In this document: piece after piece, positions 1 through 64,000 of the stretch
Layout: every line of letters begins with the position of its first letter
Position numbering within the stretch: the stretch's first letter is position 1
Translations under genes and position numbers: made by a program
Source of the DNA: a sulfur-oxidizing endosymbiont of Gigantopelta aegis
GTDB lineage: Bacteria; Pseudomonadota; Gammaproteobacteria; GRL18
Length of the DNA: 64,000 nt
Assembly (NCBI RefSeq): GCF_016097415.1
Contig: NZ_JAEHGE010000002.1
Location: 124,001 to 188,000 of the forward strand
Direction of reading: 5' to 3'
Notes under the pieces: generated by a model
Told to the model about the DNA's origin: nothing
The model's database searches: none
Seen by the model: only the letters and a program-made list of their open reading frames with translations

Positions 1-68
1 CTTCGTTATTTTAACTAAAAGCCTTAATCATGTAGTACTTATACAATCAATCGGCTCTTAGTCAAAAT

Positions 69-100
69 GCCTCGTTGCATTTCCAAGTGTCATGGGTATA
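69..100. repeat. Dispersed repeat family 3, half copy
   Basis: This stretch matches one arm plus loop of the perfect hairpin at 51917-51968. It shares the core TCCAAGTGTCATGGGTAT and the preceding GCCTCG-TGCAT, with one base different. It lies upstream of the SulP gene. The second arm is absent here, so it is a half or truncated copy. Confidence 0.7.
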
Positions 101-144
101 GGTTTTATCTTTGATCTTTTCAAACAGCTAGGTACGCATAAATA

Positions 145-1890
145 ATGAGTTCAATCAGACGCGTTCTACCATTTTTAAGATGGTTTCCAATGACTGGAAA
201 TACCGTCAAGACAGATATTATTGCCGGTATCACTGTCGCTCTGGTGCTTATTCCTCAATCAATGGCCTATGCATCTCTCGCTGGACTGCCTGCGTATTTT
301 GGTTTGTATGCCGCCTTTCTTCCAGTCATGATTGCTGCACTATGGGGTTCATCGAGCCAGCTTGGCACGGGGCCGGTGGCAGTTGTCTCTTTATTGACTG
401 CATCAGCAATCACGCCATTAGCGGTGGTTGGCTCACCAGAATTTGTTTCTTTGGCAATCATGCTAGCCTTTCTCGTTGGAGTGTTCCAGTTTATGCTGGG
501 GGTCTTCAAACTGGGCGTTATCGTCAACTTTTTATCACATCCCGTTATCGTGGGCTTCACCAATGCGGCAGCAATTATCATCGCCCTATCTCAGGTTAAT
601 AAGATCTTTGGCGTTGAAAAAGAACGCAGTGAGTTTTTTATCAATGACATCTGGGGGGTGGTGCTAAATCTGGATGAAACGCATTTACTAACCTTGATTT
701 TTGGCCTGGGTTCTATTGCTGGTATTATGTTTGCCAGAAAAAAATGGCCTAGAGTCCCCGGTGTATTGATTGCAGTTACCGGGACAATTCTGATTAGTTG
801 GGTCATTGATTTTGAAGGCATGAACGGCGCTGTGGTAGGAGTGATTCCAGAAGGCCTACCATCGATTGCGATGCCCACTTTTAATATGGAAGTATTTGGC
901 ACTCTAGTAACAAGTGCCATTGTTATTTCCCTCATTGGCTTTATGGAAGCGATTTCTATTGCCAAGGCCATGGCGGCAAAAACCAAAGAGCGTATCGATC
1001 CCAGCCAGGAATTAATCGGTCAGGGTTTGGGAAACATGTTAGGCGCTATGACCTCATCTTATCCAACCAGTGGTTCTTTTTCTCGTTCAGCGGTGAATAT
1101 AAATGCCGGTGCATTAACAGGAATGTCATCGGTTTATACTGGTATTATTGTTCTTGTCACCTTACTGTTTCTTACACCGCTACTGCATCACCTGCCCAAG
1201 GCAGTACTTGCGGCAGTGATCATGACCGCTGTTTTTGGTCTGATTAACTTCAAAGCAATGATTCATGCATGGCATGCATCAAAGCATGATGGTATTGCTT
1301 CTATTGTAACCTTTGTTGCGACTTTGGGCTTTGCTCCACATCTTGATAAGGGCATTATGATTGGCGGCGGACTGGCAATTTTGCTCTATCTTTATCGTAC
1401 TATGAGTCCGCGTGTGGCGATTTTAGGACGTTATAAAGATGGTACTTTACGCGATGTGAAAGTCAATGATCTGAAAACTTCTGATCAAATTATCGCCATT
1501 CGTTTTGATGGTTCTTTATACTTTGCCAATGTTGCCTTTTTTGAAGATGCCATTCTTGAAGCTGTGAGTGATAAGCCAAAAGCCGAATATATTTTAGTCG
1601 TCGGTGATGCAATTAATCAATTAGATGCCTCCGGTGAAGAAGTCTTACATCACTTGAATGAACGTCTCAAAGAAAATAATATTCAGTTGGTATTCAGTGG
1701 TCTAAAACGTCAGATCTTGCTAGTGCTTCGCCGCACGGGCTTGTTTGATGAAATTGGTCAGGAAAATATCTTTGCCAATGAAGACATGGCGCTGGAAGCA
1801 ATCTATAAACGACTCGGAGAATCTTCTGAGTTTGATTCGGCTAATTGCCCTTTAACTTTCCCTAAGCAGATCATCAGAAAGACAGCATAA
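145..1890 (+). CDS. SulP-family anion (sulfate-type) transporter with STAS domain
   Basis: This is a 581-residue inner-membrane transporter of the SulP/SLC26 family. The N-terminal 420 residues are about 10-12 hydrophobic segments and carry the family signature around residues 37-62 (IPQSMAYASLAGLPAYFGLY). The C-terminal 130 residues form a cytoplasmic STAS domain (about residues 435-560). Family members move sulfate, bicarbonate or other anions, usually with H+ or Na+, and the substrate cannot be read from sequence. The gene is convergent with soxXYZA and shares a bidirectional terminator with it. A role in sulfate or bicarbonate traffic during sulfur oxidation is plausible but inferred from position only. 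ATG start, full family length. Confidence 0.9.
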   Translation: MSSIRRVLPFLRWFPMTGNTVKTDIIAGITVALVLIPQSMAYASLAGLPAYFGLYAAFLPVMIAALWGSSSQLGTGPVAVVSLLTASAITPLAVVGSPEFVSLAIMLAFLVGVFQFMLGVFKLGVIVNFLSHPVIVGFTNAAAIIIALSQVNKIFGVEKERSEFFINDIWGVVLNLDETHLLTLIFGLGSIAGIMFARKKWPRVPGVLIAVTGTILISWVIDFEGMNGAVVGVIPEGLPSIAMPTFNMEVFGTLVTSAIVISLIGFMEAISIAKAMAAKTKERIDPSQELIGQGLGNMLGAMTSSYPTSGSFSRSAVNINAGALTGMSSVYTGIIVLVTLLFLTPLLHHLPKAVLAAVIMTAVFGLINFKAMIHAWHASKHDGIASIVTFVATLGFAPHLDKGIMIGGGLAILLYLYRTMSPRVAILGRYKDGTLRDVKVNDLKTSDQIIAIRFDGSLYFANVAFFEDAILEAVSDKPKAEYILVVGDAINQLDASGEEVLHHLNERLKENNIQLVFSGLKRQILLVLRRTGLFDEIGQENIFANEDMALEAIYKRLGESSEFDSANCPLTFPKQIIRKTA

Positions 1891-1959
1891 AAGGGGGTCG
1901 AAACAGGTTTTTGGGTTAAATTCAGAATGAGGCAGGCTGCACTGGGGTGTTCAGCATTT

Positions 1960-2054
1960 GTAGGGTGGACATGCTTTTTGTGCCCACGCTGAAAAGTGTG
2001 AATACAAGATTTGCCTTGAGTCAGCGTGGGCAGATAAAGCCATGCCCACCCTAC
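1960..2054. repeat. Dispersed palindromic repeat family 1 (REP/BIME-like)
   Basis: The element begins GTAGGGTGG and ends CCACCCTAC, a terminal inverted repeat. Inside are two hairpins built on GTGCCCACGCTGA and TCAGCGTGGGCA. Related copies sit at 8620-8716, 15317-15350, 18392-18480 and 59828-59912, all between genes. Confidence 0.85.
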
Positions 2055-2060
2055 AGCTAT

Positions 2061-2100
2061 AAAAAAAGCCCCTTATCTGTCATCCAGATAAGGGGCTTTT
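2061..2100. terminator. Bidirectional rho-independent terminator
   Basis: The stem AGCCCCTTATCTG / CCAGATAAGGGGCT (about 2067-2097) is flanked by an A run on the left and a T run on the right, so it can stop transcription from both sides. It lies between convergent sulP (plus) and the sox operon (minus). Confidence 0.9.
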
Positions 2101-2154
2101 ATCAAGCTTAGGTTTTAAGAAAATTTACTTTTTCAAGCTTACTTTCTAGAACCC

Positions 2155-3009
2155 TTACTTTCTAGAGCCAGGGCCATTTACTTCAATACCATTGCTCATA
2201 TATGAATGGAAGTACTCTAATGCTTTGTACTCATCACTCTGTGCTTTCAATGGTAAAGAACGAACCTGCTTGTTACAACCGCCATAGCGACGGTGCATAG
2301 TACCTAAACCACCCCATTTAGCACGGTAAACAGGAAAGTGAGATACGTGACCTAATGCAGGGCTTAAGATATCAGCACGGATATAGTTACCGGCATTATC
2401 CACGTGACAGTTAGCACAAGACATATTTAACTGACCACGCTTACCATAGAAGTGTTTGCGACCTTTTTCATACCACTTGATTTCATCAGCAGTTTTAGGT
2501 GTCTTAACATTCATGACCTTGCCACGAGAAGTATAAGCCATGTAAGATGAAATAGCGGCAAGTTTGCCTTTCTTCCATTTCAGTGCTTTTTCACCATTCT
2601 TAGTACGACACTCATTAATCACTTGCTCAAGTGTCTTTACTTGCTTCTCAGCTTTGCTGTAGAAAGGGAAGTTTTGACGAATGCCAATACCACCGTTCTT
2701 GAAGCAAGAAGCATAGGTTTTGCCATTTTTGAAAGGTGTATTAAAAAGTTCTTCACCTTGATCAATCGCGATTTCATAAGGAGGAAATTCTTCAATTGCT
2801 TCCCATGTTTCTCTTGATTTTGGATCGATGCCATAAACACCATTACCAAATTCGTTCAGTGATACACCGGGAAATTTCTTGTAGAAATAATCACGGAAAT
2901 TGTGTAGATCTTCCGAAGGTGTGGTTGCCATCGCAGTACTGACCAGGCCTCCCAGGACACCAGCGGCGGTTAAAGCTAATACTGCTTTCTTCATTTTGGA
3001 TGCTTTCAT
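2155..3009 (-). CDS. soxA: SoxA, c-type cytochrome subunit of SoxXA thiosulfate-oxidising enzyme
   Basis: With SoxX, SoxA forms the periplasmic haem enzyme that oxidatively conjugates thiosulfate to the SoxY cysteine. A signal peptide ends near residue 28 (STAMA). A single CxxCH haem motif is at C198-C201-H202 (MSCANCHVD). The catalytic cysteine that ligates the active-site haem is C245 in RRYGGCN. The N-terminal half has C102 and C134 but no CxxCH, so this is the mono-haem type, in which these cysteines probably form a disulfide in place of the lost haem. It is the last gene of soxXYZA, 17 nt after soxZ. The start is preceded by AAGGAT. No soxB or soxCD follows; the operon ends at the terminator shared with sulP. 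Confidence 0.95.
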   Translation of the reverse strand: MKASKMKKAVLALTAAGVLGGLVSTAMATTPSEDLHNFRDYFYKKFPGVSLNEFGNGVYGIDPKSRETWEAIEEFPPYEIAIDQGEELFNTPFKNGKTYASCFKNGGIGIRQNFPFYSKAEKQVKTLEQVINECRTKNGEKALKWKKGKLAAISSYMAYTSRGKVMNVKTPKTADEIKWYEKGRKHFYGKRGQLNMSCANCHVDNAGNYIRADILSPALGHVSHFPVYRAKWGGLGTMHRRYGGCNKQVRSLPLKAQSDEYKALEYFHSYMSNGIEVNGPGSRK

Positions 3010-3026
3010 TTTAGATGTTATCCTTG

Positions 3027-3344
3027 CTATTTTACTTTAGCTTCAATGCTGTCTGTCTGGTTAGTATTATCAGTCCAGGTGAGTTTGATTATATCGCCTG
3101 TTCTGCCTCCAGAGTACCTAAATGACAAATAAGGGTTTTTTGAAACAGCAACACCCCAGTGAGTATTTAATAGTACTTTTTTATTAGACACACATTTTAC
3201 ATTTTTAATAAATTTTGCTGGAATTGGTTGACCCGTTTTTTTATTTATACGTAAACCAGTTTCCATTGGATGGCTGATCAGAGCCTTAACTAATATCGTG
3301 CCGTTGTTAAACTGAGCACGGATTTTAATCGAACTTTTCCTCAT
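3027..3344 (-). CDS. soxZ: SoxZ, sulfur carrier partner of SoxY
   Basis: SoxZ is the small immunoglobulin-like partner that holds SoxY in the periplasmic SoxYZ carrier complex. The conserved segment SHPMETGLR and the following IPAKFI identify the family. I place the start at the ATG at 3344 (MRKSSIKIRAQ, 105 residues), because family members begin close to SSIKIRA and an AGG-containing ribosome site precedes it. An in-frame GTG at 3368, directly abutting the soxY stop, would add eight residues. There is no signal peptide, as usual: SoxZ is exported with SoxY. The gene sits between soxY and soxA. Confidence 0.95.
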   Translation of the reverse strand: MRKSSIKIRAQFNNGTILVKALISHPMETGLRINKKTGQPIPAKFIKNVKCVSNKKVLLNTHWGVAVSKNPYLSFRYSGGRTGDIIKLTWTDNTNQTDSIEAKVK

Positions 3345-3368
3345 ATCAATTAACCTGTTAATCGCCAC

Positions 3369-3860
3369 TTAAGCGCCACAACCACCAAGGGTGACTTTGA
3401 CTTCTTTGCGTGTGCTGTAGTGTTTGCCCTTTGCGGTAACAATGGCAATGACATTAGATGTCATATTCATTTTTATTCGCGTTGCGATAAAGGCATCACA
3501 GTCCTTGTCCAGTTCAAATTGTGCAACCAAAGGTGCATTATTTTTCTCTGAGAAGAGGGTGATAGCACTCACATCTTCTAAGGAGCTACTGACAGTCACG
3601 GGTACTAAAGTACCATTTTCGGCTATATCAGGTGCTTTGATAGTGATTTTATTACTGGCTTCTGATAAATCACTGCCTAAAGCAGATTTAATGGCTGTGG
3701 GTAAATTGTTGGTTTTAAAAGCTGCTTCATTCCATGTGGCCAAAGCCCGCATAGGAGTAAGAAACCCCGCCCCAATTGCTATTGTTATTACACTAGCACT
3801 TAGGCTGCTTTTTAAAAAAAGCCTTTTGGCTTTTGAAGCATTTTTTAACAATTTTCTCAC
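3369..3860 (-). CDS. soxY: SoxY, thiosulfate carrier protein
   Basis: SoxY carries the sulfur substrate covalently on a cysteine at the end of a flexible C-terminal arm. The 163-residue protein ends in GGCGA, so the carrier cysteine is C161, matching the family GGCGG tail with the last glycine replaced by alanine. The N-terminus is a long signal of the Tat or Sec type (about residues 1-42, ending RALA); a clear twin arginine is not obvious. The gene is second in the soxXYZA operon, 59 nt after soxX and immediately before soxZ. No soxCD is visible, so the carrier might be regenerated by another sulfur-storage route; this is inference. Confidence 0.95.
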   Translation of the reverse strand: MRKLLKNASKAKRLFLKSSLSASVITIAIGAGFLTPMRALATWNEAAFKTNNLPTAIKSALGSDLSEASNKITIKAPDIAENGTLVPVTVSSSLEDVSAITLFSEKNNAPLVAQFELDKDCDAFIATRIKMNMTSNVIAIVTAKGKHYSTRKEVKVTLGGCGA

Positions 3861-3919
3861 ATTATCATAAATCTATTTTCTGCTGTTATTTTATCCTAGA
3901 CTCCAGAATCAAATCGGAA

Positions 3920-4297
3920 TTAAAGCTGATGAATAAAATCAGTAATCAAATCAATTTCCTTTTCACTGATGATCTTGTGACGACCAAAAGGAGGCATAAT
4001 TGTATTTGGGTTTTTGGCACTTGCATTAAAAATTTGTGCTCTTAGAACCGCTCTGTCAGGAAAACGTGCTTTCATAGCAACCAGAGGTGGCGCAATATTG
4101 CCAGGCAATTTGCCTCCCTTGATACTATGACAGGCAAGACAATTGCCCTTTTTACGATTAAAGGCTAATGCCTGGCCTTTTTCCAAATCAGCTTTGCTGG
4201 TTCCTGCAGCATTAACAGTGGTTGAGGCTAAGCCTAAACCGGTAATAGCAACAGCAATAATTGATGTTGTAGATACGATTTTTGAAAAACTTCGCAT
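3920..4297 (-). CDS. soxX: SoxX, monohaem cytochrome c subunit of SoxXA
   Basis: SoxX is the electron-accepting cytochrome c of the SoxXA complex. A signal peptide of about 30 residues (ending TVNAA) is followed by a single haem motif CLACH (C53, C56, H57). The probable axial methionine is M101 in NTIMPPFG. Length is 125 residues, normal for the short form. A strong ribosome site (AGGAGGAG) lies just upstream of the ATG. This is the first gene of soxXYZA, so the operon promoter should lie in 4298-4662. Confidence 0.95.
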   Translation of the reverse strand: MRSFSKIVSTTSIIAVAITGLGLASTTVNAAGTSKADLEKGQALAFNRKKGNCLACHSIKGGKLPGNIAPPLVAMKARFPDRAVLRAQIFNASAKNPNTIMPPFGRHKIISEKEIDLITDFIHQL

Positions 4298-4662
4298 CGA
4301 CTCCTCCTAATTAAAAAGTTATCCCGCCCCGTGAGGTGACTCGTTTTATTCCTAATACTGACTTAAAAAATGCTTTGATGCGGAAGGTATCTCTGCAAAA
4401 AATCATTGTTAGGTACAAGTGATAGGGGTTATTTTAAAATTTGTTCATTTTGAACAGATGTAAAAATAGCAGTATTAATGAATGAATACAATACCTGACA
4501 GGTATAAAAAGGAAAAAGCAGCTAACTTATAGCAAAATTAGTAAGTTAGCAAAATCTTAAATTGTTGTTTTGATTGATTAAATGCTTAATGAGGCAAAAT
4601 GAAACTTGATAAAATATAGGGTCATTAGGGTAAACGTGAACAATGTTCAAAAAATAGACAAA
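4298..4662 (-). promoter_or_regulatory. sox operon control region with two small palindromes
   Basis: This 365-bp AT-rich gap has no gene. It contains a perfect palindrome TGTTCA-TTT-TGAACA (4442-4456) and a second one ATACCTG-A-CAGGTAT (4491-4505), about 145 and 195 bp upstream of soxX. Either could be an operator for a sox regulator. No regulator gene lies nearby, and I could not place -35/-10 boxes with confidence. Confidence 0.45.
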
Positions 4663-6231
4663 TTACTCATCATCAAGCTCGTAGAGCGCCTTTTCTTCTT
4701 CAATGGCGCGTTTACGTGCATTGAGCTTTGAGAGTGTGTAAAAATCATTCTTAGGCATGATTTTACGGGCAATGTCTAATTGCTCAATGGCGGCATCCAG
4801 CAGGCCACTATAATAATAGTAATTCGCCTCAGCAATATGGGCTTTGACCAATTGTTTATCCTTGCCTAAGGCTCTGGACAGTAGCTTATAAATAGCCGGG
4901 TGCTTAAAATTATTATTATTATAACTTTCGAGCAATAGAATACTTTCGCTTAATTGTCCCGTTTGCATCAGTGCATAAGCATAATTAGCGGTAATGACTA
5001 AATTATAAGGATTGTTTTTACTCGCCGTTGATAATAACTTCAGCCCGGCATTAACGGCTGCTTTTTCTTCGCTAGCAATATAAGCTTTTGCCAGTGCATT
5101 GGTATAAACCATATTTTGTGGTGCTGAGGCTTTGAGCGCACGAAATACTTTAATGGCTTGTGAGTAGTGTTGCTTTTTAAATAAGGCCAGTCCATAGCCG
5201 TAATAATATTCGGGGTGTATGGCCAGGCTATTTTTTTCCGTTCTGGCACGATAGTATTGCAAGGCCTGTTTCGTTCTGGCAGCACTGATAACGGTCAACT
5301 TGGCTTTCATTAAACGGTAATTTAAAGAACTATTAAAATGTGACATCTTGCGTTTGTATTGTTCCGCCCGTTGCGCTGCTTCCGCTATTCGATTGACCGT
5401 AATCGGGTGAGTACGGAGAAACTCAGGATAATCTTTGCCCACATAGCGATTTTTGCGTTCTAATTTTTGAAAAAAGCTGGGCATACCTTCAGGATCATAG
5501 CCTGACAATGCCAAATAGCGCATACCAACGCGATCCGCTTCTTTTTCATTAGCACGAGTATAATTGATTTGTGCCTGCTGGCCAGCGGCGGAGAAGCCAA
5601 TGGCTGCCGCTGCCCCTAGACCACCATCACCACTGGCTGCACCGAGTAAAATACCAGCAATCATCCCTGCCATGAGTGGTAGGCTAAACTGGCTGGCTTT
5701 TTCAAAGGAACGTGCTAGATGGCGCTGGGTGACGTGGGCAATTTCATGACCCAGTACCGATGCCAGCTCACTTTCTGTGTCGGTGGTCAGCACCAGTCCG
5801 CTATAGACAGCAACCACACCACCGGGGGTGGCAAAAGCATTGATCTGGTTTGAGCCAATTAAAAAGAAGTGAAAATTTTGATAGGCATCATCGCTATTGG
5901 CCACCAGTGAATAGCCTAAGTTTTGCAAATATTCATTGATTTCCAGATCATCGATCACCTGATGTGAGTTGCGGATTTGGGTGGCGATATCACGACCAAT
6001 CTGCTCTTCCATATGGGGGGTCAAAGCGACACTGGATGATGCGCCCATATCCGGCAACTCAATTTCTTTGGCGTATAGGGGGCGATAAATCAGACTCAGG
6101 CAGAGAAAGAGATGGAGTATTAAAAAAAAGCGATTGTTATTCAAAAAAAGGTTCACAAATAGAAATTGTCCACTATCCTTGTATTTACATACTCGGTTGT
6201 TTAGTCGGTAATGGTGAAATAGAAGCTTCAC
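4663..6231 (-). CDS. bepA: M48-family periplasmic metalloprotease with TPR repeats (BepA-like)
   Basis: BepA-type proteins are periplasmic zinc proteases and chaperones that help assemble or clear outer-membrane proteins, including LptD. The zinc motif HEIAH is at residues 162-166 and the third ligand lies in NEKEADRVG (E231). The C-terminal 230 residues look like tetratricopeptide repeats (regularly spaced A-x-Y-x-x-G-x-A patterns). Length 522 is slightly above the usual 480-490, because a charged N-terminal extension precedes a hydrophobic export signal (about residues 34-54). The true start may therefore lie inside the first 30 codons. It is transcribed toward soxX with 365 bp between them, so it is probably not part of the sox operon. 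Confidence 0.88.
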   Translation of the reverse strand: MKLLFHHYRLNNRVCKYKDSGQFLFVNLFLNNNRFFLILHLFLCLSLIYRPLYAKEIELPDMGASSSVALTPHMEEQIGRDIATQIRNSHQVIDDLEINEYLQNLGYSLVANSDDAYQNFHFFLIGSNQINAFATPGGVVAVYSGLVLTTDTESELASVLGHEIAHVTQRHLARSFEKASQFSLPLMAGMIAGILLGAASGDGGLGAAAAIGFSAAGQQAQINYTRANEKEADRVGMRYLALSGYDPEGMPSFFQKLERKNRYVGKDYPEFLRTHPITVNRIAEAAQRAEQYKRKMSHFNSSLNYRLMKAKLTVISAARTKQALQYYRARTEKNSLAIHPEYYYGYGLALFKKQHYSQAIKVFRALKASAPQNMVYTNALAKAYIASEEKAAVNAGLKLLSTASKNNPYNLVITANYAYALMQTGQLSESILLLESYNNNNFKHPAIYKLLSRALGKDKQLVKAHIAEANYYYYSGLLDAAIEQLDIARKIMPKNDFYTLSKLNARKRAIEEEKALYELDDE

Positions 6232-6294
6232 CGAATGTTTTTAGATAACTGTTTTTAGATAACTCAGTTGAACATTAGTTCAATGCTATCTAGG

Positions 6295-6378
6295 GTAGGA
6301 TGCTGCTGAAGTACGAAGCGCATCAATGTTTTTAAACAGGCATCGTTGATGCGGTTCGTTGCACTCACCGCATCCTAC
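6295..6378. repeat. Dispersed palindromic repeat family 2 (long hairpin)
   Basis: The arms are GTAGGATGCTGCTGAAGTACG... and ...CACTCACCGCATCCTAC, with ACGAAGCGCATCAA mirrored by TTGATGCGGTTCGT. The tail GTAAAGATAAATGG (to about 6400) is shared with the copies at 37335-37485 and 57188-57290. It lies between the BepA-like gene and the IS. Nothing else is seen in 6232-6550. Confidence 0.85.
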
Positions 6379-6550
6379 AAATGTAAAGATAAATGGCTTA
6401 TTTAATCTGTCCCTATAATTGAAATAAGCACCTGAAAATAACCACTTGAAATACTCAGGTATATTACTATATAATCAAATACTTTTTTATAGTGGTCAAT
6501 CTGGCTAATTCTATAATAGATACTGACATTTTGTACAGGGGGTTGTTTTA

Positions 6551-6570
6551 ATGCAAGGTATAAAAGAAAT
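6551..6570 (+). other. Severed 5' end of the rhodanese gene
   Basis: ATG CAA GGT ATA AAA GAA AT encodes MQGIKE and ends in the left copy of the 8-bp target duplication AAAGAAAT (6563-6570). Removing the IS and one duplication joins this in frame to IDANELSRQ at 7642, restoring a natural rhodanese N-terminus. Confidence 0.85.
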
Positions 6571-6575
6571 CTTGA

Positions 6576-7525
6576 TTACCCATAAAGCTCCGCCATTTTT
6601 AGGAGCTTTCCATTCATAGGTGGCGTTTTCATCGCCACGCATAAAAACCTTGGCATCATGTCTTTTAAGTTAAAGCGTCTATTAAACCGATAACAAAATT
6701 CAGCAAGATACCGAGGTAAATGTTTTGAGTTAATGGAATGATAGCTTCCCTTCATAGAGTTTTTAATATTACCTATCATAGTGTTAACCCAGATAAACTC
6801 AATTTTATCAACACTTGCCGCACCACCACCCGTGACGATTGGAACATGCTTACAGTCAGCTTCTTTAACCGCAGGAAAACAATTTAACCCATCTGAGTAA
6901 ACAGTACTTCCAGGTGTTAAATGAGTTTGTGCCCATCGTTTTATTTCACTGGATTTAAACCCTTTAAGCACATTTAAATTCATTGCAATCGGGTGTCCAT
7001 CTTCATTAGTAGAAACGGCTGCAACGAACGGTGTTTTATTTTCTGAACCACGACCTCTGGAGCCGCCTCTGTGCTCACCACCCCAGTAGGCATCATCAAT
7101 TTGAATGATGCCTGATAAAGGTTTACTGTCATCACGTTCTTTCATAACCTGCATGATCTTTTGTTTCATACTCCAGGCTGTATTGTAGCTTACCTTAAGC
7201 TGTCTCTTTAATTCTAATGCTGAAACCGCTGTCTTCAATTGAGTCATAAGATGAATCGCTAAAAACCACTTAGATAAAGGCAGTTTGGTACTATCAAATA
7301 TTGTCCCACAGGTTGCTGATGTCTGATGATGACAATGGTGGCACTGATAAAGATGGCGATGTTCTAGAGTGCAATAAGTCTTATTGCCACACTCTGGGCA
7401 AACAAATCCATCAGGAAATTTCCATTTAAATAAGGCTTGTCGGCACTGTTTGTCAGTGCCATAATCATAAAAAGCTCAAATAAACTATAACCTTCTTGAA
7501 ACTGAATTTTATTTTTTGACATCAT
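6576..7525 (-). pseudogene. IS1595/ISXO2-type DDE transposase, frameshifted (copy A)
   Basis: The intact protein would be about 316 residues. It would have an N-terminal zinc-ribbon (CPECGNKT... then CHHCHHQT), a helix-turn-helix region, and a DDE domain with IQIDDAYWGGEHRGG, YSDGLNCF and a C-terminal WVN/NRRFN segment. The start MMSKNK at 7525 has a GGAG ribosome site. Compared with the outer copy at 11941-14004, one T is missing near 7469, so the frame is lost after about 18 codons. From MTQLK (7247) to the stop, the 223-residue catalytic part is open. The span of 950 nt is not a multiple of three, consistent with the deletion. It may be inactive, or the indel may be an assembly error in a multicopy repeat. 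Confidence 0.85.
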
Positions 7526-7548
7526 TCTACTCCACACATAATCTATAC

Positions 7549-7603
7549 TTTAATTATAGTATAATTATAGTATAATTATAGTATAATTATAGTATAGTTA
7601 TCG
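7549..7603. repeat. 11-bp tandem repeat TATAATTATAG inside IS copy A
   Basis: Three perfect units lie at 7560-7570, 7571-7581 and 7582-7592, flanked by degenerate units. TATAATTATA is its own reverse complement, so every unit offers a -10-like TATAAT on both strands. The array lies between the transposase start and the right inverted repeat. The other two IS copies have only one perfect unit. Confidence 0.85.
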
Positions 7604-7618
7604 AAATATGGCGGAGCT

Positions 7619-7945
7619 TTGTGGGTAATCAAGAAAGAAATAGATGCGAATGAGCTAAGTCGTCAACTGGAAAATTTGCCGGACAATGTCAAGCTGATTG
7701 ATGTACGCACACCGGCAGAAGTGGCTCGTGGCAAGATCGGGGGTTCTGAGAACCTACCCTTACATATAATCCCGCTGAAAGTAGAAGACTTTAGTAATGA
7801 AGATACCATTATCTTTTATTGTCAGACCGGAGCACGTTCTGCTCAGGCCTGTGCTTTCATGGCTTCTAAGGGCATTGATAATGTCTTTAACTTGCGTGGC
7901 GGCATTGTGACCTGGGCGCAAATGGGCTTGCCCATCGCGGTATAA
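7619..7945 (+). CDS. Rhodanese-like sulfurtransferase, 5' end replaced by IS
   Basis: This is a single-domain rhodanese of about 108 residues. The active-site loop CQTGARS has its cysteine at residue 68 (numbered from 7619). LIDVRTPAEVARGKIGGS and the C-terminal NLRGGIVTWAQMGLP are family hallmarks. Such proteins pass sulfane sulfur from thiosulfate, persulfide or TusA to acceptors, and tusA is the next gene. The native start at 6551 was cut off by IS copy A. The remaining frame runs into the IS end, where a TTG (7619) or the overlapping GTG could start translation of WVIKKEIDAN. Native residues begin at KEIDAN, so only the first few amino acids changed. Function may survive if the IS supplies transcription and translation signals. 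Confidence 0.85.
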   Translation: MWVIKKEIDANELSRQLENLPDNVKLIDVRTPAEVARGKIGGSENLPLHIIPLKVEDFSNEDTIIFYCQTGARSAQACAFMASKGIDNVFNLRGGIVTWAQMGLPIAV

Positions 7946-7961
7946 AAGGGCAGATTTAGCA

Positions 7962-7992
7962 AGAGATTGGCCGTTCGGCCTATCTCTTTTGG
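7962..7992 (+). terminator. Probable rho-independent terminator after rhodanese
   Basis: The stem AGAGAT-T-GGCC / GGCC-T-ATCTCT encloses a GTTC loop and is followed by TTTT. It lies 17 bp past the rhodanese stop, so tusA probably has its own promoter in 7993-8212. Confidence 0.75.
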
Positions 7993-8212
7993 CAGGCTTG
8001 TTAAATGCTGTTAAAGTATATTAGAATACTTGGGTAGAGAAACTGGTGATTAGCGATTATTTAGGCTAGAATCAGTGTTCACAAACTTAATAGACATTAT
8101 GTTATGGCTCAGTAATTGTTTTTAAGAGGCATATCATATTCATAAACGCTCATCGATACTCATACAGAGACGATGCTCATAAGCTCATAAATAAAGAGAC
8201 GAGGGAATATTA

Positions 8213-8443
8213 ATGGCTAACTTTGATAAAGAATTAGACGCTTCAGGTTTAAACTGCCCACTACCAATTTTACGTGCTAAGAAAGCCTTAGCAGAATTAG
8301 ATGCTGGTCAGGTGCTTCACATTATCGCAACTGATCCAGGTTCTGTAAAAGATTTTGAAGCTTTTGCTAACCAGACGGGTAACGAGTTAATGGAAAGCAG
8401 TGAAAATGGCGGTAAATTTGAGTTCTTAATCAAGAAAGCTTAA
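8213..8443 (+). CDS. tusA: TusA-family sulfur carrier protein
   Basis: TusA is a small cytoplasmic sulfur carrier that binds persulfide sulfur on one cysteine and hands it on, to tRNA thiolation in heterotrophs or to Dsr/sHdr pathways in sulfur oxidisers. The CPxP motif is LNCPLPILRAKKAL with C15 as carrier. The length of 76 residues is typical. GAGGGA precedes the ATG. The location one gene after a rhodanese, and about 4 kb from soxXYZA, favours a dissimilatory sulfur-transfer role; this is inference from context. It is followed by its own strong terminator. Confidence 0.93.
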   Translation: MANFDKELDASGLNCPLPILRAKKALAELDAGQVLHIIATDPGSVKDFEAFANQTGNELMESSENGGKFEFLIKKA

Positions 8444-8484
8444 TTTCCGTTGTTGATTCATGCTTTCACAGCATGAATTAATAA

Positions 8485-8522
8485 AAAAGCCCGGTCTATC
8501 TCAGATAGAACGGGCTTTTTTT
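8485..8522. terminator. Rho-independent terminator after tusA
   Basis: The GC-rich stem AGCCCGGTCTATCT / AGATAGAACGGGCT is followed by a run of T and preceded by a run of A, so it can act in both directions between tusA and the convergent FadL gene. Confidence 0.9.
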
Positions 8523-8619
8523 ATGCCTGTTTTTTGTAATAAATGTCGAGGTGGGCATGATTAATCTGTACCATGCTGACTTGAGAGATGCTGACTTGAG
8601 AGTTTATATTCACATTTTC

Positions 8620-8716
8620 AGCGTGGGCACAAAAAACGTGCCCACGCTACATCGGCTTCTTTATACTCAGTTTGTTTCTGACCGTAGGGTGGGCACGTTT
8701 TTTGTGCCCACGCGGT
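8620..8716. repeat. Dispersed palindromic repeat family 1, two hairpins
   Basis: The first hairpin is CAGCGTGGGCAC...GTGCCCACGCT (8620-8649). The second is GTAGGGTGGGCAC...GTGCCCACGCGGTG (8684-8716). It lies just downstream of the FadL gene stop and might also serve as its 3' end structure. Confidence 0.85.
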
Positions 8717-8741
8717 GAAGATCAAACATTCCCAACTAAAC

Positions 8742-10034
8742 TTAAAACCTCCAAGTCGCCTGAGCACTTAAAATATCAACATCAGCTTCGAATTCGCCTT
8801 TTAAATAGTCTGTGCCTATACCTGCAATGGTAAACTCTTCATTAATTTTGGCATCTTTAACCCATAAATGAGAATAACCCACATCAATCGTTAAATTACT
8901 ATTAGGTGAGTAGCTAGCACCAAAACTAAGCCAAGTGCGATCATCGCCAGGAATTCTTGAGGTACGGCGTTTATTGGCAATGGGAGTTTCATCACGAGCA
9001 ACACCTGTTCTTAAGACCCATTGTGGGCTGTATTGGTATTTCATACCTAAAGCAACGCGATAGCTATCACTCCATTTTTCTTCTACGAGTGATGGCACAG
9101 AACCATTATCGCCTTCAATTTTAAGTTCCTGAAAGTTACTCCATTTGGTATGAGTGACATCACCTAAAAGTGTTAGTCGATCATTTAACTGATGAGTCAT
9201 ACTAATGGAAAATGTGGAAGGTGTGTCTATGCCAGCAGTTACATCCTGATTAGCAAATACTGGAAAATTGGTCAAAATAGGAGAAAGGTTTTTATACTTA
9301 ATATCCCCCTCAAGGTCGTGAGAGACTTCACCGCGATAATGGACACCAATACGAGTAGCGGGAGTGAATTCATAAATAAAACCACCATTGATACCCATTG
9401 CCCATGAGTCGCCTTCAACTTTAACACTGCCATCAGAAAGACTGCCATCAGAAGAGCCAAAAGCAAATTGATTAATATTCTTTTCCAACCGCGCTTCAAG
9501 ATATTGAATATTCATACCCAGACCAATCGAAAGTTTATCATTGGCTCTAAAGGCAATGGAGGGATTAAGATTGATTGACTTAAGTTCTGATTCCGTAGAG
9601 GCATAACGCCCTATCCACTTGTCACCAAAATCAGTGCCAAGGCCGAAAGGGGCATTAACACCTAAACCAATTTTATATTTACCAGCAAAATCTTGCACAT
9701 AATAAAAGTTAGGGATAAAGAAGGTATCTCCAGCATTGCCACCTTCATTAGTGCCCGTAAAGAATGTATTGCCCTTATTTTTAAATTCAGAATTAGAATC
9801 AACAATATGCATGCCCGCAGTCATCTGAGTACCTTCTAAAAACATCATACCTGCCGGATTAAAGAAGATAGTAGAAGGATCTTCAGCAACCGCTGCTGCA
9901 CCGGCAAAAGCCTGCCCCATGCCGCTGGCACTGTTTTCAATAATAGCAAAACCAGATGCGATAACCTGGCTACTAAGCGATAAGCTTGATATAAGTGTAG
10001 AAGCTGCAATAGCCAATTTGAGTGATTTGTTCAT
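8742..10034 (-). CDS. FadL/OmpP1-family outer-membrane transporter
   Basis: FadL-type barrels import long-chain fatty acids or other hydrophobic compounds. A signal peptide (about residues 1-26, ending QVIASG) is followed by the conserved N-terminal hatch SASGMGQAFAGAAAVAEDPSTIFFNPAGM. The protein ends in a C-terminal phenylalanine (SAQATWRF), as required for Bam-mediated assembly. I use the ATG at 10034 (MNKSLKLA, 430 residues), because AGGA lies about 10 nt upstream. A TTG 24 nt earlier is in frame but has no ribosome site. The gene diverges from a second FadL-like gene across a 650-bp gap. The substrate is unknown. Confidence 0.93.
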   Translation of the reverse strand: MNKSLKLAIAASTLISSLSLSSQVIASGFAIIENSASGMGQAFAGAAAVAEDPSTIFFNPAGMMFLEGTQMTAGMHIVDSNSEFKNKGNTFFTGTNEGGNAGDTFFIPNFYYVQDFAGKYKIGLGVNAPFGLGTDFGDKWIGRYASTESELKSINLNPSIAFRANDKLSIGLGMNIQYLEARLEKNINQFAFGSSDGSLSDGSVKVEGDSWAMGINGGFIYEFTPATRIGVHYRGEVSHDLEGDIKYKNLSPILTNFPVFANQDVTAGIDTPSTFSISMTHQLNDRLTLLGDVTHTKWSNFQELKIEGDNGSVPSLVEEKWSDSYRVALGMKYQYSPQWVLRTGVARDETPIANKRRTSRIPGDDRTWLSFGASYSPNSNLTIDVGYSHLWVKDAKINEEFTIAGIGTDYLKGEFEADVDILSAQATWRF

Positions 10035-10058
10035 ATTCAATGTCCTATTGATTGCCAA

Positions 10059-10684
10059 AATAAAACTAATTAGTTGATGGCGTAGCGATTTTAGTTATTA
10101 GTATGTGTTGTATTTATTATACAATATACATCTAATTGTGCAAAGAGGCAAGGTTTTGCGTAAAAAAAATGAATAAAAAGCAACAATAATGATATAAATT
10201 AATAAAAAATACACAGTAACTAGCACGAAATATTCAGCAATTAAGGTGTAAAGTTAAAAACAAAAATAGAAGTGCGCTATAAGTTGTTGTTTGTTTGGTT
10301 TCGGAATTAGACCTTTGTCTAATCTATATTAGATTACCATTATGTACTAATTGTATGAAACTCAATACTTTAGGCTATTTTAAATGTTGTTTTAACTTGA
10401 CATTTAGAACAAAAGTGTACAAAATATCCTACATTGATGAAAAGTGTTGTGTTATTGCAACATTTTGTGCCAATTTCGTGCCAATTTTGTACTAAAAGAA
10501 CATGAATACAGTGTATGAATAATAACAAACGCTAAAGCGTGACATTCTCTTCTTTAATATAGAGACACTGGTTCATATAAATATAATCATGATTTTTTGT
10601 TTTCCTTGCTTAAATAAATAGATAGGCAATAAAGGCACAAAAAATTAACTGACGCTAAAAAGTTTTTAAAGGAGCTCAACCGTA
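10059..10684. promoter_or_regulatory. Divergent promoter region between the two FadL genes
   Basis: This AT-rich region has no convincing gene. It holds ATTAGACCTTTGTCTAAT (10306-10323) and, overlapping its right end, TAATCTA-TAT-TAGATTA (10320-10336). A near-identical 18-mer, ATTAGACCTTTAGCTAAT, lies at 14219-14236 upstream of the secreted-protein gene. Short direct repeats of GTGCCAATTT occur near 10468-10490. Confidence 0.5.
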
Positions 10685-11940
10685 ATGATTAAAAATCGTT
10701 TTCTAGCCGCAGCAGTGACTGCCGCAATTTTACTTCCTGCTATTCCTACAACCGCTATGGCTACCAATGGTATGTTCATGATGGGTAATGGCACTAAGGC
10801 TAATGGTCGTGCCGGTGTTGGTATCGCAATGGCTGATAGTGCAATCTCTGGTGCTGATAATCCAGCAGCAATGGTTCGTGTTGGTAACCGCTTTGATATG
10901 GGAATTCAAATATTTGATCCCGATCGTACTGCTACAATTACTGGTAATGGTGGGCTCATGACTCCAAATGGCCTATCGCCTTCCGTTGATGGAAGTTATA
11001 GTGGTAGTGATGATGGCCCTTTTTATATTCCAGAGGGCGGTTTTAACTACATGATAAGTGATGACATGTCTGTTGGCCTGATTGTTGTTGGTGCTGGTGG
11101 TATGAACACAAGCTATAGTAATTTAGGGCTTTTCAATGCCGGTGCAGTTTTTGGTATGCCAACTTCTTCAGGTATCAATCTAGAGCAAATCAAAATTTTA
11201 CCGACTTTATCCTATAAAGTTAATGAAAATCACTCTATTGGTGTTTCTTTAGTGACTGTATATCAGCAGTTTAAGGCCATGGGGCTTGGATAACTTCACA
11301 GCTTCACAAGGTCCAGCGTCTGGTCAGGTTTCTCAAGCGCCTAACAATGTTACAAATAAAGGCCGTGATGACTCATGGGGCTTTGGTATTTCCTTAGGTT
11401 GGCAAGGACAATTAACTGATTCGTTGACTGTTGGTGTGGTTTATAACTCTGAAGTCAGCATGGATGATTTCAGTGATTATAAAGGCCTTTTATCAGAAGG
11501 TGGTAACTTAGATGTGCCTGAAAACTATGGTATTGGTATTGCTTGGAAGGCAACTGATCAATTACTAGTTGGTTTTGATGTTCAACAAATTAACTTCAGT
11601 GATGTTAAGTCAATTGGTAATGAGCTAAATTCGGGTCCTAATAATTCTGGTAACCCTATGTTTAACCCTGCTAACTACCTTGGTACTAACAATGGTTCTG
11701 GTTTTGGTTGGGATGACATGACTGTTTATAAGTTAGGTGGTGAATATCAGTGGAACAAGCAATTAACATTACGTGCTGGTTATAGTTATGCTGATCAACC
11801 TATTAGCAAAAGTGAAACTATGTTCAATATCCTAGCACCTGCTGTGATTGAAGAACATGCAAGTCTTGGTATGACTTATGTTTTACCTCAGGGTAGTGAA
11901 ATTTCTATGTATTATTACCATGCTTTTAGTAATAAAGTTA

Positions 11941-14004
11941 CTTGATTACCCATAAAGCTCCGCCATTTTTAGGAGCTTTCCATTCATAGGTGGCGTTTTC
12001 ATCGCCACGCATAAAAACCTTGGCATCATGTCTTTTAAGTTAAAGCGTCTATTAAACCGATAACAAAATTCAGCAAGATACCGAGGTAAATGTTTTGAGT
12101 TAATGGAATGATAGCTTCCCTTCATAGAGTTTTTAATATTACCTATCATAGTGTTAACCCAGATAAACTCAATTTTATCAACACTTGCCGCACCACCACC
12201 CGTGACGATTGGAACATGCTTACAGTCAGCTTCTTTAACCGCAGGAAAACAATTTAACCCATCTGAGTAAACAGTACTTCCAGGTGTTAAATGAGTTCTT
12301 GATTACCCATAAAGCTCCGCCATTTTTAGGAGCTTTCCATTCATAGGTGCGTTTTCATCGCCAAGCATAAAAACCTTGGCATCATGTCTTTTAAGTTAAA
12401 GCGTCTATTAAACCCATAACAAAATTCAGCAAGATACCGAGGTAAATGTTTTGAGTTAATAATGATAGCTTCCTTCATAGAGTTTTTAATATTACCTATC
12501 ATATGTTAACCCAGATAAACTCAATTTTATCAACAATTGCCGCACCACCACCCGTGACGATTGGAACATGCTTACAGTCAGCTTCTTTAACCGCAGGAAA
12601 ACAATTTAACCCATCTGAGTAAACAGTACTTCCAGGTGTTAAATGAGTTTGTGCCCATCGTTTTATTTCACTGGATTTAAACCCTTTAAGCACATTTAAA
12701 TTCATTGCAATCGTGTCCATCTTCATTAGTAGAAACGGCTGCAACGAACGGTGTTTTATTTTCTGAACCACGACCTCTGGAGCCGCCTCTGTGCTCACTA
12801 CTCCCCAGTAGGCATCATCAATTTGAATGATGCCTGATAAAGGTTACTGTCATCACGTTCTTTCATAACCTGCATGTCTTTGTTTCATACTCAGGCTGTA
12901 TTGTAGCTTACCTTAAGCTGTCTCTTTAATTCTAATGCTGAAACCGCTGTCTTCAATTGAGTCATAAGATGAATCGCTGAAACCACTTAGATAAAGGCAT
13001 GTACTATCAAATATTGTCCCACAGGTTGCTGATGTCTGATGATGACAATGGTGGCACTGATAAAGATGGCGATGTTCTAGAGTGCAATAAGTCTTATTGC
13101 CAAACTCTGGGCAAACAAATCCATCAGGAAATTTCCATTTAAATATTGCTTGTCGGCACTGTTTGTCAGTGCATAATCATTAAAAGCTCAAATAAACTAT
13201 AACCTTCCTGAAACTGAATTTTATTTTTTGACATCTTTCCTCCATTATCTTTAATTATAGTATAATTATAGTATAATTATCGAAATATGGCGGAGCTTTT
13301 GGGTAATCAAGAATGAGTTTGTGCCCATCGTTTTATTTCACTGGATTTAAACCTTTAAGCACATTTAAATTCATTGCAATCAGGTGTCCATCTTCATTAG
13401 TAGAAACGGCTGCAACGAACGGTGTTTTATTTTCTGAACACGACCTCTGGAGCCGCCTCTGTGCTCACCACCCCAGTAGGCATCATCAATTTGAATGATG
13501 CCTGATAAAGGTTTACTGTCATCACGTTCTTTCATAACCTGCATGATCTTTTTGTTTCATACTCCAGGCTGTATTGTAGCTTACCTTAAGCTGTCTCTTT
13601 AATTCTAATGCTGAAACCGCTGTCTTCAATTGAGTCATAAGATGAATCGCTAAAAACCACTTAGATAAAGGCAGTTTGGTACTATCAAATATTGTCCCAC
13701 AGGTTGCTGATGTCTGATGATGACAATGGTGGCACTGATAAAGATGGCGATGTTCTAGAGTGCAATAGAGTCTTATTGCCACACTCTGGGCAAACAAATC
13801 CATCAGGAAATTTCCATTTAAATAAGGCTTGTCGGCACTGTTTGTCAGTGCCATAATCATTAAAAAGCTCAAATAAACTATAACCTTCTTGAAACTGAAT
13901 TTTATTTTTTGACATCATTCTACTCCACACATAATCTATACTTTAATTATAGTATAATTATAGTATAATTATCGAAATATGGCGGAGCTTTGTGGGTAAT
14001 CAAG
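11941..14004 (-). mobile_element. IS1595-family insertion sequence, outer copy B (interrupted)
   Basis: The left end CTTGATTACCC at 11941 and right end GGGTAATCAAG at 14004 are bounded by a perfect 8-bp duplication TAAAGTTA (11933-11940 and 14005-14012). The element itself is 11941-12297 plus 13320-14004, 1042 bp in total. That is 21 bp shorter than copy A, fully explained by two fewer 11-bp units and a few indels. Its transposase is cut by copy C. It also carries a +1 frameshift (CAATAGAGTC for CAATAAGTC near 13768) and other single-base indels. Confidence 0.93.
12298..13311 (-). mobile_element. IS1595-family insertion sequence, inner copy C, inserted in copy B
   Basis: This complete but heavily eroded copy of the same IS (1014 bp) is bounded by a perfect 8-bp duplication AATGAGTT (12290-12297 and 13312-13319). 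Those bases come from the transposase gene of copy B. Both ends are recognisable. Its transposase carries many small deletions along its length (for example near 12351, 12463, 12502 and 12713), so no full-length protein is possible. It is in the same orientation as copy B. Confidence 0.92.
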
Positions 14005-14145
14005 TAAAGTTAAAGGTGAAACTAACTCAATTCCATTAGCATTTGGTGGTGGTCAAGCTGACATTGAAATGTCTCAGGATGCTTGGGGTATTGCTTATGG
14101 TTGGAATTTCTAAGCTTTCCTAGCCATTGTAAAAAAGTGTAAAAG

Positions 14146-14172
14146 AAGGGGTCTTTAAGACCCCTTTTTTTA
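14146..14172 (+). terminator. Rho-independent terminator after the second FadL gene
   Basis: A perfect 10-bp stem AAGGGGTCTT / AAGACCCCTT with a 1-nt centre is followed by a T run. It lies 32 bp beyond the restored stop codon of the broken FadL gene. Confidence 0.9.
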
Positions 14173-14218
14173 TGTCTTAAAACAATATAACGGTATTCCA
14201 CAGTGCGACTAGTGGAAA

Positions 14219-14236
14219 ATTAGACCTTTAGCTAAT
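14219..14236. promoter_or_regulatory. Candidate operator ATTAGACCTTTAGCTAAT
   Basis: This imperfect palindrome (ATTAG-N8-CTAAT) differs at two positions from the 18-mer at 10306-10323. It lies 84 bp upstream of the ATG at 14321. The same site ahead of the broken FadL gene suggests a common regulator. Confidence 0.4.
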
Positions 14237-14320
14237 TGCTTTATTGATCCGAAACAACTACATTATAGAAGGCTGGTCGGAGAATCAGTTTCTTATTTTA
14301 TTTTGGGGGATACAAAACCT

Positions 14321-15259
14321 ATGTGTAAATCTTTAGTAAACAAATCAACTTTCATGCAAGTCTTTGCTTTAATCTTATTGCTCAGTGTTTCTATTGCACA
14401 AGCAGAACAACTTAAACCTTTTTATCTGGGCGATGCTGCTAGCGGTGATATGGCTGCAACGCTCAGTAGTACCAAAGATAAACTCACCGGAGCAGGTTTT
14501 GAAATTGTCGGTGAATACTCACCTTATGCCGGTGCCAATATTATTATTGTTACTAATGATGCATTAAAAAATAATGCCGCAGCCACTAAGACAGGTGCTT
14601 ATGGTGCCGTACAACGTGTTGCAGTAACTGATGTGAAAGGTACAATATAGGTCACTTATACTAATCCTGTTTATATGGCCAATAGCTATCAAATGGCGGG
14701 CAAGCTTGAAGATGTTGCCGCTAGTTTAAAAAGTGCTTTAGGTGAACAAATGGCCTATGGTGCTGAAAAAGGCTTATCAGCAGATGACTTACAAGGTTAT
14801 CACTATATGTTTGGTATGCCTTATTTTGATGAGCCTGATCTATTATCGGATCACGGCAGTTATGACAAGGCAATGGCTAGCATTAATGCTGCGCTTGCAG
14901 CAAAAAAAGGCGGCGTGAGCAAAGTCTTTCAAGTGGATATTCCGGGCAAGCAACGTAGCATCATTGGTGTTGCGATGACTGATGGCATGAGTAATGATGC
15001 CACCATTATGAAAGAAGTTGATTTCATGGATACACGTTCTACCGCTCACCTTCCTTATGAAATGATTGTTGCTGAAGATGGTAAGGTCTATGCTCTGAGT
15101 GCTAAATTTCGCATCGCTATGAACTTCCCTGATTTATCAATGGCGGGTAGCAATAGCTTTATGGGTATTATGGCGTCACCCGATGCCATCAAAAAAGCCT
15201 TGAGTGCTGCTTCGGGTAAGAGCCAGAAGAAAGAATCTTCAGGTGGCTTTGACTTCTAG
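14321..15259 (+). pseudogene. Secreted protein of unknown function with in-frame amber stop
   Basis: One 312-codon frame runs from MCKSLVNKS to SSGGFDF and is interrupted only by a TAG at 14648-14650 (VKGTI-stop-VTYTNPVYMAN). The start at 14321 has GGGGGA upstream; a TTG at 14303 also fits the frame. A signal peptide spans about residues 1-29 (ending SIAQA). The first part (KDKLTGAGFEIVGEYSPYAGANIIIVTND) faintly resembles DUF302-type folds, but I do not recognise the family. The rest contains GYHYMFGMPYFDEPDLL and a FPDLSMAGSNSFMGI segment. The stop removes two thirds of the protein unless it is read through or is a sequence error. It shares an upstream palindrome with the broken FadL gene. 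Confidence 0.7.
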
Positions 15260-15316
15260 GGTGATTGCTGGGAGGCTTGTGTTTAATTAGTTTCTTAGCG
15301 TGTATGTATCATTCAG

Positions 15317-15350
15317 ACCGCGTGGGCAGATAAAGCCGTGCCCACGCGGT
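15317..15350. repeat. Dispersed palindromic repeat family 1, single hairpin
   Basis: ACCGCGTGGGCA and TGCCCACGCGGT pair perfectly around GATAAAGCCG. It lies 40 bp upstream of the first GTPase gene. Confidence 0.85.
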
Positions 15351-15389
15351 GATACTGACGAATGCTTACCAGTCTGTTATGATTTGCCC

Positions 15390-16922
15390 ATGAAACTTTT
15401 TCCCTCTTCTCGTCTGCTAATTGCCATTGCGCTCACTGTTTTATTTTTCATTTTCCTTGTTGCTATTCTCTTCGTTACCAACTTATCCTTTTCGGTCTGG
15501 GAACAACTCCAACAAAAGCCGCTATGGTTGATTTGGACGTATGCCAGTGCAATTGCCTTTGCCTGCTTAGTTTTTGGTGGGATTCTCTGGCGTCTATTGC
15601 TGCCTAAAAAGAAACAACAAACAAAAACAGCAAACAAATCACCTCAACACATTGATATTAAAGCAAGCAGTCAACGTCTGGATGCGCTCAATGAAAAAAT
15701 ATCCTCAGCACAGGAAAAAGAATTAGCCACTATACAGTCAGCATTAGCGGCTGAACTTCAGGAATACGCACAAAGAAAAGATCAGCAAAGCATTTATATT
15801 GCTTTATTTGGTGATATTAGCAGCGGTAAAAGTTCATTGATTAAGGCGTTGACTGGTGAAGCATCGATAGCAAGCAGTGTCTTAGGTGGCACGACTAAGG
15901 AAGTTGTTCATTACCAGTGGTCGCTACTGGATGAAAACAAAACCAGTCATGATGTGGTGCTAACCGATATGCCGGGCTTAAATGAACAATTTTCTGAATT
16001 AGATAGCTTAGCCAGTGAAGAGGTATTGCGTGCTCATATTGTTATTTATTGTTGTGATGGCGATTTGACTGCCAGTCAATGGCAAGAGCTTCAGCCGATT
16101 CTTTCACTGGCCAAACCTTGCATAGTGGCATTGAATAAAGCCGATCAATATCAGCCTGAAGAGCTGGCATTAATTATTGAACGTATTCAGCAACGTATTC
16201 AGGCCATCAATTCGGCTGCATCGCTAGTGACCATGAGTGCGGGTGGCACGCGTGAATTTATTCGCTTGACCCCTGATGGTGAAGAAGAGCGTGTGCAACG
16301 TCCATTGCCTATTGATGTTAATGACTTGCGTGAGCGAGTGTCACAGTTGATCAGTGACTTAGGCTTAAAACAATTGGAACGTTTGCGGGAAATATCTGTG
16401 TCCAGTCTTATGAATAATAAGCTTGATGACTTAGATGCCCGGTTTAAATTCTCTCAAAGTCAACGACTGGTCAATGGCTATACTAAAAAAGCCGTGGTTG
16501 CTTCAATGGCAACGATTAGTCCGGGGACCGATCTTCTGGTGCAGGGCTATTTAGGCATACAGATGGTGAAAGATTTATGCAAACTCTATGAGGTAAATGC
16601 CACGGATATTGATGCCAATAAGCTAATTGAACTGATACAATTACGTATGGATAAAAGTTTGCCCTTACTCTTGGCGATTGCCGGGAACGGGCTCAAGGCT
16701 TTTCCCGGTATTGGCACGGTATCCGGTGGTTTGATGCATGCCGTCGCTTATGGAATGATTTTTGACACCCTGGGACGTTCCATTGCCCGTACTTTGGAAG
16801 TAACCGGTGAGTTATCGCCCACATTAGTCAGTGATTTGTATAAGGAGCAATTGGGTGAAAATATTGAATCGCGCACAAAAGATTTTATCAAACTGGTCCT
16901 CAAGCTCCGCCAACGCGATTGA
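15390..16922 (+). CDS. Membrane-associated GTPase, first of a pair
   Basis: The protein is 510 residues from ATG at 15390 (MKLFPSSRLL). Two N-terminal hydrophobic segments (about residues 7-30 and 43-68) are followed by a coiled, charged linker. A TRAFAC-type G domain then shows G1 GDISSGKSS, G3 DMPG and G4 NKAD. The C-terminal part carries small hydrophobic segments of the DUF697/YcjF type (AFPGIGTVSGGLMHAVAYGMIF). The biochemical role is unknown. An in-frame start 90 nt earlier lies in a palindromic repeat and is unlikely. Its 3' end overlaps the second GTPase gene by 68 bp, so the two are translated together. Confidence 0.75.
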   Translation: MKLFPSSRLLIAIALTVLFFIFLVAILFVTNLSFSVWEQLQQKPLWLIWTYASAIAFACLVFGGILWRLLLPKKKQQTKTANKSPQHIDIKASSQRLDALNEKISSAQEKELATIQSALAAELQEYAQRKDQQSIYIALFGDISSGKSSLIKALTGEASIASSVLGGTTKEVVHYQWSLLDENKTSHDVVLTDMPGLNEQFSELDSLASEEVLRAHIVIYCCDGDLTASQWQELQPILSLAKPCIVALNKADQYQPEELALIIERIQQRIQAINSAASLVTMSAGGTREFIRLTPDGEEERVQRPLPIDVNDLRERVSQLISDLGLKQLERLREISVSSLMNNKLDDLDARFKFSQSQRLVNGYTKKAVVASMATISPGTDLLVQGYLGIQMVKDLCKLYEVNATDIDANKLIELIQLRMDKSLPLLLAIAGNGLKAFPGIGTVSGGLMHAVAYGMIFDTLGRSIARTLEVTGELSPTLVSDLYKEQLGENIESRTKDFIKLVLKLRQRD

Positions 16923-18303
16923 GCGTGCCTATAGTAAAGTCTTAGTGACGGACAAAGACACAACTGATATAGAAAAAGTAGCAACTCAGCCAGAAAGCCA
17001 ATCAGAGGGGCAATCAGAAAGTGCTGGCGATCAACACCTCTCTATTGCCAAAGAAAGTCTCAGCCATTTATTGCAAGATACCCGTGTGCCGGATCAGGTG
17101 CGTGAATCACTCAAGGACGATTTTCAACAAATCGAACAGATGCTGGAAAAAATCGAGCATCAACATATCCATATTTCTGTGTTAGGACGTGTTAGTGTCG
17201 GCAAGTCATCACTATTAAATGCCCTCATCGGTCAAGAAAAATTCACCACCAGTCCTTTGCATGGTGAAACAAAAAATACTGAATTCTCTAATTGGCAGGA
17301 ATATGAAGCAGGCGGTGTGTTTTTTATTGATACGCCAGGTATTAATGAAATAGAGGGTGAACAACGGGCTAAAATGGCGCATGAGGTCGCGACACGTTCT
17401 GATATTATTTTATTTGTTTTAGATGGCGATATGACGGATACAGAATATCAGGCTTTAAAACAGGTGATGTCAGAGTCCAGACCGGTGGTTTTGGTGCTGA
17501 ATAAAATTGATCGTTATATTAAAAAAGAACAGCAATTATTGCTCAGTAGTTTGCAACAGCGTGTGGCCGGTTTGGTTGATGTTGAAAATATAATCACCGC
17601 CTCTGCGCGTAGTACAGAAAAACACTATATTTTAGTGGATGAACAGGGCAATGAAAAAGAAACAACGAAAATTTTTCCGCCGGATGTCGCGGAACTAAAA
17701 AATTGTCTGTGGTCTATTATAAAAGGCGAGGGAAAAACCCTGGCGGCAATTAATGCCAGCTTATTTGCCAGTGACTTGTCTGATCAAGTCAGTGAGCGAA
17801 TTTTAGCGGTGCGCAAAGAACTGGCAGAAAAGGTTATTCATACCTATTGTGTGTCTAAAGGGGTGGCGGTGGCCATAAACCCGGTGCCCGTTGCGGATTT
17901 AATGGCGGCAGCGATTATTGATGTCACCTTGGTGATCCATTTAGCCAAGTTGTATGGCCTGCCCTTAAGTAAAACAGAGGCCGGGGAATTAATAACAACC
18001 ATTGCCAGCCAAATGCTATTGTTACTCGGCACTATCTGGGGAATACATTTTATTTCCAGTGCATTGAAACTCGGTACGGGCGGTTTATCCACAGTCCTGA
18101 CCGCTTCAGCACAAGGTGCAGTGGCCTATTATAGTACTCTAGTTGTGGGCAAGGCTGCGCAACAATATTTACGTCAAGGCAAGTCTTGGGGTGAAGCCGG
18201 TCCTAAAGTTGCTGTCCAGTCAATATTAGACTCACTCGACCGCAACTCAATTTTAAAACAAGCAAAAGGTGATATAATGAGCCGGTTAAGAGCGGGCATG
18301 TGA
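16855..18303 (+). CDS. GTPase with C-terminal DUF697-like hydrophobic region, second of a pair
   Basis: I place the start at GTG 16855, because AAGGAG lies 7 nt upstream, inside the preceding gene; this gives 482 residues. The G domain has G1 GRVSVGKSS, G3 DTPG and G4 NKID. The C-terminal 180 residues are rich in hydrophobic helices and contain PVPVADLMAAAIIDVTLVIH, resembling DUF697 proteins that place a G domain at the membrane. It is shorter at the N-terminus than its partner and lacks the partner's membrane anchors. The two probably arose by duplication and may form a heteromer; that is inference. Function unknown. Confidence 0.8.
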   Translation: MKILNRAQKILSNWSSSSANAIERAYSKVLVTDKDTTDIEKVATQPESQSEGQSESAGDQHLSIAKESLSHLLQDTRVPDQVRESLKDDFQQIEQMLEKIEHQHIHISVLGRVSVGKSSLLNALIGQEKFTTSPLHGETKNTEFSNWQEYEAGGVFFIDTPGINEIEGEQRAKMAHEVATRSDIILFVLDGDMTDTEYQALKQVMSESRPVVLVLNKIDRYIKKEQQLLLSSLQQRVAGLVDVENIITASARSTEKHYILVDEQGNEKETTKIFPPDVAELKNCLWSIIKGEGKTLAAINASLFASDLSDQVSERILAVRKELAEKVIHTYCVSKGVAVAINPVPVADLMAAAIIDVTLVIHLAKLYGLPLSKTEAGELITTIASQMLLLLGTIWGIHFISSALKLGTGGLSTVLTASAQGAVAYYSTLVVGKAAQQYLRQGKSWGEAGPKVAVQSILDSLDRNSILKQAKGDIMSRLRAGM

Positions 18304-18332
18304 TACCGGAATATTGATCTAATCGAACAAAC

Positions 18333-18363
18333 GTAGGATGCCGCTGAGGTACGAAGCGCATCA
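18333..18363. repeat. Dispersed repeat family 2, half copy
   Basis: GTAGGATGCCGCTGAGGTACGAAGCGCATCA matches the left arm of the hairpin at 6295-6378; the right arm is missing. Confidence 0.7.
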
Positions 18364-18391
18364 CTAAATAGGATTATTTATATACAAAACC

Positions 18392-18480
18392 GTAGAGTGG
18401 GCATGGCTTTATCTGCCCACGCTGATTCAAGCGCTTATTATGCACACTCAGCGTGGGCACAAAAAGCGTGCCCACCCTAC
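18392..18480. repeat. Dispersed palindromic repeat family 1, full element
   Basis: It starts GTAGAGTGGGCATGG and ends GTGCCCACCCTAC, with TGCCCACGCTGA and TCAGCGTGGGCA in between. It has the same layout as 1960-2054, in the opposite order of hairpins. Confidence 0.85.
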
Positions 18481-18519
18481 GGTCACAACTAACTCATTAC
18501 CCTTACAATCAAGGCCACC

Positions 18520-18894
18520 ATGAACAAATCAGCAAGCAAACTCCTCGATGTTTTTTCAGATTTAGACCAGGACGATCAAAATAGTCTATTGTCTTTTGCT
18601 GATTTTTTATTAGCCCAGGCAAAGCAGGATGGTCGCATAATTGAAGTTGCGGAGCCGCTTGTTATTGAACGTCCCGCAGAAGAACGTGTGGTCGCTGGCA
18701 TCAAACGCTTGTCGGCCACTTATCCCATGCTCAAGAAAAATACCATGCTGGATGAGACGGCTTCATTAATGTCGGAACACATCCTCAAAGGGCGCTCGGC
18801 AGAGAGTGTCATTGATGAGCTAGAGAGTTTATTCAAAAAACGCTATGATGCGTTCTGTGAGAAATCGGGCCAAAGACAGGGAAACACAAAGTGA
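18520..18894 (+). CDS. Small hypothetical cytoplasmic protein ahead of PerM-like transporter
   Basis: The 124-residue protein has no signal peptide or membrane segment. The N-terminal part (LLDVFSDLDQDDQNSLLSFADFLLAQAK) is helical. The middle carries ERPAEERVVAGIKRLSATYPML, and the C-terminus is a charged helix. I do not recognise a named domain. The stop overlaps the GTG start of the transporter gene by 4 nt, so the two genes are almost certainly co-translated and may act together. Confidence 0.75.
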   Translation: MNKSASKLLDVFSDLDQDDQNSLLSFADFLLAQAKQDGRIIEVAEPLVIERPAEERVVAGIKRLSATYPMLKKNTMLDETASLMSEHILKGRSAESVIDELESLFKKRYDAFCEKSGQRQGNTK

Positions 18895-19967
18895 TAGATA
18901 TTTTTAACCGCTGGTTTCAGCGGCATTTTTCTGATCCACAAATTATTTTTCTGGTGGTGTTCTTAGTTCTGGCATTCACCATTGTCATTGGTTTTAACGA
19001 TACGCTGGCACCTGTTTTTGCCGCTATTGTTATTGCTTATTTATTAGAAGGTTTGGTGGTTTTATTTGATCAGTGGATTAAACATCGACTGATTTCAGTG
19101 ATTGTTGTTTTTGTTGGTTTCTTGACGGCTTTAATGGTGACCTTATTTATTATCAGCCCGCTTCTATGGGGGCAGGTAACCGATCTGATCACCGATACTC
19201 CGAAATATATTGAAAAAGGGCGGCAATTGATTTTACAATTGCCATCTAATTATAGCTTCATTTCTGAAGATTCGGTTTTACAGCTTTTTGCTCTGATACA
19301 ATCAGAGGTCACTACCATGGGTAAGCATGTATTATCGCTGTCCTTGAGTTCTATTCAAAGCAGTATTACCATTATGATCTATCTAATTTTGGCGCCCTTA
19401 TTGGTGTTTTTCTTCTTAAAAGATAAAAGTATTATTCTTAATTGGTTTATGAACTTCTTTCCCCGAGATACGCAATTGTCCACACAGGTCTGGCGTGAAA
19501 TGGATCAGCAGATAGGTAATTATGTGCGTGGTAAATTTTGGGAAATTACCATTATTTCAGTCATTTGCTTTATTACGTTTAGCTTTTTAGGGCTCAAATA
19601 CGCATTATTAATTTCTATTCTGGTTGGCTTGTCGGTTGTTGTTCCCTATGTGGGGGCAACGGTAGTAACTATTCCAGTGGCTCTCATTGCCTTTTTTCAA
19701 TGGGGCTGGACAGCTGATTTTGCTTGGCTGATGTTGGCCTATGGTATTATTCAAGCATTGGATGGTAATGTGCTAGTGCCGTTATTGTTTTCTGAAGTGG
19801 TCAACTTGCATCCTGTCGCAATCATTGTTGCCATTTTGTTTTTTGGTGGCTTATGGGGTTTTTGGGGGGTCTTTTTTGCCATCCCCTTAGGGACACTGGT
19901 GAGTTCGGTGATCGCTGTTTGGCCATCGGTAGCGGATGACAATACAGGCACTCAATCAGCGAGCTGA
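18891..19967 (+). CDS. AI-2E/PerM-family membrane transporter
   Basis: The protein is 358 residues with about 7-8 membrane segments. Conserved family features include an early pair of helices, the amphipathic central region (QVTDLITDTPKYIEKGRQLI) and the late motif YGIIQALDGNVLVPLLFSEVVNLHPVAIIVAILFFGGLWGFWGVFFAIPL. Family members range from autoinducer-2 exporters to Na+/H+ antiporters and putative permeases, so the substrate is open. The GTG start overlaps the upstream gene stop. A DUF3108 gene follows 27 bp downstream and may belong to the same operon. Confidence 0.88.
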   Translation: MIDIFNRWFQRHFSDPQIIFLVVFLVLAFTIVIGFNDTLAPVFAAIVIAYLLEGLVVLFDQWIKHRLISVIVVFVGFLTALMVTLFIISPLLWGQVTDLITDTPKYIEKGRQLILQLPSNYSFISEDSVLQLFALIQSEVTTMGKHVLSLSLSSIQSSITIMIYLILAPLLVFFFLKDKSIILNWFMNFFPRDTQLSTQVWREMDQQIGNYVRGKFWEITIISVICFITFSFLGLKYALLISILVGLSVVVPYVGATVVTIPVALIAFFQWGWTADFAWLMLAYGIIQALDGNVLVPLLFSEVVNLHPVAIIVAILFFGGLWGFWGVFFAIPLGTLVSSVIAVWPSVADDNTGTQSAS

Positions 19968-19994
19968 GTATTTTTTATTTAATGGGTTCATGGA

Positions 19995-20981
19995 ATGAAT
20001 GTTGATATGAAAAATAGTAAACAGATAAAAGCTGAGCACAAAACGAGAGGCTTATCTGGCATAGTGTTTTATTCGCTATTGTTGTTCTTTGTGCAGGCAA
20101 ATGCTGTGGCCAGTGCTAATTTAGAAACTCCAGATTTAAACCTTCCGGCAAATCAATTCCCTTTCTCCCCGGGTGAAATCCTGCATTATAAGCTCAGTTA
20201 TCGAGGTCTCTTAACCTCCTTGCTATGGGCTGATTTAGCTGATGTGCGTATGACTTTCTTGACTAATAAACAAACCCCGGAACAGCAGGCCGCTTATCAG
20301 TTTGAATTGTATCTCAGCACTGAAAACTATACCAAAGCTGAAATGTTTCAACCCGTACGCTATACCTATACCACCACTTTAGATGCTGCTTTACAAAGAA
20401 CAGTGTTGGTTGAAGAAATGGATGTGGGGGAAAATCAGAGTCATCATTTTCTCTGGCTGGACTGGCAAAATAAGATCACGCAATTATTCAAAAATCGTGA
20501 AAAGGAAAAACAAAGCTCGGGATTTTTAGGGCTGGATACAAAGGAAGTCTGGGAAAAAGAGGGTGGTGGAACCGTGCCTGATTTCCTGAAAAATTATCCC
20601 TTATTAGATGAGCAACAAGCCCTTATTCACAAGGAGTCAGGTGATAAAATAGAGCGTTCACAAGTGCTTGACCCCTTATCGCTTATCTATATTTTGCGTA
20701 CGCTTGATTTTACTTCTGAGCCCACAGCAGAAAAAGAAATTGCCGTGGCGGTATCGGATGATATTCGTATTTATCAGGTAAAAAGAATGGCCAGCGAAGC
20801 AATTTCACTGAATGGTGAATCCCGACAAGGTATAAAATATCAAATTCAGACCGATGCTAAAAAAGAACGCCGCTTTTATGTCTGGCTCAGTGATGATCAG
20901 AAAAAAATTCCCCTAAGAATGGCAATGGATGCGCCTTTAGGGAAGTTAGAGATTGATTTAATGGCGGTCTCGGAGAACTAG
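19995..20981 (+). CDS. DUF3108 periplasmic protein
   Basis: The 328-residue protein has an N-terminal hydrophobic signal (about residues 23-42, ending ANAVASA). DUF3108 features follow: FSPGEILHYKLSYRGLLTSLLWADLADV near the start, LDPLSLIYILRTLDF in the middle, and a C-terminal RRFYVWLSDDQKKIPLRM...GKLEIDLM. Family members are periplasmic proteins of unknown function, often near purine or envelope genes. An alternative ATG 12 nt downstream is equally plausible. It probably belongs to the transcript of the PerM-like gene. Confidence 0.8.
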   Translation: MNVDMKNSKQIKAEHKTRGLSGIVFYSLLLFFVQANAVASANLETPDLNLPANQFPFSPGEILHYKLSYRGLLTSLLWADLADVRMTFLTNKQTPEQQAAYQFELYLSTENYTKAEMFQPVRYTYTTTLDAALQRTVLVEEMDVGENQSHHFLWLDWQNKITQLFKNREKEKQSSGFLGLDTKEVWEKEGGGTVPDFLKNYPLLDEQQALIHKESGDKIERSQVLDPLSLIYILRTLDFTSEPTAEKEIAVAVSDDIRIYQVKRMASEAISLNGESRQGIKYQIQTDAKKERRFYVWLSDDQKKIPLRMAMDAPLGKLEIDLMAVSEN

Positions 20982-21004
20982 CTGAGAGCGTTTATTCTTC
21001 ATTG

Positions 21005-21035
21005 GTAGGATGCGGTTCGACTCACCACAGCCTAC
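21005..21035. repeat. Dispersed repeat family 2, short copy
   Basis: GTAGGATGCGGTTCGA and CTCACCACAGCCTAC are the outer arms of family 2 with the centre deleted. It lies between convergent DUF3108 and phoH genes and ends 4 bp from the phoH stop. Confidence 0.7.
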
Positions 21036-21038
21036 AAA

Positions 21039-22469
21039 TTACAACACATCCGAAGCAAAGTCTGCCAGTCGTGAACGTTCGCCACGTTTGAGCGTGATAT
21101 GGCCACTATGTTCCCATTTACGAAACCGATCCACGACAAAAGTGAGTCCTGATGTGGTTTCACTCAGGTAGGGGGTGTCGATCTGGGCGATATTACCGAG
21201 GCAAACAATTTTTGTGCCGGGGCCGGCACGGGTAATGAGGGTTTTCATTTGCTTGGAGGTCAGGTTTTGTGCTTCATCGAGAATAATGTAACGGTTTAAA
21301 AATGTTCGTCCACGCATAAAGTTTAAGGAGCGAATTTTAATCCGCCTTGCCAATAAGTCATTGGTCGCTTGTTTTCCCCATTCGCCGGCGTCGTCATTTT
21401 GGGTCAGAACTTCTAGGTTGTCCATTAGAGCGCCCATCCAGGGTGCCATTTTTTCCTCTTCTGTGCCGGGTAAAAAACCAATGTCTTCACCCACTGAAAT
21501 CGTGGCGCGAGTCATGATGATTTCCTGATAGATTTTATTTTCCATCACCTGCATCAGACCAGCGGCCAGTGCTAAAAGCGTCTTGCCGGTACCAGCTTGT
21601 CCTACCAGAGAAACAAAATCGACTTCGGGATCCATTAATAGGTTCAGGGCATAATTCTGCTCTTTATTTCTGGCGGTGATGCCCCAGACATTTTGTTTTT
21701 CTGAATAATATTGTTGTATTTGTTCAACGATGGCACCATCACTGCTGTTTTCTCTGACGGTGGCTTCAAAGGCGGAATCTTCTCCAATACTGATCATTTG
21801 ATTGGGTAGCCATTTTTTGACTTCATCGCCTTTTATTTTATGGTAGGTGTGACCTTCTTCTGACCAACTATCCACTTCTTTATCATGCAAATCCCAAAAG
21901 CTTTCCGGTAGATTTAACATGCCACTATAGAGCAGGTTTACATCTTCAAGTACTTGATCATTATTGTAATCTTCTACATGAATACCAATGGCTGCGGCTT
22001 TAATGCGCAGGTTGATGTCTTTGCTCACCAGAGAGACTTTGGGTAGTTTGGGATCTTTTTGCAGGGCAACGGTAATGCCTAGAATAAAATTATCATTTTT
22101 TTGTCCGGGCAGGGTGATGGGAATGTCGGTGGAAATGTGTTCAGTTTGCAGAAATAATTTGCCATTGGCGATGAGGGCTTCTTCGCTGTCTTCGTCAATG
22201 CCAATGCGCAGGTTTAAATCCAAGCCTGCCTTGATTTCTTCGGCTGTTGAACCTGAGGTCAGATCGTCTAAAAAACGACTGGCCTGACGGGCATTTCTTG
22301 CCACTTCAGAATGGCCTTTTTTGTTGTTGTCGAGTTCTTCTAAGACCACCATGGGAAGGAACAAATCATGTTCAGCAAAGCGGAATAAAGCACTGGGATC
22401 ATGTATTAATACATTGGTATCCAGGACAAATAAACGTTTTGGATTATTGTTTTTTTCAGCTTCTGTCAT
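21039..22469 (-). CDS. PhoH-family ATPase with N-terminal PIN domain
   Basis: The 476-residue protein combines a PIN nuclease domain (about residues 10-150; LFVLDTNVLIHDPSALFRF and the acidic VLEELD) with a PhoH P-loop ATPase domain (Walker A GQAGTGKT, Walker B YIILDEAQN). This PIN-PhoH (PhoH2-type) arrangement is linked to ATP-dependent RNA unwinding and cleavage in characterised members. It is the third gene of the minus-strand set gcvR, bcp, phoH, with 32-bp gaps suggesting one transcript. Full length. Confidence 0.92.
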   Translation of the reverse strand: MTEAEKNNNPKRLFVLDTNVLIHDPSALFRFAEHDLFLPMVVLEELDNNKKGHSEVARNARQASRFLDDLTSGSTAEEIKAGLDLNLRIGIDEDSEEALIANGKLFLQTEHISTDIPITLPGQKNDNFILGITVALQKDPKLPKVSLVSKDINLRIKAAAIGIHVEDYNNDQVLEDVNLLYSGMLNLPESFWDLHDKEVDSWSEEGHTYHKIKGDEVKKWLPNQMISIGEDSAFEATVRENSSDGAIVEQIQQYYSEKQNVWGITARNKEQNYALNLLMDPEVDFVSLVGQAGTGKTLLALAAGLMQVMENKIYQEIIMTRATISVGEDIGFLPGTEEEKMAPWMGALMDNLEVLTQNDDAGEWGKQATNDLLARRIKIRSLNFMRGRTFLNRYIILDEAQNLTSKQMKTLITRAGPGTKIVCLGNIAQIDTPYLSETTSGLTFVVDRFRKWEHSGHITLKRGERSRLADFASDVL

Positions 22470-22501
22470 CGTATGGCATTCCTTTTAGTTAATTAAAAAA
22501 G

Positions 22502-22972
22502 CTACAACTCGGTTTCTATGGCTTCAAGCACTTGGGCAATGTGTTCTTTTACTTTCACTTTGCGCCATTCTTTAACCAGCACGCCCTTAGCATTAATCAA
22601 AAACGTACTGCGCTCAATGCCCATATGGACTTTACCATAGAGTTTTTTCTCTTTTATGACATCAAATAGATTGCAGATGGTTTCTTCTTTGTCGGCAATT
22701 AAATCAAAGGGAAATTCATGCTTGGCCTTAAAGCCTTCGTGGACTCTAACACTGTCTCTGGAAAGGCCAAAAATTTTAATGCCCTTACTTTCAAAGGCGG
22801 CATAATTATCCCGAAAATCCTTACCTTCCTGAGTACAGCCAGGGGTATTATCCCGAGGATAAAAATAGAGTAATATGGCACTGCCTTTATAATCACTGAA
22901 TTTAAAATCAATGTCGCTGGTGGCAGGGCCTGAAAAATTAGGCACTTTTTTACCGATTTCAACTTGGCTCAT
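22502..22972 (-). CDS. bcp: Peroxiredoxin of the Bcp/PrxQ type
   Basis: This is a thiol peroxidase that reduces hydroperoxides in the cytoplasm. The peroxidatic cysteine lies in DNTPGCTQEGKDFRDNY, at about residue 46. Many Bcp proteins have a resolving cysteine five residues later (PGCTxEACxFRD); here that position is lysine/aspartate (GCTQEGKDF), so it appears to be a 1-Cys-type member or uses the second cysteine near ICNLFD. Length 156 is standard. It lies 33 bp after gcvR, an order conserved in gammaproteobacteria. Confidence 0.92.
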   Translation of the reverse strand: MSQVEIGKKVPNFSGPATSDIDFKFSDYKGSAILLYFYPRDNTPGCTQEGKDFRDNYAAFESKGIKIFGLSRDSVRVHEGFKAKHEFPFDLIADKEETICNLFDVIKEKKLYGKVHMGIERSTFLINAKGVLVKEWRKVKVKEHIAQVLEAIETEL

Positions 22973-23005
22973 AAATTTCCTTAGATCAAATATATTTTTT
23001 TGAAA

Positions 23006-23554
23006 TTAAAGTCTTGGTGCTTCAATTGAAGCATCCAGATTCATATCTTCACAGAGGTCTAAAAAGTCATCTCTGAGATCGTTAACGATAATAGTAGGTG
23101 GTACGGTGATCACCAATTCAACGGCAAACATCTGCGTACCGGTATGGGGTGCTGGATAACGATCCGTTTGCATGCTTTGGATATTAATTTCCCGAGAGGA
23201 AAAGAAATCAGCCAACTTATAGACAATGCCTGGATTATCCATAGCTAACACTTCGACAATATAGGGGATGTTTTGTTCAGGCTTTTTATCATTGGTATGC
23301 TTACTTATAATATTGAGCGCTAGTGATGATGCTTGCTGCTTTAGCAATTGCTCTATGTTTTTGAGTTCGTCTTCAGAGCCTGAGATGAGCAGAATGATGG
23401 CAAATTCTCCGCCTAATACGGTCATGCGGCTGTCATCGATATTACCTTGATTCTGTACGATGATTTCGGATAGGGCATTAACAATGCCGGGGCGATCACT
23501 GCCGATGGCAGAAATAACCAATTGGTTGGACTTATTTACAGTATGAGTTGTCAT
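23006..23554 (-). CDS. gcvR: GcvR-like ACT-domain regulator
   Basis: GcvR-type proteins have two ACT domains and, in Escherichia coli, bind GcvA to control the glycine cleavage genes. Here two ACT repeats are visible. The first (about residues 10-80) contains VISAIGSDRPGIVNALSEIIVQNQGNIDDSRM. The second (about 95-175) contains VLAMDNPGIVYKLADFFSSREINIQSMQTDRY. Length 182 fits. It is divergent from dapA and upstream of bcp, the same arrangement as in E. coli. Regulation of glycine cleavage in this organism is inferred only from the family. Confidence 0.85.
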   Translation of the reverse strand: MTTHTVNKSNQLVISAIGSDRPGIVNALSEIIVQNQGNIDDSRMTVLGGEFAIILLISGSEDELKNIEQLLKQQASSLALNIISKHTNDKKPEQNIPYIVEVLAMDNPGIVYKLADFFSSREINIQSMQTDRYPAPHTGTQMFAVELVITVPPTIIVNDLRDDFLDLCEDMNLDASIEAPRL

Positions 23555-23837
23555 AGAATGGTGAATCTCGCTATGGTTTATAAACTATTTATAGAATATC
23601 TAAATTATTGTCCACATAGCCGAAGAAATAAAGCTTTTGTCATTGTTTGTTTCATCTGTTTACTGCATAGAACGTCAAAATTCACTCATAGCGAGTCTCT
23701 AGTGCCCCTGCTTTTTATAATATACAGTGGTTTTCTGTATGGGAATCAAGGATAATAGGGCGCAATTTAATTGGCTCTGGCTTTCCTTGTTCCACATTGT
23801 TGGTATCTTGGGCAGTTTTTATGATTGGAGATGGTAA

Positions 23838-24707
23838 ATGTTTAGTGGCAGTATGGTTGCTTTGGTGACACCGATGCATGCAGATGGTCGTGTGGATCAA
23901 GCGTCCCTAGAAAAACTGGTTGAATTTCATGTTGAAAATGGCACCGATGCTATCGTGGCCATGGGGACGACAGGTGAGTCAGCGACTCTCGATGAAAAAG
24001 AACATTGCAAGGTTTTAAAGCAAGTTGTTGAGATGGCTAAAAATCGTATTCCGATCATTGCGGGCACGGGTGCGAACTCCACCTCAGAAGCCATTGAACT
24101 GACTCAATGTGCTATGGATGCAGGGGTTGATGCCTGCTTGCTAGTAACGCCTTATTATAATAAGCCCACTCAGGAAGGCTTGTATCAGCATTTTAAAAAA
24201 ATCGCTGAAAGCGTTGCCATACCACAGATATTATATAATGTACCGGGTAGAACTGCCGTTGATATGTTGCCAGAAACCGTTGCTCGCCTAGCTGGTATTG
24301 CCAATATAGTGGGCATTAAAGAAGCTACCGGCGATATTCAGCGTGGGGTGCAAATTATTGAAGAATGTGGCGACCAGTTAGATATTTATTCGGGTGATGA
24401 TGCCACTGCGATGGAGTTGATCCTCTTGGGTGCGAAGGGTGATATTTCAGTCACTGCCAATGTTGCCCCTAAGGCAATGCATGAAATGTGTGCAGCGGCA
24501 TTAGCGGGTGACAGAGAAACGGCCAGTGCCATTAATGACCGTTTGCTTGGCCTGCATAGTAAACTATTTGTTGAGTCTAATCCTATTCCAGTAAAATGGG
24601 CGCTATATGAAATGGGCTTGATTCCCGATGGTATTCGCTTACCTTTGACGGTGCTGGATGCGCAATACCATGATGTTGTTCGTGATGCTATTAAGCAAGC
24701 ATCATGA
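23838..24707 (+). CDS. dapA: 4-Hydroxy-tetrahydrodipicolinate synthase
   Basis: DapA condenses pyruvate with aspartate semialdehyde, the first committed step of lysine and meso-diaminopimelate synthesis. The 289-residue TIM barrel shows [10 protein letters not shown] at the N-terminus, [14 protein letters not shown], the catalytic tyrosine in YNVPGRT and the Schiff-base lysine in [11 protein letters not shown] start. The 283-bp gap to gcvR holds both divergent promoters. bamC follows 64 bp downstream, the classical dapA-bamC pair. Confidence 0.96.
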
Positions 24708-24771
24708 TATGAATAGAATAACTAGAACATAATAAATTTGATTTGAAAAAGTAACCCAATAGAACAGGTGT

Positions 24772-25986
24772 ATGATGAAATATAGTGCGACTGAATATAG
24801 TGCGACTAAATATAATAATAAGAGCCTCAGCTCAGAAAAAGCGAGTCATCAGTTTGCTAAATTAGCACTGGTTGTTGCCATTTCGTCTGCACTGATCGCC
24901 TGTGATTCTATGCCGGATCTGGATGATACCTTCGCCGGTAGAAAAGTAGATTATAAAAAACAAAGTCGTGATGTGGCTACCCTGGAAATTCCACCGGATC
25001 TCACCACCGCGACCTATGATGAAATGATGGTAGTACCGGATATTAATACCGGTGGTAATGCTTCTTATCAGGATTATGCTAAGGAACGCCAGGGTAATCG
25101 TGTCGTGGTTGACAAAGTATTGCCCGATCAAAACAATATTGAGCTAGTCCGTGATGCTGACGATGTGCGTTACCTGGTCATTAAGGGGACTAAGGCTCAG
25201 GCATGGGAAAAAATGCGTGAATTCTGGCTTAATAGCGGTATGCTGATTAAGCGTGAGAACCCGAATACCGGTATTTTAGAAACAGAATGGTCTGAAAACC
25301 GTGCTGATATTCCACAGGATTTTATTCGTTCCGCGTTAAGTACGGTGCTTGAGTCTTTCTATTCTGCGGGCACTCGAGATAAATATCGGGTACGTATTGA
25401 AACGGGCGATCAAGCGGACAAGATTAATCTCTACCTAACCCATTATGGTATGGAAGAGGTAATTGAAAATGAAACGACAGAGCGGACGATTTGGAAATCG
25501 CGTCCCAGAGACCCCGAGTTAGAAGCAGAAATGTTGGGTCGTATGATGGTCTATATGGGTGTTGAAGAGCAAAAAGCGAAAGCCTTATTGGCTCGCTCAG
25601 CAACCAAGAAAGTGGATCGAGCCACTATTTCTCGAAATGCACAGGGTAATTCACGCTTAGTCGTGAAAGAAACCTTCCCACGTGCATGGCGTCGTACCGG
25701 CGTTGCTCTGGATCGTATCAGCTTTGTAGTGGAAGATCGTAGCCGTGCAGATGGTATTTATTTTGTACAGTACAATGATCCCTTGGCAGAAGAAAATGAT
25801 GATGGCTTCTTCTCTGGTCTGAAGTTCTGGAAAGACAAAGTGGCTGTTGATCAGAGTAAGTACCAAATCAAACTCTTTTCTCGTGGTGATGATACCGTTA
25901 TTCTGGTCTTGGATTCTAATGGTCAGCCGGATACATCGAAGACCTCCTATCGTATCCTTAACCTATTATATGAGCAGTTAAGATAA
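24772..25986 (+). CDS. bamC: BamC outer-membrane assembly lipoprotein
   Basis: BamC is an accessory lipoprotein of the BAM complex that inserts beta-barrel proteins. A lipobox SALIAC lies at about residue 44 after an unusually long, hydrophilic N-terminus (MMKYSATEYSATKYNNKSLSSEK), so the real start may be later, although no better ribosome site is obvious. Family features follow: LDDTFAGRKVDYKKQSRDVATLEIPPDLTT, then two helix-grip domains. Length 404 exceeds the E. coli protein (344). It is paired with dapA upstream, as in other gammaproteobacteria. Confidence 0.9.
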   Translation: MMKYSATEYSATKYNNKSLSSEKASHQFAKLALVVAISSALIACDSMPDLDDTFAGRKVDYKKQSRDVATLEIPPDLTTATYDEMMVVPDINTGGNASYQDYAKERQGNRVVVDKVLPDQNNIELVRDADDVRYLVIKGTKAQAWEKMREFWLNSGMLIKRENPNTGILETEWSENRADIPQDFIRSALSTVLESFYSAGTRDKYRVRIETGDQADKINLYLTHYGMEEVIENETTERTIWKSRPRDPELEAEMLGRMMVYMGVEEQKAKALLARSATKKVDRATISRNAQGNSRLVVKETFPRAWRRTGVALDRISFVVEDRSRADGIYFVQYNDPLAEENDDGFFSGLKFWKDKVAVDQSKYQIKLFSRGDDTVILVLDSNGQPDTSKTSYRILNLLYEQLR

Positions 25987-26055
25987 ATTGAATACTGTTT
26001 GAAGGGCTTTTGCGAGTCCTTCAAATTATGCCATTCCCTATTTTCAAGGACTTCA

Positions 26056-27882
26056 ATGCAGACTGCTGTGAGTACTTCATCACTTGATGTGCTGAATCGC
26101 GTTTTTGGCTATAGCGCCTTTCGCGGTGAGCAGGAAGCCATTATCAATCAGGTGATATCCGGACAGGATGCCCTGGTGTTGATGCCAACCGGTGGCGGTA
26201 AGTCATTGTGTTATCAAATCCCCTCTATTGTTCGTGCTGGCACGGGTATCGTGGTGTCGCCATTGATTGCCCTGATGCATAATCAGGTCACTGCGCTCAA
26301 ATTGCAGGGTGTGGCGGTGGCATTTCTTAATTCCAGTTTATCGTTTCAAGAAGTACAGGCCGTTGAAGGTCAGTTAATGCGTGGTGAACTGGACTTGCTC
26401 TATGTCGCACCAGAGCGCCTCTGTCAGGAACGCACACTGAATCTTTTGCACCAAATAGATGTGGCCTTATTTGCCATTGATGAAGCCCATTGTGTCTCGC
26501 AATGGGGGCATGATTTCCGTCCGGAATACATTCAACTGTCCATCTTGCATGAACAATTCCCTCAAGTGCCCCGTATTGCCCTCACTGCGACTGCAGATGA
26601 AAGTACCCGCAAAGAAATTTCCTTACGTCTGGATCTGGGGGCTGCTGATTTATTTATCAGTAGCTTTGATCGCCCCAATATTCGTTATCGGGTCCAACAA
26701 AAAAATAATGCCCGTGCGCAATTATTACAGTTCATCAATTCGGAACACCCTCAGGATGCCGGTATTGTTTATTGTTTGAGCCGTAAAAAAGTTGATGAAA
26801 CAGCAGCATGGTTAGCAGAGCAGGGTATTAAAGCCTTGCCCTACCATGCCGGTTTATCGGCCAATGTACGACAATTACATCAGGAACGCTTTTTAAGGGA
26901 AGATGAAATCGTCATTGTGGCCACCGTGGCCTTCGGTATGGGCATTGATAAACCCGATGTGCGTTATGTGGCACACATGGATTTACCAAAGAGTATTGAG
27001 GCTTATTATCAGGAAACTGGTCGTGCAGGCCGCGATGGCCTACCAGCTGATGCCTGGATGGTCTATGGTCTACAAGATGTCATCATGTTACGCCAAATGT
27101 TATCCAGTTCTGAGGCCATTGAAGAAGTTAAACGGCTGGAACAACGTAAATTAGAAGCGATGCTGGGCTTTTGTGAGATTATTTCTTGCCGCAGGGCAAG
27201 TTTATTAGGTTATTTTGGCGAACAACCAGAGCCAAGGTGTGGCAATTGTGATAATTGCCTGGAACCGGTGGAAAGCTGGGAAGGCACGACTGAGGCACAA
27301 AAAGCACTATCCTGTGTGTTTCGTACCGGCCAGCGTTTCGGGGTAAATTATTTAATTGATGTCTTGCGGGGTAAATTGACGCCTCGTATCGAACAATTTC
27401 GCCATAATGAAGTATCTACTTTTGCTATTGGTCAAGAGCTGACAGAAGTACAGTGGCGCTCCGTATTCCGTCAATTAATGGCCAGAGGCTTATTGGCGGT
27501 AGATATGGATGGTTATGGCTCACTGAAGTTGACCGAAGATAGTCGCCCGATACTCAGAGGTGAGGAGACAGTGCATTTTCGTAAGGACATTGTTAGAGCG
27601 AAAAAAGCCCCACGCCGGAAAAAAACCAGTACCGTTTATTCCAGTTATTCTGATCATTCAGAAGAAAAAAAGATTTGGGAAGCACTACGAACAAAGCGCA
27701 CCGAACTGGCCCAAGAGCAAGGTGTACCGGCCTACATTATTTTTCATGATGCGACTTTAATGGAAATGGTTGAACATCATCCCGTGAGCCTACATGAATT
27801 GAGCCAAATCAGTGGTGTGGGAGCGAGTAAGCTGGAAAAATATGGGGATGAGTTTCTTGAAGTGCTGATGGCGATGGAATAG
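26056..27882 (+). CDS. recQ: ATP-dependent DNA helicase RecQ
   Basis: RecQ is a 3'-5' superfamily-2 helicase in recombination and replication repair. Walker A is [14 protein letters not shown] and the DEAH-type box is [19 protein letters not shown]. Motif VI is [11 protein letters not shown]. Zinc-binding cysteines occur in the RecQ-Ct region ([12 protein letters not shown]...CGNCDNC), and an HRDC domain closes the protein ([22 protein letters not shown]). I use ATG 26056 (MQTAVSTSS, 608 residues, the E. coli length), preceded by CAAGGA. A TTG at 25999 is in frame but weak. Confidence 0.96.
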
Positions 27883-27986
27883 GCTTTGGCTTTGGCTCTT
27901 GATTTTCCGCCCAAAGCGAAGCGTCCTCCTGCAAGCCCAAACCTTCCCCTTGTCACCCGACGAAATCAACTATTCGAGCGACCCTT

Positions 27987-28205
27987 TTATAGTCGGTTCT
28001 GCCAAGCATGCAGTTTTTGCTGCGCAGAACGTGTCGCGTGAACTGAGCTTTGTATATGCTGAGTCCAGTTCTTAAGTCCTTTGAATTGCGTATCAGGATA
28101 GCTGAAATCTTGGCAGATATCTTCTGCTTCAGGCACATAGCCATCAGCATCTGCGAATTTTTTTACATCATTGCAAAATATATCAAGTTTAGTGTAATGA
28201 AACAT
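27987..28205 (-). CDS. Small hypothetical protein, 72 residues
   Basis: The sequence begins MFHYTKLDIFCNDVKKFADADGY and ends QQKLHAWQNRL. A consensus AAGGAG ribosome site is placed 6 nt before the ATG, which is the main reason to call it real. It is a soluble, charged protein with no membrane segment or signal. I recognise no family. It stands alone between recQ (convergent) and prc. Confidence 0.6.
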   Translation of the reverse strand: MFHYTKLDIFCNDVKKFADADGYVPEAEDICQDFSYPDTQFKGLKNWTQHIQSSVHATRSAQQKLHAWQNRL

Positions 28206-28517
28206 TCTTAACTCCTTTTGTTATTAAACAACAACCGCTGCAATTTTACAGTTCACTACGAATAGATGGATCAACTGATTTATTCAGCGATACTCATCTG
28301 AAAAACGCATTAAATTTGTCAGATGTATTGTTAACTATGGAAGAGGAAAAAGGATAGAGCAAGAAAATAAACGAAAAAAAAGGGCTTATTTTATAATTGG
28401 TTTAGAATTCAAGATGTTGATGATGAATGCTGATTGAAAAGTAACCAGTGTAATTTAATGTCATGAAATATAAATGAATTTTTATATTTCATGATAGGCT
28501 TTAGAGGGAGGTAAGGC
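28206..28517. other. Intergenic gap without recognised features
   Basis: This 312-bp AT-rich gap lies upstream of the small gene and downstream of prc. I see no gene, repeat copy or clear terminator in it. Confidence 0.6.
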
Positions 28518-30635
28518 TTATTTCTTAACGATTTTATCCTGTTTTAACTGAATAAAATCTAACAGAATATGTGCCGACTCCATTAGGAAGGTATGGCTGT
28601 CACTGTCTTTTTTATCTTTTTCTTTCTCATCATCATGATCTTCATTCAGACCAAGCACATCATCCTTTTCATCCAGTTCTTTAATGTCTTTAAAGGGCTT
28701 CTCACCTTTGGCAATGCGGCGCTTGTTTTCAATGTCCAATTGTTCCTGACGGGATTCCTGATATTCTTTTTGTCTAATTTTATAGTTTAGAGAAAGCGTT
28801 TTTTGATCTTTTTTCTTGTCAATACGTGCAACGGTCTCTTCAATGTAACGGAAGTCAGGATCACTTTTTGTTCGTTGTAGATGTTTTGCTTTGAGTGCAG
28901 GAAAGAGTTTGTTTAATTCAGGATAATGCTGGTAGTCGGCATTTTTGACTTGATCCCATGGTAAAGCTTCAGGTAGGGAGCTTTCTCCGATGTCATCTTT
29001 GTCATATAAGGCCGGAAAAAGTATATCGGGAATGACGCCCAAGTTTTGTGTGCTATCACCGGAAATACGGTAAAACTTCGCATGGGTAAGTTTGATTTGA
29101 CCTTGCTCTAATTGCTGTAAGGCCTGCACAGTGCCTTTACCAAAGGTTTGATTGCCAATGATCAGCCCGCGTTTATAGTCCTGAATCGCACCAGCGAAAA
29201 TCTCTGAAGCAGAGGCACTTAAACGATTAACTAAAACCGCCAATGGGCCATTGTAGATAATTTCATCACTATCATCGTTTAATTGTGCAATACGGCCATC
29301 GGCAGATTTAACTTGCACTGTGGGACCGGATTTAATGAATAACCCGACCAAAGAGTTTACTTCTTGTAGTGAACCCCCGCCATTGTTACGCAGGTCGATG
29401 ATCAGACCATCGATATTGTCTTTTTGTAATTCTTTAATGAGTTTTTTGACATCACGGGTGGTACTTTTGTAATTGGGATCACCGGCCTGAGCAGCTTTAA
29501 AATCAATGTAAAAAGCGGGAATTTCAATGATACCTACTTTTTGCTTAATGCTATTATTGCTGATCTCAATGATTTCTTTTTTCGCCGCCTGTTCTTCTAG
29601 TTTGACCGTGTTGCGGACAATTTGAATGGTTTTGGTTTTATGTTCATCTTTGTCTTTTTGCGGAATCAGTTCTAAGCGTACCGTCGTGCCTTTTTTGCCA
29701 CGGATCAGTTGTACCACGTCATCTAAACGCCAACCAATCACATCAACGACTTCGCCATCAACACCCTGGCCAACACCGACAATGCGATCACCAGCTTTGA
29801 GTTGTCCGGCTTTTTCTGCAGGCCCTGCAGGTACTAAGCGTTTGACTTTGGTATAGCCATCTTCTGACTGTAGCATGGCACCGATACCTTCCAAAGAAAG
29901 ACTCATTTGGATATCAAAGTTTTCGGACACGCGAGGAGAAAAATACTGAGTATGGGGATCATAGGATTCAGCGAGAGCATTCATGTAGATTCTGAAGGCA
30001 TCTTCATTATTGGTTTGTTTGATGCGATTGAGTTGATTTTTATAGCGTTTGGTCAGTAATTCCTGAATTTCTTTATCATCTTTGCCCGCCAGTTTAAAAC
30101 TGATGATGACATTTTTTAATTGTTGCTTGGTGAGTTTGTTTTGCGCTTCCTTATTAGCAGGCCAAGGCAGTTTGTCTCGCTCGATCTCCAGTGTTTCATC
30201 CGTTGTGAAATCCAGCTCGTCGAAGTGGTTTTCCAGTAGGTTAAGGGTGTAAACTAAGCGTTCTGCATGACGTTTCTGATAAAGGTTAAAGGCTGTAAAA
30301 GCATTTTTGAGTTCACCACGACGAAAGTTGTTGTCGATAAGATAACGAAACTTCTCGAAGCGTTTGATATCTTCAGCGAGAAAAAAAGTGTGATTGGGAT
30401 CCAGTGACTTGATAAAGGCATCAAACACTTTAGATGATAACTTGTCATCCAATACCATTTGACGATAATGTTGGTACTGAAGTTGTTTGGCAATGACAAA
30501 GCTGAGTTTAGCATGCTCTTTGTCCGGTACAACGGGATGGATATATTCTTCAGTCTGATAAACTTTAGCAACAGAAAATAAGGGCGTGCTGAGAAAAATC
30601 GTGGCAATGGCAATGGATAAAAATTTATTGAGCAT
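28518..30635 (-). CDS. prc: Carboxy-terminal processing protease Prc (Tsp)
   Basis: Prc is a periplasmic PDZ serine protease that trims or degrades proteins from their C-terminus, including penicillin-binding proteins and lipoproteins. A signal peptide ends near residue 23 (FSVAKA). The N-terminal helical domain is followed by a PDZ domain (LEGIGAMLQSEDGYTKVKRLVPAGPAEKAG). The S41 catalytic core carries the nucleophile in RLSASASEIFAGAIQDY and the lysine in GNQTFGKGTVQ. The C-terminus is charged. Length 705 is near the E. coli 682. It is monocistronic by spacing. Confidence 0.95.
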   Translation of the reverse strand: MLNKFLSIAIATIFLSTPLFSVAKVYQTEEYIHPVVPDKEHAKLSFVIAKQLQYQHYRQMVLDDKLSSKVFDAFIKSLDPNHTFFLAEDIKRFEKFRYLIDNNFRRGELKNAFTAFNLYQKRHAERLVYTLNLLENHFDELDFTTDETLEIERDKLPWPANKEAQNKLTKQQLKNVIISFKLAGKDDKEIQELLTKRYKNQLNRIKQTNNEDAFRIYMNALAESYDPHTQYFSPRVSENFDIQMSLSLEGIGAMLQSEDGYTKVKRLVPAGPAEKAGQLKAGDRIVGVGQGVDGEVVDVIGWRLDDVVQLIRGKKGTTVRLELIPQKDKDEHKTKTIQIVRNTVKLEEQAAKKEIIEISNNSIKQKVGIIEIPAFYIDFKAAQAGDPNYKSTTRDVKKLIKELQKDNIDGLIIDLRNNGGGSLQEVNSLVGLFIKSGPTVQVKSADGRIAQLNDDSDEIIYNGPLAVLVNRLSASASEIFAGAIQDYKRGLIIGNQTFGKGTVQALQQLEQGQIKLTHAKFYRISGDSTQNLGVIPDILFPALYDKDDIGESSLPEALPWDQVKNADYQHYPELNKLFPALKAKHLQRTKSDPDFRYIEETVARIDKKKDQKTLSLNYKIRQKEYQESRQEQLDIENKRRIAKGEKPFKDIKELDEKDDVLGLNEDHDDEKEKDKKDSDSHTFLMESAHILLDFIQLKQDKIVKK

Positions 30636-30868
30636 AAATGACTTCTTCAGTTTTGTGTGTCATACACGGGTTAAACTACATTTTCAGATATTATGAGTAT
30701 AGACAGTGATTTTAATTGTCCGTTCACTGCCTTTATAATACACCACTCATTGATGTTTCTGGCAATCTTTTTAAAATATAGTGATACTTTACCGGTTTTT
30801 AAATGAAATCAATGAAAAACAGTTAAAAATATTACTTTTTCACATAAAATTAGAGAGAATTTCACTCA

Positions 30869-31375
30869 ATGGGACGTTATCGAGCACCACGGCCACCCTC
30901 ATCAAAATACATTACCCCGGAGGGGAAAGCCCGCATGGAAGAAGAACTCAGTTATTTATGGAAAGTAAAACGTCCGGCAATAACGCAGACTGTTTCCGAA
31001 GCGGCTGCTCAGGGGGATCGCAGTGAAAATGCTGAATACATTTATGGTAAAAAACAACTTCGAGAAATAGACTCTAGAGTGCGTTTTTTATCGAAACGTT
31101 TGGATGATATGGTGGCAGTTGATCGCATTCCTGAAGATAAGAAAAAAGTCTTTTTTGGTGCCTGGGTGGAGCTGGAAGATGAATCGGGAACATTACAGCA
31201 ATTTCGTATAGTGGGTCCCGATGAGTTCGATGTAAAGCGGGGTTTTATCAGCATGGATTCCCCTCTGGCACAGGCCATATTAAATAAACGTGAAGGGGAT
31301 GACGTGGTCTTCCAAGGTCCTAAAGGAATGCTAGAATATTATTTGAATCGTGTCCAATACGAGGCGTTTTCTTAG
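30869..31375 (+). CDS. greB: Transcription elongation factor GreB
   Basis: GreB rescues backtracked RNA polymerase by stimulating transcript cleavage. The N-terminal coiled coil carries the acidic tip pair in AAAQGDRSENAEYIYGKK, which coordinates the catalytic magnesium. The GreB-type start RYRAPRPPSSKYITPEG distinguishes it from GreA. The C-terminal FKBP-like domain begins near VFFGAWVELED. Length 168. The ATG at 30869 has only a weak ribosome site. Confidence 0.94.
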   Translation: MGRYRAPRPPSSKYITPEGKARMEEELSYLWKVKRPAITQTVSEAAAQGDRSENAEYIYGKKQLREIDSRVRFLSKRLDDMVAVDRIPEDKKKVFFGAWVELEDESGTLQQFRIVGPDEFDVKRGFISMDSPLAQAILNKREGDDVVFQGPKGMLEYYLNRVQYEAFS

Positions 31376-31416
31376 TTTGTAAGCTTATATGTTTATAGGC
31401 TTAAACCTAAAAAAAT

Positions 31417-31576
31417 CAGTTGAACCTACTGCGACCGCCTTATGCACTGAATCTTAAGGATTTTCCAGAACATTTTGACTTCACCCGTAGGGTGACTACG
31501 AATAAAGCCAAAATAACCTGTAAAACCCTTAATCTTTAGCACCTAAGTCGCTCTCGCTACGATTCAACTGATTATT
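31417..31576. repeat. Non-coding element bounded by imperfect inverted repeats
   Basis: The left end ATCAGTTGAACCTACTGCGAC is mirrored at the right by GTCGC-TCTCGC-TACGATTCAACTGAT, about 155 bp apart. Inside is a small palindrome CACCCGTAGGGTG. It fills the gap between greB and the convergent 109-residue gene. It looks like a miniature element or degenerate repeat; no other copy is visible in this window. Confidence 0.5.
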
Positions 31577-31901
31577 TTAGGTTAAAGTCAGCTTCAGCGG
31601 TGGATTTGTCGATTGAAACGAGCAGCTCGCAATAAGTGTTTTCACTCATGGGATCATCATCACAATTGCATCCGGCGATGATTTCATTGAAGAAGATGCC
31701 GACTTTGATTTGAATGTGAGTGTTGTTTTCAGATGCCGAATTGATTAATGCGGCGATATTGGATGCATCGACTTTGCCCCCTTGAGTGGTTGCATGGTGT
31801 AGGGGTAAAGCGTTATCAGAAAGAGTCTGAAGTTCTTCTTTTAAGGTGCTTTTAAATGTCTCACTCCCCCAACTTTGCAAGGATTTAAGTAGTTGGGGCA
31901 T
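31572..31901 (-). CDS. Conserved hypothetical protein with CNCDDDP motif
   Basis: The 109-residue soluble protein is probably cytoplasmic. The most distinctive part is KVGIFFNEIIAGCNCDDDPMSENTYCELLVSIDKSTAEADF. The cysteine pair two residues apart followed by three aspartates, with another cysteine 12 positions later, suggests a metal site, but this is inference. It lies 3 bp after the DUF971-MoaD gene and is last in a minus-strand run that begins at mgtE. I do not know its function. Confidence 0.8.
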   Translation of the reverse strand: MPQLLKSLQSWGSETFKSTLKEELQTLSDNALPLHHATTQGGKVDASNIAALINSASENNTHIQIKVGIFFNEIIAGCNCDDDPMSENTYCELLVSIDKSTAEADFNLK

Positions 31902-31904
31902 GGC

Positions 31905-32522
31905 TTATTGAGCCTTGGGGATCAGCGCTATTTCATCACCGTGTTCTAATACGGTAAAGAGTTCAGCAAATTCTTTGTTGACGGTAAATTGCACGCTATC
32001 ATTTTTAAAGGCGCGTTCCCAGCGCATTCCACGCTTACTTAAAAATGCCAGTAAATCTTCAATGGTTTTAACCTTTTCTGGTAATTCCAGCTCTTCTTCT
32101 TCTTTGGTAAACGCAATGAGTTTATCCATAAAATAAAGTATTTTTATGATGGCGGGGCCGTTATGCGTTTTGTCTGCTTCCCCACGATTTAAATGATATT
32201 TTTCTAGGGTTGCAAGGTAGTTTGCCCAATTTTTTTCATAATTCTCACCCAGCTCATAGAGTGTTTCCCATGAATAAATACCCTGATCATAGCCATCATC
32301 AAAAAACAGTCTTAGTGCATAACTTCCCTGTGCTTCAATGGAGTCAATATTGACATTGATTTTGCCAGCAACAGGTTCGTTAACGCTCTTTATTTCTGCT
32401 GATTTACCATGAGTTCTCAGGTATTCACAACTCAGCATATAATTTTCACCGGTATCAAAGCTGATTTCAAGTAAGCGTGATTTTTTGTGTAGATTAATTG
32501 CGATGGGATTATGTTCGGTCAT
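31905..32522 (-). CDS. DUF971 domain fused to MoaD-like ubiquitin fold
   Basis: There are two domains in 205 residues. Residues 5-100 are a DUF971/gamma-butyrobetaine hydroxylase N-terminal-like domain (SRLLEISFDTGENYMLSCEYLRTHGKSAE... GSYALRLFFDDGYDQGIYSWETLYEL), a module also found next to Mrp/ApbC-type Fe-S carriers. Residues 125-205 align along their length with MoaD (IKILYFMDKLIAFTK... VKTIEDLLAFLSKRGMRWERAF... TVNKEFAELFTVLEHGDEIALIPKAQ). The chain ends PKAQ rather than the Gly-Gly needed for thiocarboxylation, so it cannot be an ordinary molybdopterin synthase sulfur carrier. It is close behind the anti-sigma gene. Function unknown. Confidence 0.75.
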   Translation of the reverse strand: MTEHNPIAINLHKKSRLLEISFDTGENYMLSCEYLRTHGKSAEIKSVNEPVAGKINVNIDSIEAQGSYALRLFFDDGYDQGIYSWETLYELGENYEKNWANYLATLEKYHLNRGEADKTHNGPAIIKILYFMDKLIAFTKEEEELELPEKVKTIEDLLAFLSKRGMRWERAFKNDSVQFTVNKEFAELFTVLEHGDEIALIPKAQ

Positions 32523-32556
32523 ATTTTTAACTTTGAGATTTATGTCATTGATATCA

Positions 32557-33345
32557 TCAATGTGGGGATAAGTGTTGCAAAATTACAGGGTCAATGGGGT
32601 AATTAGGATATTTTTTTTGTAATTGTTGCAATGCATGTCGGGCATTATTGAGTTGACCATTATTGATAAATTGTTTTATTTCCACCAGTTTTTGTTCCGC
32701 TTCGTCGGTATTGTGCTGATTTTTGTGGGTGAGTATTTCTTGCTCAGGAATAATGATATTTTGAATCGTTGCCTCACTAAGAGCCGGTGCGTTGTTGAAT
32801 TGAACTCTTTGCTGATATTTCATTGCAGCACTAGGTAAAGCACTTGGTGTAGCTTGCATTTTTGGCATTGGATTAGAGTCAAAGCGCAATTTACGTGTGT
32901 CTATGCTGGATTTTTCCACTTTTGCTTTGGGCTTTGATTTCTTTTTGCGTGCCAAAGAGGGCATGCTATCCATCTCTGTCATATCAGTTGTCATATCAGC
33001 TGTTATATTTGATGTAGAAACTGCCTCCATTGCTGCTTGAGGGAGGATTGCTTCTTCCGTTAGTTGTTGTTCTGCTTGCCAGGTATTGACTGCGAGCAGG
33101 CCGACTAAAGAAAATAATGCGATAGAGGCTGCCCATGAGCTTGGCTGAGTCCACCACGACTTATTGCTTGTGTTGACAGCATCTTTGGCAGCAGAGAGGA
33201 TGTTTTTATCCAGTTCACTTGATGGTTTTTGACTATCACTGCTTTGATAAAGCTCAGACAGGTTGGAGTTTCCCTCTAAGTATTGGGAAAAAAATACCTC
33301 ATCTGTTGGTGTGGCGGTGGTGGATTTATCAAATGTTTTTTTCAT
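32557..33345 (-). CDS. Probable anti-sigma factor, single-pass membrane protein
   Basis: The 262-residue protein overlaps the ECF sigma gene by 4 nt, the usual arrangement for a sigma/anti-sigma pair. The N-terminal cytoplasmic part is short (about 65 residues, with YLEGNSNLSELYQSSDSQ and no HxxxCxxC zinc motif). One membrane segment lies at about residues 70-88 (SSWAASIALFSLVGLLAVNTW). The periplasmic part is rich in Lys, Ala and Ser and ends in a helical EQKLVEIKQFINNGQLNNARHALQQL segment. The assignment rests on position and topology, not on a recognised domain. Confidence 0.65.
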   Translation of the reverse strand: MKKTFDKSTTATPTDEVFFSQYLEGNSNLSELYQSSDSQKPSSELDKNILSAAKDAVNTSNKSWWTQPSSWAASIALFSLVGLLAVNTWQAEQQLTEEAILPQAAMEAVSTSNITADMTTDMTEMDSMPSLARKKKSKPKAKVEKSSIDTRKLRFDSNPMPKMQATPSALPSAAMKYQQRVQFNNAPALSEATIQNIIIPEQEILTHKNQHNTDEAEQKLVEIKQFINNGQLNNARHALQQLQKKYPNYPIDPVILQHLSPH

Positions 33346-34037
33346 AAGGTCTTATTGATCACTGTTTGTTTTTGTATATCCGTGATACTGGGATATAAGT
33401 GCTGACGTAATTTCTTGATCGCATAGCGTAAACGACTTTTGACACTCTCATAGGAACTATCGGTTACTTGAGCGATGTCTGCTAATGATAAGCCGTTTTT
33501 TTCATGTAATAAAAATACTTCTCTTTGCTCATGGGGCAAGTCATCGATTCCTTGGAGTAGTCGCTGTTGCAACTGCTCTGTTTGCAATGTGTTGTCAGGT
33601 GTTTCGACGCTTGTTCCTGATTTTTCTATGGCCTTGTCTAATTCGGCTTCAGCATTTTCGGTGTCTGCTAATGAGCGAACCAGATGTAATGCCTGGTGTT
33701 TACTTTGGCGATAATGATCGAGCAAACGATTGCGAGCAATGGTGTAGAGCCAGGTTTTAAAGGATGCATCCTGTTTGAAACGTGAACGGGATTTGATCAG
33801 GTTTAGCCATACATCTTGATGCAATTCATCGGCGCTACTGGTCGATTGTGTCTGACGAAATAAATAATGATAGATAGCATTTTTGTAGCGCAGATAAAGT
33901 ATCTCGAATGCGGCTACATTACCTTGCTGGTAGGCGTGAATTAACTGCTCATCCGTTTGTTCGTCTGTCACCTGATCATTTTTCCATGTGTTAATTATAG
34001 ACGTAGATGATGCTAAAAAGGGTTTTTTATTTTGCAC
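33342..34037 (-). CDS. ECF-type RNA polymerase sigma factor
   Basis: The 231-residue sigma-70 family protein has region 2 (AFEILYLRYKNAIYHYLFRQTQSTSSADELHQDVWLNLI... FKTWLYTIARNRLLDHYR) and region 4 (LQGIDDLPHEQREVFLLHEKNGLSLADIAQVTDSSYESVKSRLRYAIKKLRQ). Region 3 is missing, as in ECF sigma factors. It overlaps its upstream neighbour by 11 nt and its probable anti-sigma factor by 4 nt. The signal it responds to is unknown; the operon context points to the envelope or a secreted BNR protein. Confidence 0.92.
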   Translation of the reverse strand: MQNKKPFLASSTSIINTWKNDQVTDEQTDEQLIHAYQQGNVAAFEILYLRYKNAIYHYLFRQTQSTSSADELHQDVWLNLIKSRSRFKQDASFKTWLYTIARNRLLDHYRQSKHQALHLVRSLADTENAEAELDKAIEKSGTSVETPDNTLQTEQLQQRLLQGIDDLPHEQREVFLLHEKNGLSLADIAQVTDSSYESVKSRLRYAIKKLRQHLYPSITDIQKQTVINKTL

Positions 34038-34665
34038 TGTATTTGTTTACAGTCAGTCTACCTAAAGACAGGAGGGCATAAATAAACAGGCCGGGATCAA
34101 ATAAATAATCCCATAAATTATGGCTTTCCAATACGCCTAATTGATAGGCTAGGGTGGCTGAGGTGAGGCAAACTAATAATAGCAGGTTGTTTTTAATGAG
34201 TGCCAGCCACATGAGCATGGTTAGAACAATAATAAATAAAGTGGGAATTAAGCGACCATGGTCGGTATTTATGAATCCCCAAGCATAGGGATCAATTGTG
34301 CCATAGCCCAAGGCGGTGGGGTAAAAAAAGAGACCGCAGAGTACGATGATGCTATAAAGTAGTGGTGTCGAGGATTGGCTTTTCTCAGTGTTCGTTGCAG
34401 TGCTGAAATAATAGCTTAATAAAATCAGCGATGTGATACTGAGAGCATTAATAAGTCCACGCACGTAGAGGTTGATACTATCACCTGAAATGGGCATAAA
34501 TGAAATGACAAATAATAGACTGGCAAAAAAATAACTGCTCTGATGACTGACTTTAACAAGGAGTAATAGGCGTAATAAGATTGCGGCTAAAAGCAGGGAG
34601 ATACCACTAAGCCCAATAATACTGCTTAAGGGCAGCATTTGAAAATCGAAAATGGGAAAATTCAT
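34027..34665 (-). CDS. Polytopic membrane protein of unknown function
   Basis: The 212-residue protein has about six or seven hydrophobic segments, separated by short loops (first SSIIGLSGISLLLAAILLRLLLLV, last LFDPGLFIYALLSLGRL). No motif lets me name a family. Its start overlaps the stop of the sialidase-like gene by 4 nt, and its end overlaps the sigma gene by 11 nt. It is therefore translationally coupled to both, and may be a membrane partner of the BNR protein or a sensor for the sigma system. Confidence 0.75.
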   Translation of the reverse strand: MNFPIFDFQMLPLSSIIGLSGISLLLAAILLRLLLLVKVSHQSSYFFASLLFVISFMPISGDSINLYVRGLINALSITSLILLSYYFSTATNTEKSQSSTPLLYSIIVLCGLFFYPTALGYGTIDPYAWGFINTDHGRLIPTLFIIVLTMLMWLALIKNNLLLLVCLTSATLAYQLGVLESHNLWDYLFDPGLFIYALLSLGRLTVNKYSAK

Positions 34666-35909
34666 TGTGATTTCCCTGCTGTTTTAGAATTGTTACTGAG
34701 TAGCCAGGACTTATTAAACACTGCATGTTTTATGTGACTTTTGTGCCAAGTATACAAGAGGTGAATGTTGCCATTTTGTGTTTGTAACAGCCAGGGGTAA
34801 GAAAACTGCTGGCTCTTATCGGGAGGAACTAAGACATTTTTCTCGACTACTTGTGCCAATTGCCATGTTTCTCCTGCATCTTGGGAGATCGCGAGGGAAA
34901 GATCATCGCGCTCCTGAGGATCATTATTATAAGCCAATAATAAATCATGATTATCGTTCAGAGTCAGACCAATAATTCCCGCACCGGGGTTGGCTAGTGT
35001 GCTTTTTTTTACGGCTGACCAACTTTGCCCAGCATCGCTGCTGTGCTGAATGAGTATACGATTAGGAGGGGGGCCTTGATAACGCATCATAGCAATGGCA
35101 TTTTTTTCTGAGGTAGGGAAAATAATGGGTTGTAATGAGGTTTGTCCCCAGGACAAACGGGTTTTATGAATGACTTCACCCTGGCTGTTGAGCTTTAATA
35201 ATTCGCCAAATTTCCCTAATAACTCATGATAAACCGGTAGTCCGATACTGCCATCAGCATAATGAATGGCGCTGCCTTTGATGAGGGTACTGAGGTTCAA
35301 AAAAGGGGAGGTGATTAGTCGTTTAGGGCTTGACCAGGTATGCCCTTCGTCATGTGATTGGGTTAAATTAATGGCACTACCAGCCCAGCCACCCACGGAG
35401 ACACTGACATAAAATAGCCAGATGCTATTATCCGGCCCGCGAGTGACCACGGGATTACCTAATTTACGAATATAACGGGAGGTACCATTACGGGTGAATA
35501 GACGGGTAATGAGCTCCTTGTCTTGTCCCCATTGCTGGGTACTATTATCCCAGATGTTTTGATAAATGCTGACATCCTGATGGCCTTCCCGTGTGCCACC
35601 ATACCAAAAGGCCATCACATTGTTGTTCGCCAGTTCTATGGCTGTGGGACTATGGACTTCCAGGGTTGACTCATGGGAGGTAAAACTACTATGAAAAAAG
35701 GCCTTATTTTTAGCTGACTTGTCTTTAGCTGACTTATTGTTATCCAAGCCAGTCTTGTTTGAGTTATCACTTAAAGGACTTAGTTGAAACTCAACTTTGA
35801 CGGCAGGATTAAAAAGTGAGCCAGTGATGGGCAATAGAGAAATCAAGCCCAGAATAAACACGAGTTTATGACTTAAATTAGTCTTTGTGGCATGAGTTGA
35901 TGAAGTCAT
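34662..35909 (-). CDS. BNR/Asp-box protein of the sialidase superfamily, exported
   Basis: This is a 415-residue beta-propeller protein. An N-terminal hydrophobic segment (about residues 13-29) would export or anchor it. Three Asp boxes are visible: SHDEGHTWSSPK, SSDAGQSWSAVK and SQDAGETWQLAQ. An arginine-containing AFWYGGTREGHQDVSI lies near the N-terminus. The fold belongs to the Sialidase_2/BNR group, but sialidase activity is not shown; many members act on other glycans or none. It lies 6 bp after mgtE and is coupled to the membrane protein gene, heading a sigma/anti-sigma unit. Confidence 0.8.
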   Translation of the reverse strand: MTSSTHATKTNLSHKLVFILGLISLLPITGSLFNPAVKVEFQLSPLSDNSNKTGLDNNKSAKDKSAKNKAFFHSSFTSHESTLEVHSPTAIELANNNVMAFWYGGTREGHQDVSIYQNIWDNSTQQWGQDKELITRLFTRNGTSRYIRKLGNPVVTRGPDNSIWLFYVSVSVGGWAGSAINLTQSHDEGHTWSSPKRLITSPFLNLSTLIKGSAIHYADGSIGLPVYHELLGKFGELLKLNSQGEVIHKTRLSWGQTSLQPIIFPTSEKNAIAMMRYQGPPPNRILIQHSSDAGQSWSAVKKSTLANPGAGIIGLTLNDNHDLLLAYNNDPQERDDLSLAISQDAGETWQLAQVVEKNVLVPPDKSQQFSYPWLLQTQNGNIHLLYTWHKSHIKHAVFNKSWLLSNNSKTAGKSQ

Positions 35910-35915
35910 ATTGTT

Positions 35916-37289
35916 TTAAACAAGCATAATGCTGGCAAGACCAAGAAAGGCAAAAAAGCCGACGACATCGGTGACGGTGGTGAGAAAAACACCGCCTGCT
36001 AAGGCTGGATCTGCACCGGCTTTATCGAGTAATAAGGGAATAACAACACCGGAAAAAGCCGCGACCACTAGGTTGATTACTACTGCGAAACCGATAACGA
36101 TAGCCAGTGTTTGACTGGAAAACCAGAAACCGGAAATAATGGCCAAAACTAATGCCCAGAGTATGCCATTGATAAGACTGACGGATAATTCTTTGATCAT
36201 CAGACTTTGATAATTTTTGCTACTGAGTTGCCCTAAGGCCATGCCACGTATCACCAATGTGAGTGTTTGACTGCCTGCGACACCGCCCATGCTGGCGACG
36301 ATAGGCATTAATACCGCTAAGGCAACGACTTTTTCTATGGTAACTTGAAACATGCCAATAACGCTGGATGCGAGCAAGGCGGTTAATAAATTCACCCCCA
36401 ACCAAAGTGCGCGGCGCTTGCTGCTGCTGAATACCGGCGCGAACATATCGTCTTCTTCACTTAAGCCTGCCTGACTCATAAAAGTGTGCTCACCTTCATC
36501 ACGGATGACATCAACAATATCATCAATGGTAATGCGTCCCAGCAGATAGCCTAGGTCATCGACAACGGGCGCAGTGATTAAGTCACGACGTTCAAATAAG
36601 GCGGCGACTTCTGTTTGCTCGGTACTGGCATTAATGCCGCGTAGCTTAGTATTCATGACACTGGCAACAGATAATTCGGGATCACTGGTTAATAAGTCGG
36701 ATAGGTATAAAACGCCCTGATAAAATCCGGCCTTATTGACCACGATAAGATTATCAGTGGTGTCGGGTATTTGGCCTAAAAAACGCAGATAGCGCATCAC
36801 GGTTTCAAGGCTAATATCTGTGCGGATTGAAATAGTATCGGTGTTCATTAAGCCACCGGCACTGTCTTCAGCATAGGATAGTACGGATTCTAAACGTTCC
36901 CTATGTTGGGTTTCCATAGATTGCAAAAGTACCCGACTGACCACATCAGGCATGTCGGGTAATAAGTCGGCCATGTCATCGTGATCCATGGTACGGGTGG
37001 TCACAACCAGTTCATTGGTTGGCATGGATTCGATGAATTGTAGACGGATATAGTCGTTCAGATGGGTGAGGGTTTCACCCTTAAGTTCGATGGCAACTAG
37101 TGCCCAGATGCGGGCGCGTTGTTCTTCATCAGGTAGTGATTCGATTAAAAAGGCAATTTCTGCAGGGTGTAAAGAGTTGACCAGTGTCTGTACACTGGAT
37201 TCCTGGCCTTTATCAATCGCAACATAGACAGGGGCAAGTTGTTCTTGCAGTTGTTGCTCTTGTAATTGTTGTTCCTGGGCCAGTGGCAT
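35916..37289 (-). CDS. mgtE: Magnesium transporter MgtE
   Basis: MgtE is a Mg2+ channel gated by cytoplasmic Mg2+. The 457 residues show the N domain (helical repeat, residues about 20-135), two CBS domains (about 140-260, beginning DSAGGLMNTDTISIRTD and VMNTKLRG), a plug helix, and five membrane segments. PIVASMGGVAGSQTLTLVIRGMA and DPALAGGVFLTTVTDVVGFFAFLGLA contain the family's pore residues. The glutamine-rich N-terminus (QEQQLQEQQLQEQ) is locally repetitive. It may be first in the operon with the BNR/sigma genes (6-bp gap). Confidence 0.93.
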   Translation of the reverse strand: MPLAQEQQLQEQQLQEQLAPVYVAIDKGQESSVQTLVNSLHPAEIAFLIESLPDEEQRARIWALVAIELKGETLTHLNDYIRLQFIESMPTNELVVTTRTMDHDDMADLLPDMPDVVSRVLLQSMETQHRERLESVLSYAEDSAGGLMNTDTISIRTDISLETVMRYLRFLGQIPDTTDNLIVVNKAGFYQGVLYLSDLLTSDPELSVASVMNTKLRGINASTEQTEVAALFERRDLITAPVVDDLGYLLGRITIDDIVDVIRDEGEHTFMSQAGLSEEDDMFAPVFSSSKRRALWLGVNLLTALLASSVIGMFQVTIEKVVALAVLMPIVASMGGVAGSQTLTLVIRGMALGQLSSKNYQSLMIKELSVSLINGILWALVLAIISGFWFSSQTLAIVIGFAVVINLVVAAFSGVVIPLLLDKAGADPALAGGVFLTTVTDVVGFFAFLGLASIMLV

Positions 37290-37334
37290 TGGCTCCCCTT
37301 TTTTTACCTGATACTCTATTGGTATTTTATAAGG

Positions 37335-37485
37335 GACCGATCAACCTGCTTTATACTTAAATGTAGGATGTGGTGAGGAACGAAGCGCATCAAAGGCTTT
37401 AAATAAACGTTTTTGATGCGCTTCGTTGCACTCACCACATCCTACAAGTGTAAAGATAAATGGGCTTACTGGGTCAGTCCCCTTA
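37335..37485. repeat. Dispersed repeat family 2, longest copy
   Basis: A hairpin at 37363-37445 (GTAGGATGTGGTGAG... / ...CTCACCACATCCTAC, with ACGAAGCGCATCAAA mirrored by TTTGATGCGCTTCGT) is flanked by ACCGATCAACCTGCTTTA on the left and GTGTAAAGATAAATGG...GGTCAGTCCCCTT on the right. The flanks recur in reverse orientation around 57188-57290, so the mobile or duplicated unit is about 150 bp. It fills the gap between HPr and mgtE. Confidence 0.85.
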
Positions 37486-37558
37486 CAATACGCGGAGCTG
37501 AATCTTTATGTTGCTATGTAAGATAATAGTTTAACATATTGCTATTGAATATTTGTAA

Positions 37559-37825
37559 CTATTCTTCATCAAAGCGATGCTTGATTAAGAGTTCTAATGC
37601 CGCAACGGCTTCTTTTTCATCATTGCCATTGATGACGAGAGTGACTTCTATTCCCTTGCTGGCAGCCAGCATCATGACACTCATAATACTTTTGCCATTG
37701 GCAGATTTAGTGCTTGTTTTGAGTTCGATATTGGATTTAAAACTACTGGCAAGGGTCACTAGTTTGGCTGCAGCGCGAGCATGCAGGCCTAGTTTGTTGG
37801 TAATGGTCAGTGTGCGCTCAATCAT
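37559..37825 (-). CDS. HPr-like phosphocarrier protein
   Basis: The 88-residue protein of the PTS HPr family has the phospho-accepting histidine H15 in NKLGLHARAA. It also has Ser46 in SANGKSIMSVMML, the residue phosphorylated by HprK, which is encoded two genes upstream. It overlaps the EIIA gene by 4 nt. The window shows no sugar EIIB/EIIC, so the cluster looks like a regulatory PTS (PTS-Ntr type) rather than a sugar uptake system. NPr and HPr roles cannot be separated by sequence alone. Confidence 0.93.
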   Translation of the reverse strand: MIERTLTITNKLGLHARAAAKLVTLASSFKSNIELKTSTKSANGKSIMSVMMLAASKGIEVTLVINGNDEKEAVAALELLIKHRFDEE

Positions 37826-38241
37826 TTTGCTACAGAATCAGTCGTTTGATTAACAATGAAAATACTATCACTGGCACTGGAACAAGCTTTTTCTGCCAGG
37901 TCATGCAAGCTCAGGTGTGCATAGTTCATAATTCGAACTAACATCGGCAGGTTAATGCCGGTGACGATTAGGCATTTGTTAGGGGCTCTTTTTTCGGTCA
38001 GTTTGGCGGCGATATTGCTGGGGGTTGAGCCGTAAATATCAGTCACAATGAGCAACTCGTCGTTGTCACCCAATGTGTGGCAAAATGCGCGAGCTAATTC
38101 ATAGCCTTGCTCTATATCCATTTGCGAGGTGATTTTTAGGTTGTGGCAAACAATGGGAGAAACGCCCATCATATTGGTTGCAGTACTGAGAATACTACTG
38201 CCTATGTTGTCGTGAGTGATGAGTAGCAGCGTGACACTCAT
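37822..38241 (-). CDS. PTS EIIA component, mannose (fructose/sorbose) family
   Basis: The 139-residue EIIA-Man-fold protein has its phosphorylation site at H10 (MSVTLLLITHDNIG). IVTDIYGSTPSNIAAKL and GINLPMLVRIMNY are family motifs. No EIIB, EIIC or EIID partner is nearby. It probably acts as a phosphorylation-dependent regulator in the cluster ptsN-hprK-rapZ-EIIA-HPr, a gene order also found in other gamma- and betaproteobacteria. Its 3' end overlaps the HPr gene. Confidence 0.92.
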   Translation of the reverse strand: MSVTLLLITHDNIGSSILSTATNMMGVSPIVCHNLKITSQMDIEQGYELARAFCHTLGDNDELLIVTDIYGSTPSNIAAKLTEKRAPNKCLIVTGINLPMLVRIMNYAHLSLHDLAEKACSSASDSIFIVNQTTDSVAK

Positions 38242-38381
38242 GTCATCATGCCCTTAAAAAAGTGGAAGATGGCAAGATTATATGCTGAAATTCCTTGCTT
38301 TGATAGGGGACAAAGGGGATAGATTTGTATTCACTATTATTCTCTTGTTTGAGCGCGAAATCTTAGCTAAATTTGCAGATA

Positions 38382-39236
38382 TTAGACTAATTCTTTATGC
38401 CGGGCAATGACTGATTCGCGGTGCTGTTTAAAATGTTGTGTGAGTCGTTCCACCATGTAAACAGAGCGATGTTGTCCGCCAGTGCAGCCAATGGCAATGG
38501 TCAGGTAGTTACGATTATTGTCTTCAAAACAACTGAGCCATTTTTCAACATATTGCTGTATGTCATTAAACATTTCATTACAACTTTCTTGCTGATCAAG
38601 GAAGTCTATCACGGGCTGGTTTTTTCCGGTTAAGGGGCGTAGTGAGGGCTCCCAATGGGGGTTGGGTAAGCAACGCATATCAAACATCATGTCCATATCA
38701 TCGGGCAGGCCGTGTTTGAAGCCAAAGGATAGAAATTGTAGCGCCATAATGGCCTGACTATTTAAGGTATCCAAGAGTTTTATTTTGTCTCGCAATTGAT
38801 GGACATTGCAAGTCGAGGTGTCGATTTGTTGATTGGACTCGTCACGGATCATGCTGAGAATAAGGCGTTCTCGATCGATTGCTTCTTCCAGTGAGGTGAG
38901 TTCATTGGTCAGGGGGTGTTTTCTGCGAGTTTCACTGAAACGTTTGAGCAAAATACTGGTTTGCGCATGGAGAAATAGCACATGGCAGTCGATGCCATCA
39001 TCTTTTATTTGTTGGATAATTTGGGAAAATTCAGAAAAATTATCACCCAGAGTACGAGCATCGATACCAATGGCGACTTTATCGAGATAATGCCAGTTTT
39101 TTAGGCTTTTTTTCACCAACTCAGAGAGTAATTCTAAGGGTAAATTATCAATACAATAGTAGTCCAAATCTTCCAGCACTTGCAGGGCAATGGTTTTTCC
39201 TGAACCGGATAGGCCACTGACGATTTGTAGTTTCAT
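38382..39236 (-). CDS. rapZ: RapZ (YvcJ-family) nucleotide-binding RNA adapter
   Basis: In E. coli RapZ guides RNase E to the GlmZ small RNA and so controls glucosamine-6-phosphate synthase. The N-terminal Walker A is GLSGSGKT (residues 8-15). A Walker B-like ADDD/GIDART region and the conserved C-terminal IAIGCTGGQHRSVYMVERL carry the family identity. The length of 284 is typical. It follows hprK by 66 bp within the rpoN-linked cluster. Whether a GlmZ-like RNA exists here is unknown. Confidence 0.95.
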   Translation of the reverse strand: MKLQIVSGLSGSGKTIALQVLEDLDYYCIDNLPLELLSELVKKSLKNWHYLDKVAIGIDARTLGDNFSEFSQIIQQIKDDGIDCHVLFLHAQTSILLKRFSETRRKHPLTNELTSLEEAIDRERLILSMIRDESNQQIDTSTCNVHQLRDKIKLLDTLNSQAIMALQFLSFGFKHGLPDDMDMMFDMRCLPNPHWEPSLRPLTGKNQPVIDFLDQQESCNEMFNDIQQYVEKWLSCFEDNNRNYLTIAIGCTGGQHRSVYMVERLTQHFKQHRESVIARHKELV

Positions 39237-39302
39237 ATTGTTATTTTCCTGAGCTGTTCTCTATAAGGTATCTATTACAAGGTATTTGTTACGACGCATG
39301 TG

Positions 39303-39821
39303 TCACGATGCATCTATCCTATCATAATTAGAAAATTGCAAAAGTGCTGTTTTTATTATGGCTATGATATTGCGTCCTGGGTACAAATGCAGATTGATTC
39401 CAGGTATGTTTATCGCTTGAAACTGCCATTGCTGGTCGTTAGGCTGTAATAATTGTTCGGGTGTTTGTTGGTTGATAATTTCAAGTCTGTCATTTGCTTT
39501 GAGCAGGTGGATAATAAAGTGAATAGGGGAGCTGTTCTTAGCAAACTGTTCACCAAAGAGTGTCCTAACATTGATGACGCCTAAATCATGTATATGCATA
39601 AGGCTGATAAAGTCTTCAGGACAGTGGCCAATGACCTGAGTTTGGGGGCTGTTGATGGTGAATTCTGGGGCATCATCGCAAATGAGAGAGGCACCGTTTT
39701 GGATGAGTTGCAATGCTATTTCTGACTTACCAATACCACTTTCCCCTATCAGATAAACCCCGATAGCATTAATCTCAAGTAGCACACCATGCTGAGGAAG
39801 ATGCTGAGGAAGATGGGGCAT
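39303..39821 (-). CDS. hprK: Short HprK-like HPr kinase/phosphorylase (C-terminal domain only)
   Basis: HprK phosphorylates and dephosphorylates HPr at Ser46. At 172 residues this protein consists only of the C-terminal catalytic domain. Walker A is GESGIGKS (26-33), followed by LICDDAPEF and the HprK signature LMHIHDLGVINVRTLFG. A C-terminal PGRNIIAIIKTALL segment matches the family tail. Full-length enzymes have about 310 residues; the short form is typical of alphaproteobacteria. The start is close to the ptsN stop (11 bp), leaving no room for an N-terminal domain. The first codons contain a repeated CATCTTCCTCAG. Confidence 0.85.
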   Translation of the reverse strand: MPHLPQHLPQHGVLLEINAIGVYLIGESGIGKSEIALQLIQNGASLICDDAPEFTINSPQTQVIGHCPEDFISLMHIHDLGVINVRTLFGEQFAKNSSPIHFIIHLLKANDRLEIINQQTPEQLLQPNDQQWQFQAINIPGINLHLYPGRNIIAIIKTALLQFSNYDRIDAS

Positions 39822-39832
39822 TAAAACATCGA

Positions 39833-40282
39833 CTAAAGATTAATGATTAAATTATAAACAGTTTCTGGCGAGGTGGCATTGCTCAATTTTTTCCGGTTTT
39901 TTTCCTGACGAAAAAATTCGGCAAGTTTGGCGAGTATCTGTAAATGTTCTTCGGTGGAATGATCGGGGATAAGGAGAGCAAAGAGTAGGGTGACGGGTTG
40001 TTTGTCAATGGCATCATAATCAATGCCGTTTTTTAGACTAATAAACACTCCGATAGTATCAGTACATTCTGCCAGTCGTCCATGGGGGAGTGCGACACCA
40101 TGACCAATGCCGGTACTGCCTAAGCGCTCACGTTCGACCAAGGTTTCAAATACGTTGTTAATTTTATATTCAGGGTAGTTATCAGCGATAATTTGGCTGA
40201 TGGCTTCAAGTGCCTTTTTTTTACTACTGGACGGGTTGTTCAGTTGAATCTGATCAATTTTGATAAGATTGCTAAATTTCAT
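39833..40282 (-). CDS. ptsN: PTS-Ntr EIIA component PtsN
   Basis: PtsN (EIIA-Ntr) is a phosphorylation-dependent regulator of potassium transport and nitrogen or phosphate responses in studied bacteria. The 149-residue protein has the active-site histidine H67 in GIGHGVALPHGRL and the family segment LLFALLIPDHSTEEHLQILAKLAEFF. It lies between hpf and hprK in the conserved rpoN-hpf-ptsN order. Confidence 0.95.
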   Translation of the reverse strand: MKFSNLIKIDQIQLNNPSSSKKKALEAISQIIADNYPEYKINNVFETLVERERLGSTGIGHGVALPHGRLAECTDTIGVFISLKNGIDYDAIDKQPVTLLFALLIPDHSTEEHLQILAKLAEFFRQEKNRKKLSNATSPETVYNLIINL

Positions 40283-40394
40283 GATGATTGATTTTGCTTT
40301 TTATGTATAAGTTATAAATAAGAAAATGCTTCACTGGCACTGTGTTACTGGGATATTTTGCTACGTAAGACAGCGACAGTGAAGCCGAACTCAG

Positions 40395-40718
40395 TTAAAG
40401 TTCGTGGGTTTTCAAACTGACTTCACCACGGTGGTGATCAGTCATTTTTTCTTTATGTTTTTTCACTTGACGATCCAGTTTATCAATGAGACTGTCAATA
40501 GCTGAATACATGTCTTCTTCAACGGCTTCAGCGAATACTTTGTTGCCTTTTACCATCAGGGTTGCTTCCGCTTTCTGACGTTGCTTTTCAACACTTAAAA
40601 TAACATGACTATTATTGACAATATCAAAATGGCGCTCAACGCGTTCCATTTTCTGATTAACATAATCACGTAGTGAATCAGTGATGTCGATATGATGTCC
40701 GGTTATATCTACTTGCAT
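40395..40718 (-). CDS. hpf: Ribosome hibernation promoting factor, short form
   Basis: Hpf binds the 30S subunit and promotes 100S ribosome dimers in stationary phase. The 107-residue protein has the family start MQVDITGHHIDITDSLRDYVNQKMERVERHF and the basic helix YSAIDSLIDKLDRQVKKHKEKM. It lacks the C-terminal dimerisation domain of long HPF. The ribosome site GAGGAG lies upstream. Its position directly after rpoN is conserved. Confidence 0.95.
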   Translation of the reverse strand: MQVDITGHHIDITDSLRDYVNQKMERVERHFDIVNNSHVILSVEKQRQKAEATLMVKGNKVFAEAVEEDMYSAIDSLIDKLDRQVKKHKEKMTDHHRGEVSLKTHEL

Positions 40719-40879
40719 AAGATTAGCTCCTCGTTAACGATGATAAAAGAGAGATATTTAAAAAATAAATAAAACGCTTTTACCGGTTTTTAGTATCTAA
40801 GTGGCGCGTTATTAAAAAGTATAAGTCTGATTAATAATGGCTCCCTTAGTTACAATGCTTAGCGCATTTTATAATGCAC

Positions 40880-42418
40880 TCAAATAATACTCTTTCTTTC
40901 ATTAGACGGCGGTATGGACATTGATTCGCGGTATTTTGCGACTGTCCTTCGTGCCACGTTGTAGTTCTGTTCTGCCAACATGACTGATATTTTATTATCA
41001 CTCAAAGGCTTGCGACCATTTTCTGCAGCAATGAATTTTTTAATAATGGCCCGTATCGCTGTGGCTGACGCTTCGCCACCACTTGCTGTGCTGACATGGC
41101 TGGAGAAAAAATATTTTAGTTCAAAAATACCCTTGGGCGTGTGCATGTATTTTTGTGTGGTGACGCGAGAAATGGTCGACTCGTGCATCTCCACCACTTC
41201 TGCGACATCAGCTAACACTAAGGCTCGCATGTGTTCTTCACCGTATTCAAAGAAGTCCTGTTGAAAGTTTAAAATGCTCCGAGATACTTTTAATAAGGTA
41301 TCATTACGGCTTTGTAAACTTTTTATAAACCAGCGAGCTTCCTGTAAGTGATCTTTAATGGAACTCATGTCACTGTCTTTTTTAGCGCCTTTAACTAGGT
41401 TTAAATATTGTTCATTGATCTTTATATTAGGTGCAGTTTCGGCGTTTAGTTCACAAGTCCATACACCATTTATTTTTTTTACATAGACATCGGGTGTCAC
41501 ATAATGGGGTCTATCGTCAGAAATATGACTGCCGGGTCTGGGACTCAGGCTTTTGATTAGGGTAATGACCTGGGCTAATTTACCTTCGTCTAACTTCATG
41601 CGTCTTTTTAAAGTCGCAAAGTCACGGCTGGCTAATAATTTTAAATGTCGAGATACTAGAATTTTGGCTTCATTCAGCCATTGGACATCGCTATCTAATC
41701 CCCGCAATTGCAGTAATAGGTTTTCCTGTAGATCGCGTGCCCCAACACCGGGAGGATCAAAGCTTTGAATGCGATGCAGTACGGCTTCAATTTCTTCAAC
41801 TTCAATTTCATCCTCAGGTTCGAAGGCCTGTAGTAACTCTTCTAAGCTTTGGGTGAGGTAGCCGCTGTCATCAATAGCATCGATAATGGCTTCTGCAATA
41901 CTTTGATCGGTATCACTAAAGTGTGCCATTTCCATCTGCCAGATAAGATGTTCTTGTAGGCTGTCTTCAGTTTTACCATTGTTTTCAAAGAGGTTGCTAT
42001 CATCGCCACTCCATGAACTGGTGGCTGTTTGGCCTGCGGTAAAGCTACTACTGGTATCGTAAACATCATCCCAACTTGAATCGGTTGCGAGTTCGCTGGG
42101 AATTTCATTTTGGGTGTTTTCAAAGTCAATGCTATTGGCACTGAGTTCGGTGGCTAAATCATCGTTGGAAGTTTGGGTATCATTGTCAGCACTTACTTTG
42201 CTGTGTTCTTCAAGTGAAGTGTTACTGTTGTTAGATTCGTTATTATCGGATTGTGTGTCGTTGGCTTCATCGACTTCAAGCATGACATTGCTATCCAGTG
42301 CTTCTTGTATCTCCTGTTGGAGATCTAAGCTGGATAGTTGTAACAGTTTGATTGCCTGTTGCAACTGGGGAGTCATTGTCAGTTGCTGGCCTAAGCGGAG
42401 TTGAAGCGATTGTTTCAT
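40880..42418 (-). CDS. rpoN: RNA polymerase sigma-54 factor RpoN
   Basis: Sigma-54 directs transcription from -24/-12 promoters with enhancer-binding activators. The 512-residue protein has the glutamine-rich region I (MKQSLQLRLGQQLTMTPQLQQAIKLLQLS) and a long acidic region II (about 60-150, rich in Asp, Ser, Asn). Region III carries the helix-turn-helix, and the RpoN box is ARRTVAKYRESM. It lies downstream of lptB in the common lptCAB-rpoN-hpf-ptsN order, but with a 448-bp gap, so it may have its own promoter. Confidence 0.96.
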   Translation of the reverse strand: MKQSLQLRLGQQLTMTPQLQQAIKLLQLSSLDLQQEIQEALDSNVMLEVDEANDTQSDNNESNNSNTSLEEHSKVSADNDTQTSNDDLATELSANSIDFENTQNEIPSELATDSSWDDVYDTSSSFTAGQTATSSWSGDDSNLFENNGKTEDSLQEHLIWQMEMAHFSDTDQSIAEAIIDAIDDSGYLTQSLEELLQAFEPEDEIEVEEIEAVLHRIQSFDPPGVGARDLQENLLLQLRGLDSDVQWLNEAKILVSRHLKLLASRDFATLKRRMKLDEGKLAQVITLIKSLSPRPGSHISDDRPHYVTPDVYVKKINGVWTCELNAETAPNIKINEQYLNLVKGAKKDSDMSSIKDHLQEARWFIKSLQSRNDTLLKVSRSILNFQQDFFEYGEEHMRALVLADVAEVVEMHESTISRVTTQKYMHTPKGIFELKYFFSSHVSTASGGEASATAIRAIIKKFIAAENGRKPLSDNKISVMLAEQNYNVARRTVAKYRESMSIPPSNERKSII

Positions 42419-42677
42419 AGACTAAATAATTACTACCTATCAATGTCATTGTAGTGGTCAATCTGACTCACTACAACCCGTGTTATGGGGTATATAAGGA
42501 AAATATGTATTCCTTAATTTAATAGTAGCGCAAATTACATGCCATTGCAGTTGATACGGATCAAATAAGTGAGTTATTTTATAAGTAAAAAATATTGTTA
42601 AACAATATCAACTGCTTACAATTAAATTAAATTGAAGAAATTTGGTATTTATTCAGTATAATTACCGTACTCGATTA

Positions 42678-42768
42678 AATAGCTTGTCTTTACAAGGCCG
42701 CACGAGCACATCCCTGTGACGCTTTATGAAAACACCCTGTTTTCAAAACCAAGTAAAGACAAGCTATT
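42678..42768. repeat. Palindromic element in the lptB-rpoN gap
   Basis: Perfect 16-bp inverted arms AATAGCTTGTCTTTAC (42678-42693) and GTAAAGACAAGCTATT (42753-42768) enclose 59 nt. Inside is a second hairpin TGAAAAC-ACCCT-GTTTTCA (42727-42745) and a GC-rich stretch with GCACGAGCACATCCCTGTG. The rest of the 42419-42866 gap is AT-rich with no gene. It could be an RNA with a cloverleaf shape or a miniature mobile element. Confidence 0.7.
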
Positions 42769-42866
42769 CAACCGGATACTCTTTCGGTACGTTACAATAC
42801 GCTGAATAGTAACGAAATTTGTTAAAAAAGGGAAAAAGGTGAATAAACTATTAATCGCTATAAACG

Positions 42867-43604
42867 CTAAATTTTAAAGTTATCACCGAGGTAAACTTCT
42901 CGCACGCGCTCATTGTTTAGCAAACGTTCAGGTGAACCTTTTGCGATGACACTGCCATCGTTCATGATATAGGCTCGGCGACAAACACTGAGGGTTTCTC
43001 TAACATTATGATCGGTAATAAGCACACCGATATTTCTTTCCGTCAGGTGTAAAATAATTCCCTGGATATCACTGACAGAAATAGGATCAACCCCGGCAAA
43101 CGGTTCATCCAGTAAAATAAAATCAGGTTCCATGGAGAGGGTGCGGGCTATTTCAACCCGGCGACGTTCACCACCGGAAAGACTGATGCCTTCGGACTTA
43201 CGGATATGGGTAATGCTTAACTCTTCGAGCAATTGTTCAAGGCGATCTTTTCTATCGGTGCGATTGAGATCTTTGCGAGTCTGCAAAATAGCCATAATAT
43301 TATCTTCGACACTCAGCTTTCTAAAGACAGAAGCTTCCTGAGGGAGATAACCGATGCCTTGTTGGGCTCGTTTATGGATAGGTAGACGTGTCATGTCCTG
43401 GCCATTGCAGGTAATCTGGCCGCTATCGGCTTTTATGAGTCCAACGACCATGTAAAAACTGGTGGTTTTGCCAGCGCCGTTAGGACCTAGTAGGCCGACG
43501 ACTTCCCCTTTTTGTACGGAGAAGGAAACATCGTTGACGACTTTTCGTGATTTAAAGGTTTTATTGAGATTTTCTGCACGTAGTTCTAATAGGTGACTGG
43601 ACAT
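42867..43604 (-). CDS. lptB: LptB, ATPase of the lipopolysaccharide export transporter
   Basis: LptB is the cytoplasmic ABC ATPase of LptB2FGC, which extracts LPS from the inner membrane. Walker A is [13 protein letters not shown], the signature [13 protein letters not shown] and Walker [17 protein letters not shown]. The length of 245 is typical. It follows lptA by 17 bp. lptF and lptG are not in the window. Confidence 0.96.
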
Positions 43605-43621
43605 GTTTTTTCGTTACTTAG

Positions 43622-44206
43622 TTATTTGTTATTACTTTTAGGCTGAATAGTGACACGTACTCGACTGCCGGAAGTGGCTGTTTTGCCATTTTTATTTTTG
43701 ACACTGGAGGCCACGACGGTTTCTTTTTTGGTGTTATAAATTATTTTGTCGCCGCTAAAAGTGTCGCCCGCCTGCCATACAAAGGCATTTTTGAGTAGAT
43801 GAATTTTGTCTTTTTTCAGATAGTAAACCATTGTTTTTGAGCGTGCACGAAAATCTTTGTCTTTGCCTTCAGGGCGTTGTTTGAAGGTCGCAAGTTTTTT
43901 TGCTGTGCCTTCGGCAACGGCTTTTTCCAGTTCTTTATTTTTGTCATTATATAAAGTGAGTTTGCTGGATTTTATCACCATGCTGCCCTGAGTGAGAATC
44001 ACATTGCCGGTATAAACACTGACTCCTTTTAAATCATCAATGTCGGCGGCATCAGCTTCTAAGTTAATCGGTTGATCGCGATCGGAGGATAGTGCAAGTA
44101 AATTAGCCGGAGCAAGCAGTAAGCCCACTAGGAGTAATAAGAGCGTTGGCAGCAATGAGTCGTTAATAGTGCTGCTAAAAATAGGGCTAAATTTTCTGGA
44201 TTTCAT
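43622..44206 (-). CDS. lptA: LptA, periplasmic lipopolysaccharide bridge protein
   Basis: LptA forms the beta-jellyroll bridge carrying LPS across the periplasm. A signal peptide (about residues 1-39, ending LLALSS) precedes the OstA-like fold DQPINLEADAADIDDLKGVSVYTGNVILTQGSMVIKSSKLTLY. Later comes VWQAGDTFSGDKIIYNTKKETV. The length of 194 is slightly above average because of a long N-terminus. The operon order is kdsC-lptC-lptA-lptB. Confidence 0.95.
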   Translation of the reverse strand: MKSRKFSPIFSSTINDSLLPTLLLLLVGLLLAPANLLALSSDRDQPINLEADAADIDDLKGVSVYTGNVILTQGSMVIKSSKLTLYNDKNKELEKAVAEGTAKKLATFKQRPEGKDKDFRARSKTMVYYLKKDKIHLLKNAFVWQAGDTFSGDKIIYNTKKETVVASSVKNKNGKTATSGSRVRVTIQPKSNNK

Positions 44207-44235
44207 CGTAGTTTGTTCTCCATCGCTATGGTTTT

Positions 44236-44829
44236 CTATTCCGTTGGGGCCTTGGCCGGAATATGGCGGCCTTTGACATTGTTTAATAAATAATAACGCT
44301 CTTTATCCATATAGGCTTTCATTCCCACACCGGTGGCAATGGTTGAGTCAGTAGTGATTTTGACAGCTTTATCGGTTTCAGCATAGTCTTTATTGGGCCA
44401 GATGGTGAGTTCGGGACTTTCTAATTGAGAAAATTGATTGCTCAGTGACTTTTCTCGCCTAATGACTGTATGACCCTTGAGAAAGACGCGAGTTCCATCC
44501 TTGTTTATCCAGCCATGATCGGCCTGAATTTTAACCGGTAGGCCCTGAGTACGAAAAAGAGTGATTCTGGGCTGGACAATTTCTGAATCTTCTTCATCGG
44601 GATAGTGGAAAATTTGCTCACCGATGATTTTGCTTTTTGGAATGCCTGTCACACTGAAATTAAGAATTTCAGCACCATTAAAAAAAGTATCAGCGACTTT
44701 TTTTTGTATGTTCTGCTGCGGAAAAATAATTTGTGACTGATCAATGGTGGCGTTGTTATAAACAAACCAAGTGATGGCTATTGATGCTGCCGGAATGCTC
44801 AGCAATAATGTAAAGAGTTTTTTATCCAT
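44236..44829 (-). CDS. lptC: LptC, inner-membrane lipopolysaccharide transport protein
   Basis: LptC is a bitopic protein that receives LPS from LptB2FG and passes it to LptA. One N-terminal membrane segment (residues about 5-24, LFTLLLSIPAASIAITWFV) is followed by a periplasmic OstA-like domain. GWINKDGTRVFLKGHTVIRR and a late GVGMKAYMDKERYYLLNNVKGRH segment match the family. Length 197. It lies between kdsC and lptA. Confidence 0.93.
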   Translation of the reverse strand: MDKKLFTLLLSIPAASIAITWFVYNNATIDQSQIIFPQQNIQKKVADTFFNGAEILNFSVTGIPKSKIIGEQIFHYPDEEDSEIVQPRITLFRTQGLPVKIQADHGWINKDGTRVFLKGHTVIRREKSLSNQFSQLESPELTIWPNKDYAETDKAVKITTDSTIATGVGMKAYMDKERYYLLNNVKGRHIPAKAPTE

Positions 44830-44867
44830 AGTAAATGCTAATGTTGTGACATTGTTTTAATGCCAGC

Positions 44868-45395
44868 CTAATCTTGAAGGTAACGAGAAAATTGTGCTTC
44901 CATCGTGCCCTGTGCTTGCATTAATAATTCGCAGACATCTCTAACTGCACCCTGGCCACCTATATGTTGTGTTGTCCAATCGGCCTGTTGTTTGACGCGA
45001 TCATGGGCGTCTGCCACAGCAATAGCTAACCCGACTCTGCGCATTACGGGCAGATCAACTAAATCATCACCGACATAGGCCACTTCTTCAGGTGCTAAGG
45101 CTAATTGTTGGCATAATTGCTCAAAGGCTTGAACTTTATCGAGTTGGCCTTGAAAAACCAGTTCAATATTGAGGTTTTTCATGCGATGAGCAACAACTTC
45201 AGAGGTTCGAGCGGTAATAACGGCCAGCGGGATGCCTGAGCGTTGTAACATCATGATGCCTAGACCATCACGGGCATGAAAGGCTTTATATTCCAGGCCG
45301 TTATCGCCGAAAAAAAGGCGGCCATCGGTCATGACACCGTCAACATCGCAGATCAGTAATTTAATGACACTGGCTTTGGCAGTGATTTGCTGCAT
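44868..45395 (-). CDS. kdsC: KdsC, 3-deoxy-D-manno-octulosonate 8-phosphate phosphatase
   Basis: KdsC removes phosphate from Kdo-8-phosphate for LPS inner-core synthesis. It is a HAD-family enzyme of 175 residues with motif I CDVDGVMTDGRLFF, a threonine-containing motif II in AVITARTS, and motif IV GDDLVDLPVMRRVGLAIAVADAH. kdsD, which usually precedes it between yrbG and kdsC in enterobacteria, is not here; the gap to yrbG is only 35 bp. Confidence 0.95.
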   Translation of the reverse strand: MQQITAKASVIKLLICDVDGVMTDGRLFFGDNGLEYKAFHARDGLGIMMLQRSGIPLAVITARTSEVVAHRMKNLNIELVFQGQLDKVQAFEQLCQQLALAPEEVAYVGDDLVDLPVMRRVGLAIAVADAHDRVKQQADWTTQHIGGQGAVRDVCELLMQAQGTMEAQFSRYLQD

Positions 45396-45430
45396 ATTGG
45401 CTATTTTCCTAGTATTGTCATTTTTTCAAG

Positions 45431-46426
45431 TTAGGTGCTTTGTTGATAGATAACAATCATATAAGCAGTATAGCAAAGCAGTAACAGAGCACCTTCCAGA
45501 CGATTGATGCCTCCCTTACCCTTAAAACCATAAGCAAATACAAAGAATAAAACAGATAGTCCTATCATAACAGGATAATCACGCGTGAGTACACTGGGAT
45601 CAAGGATAGCGCCGGTCATGATACCGGGGATGCCGAGCACACCCAGTAAATTGAACATATTTGAGCCGATAATATTGCCAATGGCTATTTCATGTTCGCC
45701 TTTGAGTGCGCTGGTGATGGAGGCTGCTAATTCTGGCAAACTGGTGCCAATAGCAACAATGGTTAAACCGATCACTAAATCGCTGACACCAAAGGTGTGG
45801 GCGATATTTACTGCGCCCCAAATCAATAGGCGTGAACTGATTAAAAGCACGATAAGACCAATGAATAACCATAAAAAAGCCATGCGGGTTGGCATGTCCC
45901 GGGGAATTTCTTCACTGAATTCGGTATCCAGAGGATCTTGTGCATTATTGGGGGTATGGGTACGATTTTTTTCGCGCAGTCCCATCCAAGTGATGAAACC
46001 CATTAGGACAAACATACCGATAATGAGAATATAGCCATCGCTATGGCTTAATTCACCATCCCATAACAAGCCTAGAGCGATTAGCATGATCATGAACATA
46101 ATAGGATATTCACGCTTGAGGATTTTGGAATCGACCATAAGGGGAGTAACTAAGGCGGTAATACCTAAAACCAGGGCAATATTGGTGATATTAGAGCCCA
46201 GAGCATTACCCACAGCTAAATTGGGCGTTCCCTGATAGGCGGCAACACCAGAAACTATCATTTCTGGCGCAGAAGTGCCAAAGCCAACAATGGTCAGGCC
46301 GATGATGAGCGGGGAAACGCCAAAATTGAGAGCAATGCCGGATGCACCCATAACAAATCGATCAGCACTCCAAATCAGCAAGAGAAAACCGCTTAGAATG
46401 GCAAGACTACTTAATAACATCTCCAT
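45431..46426 (-). CDS. yrbG: Calcium/sodium antiporter of the YrbG (CaCA) family
   Basis: The 331-residue antiporter has two inverted-repeat halves of about five membrane segments each. The alpha repeats are GLTIVGFGTSAPEMIVSGVAAYQGTPNLAVGNALGSNITN and GLTIVAIGTSLPELAASITSALKGEHEIAIGNIIGSNMFN, with the ion-binding glutamates in APE and LPE. The central loop is acidic and hydrophilic. In enterobacteria yrbG heads the yrbG-kdsDC-lptCAB cluster; the same holds here without kdsD. Confidence 0.93.
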   Translation of the reverse strand: MEMLLSSLAILSGFLLLIWSADRFVMGASGIALNFGVSPLIIGLTIVGFGTSAPEMIVSGVAAYQGTPNLAVGNALGSNITNIALVLGITALVTPLMVDSKILKREYPIMFMIMLIALGLLWDGELSHSDGYILIIGMFVLMGFITWMGLREKNRTHTPNNAQDPLDTEFSEEIPRDMPTRMAFLWLFIGLIVLLISSRLLIWGAVNIAHTFGVSDLVIGLTIVAIGTSLPELAASITSALKGEHEIAIGNIIGSNMFNLLGVLGIPGIMTGAILDPSVLTRDYPVMIGLSVLFFVFAYGFKGKGGINRLEGALLLLCYTAYMIVIYQQST

Positions 46427-46573
46427 GGGTAAATCATTAATCCTCTATCAAAACATAAGGGCATAGTAGGGGGGGGCAAAAAAATGCCCCGCTAGCATGA
46501 GCATAGCAGAGCATTTTAGCAGGTTATCAGAGTGATATTATAGGCTTTTATTGAGAAACTGGCAGAATAATGA

Positions 46574-47320
46574 TTATTCTTCAAAGTCTTCAATAATGAC
46601 CTTGGGTGGCTCACCGTCATAAACTCTGTTTTGACGCCATTGATAATAGGACTCGCGGGTAAAGATGTAAGGATCAAGTGCCAATTGGTCACGAAAGTCG
46701 GTGGTTTTCAGTAAATCTGCCCGGGCATCGACTGCCTGGGTAGAGGCCAGTGCAACAGTTGCTGAAGTGGGTGAAACTAAGCTCAGCGGGTGCATAAAGA
46801 AATCGACGACAAGCGATGGCGCATCACGTAAGCTACTGGGTCCTAAGATGGGCAAGACAATGTATGGGCCAGAAGCAACGCCCCAATAGCCCAGGGTATC
46901 AGCAAAGCTTTCTTCATGTTTTGGCAAGCCCATAGGAGTACCCATATCGATGAGACCAAAGACACCAAATACGGTATTGACTGAAAGGCGTAGTGCATCA
47001 GAAGAGAACTGTTCTACTTTAAGCTGCAGCACGTCATTGAAGACGACGACGACATCATTTAAATTGCTGAAAAAATTATGCGTGCCGGTTTGCACGGGAC
47101 CGGGTAATTTTTGATAACCTTTGGCAACAGGTTTGAGGATCGCCTTATCAAAGCCTTCATTAAAATTATAAATACTGCGGTTAGCGGATTCAATGGGATC
47201 ATTAACGTCACCATCGGGCGTGGTGGTGGCACATCCTAAGCTAAAAAGGGCTATCGCTATCGTTAGGAATAGTGAAAGACGGCGAATTGTTAATATTAAA
47301 TGTGTCATATTGTTTGTCAT
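46574..47320 (-). CDS. mlaA: MlaA (VacJ) lipoprotein of the Mla lipid-asymmetry system
   Basis: MlaA removes mislocalised phospholipids from the outer leaflet of the outer membrane and passes them to the periplasmic shuttle MlaC. A lipobox LFSLGC is at about residue 29. Family motifs are DPIESANRSIYNFNEGFDKAILKP, FSNLNDVVVVFNDVLQLK, GLIDMGTPMGLPKHEESFADTLGYWGVASGPYIVLPILGPSS, and a late TRESYYQWRQNRVYD. It sits between yrbG and the IS cluster and faces away from mlaFEDB, 4.8 kb away. The IS66 element is inserted about 167 bp upstream of its start and may have affected its promoter. Confidence 0.95.
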   Translation of the reverse strand: MTNNMTHLILTIRRLSLFLTIAIALFSLGCATTTPDGDVNDPIESANRSIYNFNEGFDKAILKPVAKGYQKLPGPVQTGTHNFFSNLNDVVVVFNDVLQLKVEQFSSDALRLSVNTVFGVFGLIDMGTPMGLPKHEESFADTLGYWGVASGPYIVLPILGPSSLRDAPSLVVDFFMHPLSLVSPTSATVALASTQAVDARADLLKTTDFRDQLALDPYIFTRESYYQWRQNRVYDGEPPKVIIEDFEE

Positions 47321-47487
47321 TGTGTTTTTGGAACGCTAAACGTGAGTTGGCTTCATAATTGGACACAATATGATAGTCAAAATTTATGAGTAAATAAACA
47401 ACTGTGTTGTAAAATGTGAACAAAGATTGACAATTTATTTGTGATTTTAAAAACTGCTTTTAAATCAATAAGTTGTTTTGTGGTTTA

Positions 47488-49400
47488 GTAACTTCTCAAT
47501 AAGTCTGTGCAAAACTTGAAATAAAAACAAAAAAAGTCTTGACAGCATTTTAGAGGACAAAAATTGCATTTTCACTGCCCCATGTAATTTATCCCTATAA
47601 ATGATCCTGTCGATCTGTCTCAGATCGAAATAGAATATTTTTGAATATTATCTTAACTGAGAGGGAGTTTGATCAACACAGGGCAAACTAAAGAGCCTTA
47701 AAAAGCCATGATACAATTGTTTTATTGAAAACAACCTGTATTGATTATAGTGAAAAAATTACCTCCAATTCCAGAGATACCTGAAGAAGAAAAGACACCG
47801 GTAGTCCGATTACTCCTTGCTTTCATGGAGCAACAACAGGAAATCATTCAAAACCAACAGGTTGAAATCGATGCCCTTAAAACAGAAGTTGCTAAGCTTA
47901 AAAAGCTACCTCCAAAGCCTAAAATAAGAGCCAGTAAATTGCCAAAGGATGATGACAATGATAATCCGACAGGTCATTCAGGAAGCAAGAAAAACAACTC
48001 AGGAAATGGGACTAGTAAAAAGTCGTAAACGAAAGAAGAAATTGGCTATTCATAAAACCACCGTTATCAAACCAGATAACCTGCCAGAACATTCACGTTT
48101 TTTAGGGTATCAGGATTATTTTGTTCAGGAGCTGCTGATTAAGCCTTTCAATACTCGTTATCGATTGGCTCGCTATAAAACACCCGATGGTGATACCTGT
48201 ATAGGAAAATTGAGCTTTGATACACATATAGGACATTTTGGCCATACATTACAGAGTTATATCGTTTATCAATATTATCACCAGAGAGTGACTCAGCCAT
48301 TGATAATACAACAATTAACAGAATTAGGTTTTGATATTTCAACGGGTCAGATCAATGAGATTTTAATCCATGACAAAGACCATTTTCATACTGAAAAAAT
48401 ACATTGCTAACTGCCGGTATCAACAATAGTACTTATATCCATGTTGATGATACGGGTAGTCGTCATGATGGAAAGAATGGTTATTGTACTCACGTTGGCA
48501 ATGAAACCTTTGCCTGGTTCAAGTACTCGATATAAGAGCCGGATTAATTTTCTACAATTGTTACGAGGTGCTGCTGTTGATTATACGCTCAACGATGCAG
48601 CACTTGATTATATGAGAGCAGAAAAATTACCTCACAAGCCATTGAGCGTTATTGAACAAAGTCATCAGACTTGCTTTGATAATGAAGAAGCCTGGAAATA
48701 CTATCTGCAGAACAATAGTATCATAACACAACGGCATGTTCGCATTGCCACAGAAGGCGCTTTACTGGGGGCATTAATTAACAGTGGCTTTCCAAGTGAT
48801 TTGGTGATTGTGAGTGATGATGCAGGACAATTTGATATTTTGTTGCACGCATTATGTTGGATACATGCAGACAGAGTGTTTCAGCGGATACTACCACTCA
48901 ATGAGCGACATGATAAAGAACTGAACTGGGTACATACTCAGATTTGGGAACTATTTTATGATCTCAAACAATATAAACTTGAGCCAGATGATCCGTTGAA
49001 GTCAGCGATTGCTGAACATTTTGATGAATTGTGCCGGACTAAAACAAGCTTTGAAGCTTTGAAACGTTGAATCAGGCACTGAAACGATTGGCAAGAAATA
49101 AAACAGAATTACTGCTGGTATTGGAACGGCCTGATATTCCTCTTCATAATAATTTGAGTGAAAATGATATTCGAGAATATGTTATTAAGCGTAAAATTAG
49201 TGGTAGTACACGCTCAAAGGATGGGCAACTTTGCAGAGATACCTTTGTCAGTTTAAAGAAAACTTGTTTGAAACAAGGAATTTCATTCTGGGATTTTATT
49301 AATGACCGGATCAGCAAGAGAAATTTGATCCCATATCTGCCTGAGTTGCTGAAAGGTAAAGTTTGTGCTGTTTAAATGCACAGACTTATTGAGAAGTTAC
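47488..49400 (+). mobile_element. IS66-family-like insertion sequence
   Basis: The 1913-bp element has 24-bp perfect terminal inverted repeats (left starts GTAACTTCTCAATAAG). It is flanked by an 8-bp duplication GTGGTTTA (47480-47487 and 49401-49408), as expected for IS66. It contains only the tnpC-type transposase, with no tnpA or tnpB genes, like the ISBst12-type subgroup. The ends are intact but the transposase is broken. It lies between mlaA and the IS3-like element. Confidence 0.92.
47741..49375 (+). pseudogene. IS66-type transposase, split by four frameshifts
   Basis: The pieces are 47741-48028, 47949-48410, the frame continuing to about 48534, 48441-49070 and 49067-49375. The N-terminal coiled coil (LLAFMEQQQEIIQNQQVEIDALKTEVAKLKKLP) and the lysine-rich linker are typical of IS66 TnpC. 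Catalytic segments are recognisable: YIHVDDTGSRHDG, IVSDDAGQFDIL with CWIHADR, and the late NNLSENDIREYVIKRKISG. An extra T near 48022 and a missing T near 49067 account for two of the shifts; the others are near 48400 and 48525. It cannot make a full-length protein as written. Confidence 0.85.
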
Positions 49401-49549
49401 GTGGTTTAAATCCTACAAAAAGAAAAAAGATTGTTTTTTTAAGTATTTCTTGAGAGTTTGTTTTGATCAATCTATAGCGAAGTTAATGTGGCTATACTTA
49501 ACCGGACACACAACTTAAAATAACTAAAAGATAAAAAGTGTGACCTAAA

Positions 49550-49870
49550 ATGAATGATCAAACAAAAAAACCGAATAAAAGCTATACATCAGAATTTAAA
49601 GAATCAGCTGTCAAATTAGCTAATGAGACGGATCAACCCGTTTCTCAGACTGCCAGGGAGCTAGGTGTTAATGTAAATACTCTACATACCTGGATCAGTA
49701 AATATTCCAAACCGGTGAAGACGGTAGCCAATAGAAGTGATGAACACATTTATGATGAAGTAAAACGTCTGAAAAAAGAATTGGCAAAAGTGATTCAGGA
49801 GCGTGATTTATTAAAAAGGCCACAGCGTACTTTGCAAGGGAAACTTTGTGAAGTACGCATGGATAACTGA
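49550..49870 (+). pseudogene. IS3-family OrfA, frameshifted near its end
   Basis: OrfA is the helix-turn-helix DNA-binding part (YTSEFKESAVKLANETDQPVSQTARELGVNVNTLHTWISKY), followed by a leucine-zipper-like VKRLKKELAKVIQERDLL. After RDLLK the frame reads RPQRTLQGKL. Adding one A to the run near 49813 restores the usual KKATAYFARETL-stop. The present tail is therefore probably the product of an indel, although IS3 elements also use programmed shifting near this place. Confidence 0.8.
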
Positions 49871-50712
49871 TCAGGCTAAAGATTACCCGGTAACGATTCT
49901 GTGCCGTTTTATGGATGTTTCCCGTAGTTGCTATTATGATTGGGTTAGCTCTCCTAAAACGGATAGAGAGAAAGAAAATGAAGCGCTTACTGAGCAGCTA
50001 AAAAACTGTTTGAAGACAGTCGCAAGACTTATGGAACCCGTCGTCTTAAAAGAAAAAACTGGCTGAAAAAGGCGTTCATATAAGCCGCCGGAGAATTGGT
50101 CGATTAATGAAAAAAGCCGGTTTGTTTTGTAAAACGAAGAGACGCTTTAAAGCGACGACTAATTCCAAGCATAATAAGCGTATATCTCCAAATTTACTGG
50201 AAAGAGAGTTTACTGTCTCTCAACCTGATCGCTACTATGTGGGTGATATTACCTATATTGCCACCAAGGAAGGCTGGTTATATTTAGCGGTTGTCATTGA
50301 CTTATTCTCTAGGCAAATTGTTGGCTGGTCGATGGATGAGCGAATGAAAGCCAAGCTAGTCAATGATGCTTTACTGATGGCCATATGGAAGCGTAAACCA
50401 ATGGATGGATTGCTTTGGCATACTGACCGAGGTAGCCAATATGCCTCTGATAGTCATAGAAAAATATTGTCGGATCATAACATAATTCAGTCTATGAGCC
50501 GCAAAGGAAATTGCTGGGACAATGCTGTATCAGAGAGCTTCTTTCATAGTTTGAAAACTGAATTGACGCACCATTGTCGATTCAAAACCAGAGTAGAAGC
50601 AAAGCAGGCAATATTTGAATATATTGAGGTATTTTATAATCGGGAGCGACTTCATTCGGCTAATGATTATTTGTCACCAGTCGATTATGAAATACAGCAG
50701 GAAATAGCTTAA
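49848..50712 (+). pseudogene. IS3-family OrfB (DDE integrase), frameshifted
   Basis: The GTG start at 49848 overlaps the restored orfA stop. The N-terminal HTH_21-like segment (MKYAWITDQAKDYPVTILCRFMDVSRSCYYDW) breaks near 49999-50060. Three homopolymer indels in CTAAAAAACTG, CTTAAAAG and GAAAAAACTGG scramble the frame. The second part (from about 50107) contains the rve integrase core: [41 protein letters not shown] and [23 protein letters not shown], i.e. the D, D and E residues. Catalytic residues are intact but no continuous frame exists. Confidence 0.85.
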
Positions 50713-51001
50713 ATCGATTGATTGAAGAGGGGTAAAAGGCGACATAAATGCCGCCCATTACCGTTGACGGCCATCGGCTCCTCAGCCTGTGCCGTGAAGA
50801 TATTGTAACAGGATCATTACCGTTGTGAAAATACCTTGGGTGAATGGAACGGCTCTATCGTTCCAGAGGGCAAAAGCCCTTTCTCTTCATCTGTTTAAAG
50901 TTAACATGAGAAACTAAAATGATAGGAAATACAAAATGACAAAAATCACTTGAAACAGCCAAAAAAATATTTAGAAAACTGTCCGGAAAAGTGTTGACAC
51001 A

Positions 51002-51190
51002 TCAAGTCGTTTTTATTTTGGCACAATGTTGACATTGATAAGTGGTGACAAGTTTGCCTTTTTTGACATCAAACTGCTCAGCATGAATGATTTTCCATTG
51101 GTGAAAACCGCTTTTGCACAAGGTGTTTGCTTTGTTTTTTTTCTTGAGTTGCTGTTGCTTAAATTGTTGCAGTTGAACGACTTTTGACAT
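51002..51190 (-). CDS. Small zinc-ribbon-like protein, possibly clipped at its 3' end by IS3
   Basis: The 62-residue protein has a basic, glutamine- and lysine-rich N-terminus (VVQLQQFKQQQLKKKNK) and two cysteine clusters, LCKSGFHQW and YQCQHCAKIKT, that could bind zinc. The stop TGA (51002-51004) is the first codon outside the IS3 end at 51001, so the original C-terminus may have been longer. It is divergent from the 227-residue DUF72-like gene, and the 38-bp gap must hold both starts. Function unknown. Confidence 0.7.
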   Translation of the reverse strand: MSKVVQLQQFKQQQLKKKNKANTLCKSGFHQWKIIHAEQFDVKKGKLVTTYQCQHCAKIKTT

Positions 51191-51228
51191 AATTTTGGGT
51201 TCTTTTACACTTGATGTGAGGTGATGTT

Positions 51229-51912
51229 TTGAGTGCTACTATTCTTTCTGATGCTATAGCTTCAGATACTGTTTCTAAATGCGAATTCAACTTTGGCATT
51301 GCCGGCCTGGATAATCCTGCACTTCTCAGTGATTTTTATCCTGATGACCTACCTGAGGACTGGCGCTTCAGCTATTATAGCAATGAATTTCACTTGCTAC
51401 TAATAAGCTTATCCGACTTGGGCCTGGCTAATATGAATGCCCGTGCAGTAACGGCAGCCCAAGCTTTAGAAGGATTGGAACAATTAGCGGATGATATTGC
51501 TGATGCTGATGGAACAGATACAGGCTTTATTTGTGCCTTGAACCTTTCGGACTTAACTGAAACCATGCAACAGGAGATGTTAGTGCAATGGGGGACAAGC
51601 AACGCGCTGCCCATCAATTGCATTAATTTAACGCAACGTTTTTCTGTCACACAGGCAGAGACTTTTGCATGTTCCTTTACCCCTATTCAGGAAGCAGGAG
51701 TAGGTTTTGAGGCTAATGCTAAGAATAAGACCTGTTTTGCTATTGTCGAGGCAGCAAATGTCTTAGAACCCAAGGCTCTAAGGCATTTGCTGGAAACCAT
51801 CCAGGCTTATACTATCACGGAGAATTACCATACTATGAATATTATTTTTTCCACCAGCCAACAGGCTTTAACTAATTGTCGCAATGCTCAACTGCTTGCT
51901 AGCCTGATGTGA
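51229..51912 (+). CDS. Hypothetical protein with DUF72-like N-terminus
   Basis: The protein is 227 residues and soluble. The opening FNFGIAGLDNPALLSDFYPDDLPEDWRFSYYSNEFHLLLI resembles the beginning of DUF72 barrels (G-x-x-G, DFYP, LPxxWRLxYYS). The rest (ALNLSDLTETMQQEMLVQW... QAYTITENYHTMNIIFST) does not align obviously, and the protein is shorter than DUF72 members. The start is TTG at 51229, supported by GAGGTGAT upstream; an earlier ATG is closed at once by TGA. A large hairpin repeat follows 5 bp after the stop. Confidence 0.7.
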   Translation: MSATILSDAIASDTVSKCEFNFGIAGLDNPALLSDFYPDDLPEDWRFSYYSNEFHLLLISLSDLGLANMNARAVTAAQALEGLEQLADDIADADGTDTGFICALNLSDLTETMQQEMLVQWGTSNALPINCINLTQRFSVTQAETFACSFTPIQEAGVGFEANAKNKTCFAIVEAANVLEPKALRHLLETIQAYTITENYHTMNIIFSTSQQALTNCRNAQLLASLM

Positions 51913-51916
51913 ATAT

Positions 51917-51968
51917 ATACCCATGACACTTGGAAATGCAGCGAGGCATCTCCAAGTGTCATGGGTAT
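51917..51968. repeat. Perfect 18-bp hairpin, dispersed repeat family 3
   Basis: The arms ATACCCATGACACTTGGA (51917-51934) and TCCAAGTGTCATGGGTAT (51951-51968) enclose a 16-nt loop AATGCAGCGAGGCATC. A half copy is at 69-100. No T run follows, so it is not a standard terminator, but it lies between the DUF72-like gene and mlaF and could still attenuate transcription. Confidence 0.88.
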
Positions 51969-52081
51969 TGCCAAGTATCATAGCTATAGAGATAGCTGTG
52001 TTTATTTGCTACAATTCAAGATTCTTTTCGTGATTTGCATGCGTGAATTTTAAAAACTGAAAATGGATTATAGTTAAGTAT

Positions 52082-52951
52082 ATGCTGGACGCTGACAAAA
52101 ATACTAATACCTCTGACATTAACTCTGAAGTCACGCGCTCTGAAAACATGAGCTCGGAAGAGAATATTGTCAGTATCCGTGACTTACATTTTTCTCGTGG
52201 CCATTCAAAAATTTTTAATGGCGTTGATATTGATATCCCCAAGGGTAAAGTCACCGCGATTATGGGACCCAGTGGTACAGGAAAAACCACACTCTTAAAA
52301 TTGATTGGTGGGCAGCTAAAACCCCAAAAAGGCACGATTCTCTTTCATGGCGAAAACATTCCGGCCATGAGAAATAAAAAACTCTACGACGTTAGAAAAA
52401 AAATGGGCATGTTATTCCAAAGTGGTGCGCTGCTAACGGATATGAGCGTGTTCGATAATATTGCCTTCCCAATGCGTGAACATACTGAGCTGCCAGAAGT
52501 CATGATCCGTGATATGGTGCTTATGAAGTTAGAAGCGGTAGGCTTGCGTGGGGCTCGTCACTTGAGCCCCAGTCAACTTTCGGGCGGCATGGCACGGCGA
52601 GTGGCATTAGCTCGTGCCATTGCGCTGGATCCTGAAATGATCCTTTATGATGAGCCTTTTACGGGACAAGATCCGATTTCAATGGGGGTTTTGGTGCAGC
52701 TGATCCGTGCGATGAATGAAGCATTGCAACTCACCAGTGTAATTGTTTCTCATGATATTCAGGAAACAATGGCGATTGCAGACAAAATATACATCCTATC
52801 TCAGGGTAAAATTATAGGGCATGGAAGTCCGGAAGAAATGAACCAATCTGATTCACCCTGGGTCAACCAATTTGTTCATGGTAACGCAGATGGACCTGTA
52901 CCGTTTCACTATTCTGCTCGTTCCTATAAAGATGATATGCTGGCGGGCTAA
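52082..52951 (+). CDS. mlaF: MlaF, ATPase of the Mla phospholipid transporter
   Basis: MlaF powers the inner-membrane MlaFEDB complex that handles phospholipids exchanged with the outer membrane. Walker A is GPSGTGKTTLLKLI, the signature LSGGMARRVALARAI, Walker B MILYDEPFTGQDPIS and the H-loop VSHDIQE. From ATG 52082 the protein has 289 residues with a hydrophilic 22-residue lead. A second ATG at 52148 (MSSEENIVSIRDLHF) gives a length closer to E. coli MlaF, and neither has a good ribosome site. First gene of mlaFEDB. Confidence 0.95.
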   Translation: MLDADKNTNTSDINSEVTRSENMSSEENIVSIRDLHFSRGHSKIFNGVDIDIPKGKVTAIMGPSGTGKTTLLKLIGGQLKPQKGTILFHGENIPAMRNKKLYDVRKKMGMLFQSGALLTDMSVFDNIAFPMREHTELPEVMIRDMVLMKLEAVGLRGARHLSPSQLSGGMARRVALARAIALDPEMILYDEPFTGQDPISMGVLVQLIRAMNEALQLTSVIVSHDIQETMAIADKIYILSQGKIIGHGSPEEMNQSDSPWVNQFVHGNADGPVPFHYSARSYKDDMLAG

Positions 52952-52989
52952 GACCCTTTCTTAAAATATACTAAAGCAAGAAAATAATA

Positions 52990-53763
52990 ATGTTTGATTG
53001 GTTTTCACAACTAGGCAGAAATACCATTGAGTTTTATGCTCGATTGGGAAGAGAGGTGATGCTCTTTTTACAGACCATTTTGGCCTTTATTCCGTTGATG
53101 TTACGCCCCGGATTAATTGTTCAGCAATTGTTCTCGGTGGGCGTGCGTTCGATGTTGATCATCATCGTGTCAGGTTTTTTCGTGGGCATGGTGCTGGGAC
53201 TTCAGGGTTATAATACGCTGGTTGATTTTGGTGCGGAAGAGTCTCTGGGCGTTATAGTGGCCTTGTCTTTGGTGCGTGAATTAGGCCCTGTTGTTACGGC
53301 CTTATTATTTGCCGGTCGTGCTGGTTCAGCCTTAACGGCTGAAATAGGTTTAATGAAAGCAACCGAGCAATTATCGGGGCTGGAGATGATGGCGGTCAAT
53401 CCTGTTGAGCGGGTATTAGCCCCTAGGTTATTGGCAGGCATTATCAGTATGCCTTTATTGGCCGCCATGTTTAGTGCGGTGGGAATTTTTGGTGGCTATC
53501 TGGTCGGTGTTGATTTGCTAGGGGTTGATGAAGGTTCTTATTGGTCGCAGATGCAGGCAAAAGTTGATTTTGAGAAAGATATTGCCAGTGGGGTGATAAA
53601 AAGCATGGTATTTGGTGTGGTGGTAACCTGGATTGCTGTTTATGAAGGCTATACTTGCTTACCAACCTCGGAAGGGGTGAGTCGGGCTACGACACGTACG
53701 GTGGTTTACTCGGCATTAGTGGTGCTTGGCCTAGACTTTTTATTAACAGCACTAATGCTTTAG
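52990..53763 (+). CDS. mlaE: MlaE, permease of the Mla phospholipid transporter
   Basis: MlaE is the membrane permease of MlaFEDB, 257 residues with about five or six membrane segments. Family motifs are FFVGMVLGLQGYNTLVDFGAEESLGVIVALSLVRELGPVVTALLFAGRAGSALTAEIGLMKATEQLSGLEMM and KSMVFGVVVTWIAVYEGY. ATG start, 38 bp after mlaF. It is followed by a small tandem repeat and then mlaD. Confidence 0.95.
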   Translation: MFDWFSQLGRNTIEFYARLGREVMLFLQTILAFIPLMLRPGLIVQQLFSVGVRSMLIIIVSGFFVGMVLGLQGYNTLVDFGAEESLGVIVALSLVRELGPVVTALLFAGRAGSALTAEIGLMKATEQLSGLEMMAVNPVERVLAPRLLAGIISMPLLAAMFSAVGIFGGYLVGVDLLGVDEGSYWSQMQAKVDFEKDIASGVIKSMVFGVVVTWIAVYEGYTCLPTSEGVSRATTRTVVYSALVVLGLDFLLTALML

Positions 53764-53806
53764 AATCAGTGCTTTAGAATCAGTTGCTTTAGAATCAGTG
53801 CTTTTG
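53757..53806 (+). repeat. Short tandem repeat at the mlaE 3' end
   Basis: Three copies of GCTTTAGAATCAGT(T/G) follow one another, starting in the last codons of mlaE. They look like a local slippage duplication. The repeat fills part of the 83-bp gap before mlaD. Confidence 0.75.
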
Positions 53807-53846
53807 AGTCAAAACGCAAAAAATAAATTAAAGTGGAAATAGGATA

Positions 53847-54320
53847 ATGTCTAATTCAAAAATATTAGAAGTGTCAGTCGGAGTTTTTGTTGCAGTGGGC
53901 ATTGCGGCATTGCTGGTATTGGCGGTGAATGTCAGTAATATTGGTGCTTTTAATGCCGGTCAGCAATATACAGTGAGTGCTAATTTTGACAATATCAGTG
54001 GTTTAAAAGAACGCTCAGCGGTGGCTATTGCGGGTGTGACAGTGGGGCGTGTCAGCAGTATTACGGTTGATCCGATTACTTTTGAAGCGGTGGTCGTAAT
54101 GACTATTGATGCTAATTTTGATGAAGTGCCAGTCGATTCCTCGGTGGGAATTTATACTGCAGGTTTGTTAGGTGAAAAATATGTCGGTATTGAGCCCGGA
54201 GGGGCTCCCGATTATCTTGAAGAAGGCAGTGTTTTTCGTTTAACGCAATCCTCTATTGTTCTGGAAAAATTAATCAGTCAGTTTTTGTTTAGTCAGGGCA
54301 GTGATAAAGACGATCAATAG
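53847..54320 (+). CDS. mlaD: MlaD, MCE-domain subunit of the Mla transporter
   Basis: MlaD is anchored in the inner membrane and forms a periplasmic hexameric ring with a lipid pore. One N-terminal membrane segment (ILEVSVGVFVAVGIAALLVLAV, residues about 5-26) is followed by an MCE domain (YTVSANFDNISGLKERSAVAIAGVTVGRVSSITVDPITFEAVV... GLLGEKYVGIEPGG). Length 157 is slightly below the E. coli 183. mlaC, which normally follows, is missing; mlaB is next. Confidence 0.95.
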   Translation: MSNSKILEVSVGVFVAVGIAALLVLAVNVSNIGAFNAGQQYTVSANFDNISGLKERSAVAIAGVTVGRVSSITVDPITFEAVVVMTIDANFDEVPVDSSVGIYTAGLLGEKYVGIEPGGAPDYLEEGSVFRLTQSSIVLEKLISQFLFSQGSDKDDQ

Positions 54321-54359
54321 ATGTTTGATGAATGATAAAAGAAATGAGTATAAAGTTTT

Positions 54360-54689
54360 ATGAGTAAGAAAACTGCAACTGCAAAGCTTGAAAAAGTCGC
54401 TTCGGGACACTACATACTCAAAGGCCAGTTAAATTTTAAGTCTGTACCGGTGCTTTGGAAACAACATCAGAGTACTTTGTTTACAGATGATAGTGATATT
54501 CTTGATATCGATTTATCCTCATTGGAGCGTTCTGATAGTTCAGGACTTGCTCTATTGGTGGAATGGTATCGAGAAGCCGAGCAGGAAGGTAAGCAAATTT
54601 CTTTTTTTAACCTGCCTGCACAAATGTATGAAATTGCCTGTATTAGTGGGCTGAATGAAATTCTGCCACTGTCATTGAAAGATGACTAA
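54360..54689 (+). CDS. mlaB: MlaB, STAS-domain subunit of the Mla transporter
   Basis: MlaB binds MlaF and stabilises the MlaFEDB complex on the cytoplasmic side. The 109-residue STAS domain contains LDIDLSSLERSDSSGLALLVEWYREAEQEGKQISFFNLP, the anti-anti-sigma-like loop with DSSG. It lies 39 bp after mlaD, where E. coli has mlaC in between. ATG start. Confidence 0.9.
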   Translation: MSKKTATAKLEKVASGHYILKGQLNFKSVPVLWKQHQSTLFTDDSDILDIDLSSLERSDSSGLALLVEWYREAEQEGKQISFFNLPAQMYEIACISGLNEILPLSLKDD

Positions 54690-54772
54690 TATGGAATTTT
54701 CATAACAATATAAGGTTAATCTGAGCAGCTATTGTACGTTCACATTGAAACAGACGAATTAAGAGATAAACT

Positions 54773-55027
54773 ATGACAACTGATGAAATTAAAGTATTAA
54801 TCGAAGCGGGTTTTGACTCGGCAGAAGTAACGGTCAATGGTGACAATGGTATGTTTGACACGATTGTTGTGGCAGAGAAATTTGATGGCTTGTCGCCAGT
54901 GAAAAAACAACAAATGGTTTATGCGACGGTTAATCCTCAAATTACCAGTGGTGAAATTCATGCTCTGACGATTAAGGCCTATACACCCAAAGAATGGCAA
55001 TTAGCCAGTAAATTAAGAATTGGCTAA
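54773..55027 (+). CDS. ibaG: BolA-family protein IbaG
   Basis: BolA-family proteins pair with monothiol glutaredoxins and bind Fe-S clusters; IbaG is the acid-responsive member located beside murA. The 84-residue protein has the BolA core (IEAGFDSAEVTVNGDNGMFDTIVVAEKFDGLSPVKKQQMVYATVNPQITSGEIHALTIKAYTPKEW), with the conserved histidine in the GEIHAL segment. The order mlaB-ibaG-murA matches E. coli. Confidence 0.93.
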   Translation: MTTDEIKVLIEAGFDSAEVTVNGDNGMFDTIVVAEKFDGLSPVKKQQMVYATVNPQITSGEIHALTIKAYTPKEWQLASKLRIG

Positions 55028-55228
55028 ATCTTAACCCAATTGTCAGGCTTCTTTTTCTAAGAAGTTCCAATAAAATGAGCATTTTAATGGTTTGAAATGC
55101 TCAGCAAGTAACAATCTCCTTTTTATACCTTAGTTTTTGTAATAATCCTTTCATTTAAAGTGACTATTATTATAAGAAAGGGTAAAATTCTCAGTTTTGT
55201 TCAATCTTATAAGGTTTGGTAGTACTGA

Positions 55229-56488
<1,260 letters not shown>

Positions 56489-56532
56489 TTGATTATTAAA
56501 GAACTAATAAGTCGAAAAAAAGAGATGAATAA

Positions 56533-57165
56533 ATGAGTGATACCCTGACGATAGCGCTATCCAAAGGACGGATCTTTAAAGAAACTTTGCCTTTGCTTGC
56601 TCATGCCGATATTTATCCTATTGATGATCCGGATAAAAGTCGTAAGCTGATCTTGGACACCAATCATGACAATATTAAATTGGTCATTATTCGTGCTACC
56701 GATGTACCGACTTATGTGCAATATGGTGCGGCTGATGTGGGTGTTGCTGGCAAGGACGTACTGATGGAACATGGTGGTGAAGGGCTTTATGAGCCACTGG
56801 ATCTCAAAATTGCCAAGTGTCGCCTGATGACGGCAGGTCCTGTCGATGATCAGCCCATTAAAGGCCGTTTACGAGTTGCGACAAAATTTGTTAATACCGC
56901 CAAGCGCTTTTATGCGGAAAAAGGTATTCAAGTCGAAGTGATTAAACTGTATGGCTCCATGGAGCTTGCACCATTGGTTGGTTTGGCTGATCGTATTGTC
57001 GATGTGGTTGATACCGGTAATACCTTAAAAGCCAATGGCCTGACGCCTTTGGAACATATTGCGGATATTAGTTCACGTCTGGTAGTCAATAAGGCGGCCA
57101 TGAAGATGAAACATCATCGTGTCAAACAACTGATTGAGCGTATTGCTGAAGCTGTCAATTCGTAG
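56533..57165 (+). CDS. hisG: ATP phosphoribosyltransferase, short form HisG
   Basis: HisG catalyses the first step of histidine synthesis, joining ATP and PRPP. At 210 residues it lacks the C-terminal regulatory ACT-like domain, i.e. it is the short form that works with the HisZ regulatory subunit. Visible motifs are [31 protein letters not shown], and the PRPP site [20 protein letters not shown]. hisZ is not in the window and should be elsewhere. hisD follows after a 196-bp gap that contains a family 2 repeat. Confidence 0.95.
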
Positions 57166-57187
57166 CGCTTAGTCTCATTGCTGTATG

Positions 57188-57290
57188 TGGGGCTGACCAA
57201 ATAAGTCCATTTATCTTTACACTTGTAGAATGCGGTTCGTTCCTCACCACATCCTACATTTGAAGTGTAAAGCAGGTTGAACGGATCCTA
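57188..57290. repeat. Dispersed repeat family 2, inverted copy with flanks
   Basis: The core GTAGAATGCGG...CACCACATCCTAC (57225-57257) has its central part deleted. The flanks CCATTTATCTTTACAC on the left and AAGTGTAAAGCAGGTTGAACGGATCC on the right match, in reverse, the flanks of the copy at 37335-37485. It lies between hisG and hisD. Confidence 0.8.
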
Positions 57291-57361
57291 TATAGCAATG
57301 AGATTATGTTAAAGCTAACATATTAGAATTATCAATTTATAAAGAGTTTGCGGAGTTTATC

Positions 57362-58669
57362 ATGCTTGATATTAAGCGTCTTGAATCATCAGATAGTAAT
57401 TTCTGGCCATTAATGAAAGAGTTACTGGCATGGGACAATGTCTCAGATGATTCTGTGCAATCAACGGTCAAACAAATTCTAGCCGATGTGCGTAGAGAGG
57501 GCGATAAAGCCCTGGTTAAATATACCAATAAATTTGATCGCATGAATGCTGCCGATATGTCGGTCTTAGAAATTTCACCAGCACGTTTGCAACAGGCCTT
57601 AGATGGCTTGCCTGACGATCAGCGTCATGCTCTCGAAGTGTCAGTCGAACGAGTGCAACGCTACCATGATAAACAAAAAATGGAATCTTGGTCCTATACT
57701 GAAAGCGATGGCACTTTACTGGGACAGCAAGTGACAGCCTTGGATCGCGTTGGACTCTATGTGCCGGGTGGTCAAGCAGCATATCCTTCATCTGTTTTGA
57801 TGAATGCTATTCCTGCTAAAGTTGCTGGTGTGAAAGAATTAATCATGGTTGTCCCCACTCCGGATGGCCAAATCAATGAATTAGTCTTTGCCGCAGCAGC
57901 AATTACGGGCGTGGACAAGGTTTTTTCTGTGGGCGGTGCGCAAGCAGTTGCGGCATTAGCCTATGGCACAGAATCAGTACCTCAGGTTGATAAAATTGTT
58001 GGCCCGGGTAATATTTATGTCGCCACAGCCAAGGGTATGGTATTCGGTACGGTCGGCATTGATATGATTGCCGGCCCCTCAGAAATTTTAGTCATTTGTG
58101 ATGGCAAAACTGATCCCGACTGGATTGCGATGGATCTGTTTTCTCAGGCCGAGCATGATGAAGATGCCCAGCCGATTTTAATTTCACCGGATGCCGCATT
58201 TTTAGACAAAGTTCAGGCTTCGATTGAGCGCTTATTAGGTGAAATGGAAAGAAAAGATATTATCCGTGTCTCCTTGAATGAGCGTGCGGCTATTATTCAT
58301 GTTAAAGATATGGATGAAGCCATTGAGGTGTGTAATTATATCGCGCCAGAGCATTTAGAACTATCGGTGGACGAACCGCAGTCTTTTCTGCCTAAAATTC
58401 GTCATGCGGGTGCTATTTTTATGGGACGTTATACCGCTGAGGCGCTAGGCGATTATTGTGCTGGCCCTAATCATGTATTACCCACCTCCAGAACAGCGCG
58501 CTTTAGTTCTGCATTGGGAGTCTATGACTTTCAAAAACGCTCCAGTTTAATTATGTGCTCCGAAGATGGCGCCTCTGAATTAGGTAAAATTGCTTCTGTC
58601 ATGGCGCGGGGTGAAGGTTTGACTGCCCATGCACGTAGTGCAGAATATCGTATTAAATCAAGCGATTAA
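57362..58669 (+). CDS. hisD: Histidinol dehydrogenase
   Basis: HisD performs the last two steps of histidine synthesis, oxidising histidinol to histidine with NAD+ and a bound zinc. The 435-residue protein has [73 protein letters not shown] and the late [32 protein letters not shown]. Catalytic glutamate and histidine lie in YIAPEHLEL and HVLPT. The start ATG is preceded by a weak GGAG. hisC follows 15 bp later. Confidence 0.97.
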
Positions 58670-58684
58670 AAGCCAATGGAGTAG

Positions 58685-59779
58685 ATGATGACTGACTTGG
58701 TTAAGCCTTTAGTTAAGGAATGGATTAGAGACGATATTCGAGCCTTGAATGCTTATCATGTGCCCGATCCCGGCGAGATGATCAAGTTAGATGCCATGGA
58801 AAACCCTTATCTTTGGCCAGAGGCGATGCAACAACTCTGGTTATCGCAATTAGCCAATGTCCCTCTGAATCGCTACCCGGATCCCTCTGCAGCCAAATTG
58901 ACAGCAAAAATTGAGCAAGTCATGGCTGTGCCTAAGAGCATGAAATCAATTTTGGGCAATGGCTCGGATGAACTGATTCAAATCATTTGTATGGCACTGG
59001 CCAAGCCCGATAGCGTTGTGATGGCACCTGAGCCAACCTTTGTCATGTATCAGATGATTGCTCAGTTTACTAATATGCACTACCAGGGCATTCCTCTGGA
59101 CGAGCAATTTCAGCTTGATATGCCCGCCATGCGTGAAGCTATCGAAAAACACCAACCCGCCGTTATTTTTCTGGCCTATCCGAATAACCCCACAGGTAAT
59201 TTATTTTCTGAACAGGATGTTAGGGATATTATTGCTATGGCGCCGGGCTTAGTCGTTGTTGATGAAGCCTATCATGCCTTTGCGGGACATAGCTTTATGC
59301 CCATGTTGGGTGAATATGCGAACTTAGTGGTCATGCGTACGGTGTCTAAAATGGGGCTGGCAGGCTTACGTTTAGGGCTACTTAGCGGTCGCCCAGAATG
59401 GCTCAACGAGTTTGACAAGGTACGCCTACCTTACAATATTAATGTGCTAACCCAATTCAGTGCTGAGTTTGCCCTGGAGCATAGCGACGTACTACAACAG
59501 CAAACCGATCAAATCTGTGCTGATAGAATAAAATTACAAAGCGCTTTAAACGCTCTGCCCAATATTACTCAATACCCCAGCGCGGCAAATTTTATTTTGT
59601 TTAAAATAGCAGACAGGCAATCGGATGATATTTTTACTGCCCTGAAACAATCAGGCATACTCATCAAGCGTCTGGCAAACCCATCAGGCCCCCTAAAAAA
59701 CACCCTAAGGGTGACCATTGGCACTGAGCAAGAAAATGCCGCCTTTATCAAAAGCCTAAGTGATATTCTTAAGCATTAA
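58685..59779 (+). CDS. hisC: Histidinol-phosphate aminotransferase
   Basis: HisC is a PLP-dependent class I/II aminotransferase that makes histidinol phosphate. The 364-residue protein shows ILGNGSDELIQIICMALAKPDSVVMAPEPTFVMYQ, YPNNPTGNLF, VVDEAYHAFAG and the PLP-lysine region MRTVSKMGLAGLRLGLLSG. Start at one of two adjacent ATGs (58685 or 58688) after GGAG. A family 1 repeat follows and probably marks the operon end. Confidence 0.96.
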   Translation: MMTDLVKPLVKEWIRDDIRALNAYHVPDPGEMIKLDAMENPYLWPEAMQQLWLSQLANVPLNRYPDPSAAKLTAKIEQVMAVPKSMKSILGNGSDELIQIICMALAKPDSVVMAPEPTFVMYQMIAQFTNMHYQGIPLDEQFQLDMPAMREAIEKHQPAVIFLAYPNNPTGNLFSEQDVRDIIAMAPGLVVVDEAYHAFAGHSFMPMLGEYANLVVMRTVSKMGLAGLRLGLLSGRPEWLNEFDKVRLPYNINVLTQFSAEFALEHSDVLQQQTDQICADRIKLQSALNALPNITQYPSAANFILFKIADRQSDDIFTALKQSGILIKRLANPSGPLKNTLRVTIGTEQENAAFIKSLSDILKH

Positions 59780-59827
59780 GCTAATGAATGTCCAGCTGTA
59801 AATAAAGTTCTTTATCAGCATAAAATT

Positions 59828-59912
59828 GTAGCGTGGGCACGCTTTTTATGCCCACGCTGAAAGTGTAAACATAAGTGGTCAGCGTGGGCAGATAAAGCCA
59901 TGCCCACCCTAC
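59828..59912. repeat. Dispersed palindromic repeat family 1, full element
   Basis: It starts GTAGCGTGGGCACGC and ends GCCCACCCTAC, with ATGCCCACGCTGA and TCAGCGTGGGCA inside. It lies between convergent hisC and the DegS-like gene. Confidence 0.85.
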
Positions 59913-59955
59913 GTCTGATACGGTAATTTTACTGAATAGTTAACAAGCATTATCC

Positions 59956-61164
59956 CTACGACCCCGACATTTGAGGCCGTTCTTCCGCCAGTACTTTAAA
60001 ATGAAAGGATTGATTCTGTCGAACCCCCCGAAGGATGGCGATATCCCCCGGGCGTAAGTTAGTGATTAATTTTAAGGCATTTTTAGCTGAGGTGATTTTG
60101 ATATTATTAATATGGGTAATAATATCACCGGCCTGTATACCTGCCTTTTGTCCTGGCCCATTTTGCAATACCCCGATGATCAGTAACCCAAAGCCTGCTT
60201 CATTGTGTAACTGCTGTGCTAGCATGGGTGATATTTCTTTGGCTTCAATGCCAATCCAGCCACGGCGTACTTCACCATAAGTGATTAACTGATACATAAT
60301 ATCCTGTGCCAGTATTGAGGGGATGGCAAAGCCAATGCCCTGAGAACCACCACTATTACTGATATTAATCGTATTCAGGCCAATCATTTCGCCCCGAGTA
60401 TTCACTAGCGCACCACCGGAATTGCCGGGATTAATGGCGGCATCGGTCTGGATGAAATTATCAAAATTATTGGCTCGAAATTGAGAGCGATTAAGAGCGC
60501 TAACGATCCCGGAGGTCACGGTATTACCCAGGCCAAAAGGATTGCCGATAGCCAACACAATATCACCGACCTGTAGTTTGGAAGAATCACCAAATTGTAT
60601 GATAGGTAAATTTTGTGCGGTGACTTTTAATAAAGCCAGATCGGTTTCTAAGTCACGACCGACGATTTCTGCACGTAAAAATCGCCCGTCTCTGAGTAAT
60701 ACTTCAATGTCCTCAGCACCTGAAATAACATGATTATTGGTTAAAATATGTCCCTGTGGAGAAACAATGACGCCTGAGCCCAAATTATTCTCTTCTCTAT
60801 AACGCGAAGGGGGATTGCGTTTATCGATGAGCGCTCGAAGTGTGGCACTATTGTATAAATTGTTTGCCTGTTTAATGCGTTTGCGGGTAAATATATTGAC
60901 CACAGCCGGTGCGGCTTTATTGACGGCAGGAGCAAAGCTGGTGAGCACAATGGGGGCAGGCGGTTGATTATGGTCAGTTTGAGAGCTGTTTTGTATTGGC
61001 TGTGCAGCCAAAGGATAAGCTGTATTCACATTGAGTGTAGAATCATTATTCGCTATTGTAGGCTCGGGCAAAAATACATAATAATAGCCCAGCGCCAGCA
61101 AAAATCCGCTCACCGCTGAAAAAATAAGAAAAAATACTGAAGATGAGTGATTTTTGGCTGTCAT
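59956..61164 (-). CDS. degS: Membrane-anchored HtrA-family serine protease (DegS/DegQ-like)
   Basis: The 402-residue trypsin-like protease has an N-terminal membrane anchor (about residues 9-30, SVFFLIFSAVSGFLLALGYYYVF) rather than a cleaved signal. The catalytic triad is visible as histidine in ILTNNHVI, aspartate in LETDLALL and serine in INPGNSGGALVNTRG. One PDZ domain follows (RGWIGIEAKEI... GPGQKAGIQAGDIITHINNIKI). A single PDZ and the anchor suggest DegS, the sensor protease of the sigma-E response, although the length exceeds E. coli DegS (355) owing to a longer linker. It is divergent from nif3. Confidence 0.9.
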   Translation of the reverse strand: MTAKNHSSSVFFLIFSAVSGFLLALGYYYVFLPEPTIANNDSTLNVNTAYPLAAQPIQNSSQTDHNQPPAPIVLTSFAPAVNKAAPAVVNIFTRKRIKQANNLYNSATLRALIDKRNPPSRYREENNLGSGVIVSPQGHILTNNHVISGAEDIEVLLRDGRFLRAEIVGRDLETDLALLKVTAQNLPIIQFGDSSKLQVGDIVLAIGNPFGLGNTVTSGIVSALNRSQFRANNFDNFIQTDAAINPGNSGGALVNTRGEMIGLNTINISNSGGSQGIGFAIPSILAQDIMYQLITYGEVRRGWIGIEAKEISPMLAQQLHNEAGFGLLIIGVLQNGPGQKAGIQAGDIITHINNIKITSAKNALKLITNLRPGDIAILRGVRQNQSFHFKVLAEERPQMSGS

Positions 61165-61230
61165 GCTGATATTTTACACAAAATAGTAGATGATGTATTC
61201 ATTTTAATAGCATAAGATTTGAGTGAAATT

Positions 61231-61974
61231 ATGATAAATCGTAGTAAACTGGTGGAATATTGTGATGAACTTCTGCAAACAAGCTTGTTTAAGGACTATT
61301 GTCCCAATGGCTTACAAATTGAGGGTGGGGATTCAATAAATAAAATTGTTTCGGGCGTTACTGCTAGTCAGGCATTGATCGATGCGGCTATTGAGCAACA
61401 GGCGGATGTAATATTAGTGCATCATGGCTTCTTTTGGAAAGGTGAAAATGCTGTCTTGACGGGCATAAAAAAACGCCGTATCAAGTCCTTATTAGAACAT
61501 GATATTAACCTATTAGCTTATCACTTACCCTTGGATGCGCATAAAATATTGGGTAATAATGCGCAATTAGCGGCAAAATTGAGTTTGACCATCGAGGCTT
61601 ATTTTTCGGGCAATGATATTGCGGTGTTAGGGCAGGTTAAGCCCCAGTCAGGTCATGCGTTTAAGACGCAATTGCAAACCGTTTTGGGACGAGAACCATT
61701 GCATGTGGAAGCGGCAAGAAATATTAGCAAAGTAGCCTTGTGTACCGGGGCTGCGCAGGGCTATATTGAGCAGGCAATTGACTTAGGTGTTGATGCCTTT
61801 ATCAGTGGTGAAATTTCCGAAAACACCTGGCATATAGCCAAAGAAAACAAGGTGCATTACTTTGCTGCCGGTCATCATGCAACAGAGCGATATGGTGTTC
61901 AGGCCTTGGGCGCACATCTGGCGGAACAGTTTTCACTGGAACATCAATTTATTGATATTTTCAATCCCGTTTAA
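61231..61974 (+). CDS. Nif3/YbgI-family dinuclear metal-binding protein
   Basis: The 247-residue Nif3-like protein has histidine-rich metal motifs DVILVHHGFFWKG, LLAYHLPLDAH and FAAGHHATERYGVQALGAHLAEQF. The E. coli homologue YbgI/DUF34 is a toroidal protein of uncertain role, sometimes annotated as GTP cyclohydrolase I type 2. I use ATG 61231 (MINRSKLVEY). An in-frame TTG 12 nt earlier is less likely. It is located between degS and petA, an order common in related bacteria. Confidence 0.9.
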   Translation: MINRSKLVEYCDELLQTSLFKDYCPNGLQIEGGDSINKIVSGVTASQALIDAAIEQQADVILVHHGFFWKGENAVLTGIKKRRIKSLLEHDINLLAYHLPLDAHKILGNNAQLAAKLSLTIEAYFSGNDIAVLGQVKPQSGHAFKTQLQTVLGREPLHVEAARNISKVALCTGAAQGYIEQAIDLGVDAFISGEISENTWHIAKENKVHYFAAGHHATERYGVQALGAHLAEQFSLEHQFIDIFNPV

Positions 61975-62370
61975 GGAGTGATTTAGGTGCTATCTTAGCT
62001 AAAAGCACCTGAAAATGGAGTAAAAATAGCCTTTTTGAACGTCTTTATTTTAGTGTTTTTGAAAAGTTAGGATAGTTTGCTTTTTCTGCAAATTAGTGCT
62101 TTTTAGCGACTTAATAGTGATATATATCAGCTTAATTAGTAAATAATGAAATTGTACTTGATATTATCCCCAGCATTTAAGAAAATACTGCAAATTTTTT
62201 CGGTATCGAATAAAGAAAAATTACCCTCTTCAAACTAATTAATGCCCTGAATAAGTGCATCATAAAAAAATTATATCGATTTCTCTTCGCTGAATCTCAG
62301 CAAAGAGAAATCAAGTGTTTTTTTGATTAATTTGAAGCGAGTTGACATCTTGTATTTGGGAGTTAAGTAA
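61975..62370 (+). promoter_or_regulatory. petAB control region with an FNR-like palindrome
   Basis: This 396-bp gap has no gene. It holds the perfect 12-bp palindrome TGATATATATCA (62118-62129), which fits the FNR/Anr consensus TTGAT-N4-ATCAA with one mismatch in each half. A TTGACA lies at 62343-62348, close to the petA start. The rest is AT-rich with no obvious structure. Confidence 0.45.
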
Positions 62371-62979
62371 ATGAGTGCAGACGCTGTAAATAATAACAAA
62401 CGTCGCTTTCTAATTGCCGCCACCTCTGTGGTTGGTGGTGTGGGCGCCGCCTTTGTTGCTGTACCTTTCGTCAAATCCTGGAATCCCAGTGCTAAAGCTT
62501 TAGCTGCGGGCGCACCAGTTCTTGCTGATATTAGCAAGCTTGAAGAAGGGCAAATGATCACCGTAGAATGGCGCGGTAAGCCAGTCTATATATTAAAACG
62601 TACGGATGCTAACATGAAGGTATTACAAAGTGATATCGATATGTTGGCTGATGTCGATTCAGATGCGTCAAGACAGCCGGAGTATTGTAAAAATTTCGGC
62701 CGTTCATATGATAAATATACCAAGATTTGTGTAATGGAAGGTGTTTGTACTCACCTGGGTTGTGCACCTAAGTATGTGCCTGACCTGAATAACCCCTTCG
62801 CAGGTTCTTTAGGTGAAGGCTGGAAAGGCGGATATTTCTGCCCTTGTCATGGTTCAATCTATGATTTATCTGGTCGTGTCTATCACTCAATGCCTGCACC
62901 ACTTAATTTACCCATTCCTCCGTACAAGTTTGAGAGTGATTCGGTTATTCTGATTGGTCTAGATGGGAGTAAGGCATAA
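62371..62979 (+). CDS. petA: Rieske iron-sulfur subunit of cytochrome bc1
   Basis: The Rieske protein carries the [2Fe-2S] cluster that oxidises ubiquinol in complex III. The 202-residue protein begins with a Tat-like KRRFLIAATSVVGGVGAAFVAVPFVKSW, which stays as its membrane anchor. Cluster ligands are C126 and H128 in VCTHLGC and C157 and H160 in CPCHGS, with the disulfide cysteines C131 and C159. It overlaps petB by one base (TAATG). Together with the sox genes it fits an aerobic or microaerobic sulfur-oxidising chain. Confidence 0.97.
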   Translation: MSADAVNNNKRRFLIAATSVVGGVGAAFVAVPFVKSWNPSAKALAAGAPVLADISKLEEGQMITVEWRGKPVYILKRTDANMKVLQSDIDMLADVDSDASRQPEYCKNFGRSYDKYTKICVMEGVCTHLGCAPKYVPDLNNPFAGSLGEGWKGGYFCPCHGSIYDLSGRVYHSMPAPLNLPIPPYKFESDSVILIGLDGSKA

Positions 62980-64000
62980 TGGAACAAAAATCCAATGGTT
63001 TGATGGGCTGGATTGATGCTCGTTTTCCTGCGACCAAAATGTGGGAAGATCATCTTTCAAAATACTATGCACCTAAGAACTTTAACTTCTGGTATTTCTT
63101 CGGTTCATTAGCCATGATGGTTTTGGTTATCCAAATTCTGTCGGGTGTTTTTCTGGCCATGTTCTACAAGCCTGATACTGCGGTTGCTTTTCAATCCGTT
63201 GAAATGGGTATCATGCGTGATGTTGAATGGGGCTGGTTAATTCGATATTTCCACTCTACGGGTGCTTCGGCATTCTTTATTATTGTTTATATGCACATGT
63301 TCCGTGGCCTGATTTACGGCTCGTATAAAAAACCACGTGAATTAGTTTGGATCTTTGGTGTATTAATCTTCTTAGCCCTGATGGCCGAAGGTTTCATGGG
63401 TTACTTACTACCTTGGGGACAAATGTCTTTCTGGGGTGCACAGGTTATTATTAACTTAGTGAGTGCAATTCCTTTCGTTGGTGAAGGTTTAAGTACTTGG
63501 GTTCGTGGTGATTTCGTTATTGGTGATGCGACACTGAATCGTTTCTTCTCCTTGCACATTGTTGCAATTCCGATGATTTTAATCGGCCTGATTGTGGCGC
63601 ATATTATTGCTCTGCATGAAGTGGGTTCTAACAATCCTGATGGCATTGAAATCAAGAAAAATAAAGATGAAAATGGTATTCCTAAAGATGGTATTCCTTT
63701 TCACCCTTATTATTCAGTGAAAGATATCGTTGGCGTTATCGTCTTCCTGATGTTCTTTTCTATCGTGGTCTTTTTCTCTCCGGAGATGTTTGGTTATTTC
63801 TTAGAACATGCTAACTTTGAGCCTGCTAATCCTCTGAAAACACCTGAGCATATTGCCCCGGTCTGGTATTTCACACCATACTATTCAGTATTACGTGCGG
63901 TTCCAAGTATTGCTGGTTCAGCCTTCCCGGGTGTCATTGCCATGGGTGCTGCAATTGTGGTGTTGTTCTTCCTACCATGGTTAGATCGTAATCCTGTTAA
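62979..64000 (+). CDS. petB: Cytochrome b subunit of cytochrome bc1, cut by the window end
   Basis: The first 340 codons are present and the frame is open to the edge. Cytochrome b binds two b haems and both quinone sites. Visible are GWGWLIRYFHSTGASAFFIIVYMHMFRGLIYGSYKKPRELVW (haem-ligand histidines in helix B), GYLLPWGQMSFWGAQVI (Qo site), FFSLHIVAIPMILIGLIVAHIIALHEVGSNNPDG (helix D histidines) and PEHIAPVWYFTPYYSVLRA (the PEWY-like region, here PVWY). petC would be expected next. Confidence 0.96.
   Translation, partial: MEQKSNGLMGWIDARFPATKMWEDHLSKYYAPKNFNFWYFFGSLAMMVLVIQILSGVFLAMFYKPDTAVAFQSVEMGIMRDVEWGWLIRYFHSTGASAFFIIVYMHMFRGLIYGSYKKPRELVWIFGVLIFLALMAEGFMGYLLPWGQMSFWGAQVIINLVSAIPFVGEGLSTWVRGDFVIGDATLNRFFSLHIVAIPMILIGLIVAHIIALHEVGSNNPDGIEIKKNKDENGIPKDGIPFHPYYSVKDIVGVIVFLMFFSIVVFFSPEMFGYFLEHANFEPANPLKTPEHIAPVWYFTPYYSVLRAVPSIAGSAFPGVIAMGAAIVVLFFLPWLDRNPV

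Follow-up and report, generated by a model that had tools for sequence, protein, structure and literature searches.

The seven minus-strand genes that occupy positions 31572 to 37289 of the window (the whole 64,000-nucleotide stretch of DNA analysed here) are two separable modules lying side by side, not one system. On computational evidence, we consider it likely that an autoregulated, stress-type ECF switch, with a tandem pair of DUF4139 genes as its probable output, abuts an independent two-gene unit made of a BNR propeller protein and a polytopic membrane protein. The preliminary description had read propeller, membrane protein, sigma factor and anti-sigma factor as one block. The sigma/anti-sigma pair in this proposal is real and the evidence points to a small regulon, but membership of the propeller and the membrane protein in the sigma system is not supported.

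Results

The seven ORFs lie where the preliminary description had placed them and belong to the families it had named (ORF list and Pfam/NCBIfam matches). In the direction of transcription, they encode the magnesium transporter MgtE (35916-37289; TIGR00400, 303 bits), a BNR_2 protein with one N-terminal transmembrane (TM) anchor and a predicted sialidase-type propeller (34662-35909; PF13088, 256 bits), a polytopic membrane protein (34027-34665), an ECF sigma factor (33342-33971), a predicted anti-sigma factor (32557-33345), a protein combining GBBH-like_N, which we take to be DUF971, with a MoaD/ThiS fold (31905-32522; PF06155, 76 bits, and PF02597, 36 bits), and a 109-amino-acid CNCDDDP protein that matches no Pfam or NCBIfam model (31572-31901). 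The reported gaps of 6, 34, and 3 nt are correct, as are both 4-nt overlaps, including that between sigma and anti-sigma. An 11-nt overlap between the membrane protein and sigma genes is, however, a start-codon artefact; it is not credible because it was built on GTG 34037; in relatives, the sigma ORF begins at a position equivalent to approximately residues 20 to 26 of the window protein. GTG 33971 sits at the relatives' start and is the likely start in the window, leaving a 55-nt gap after the membrane gene. Since this gap carries a conserved promoter-like motif, the proposed translational coupling across the membrane protein/sigma border does not hold.

Regions 2 and 4 were found in the sigma factor (PF04542 and PF08281) with no region 3 model listed, as expected of an ECF sigma factor. 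Its best NCBIfam model is PRK12513 (NF009166), with a score of 204.9 bits that falls below the cutoff of 206; at an E value of ≤1e-40, this model detects proteins in 54/369 gammaproteobacterial genomes. The anti-sigma factor comprises an N-terminal domain, one predicted TM segment (approximately residues 68 to 86), and a long tail with a weak TPR-like motif at its C terminus (alignment A3), and it matches none of the curated anti-sigma families significantly. It had been described as lacking a zinc motif; indeed, no Cys/His zinc motif is present and the protein contains no Cys at all, so that it is not a zinc-binding anti-sigma factor (ZAS). Proteins of similar build, as judged by eye, follow 27 of 30 PRK12513-type sigma factors. 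From their sequences, the sigma factor and its cysteine-free, one-TM anti-sigma factor belong to a widespread kind of pair.

The motif between the membrane gene and sigma, AACCC-N16-CGTCTATAAT (34024-33998, minus strand), is a predicted ECF promoter with AACCC as the −35 element and CGTCTA as the −10 element. It is conserved at this place in relatives, including those in which sigma does not come after a membrane gene; the exact core occurs at sigma in all 11 sigma-bearing genomes searched, and the motif is likewise conserved at sigma in G017 and G022. Within the window, the only zero-mismatch site is that ahead of sigma, with none preceding mgtE or the BNR gene. We then extended the motif to TAACCCNTTTN12CGTCTATA and searched 24 genomes of the family (83.5 Mb), obtaining 28 sites with 0 or 1 mismatch, compared with approximately 0.9 expected from base composition. 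Thirteen precede sigma, 13 precede the tandem DUF4139 pair, one precedes a YfbK gene that is itself upstream of sigma (G018), and one lies behind the membrane gene close to a contig end (G002); none occurs elsewhere. The 4.9-Mb genome has just two good sites, sigma's own and that of the DUF4139 pair.

A reversed-pattern control, whose output is not broken down by number of mismatches, gave 15 matches versus 22 real ones for the exact core and, with up to 2 mismatches, 26 versus 29 in one set and 21 versus 11 in a second; hence only the class with 0 or 1 mismatch, together with its placement, is informative. Across the fetched flanks (441,531 bases), the reversed pattern gave no site with 0 or 1 mismatch. 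Long ORFs contain four of the 22 exact matches to the core. We rejected the 12 two-mismatch sites as regulon members (21 are expected by composition); of the 10 inspected, not one is placed at a sigma or DUF4139 gene. A near-identical two-mismatch site recurs in G005, G019, and G021, lying antisense inside an rmlA-like gene in G005, and another in G000 (C2:123881) is located 235 nt ahead of a transporter-like ORF. In other families, the region upstream of sigma mostly lacks AACCC-N16-CGTC, and the few AACCC-N15-17-CGTT occurrences are too weak to support a claim.

The DUF4139 genes that share the motif form a tandem pair (G000, contig C1, 3344828-3347490). Both proteins score above the PF13598 cutoff of 31.8 bits (34.3 and 34.2 bits) and below that of the MuiA family TIGR02231 (49.8 and 28.4 bits, cutoff 112.6). 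The first DUF4139 gene is present in 19 genomes; the upstream site occurs in 13 of the 14 that have this sigma type and in one of the five that do not (Fisher P = 0.006, or 0.037 if G010 is counted as sigma bearing, both values being too low because the genomes are related). The G010 sigma match (2e-35, 39 to 42% identity) is a YfbK-linked pair without the motif, and the DUF4139 site of this genome is degenerate (AACCC-N17-CGTCTTCC). In the 100% complete genome G007, both DUF4139 genes are kept with no sigma or anti-sigma match and no motif. Two cases run counter to the association: G003 has sigma with its own promoter, yet its DUF4139 gene lacks the motif in the 243 nt available, and G020, an assembly of 700 contigs, has the DUF4139 site with no sigma or anti-sigma match. 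The DUF4139 genes of other families lack the motif, including those of G034 and G186, which have a PRK12513-type sigma factor.

The motif might instead be read by a different ECF sigma factor of these genomes, its place ahead of the window-type sigma then reflecting cross-regulation. A first-look search yielded several sigma-like candidates per family genome, and the DUF4139 site of G020 stands without a match to the window-type sigma. The absence or degeneration of the site in the other four of the five DUF4139-bearing genomes without this sigma type (G001, G007, G010, and G011) nevertheless argues against cross-regulation, as does the G018 site, whose YfbK gene lies upstream of sigma, and we regard this explanation as unlikely.

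The BNR protein and the membrane protein are an inseparable pair. Within the family, the membrane gene comes directly after the BNR gene in 14 of the 16 loci, the remaining two being cut by contig ends; the two genes are also neighbors in 10 of the 14 BNR genomes of other families, with no sigma gene nearby. Two weak class-wide matches to the membrane protein profile in G098 and G285 were judged to be chance, and a weak BNR match in G054 (8e-4) was not counted, its locus containing no window gene. Among the 207 matching plasmid records, the BNR relatives of three (Gemmatirosa, Klebsiella, and Cupriavidus) have no membrane partner detected by the A2 profile, and the viral contigs searched contain no relative of the membrane protein. 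The latter has no Pfam family for the window member and no PDB relative either by sequence or by fold (best fold match with an E value of 3.5). The BNR protein has one predicted TM segment, and its AlphaFold2 model (mean pLDDT of 77) is similar to the sialidases 1eus and 1eur (Foldseek E value of about 3e-15), adopting the sialidase propeller fold with an E value of 3.3e-15 and TM scores of 0.66/0.75 to 1eur. The pair is probably a membrane-tethered periplasmic propeller, acting as a sugar-binding protein or a glycosidase, with a dedicated membrane partner.

Whether the propeller would be a true sialidase acting on sialic acids is a narrower question. Its predicted fold and its top Foldseek matches, which are mostly GH33 sialidases, point in that direction. 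Alignment A1 contains conserved R, E, and Y columns, which may or may not correspond to the catalytic Arg triad, Tyr/Glu pair, and Asp. At the sequence level, similarity to sialidases of solved structure is marginal (best E values of 9e-5 by profile and 9e-4 by single sequence), and His86 seems, by eye, to stand where sialidases have their first active-site Arg. A sialidase with sialic acids as its substrate is thus improbable.

The genes of the block are separable among relatives, the outcome that the preliminary description had named as its own refutation. Sigma was matched in 15 genomes of the family; in eight of them the membrane gene immediately precedes it, and in the other seven it does not. 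The BNR-membrane pair is located about 4 to 10 kb away from sigma in G005, G013, and G022. That the propeller and membrane protein form a surface sensor that feeds the sigma/anti-sigma pair and so controls an unknown regulon, as first proposed, fits the eight adjacent cases and the shared strand in the window, but is very improbable given the pairs without sigma in the fetched flanks of G010 and G001, the absence of any sigma or anti-sigma match from all 14 BNR loci retrieved for other families (10 of these genomes having the pair), the sigma factors of G018 and G019 in genomes without a BNR match, and the lack of a good motif upstream of mgtE and BNR. The propeller pair is most likely an independent envelope module that neighbors sigma only in part of the lineage. 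Because sigma adjoins the membrane gene in these eight genomes, upstream read-through may add to its expression.

The first gene, mgtE, is also outside the sigma module. It closes a ptsN-hprK-rapZ-EIIA-HPr neighborhood; no mgtE match is found beside BNR in loci L034, L036, and L010, and only a 95-amino-acid remnant is found in L035, though the BNR-membrane pair is intact in all four. The two distal genes are probably cotranscribed with sigma and anti-sigma. The CNCDDDP gene lies downstream of anti-sigma in all six relatives showing both (L033 to L037 and L041). The GBBH-like_N/MoaD protein ends in ALIPKAQ and lacks the C-terminal Gly-Gly of MoaD/ThiS sulfur carriers, as do the four relatives inspected.

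Discussion

We propose that the one-TM anti-sigma factor would hold sigma at the inner membrane until an envelope signal frees it. Sigma would then read AACCC-N16-CGTCTA promoters, namely, its own, which would also serve anti-sigma and, probably, both distal genes, and that of the DUF4139 pair. The DUF4139 proteins, MuiA-like and apparently exported, are probably what the switch puts out and would have their role at the cell envelope or surface. Most likely, sigma drives itself and this pair; the literature searched contains no account of a regulon for the window sigma. Gene order, the separability of the modules, and the conservation and placement of the motif are observations; recognition of the motif by this sigma, binding by anti-sigma, the signal, export, and all biochemical roles are inferred. 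A vague idea of a sensing operon becomes a specific, cheaply testable circuit of one sigma factor, one anti-sigma factor, two promoters, and one output operon, the last encoding proteins of unknown function related to a Pseudomonas factor tied to swarming, motility, and biofilm. The analysis also sets apart a conserved pair of propeller and membrane protein, the latter assignable to no known family and no known fold.

More tentatively, the site of this two-promoter circuit may have moved between outputs within this one family, from a YfbK gene of von Willebrand factor A (vWA) type in G018 to the DUF4139 pair in genera g1 and g3, with the neighboring BNR-membrane pair constituting an undescribed glycan-acting module. 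We find this fuller scenario possible but would not favor it.

The window BNR protein shares its predicted fold and BNR_2 domain with GH33 sialidases and other BNR_2 proteins. Unlike them, it carries a membrane anchor and has as its constant partner a polytopic protein that belongs to no known family.

The switch is reminiscent of SbrI-SbrR-MuiA of P. aeruginosa. According to two reports, SbrI promotes muiA (PMC10418997) and PA2895/PA2896 are named for the SbrI-SbrR system (PMC8087004). The resemblance lies in the parts, an ECF sigma and an anti-sigma factor, and in the type of target (PMC10418997); in the family genomes, too, a DUF4139-carrying predicted target (PF13598) shares the motif of sigma. 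In contrast to MuiA, the predicted targets in the window genome are a tandem pair scoring below the MuiA family cutoff. If both are the same circuit, DUF4139 proteins would be effectors dedicated to sigma factors of this type, and this would offer a way into protein families whose function is unknown.

PRK12513-type sigma factors with one-TM anti-sigma factors share the sigma neighborhood and anti-sigma build of the window pair. A YfbK-type signature accompanies 10 of 30 such sigma factors (all four proteins scanned are YfbK_C/vWF_A), and a set consisting of a YfbK-like gene, sigma, and anti-sigma is present in G010, which belongs to the same genus. Unlike these YfbK-linked pairs, the window sigma has no YfbK gene ahead of it, and the second conserved promoter heads the DUF4139 pair.

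Two gene blocks

The seven minus-strand ORFs at 31572-37289 (mgtE, the BNR_2 propeller protein, a polytopic membrane protein, the ECF sigma factor, its anti-sigma factor, a GBBH/MoaD protein and a CNCDDDP protein) are present and belong to the families originally named. The preliminary description read them as a compact operon, and BNR and the membrane protein coupled to the sigma/anti-sigma pair as a possible surface-sensing module. The proposed unit does not hold together: it comprises two blocks that touch in some genomes of the window's family (f1) and lie apart in others. In the relatives search, 19 of the 57 genomes, own genome (G000) counted, had BNR: 16 from f1 plus G026, G056 and, weakly, G054. 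The flanks of BNR-bearing relatives were fetched and then searched with the window proteins. There, the first block reads ptsN-hprK-rapZ-EIIA-HPr-(mgtE)-BNR-membrane gene, and the second reads sigma-anti-sigma-GBBH/MoaD-CNCDDDP, followed by greB (opposite strand) and prc where the contig is long enough; GBBH/MoaD had no match at locus L041 and only a partial one at L036.

The blocks adjoin in G000, G003, G004, G008, G014, G021, G015 (where sigma follows the membrane gene at the contig end) and G017 (blocks touching, sigma a fragment at the contig edge). They are separated in G005 by ~4.3 kb holding a PrsT-type TPR gene and the gene of a protein that looks like a PEP-CTERM protein, in G022 by ~10 kb, and in G013 by prc and greB, with the blocks on opposite strands; in G023, they occupy separate contigs. 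G018 and G019 have the sigma and no BNR match, G001 has the BNR-membrane pair and no sigma match, and G010 has the pair at one place and a different, YfbK-linked sigma on another contig. Overall, the membrane gene stands directly ahead of the sigma in 8 of the 15 genomes with a sigma match and not in the other 7, so neighborhood conservation does not bear out a single operon.

Several of these loci have features of their own. The G005 spacer genes lie at L034:9656-13415, the TPR gene matching the XrtA/PEP-CTERM model TIGR02917 (520 bits). In G013, what is left of mgtE (L035:5174-5461) encodes 95 aa in which the N-terminal part runs into the C-terminal one; HPr lies on one side of it and an intact BNR-membrane pair on the other. 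In G001 (L039:4331-11581), BNR and the end of a gene of the FapA family overlap, and adjoining ORFs resemble squalene/phytoene synthases by eye. The tail-specific protease gene prc lies close to the sigma block in the window (28518-30635) and likewise in L033, L034, L035 and L037.

The intergene distances first reported are correct except for the 11-nt membrane/sigma overlap, which rested on GTG 34037. By ORF comparison, relatives' sigma ORFs start at the position of window residue ~20-26, and in several the upstream stretch is closed by an in-frame stop within the match. GTG 33971 offers a start at that position in the window. Either the sigma begins there, or there is a sequence difference at 33987-33971. 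Of the ATGs, the one at 33987 lies closest to the promoter; it is not in the sigma reading frame and sits beside a run of five A.

Putative promoter motif and predicted regulon

Side-by-side comparison of upstream regions revealed AACCC-N16-CGTCTATAAT ahead of the sigma, also where no membrane gene precedes it (G005, G013, G019, G022 and G023); coding constraint from the membrane gene therefore cannot explain the conservation. In 11 genomes picked for having the sigma, the exact core gave 22 sites (15 in the reversed control): ahead of the sigma in 11/11, 34-89 nt upstream of the same gene pair in 7/11, and four within long ORFs. This pair carries DUF4139 and has sub-threshold similarity to MuiA. 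The extended motif (TAACCCNTTTN12CGTCTATA), allowing ≤2 mismatches, gave 40 sites in the 24 f1 genomes versus 47 in a reversed control not split by mismatches. At 0-1 mismatch, there were 28 sites, where base composition expects 0.9 in 83.5 Mb; at exactly 2 mismatches, 12 were observed versus 21 expected. Of the 28, 13 precede the sigma and 13 DUF4139; the other two lie in G018, ahead of a YfbK gene upstream of the sigma, and in G002, behind the membrane gene and 85 nt short of the contig end, with no recognizable sigma. The G015 DUF4139 site, with a 17-nt spacer, is outside the 28.

The first DUF4139 gene is present in 19 of the 24 f1 genomes. Sigma was scored as present also for G009 (anti-sigma only) and for G017 and G022 (sigma fragments at contig edges), and a site at ≤1 mismatch or with the G015 spacer. 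Sigma and site co-occur in 13 genomes (G000, G004, G005, G008, G009, G013, G014, G015, G017, G019, G021, G022 and G023); G003 has the sigma alone, G020 the site alone, and G001 (76% complete), G007, G010 and G011 (64% complete) neither. Fisher's test gives p 0.006, or 0.037 if the YfbK-linked, motif-less sigma relative of G010 is scored as present, both too low owing to genome relatedness. The DUF4139 genes of eight genomes outside f1 (f12, f33, f69, f111 and f125), among them G034 and G186 (f12), which have a PRK12513-type sigma, show no motif, so the sigma-DUF4139 link is shown for f1 only. A broader reading, in which the site of a two-promoter ECF circuit moved between outputs (the YfbK gene versus the DUF4139 pair), is tentative and in our view less likely than not, its odds slightly reduced because the f12 genomes and G010 oppose a general link.

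Sigma/anti-sigma pair and GBBH/MoaD protein

The best NCBIfam model for the window sigma, PRK12513, falls 1.1 bits short of its cut-off. It matched 54 of 369 genomes of the class at E≤1e-40 (28 above cut-off) and none of 14 control genomes. As judged by eye, 27 of 30 fetched PRK12513-type sigmas are followed by a protein bearing the same N-terminal motif, a script finding one TM segment in 26; at the remaining loci (L098, L099 and L108), ORF calling gave no ORF or the wrong frame. A YfbK-type signature occurs at 10 of the 30 loci and in G018, and all four such proteins scanned were YfbK_C/vWF_A. Locus L065 (G010, of the window's genus) has three consecutive genes (YfbK-like, related sigma, anti-sigma-like) and no AACCC motif. 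The gene at 31905-32522 fuses GBBH-like_N to a MoaD/ThiS-fold domain; without a C-terminal Gly-Gly, its product probably does not act as a sulfur carrier. Four of four relatives inspected end likewise.

BNR-membrane pair

At 14 of the 16 f1 loci, BNR is directly followed by the membrane gene, and the remaining loci, L045 and L048, stop at a contig edge; the BNR stop and membrane start overlap by 4 nt at most loci and by 1 nt in L037. The BNR profile matched 17 of 369 gammaproteobacterial genomes (3 from f1, 14 from other families). Among the 14, the membrane gene adjoins BNR in 10 and does not in G083, G227, G363 and G357, the last with only ~390 nt of contig left after BNR. The membrane profile matched 14 genomes, 12 with the BNR pair and two chance-like; the G314 partner was seen by only one of the profiles (28 bits). 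None of the 14 BNR loci outside f1 had a sigma or anti-sigma match. Of the 10 pair genomes outside f1, 5 have neighboring glycosyltransferase genes: a PMT-type gene immediately precedes BNR in G080 and G216, PMT, GT2 and GtrA genes are nearby in G071, and a GT28 gene adjoins in G065 and G311. The predicted propeller structure (mean pLDDT 77) resembles GH33 sialidases, and the membrane partner model (pLDDT 80, pTM 0.66) resembled no solved structure in a fold search. We infer that the pair may bind or trim envelope glycans. In G083 (L095:2-7944), a divergent BNR gene without the partner lies ~5 kb from an mgtE-like gene.

Comparison with known systems

The remaining interest lies in a specific predicted regulon and an uncharacterized propeller/membrane pair. 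Membership in SbrI-SbrR-MuiA is not claimed because the DUF4139 proteins here miss the MuiA cut-off; we take that system as a likeness for how the sigma module may work. According to a review (PMC10418997), SbrI, under SbrR control, stimulates transcription of muiA, suppresses swarming and favors biofilm formation; overexpression of both SbrI and MuiA is seen upon osmotic shock, D-cycloserine treatment or CtpA overexpression. By analogy with CtpA overexpression raising SbrI in P. aeruginosa in that review (PMC10418997), we speculate that prc might play a role in the sigma switch.
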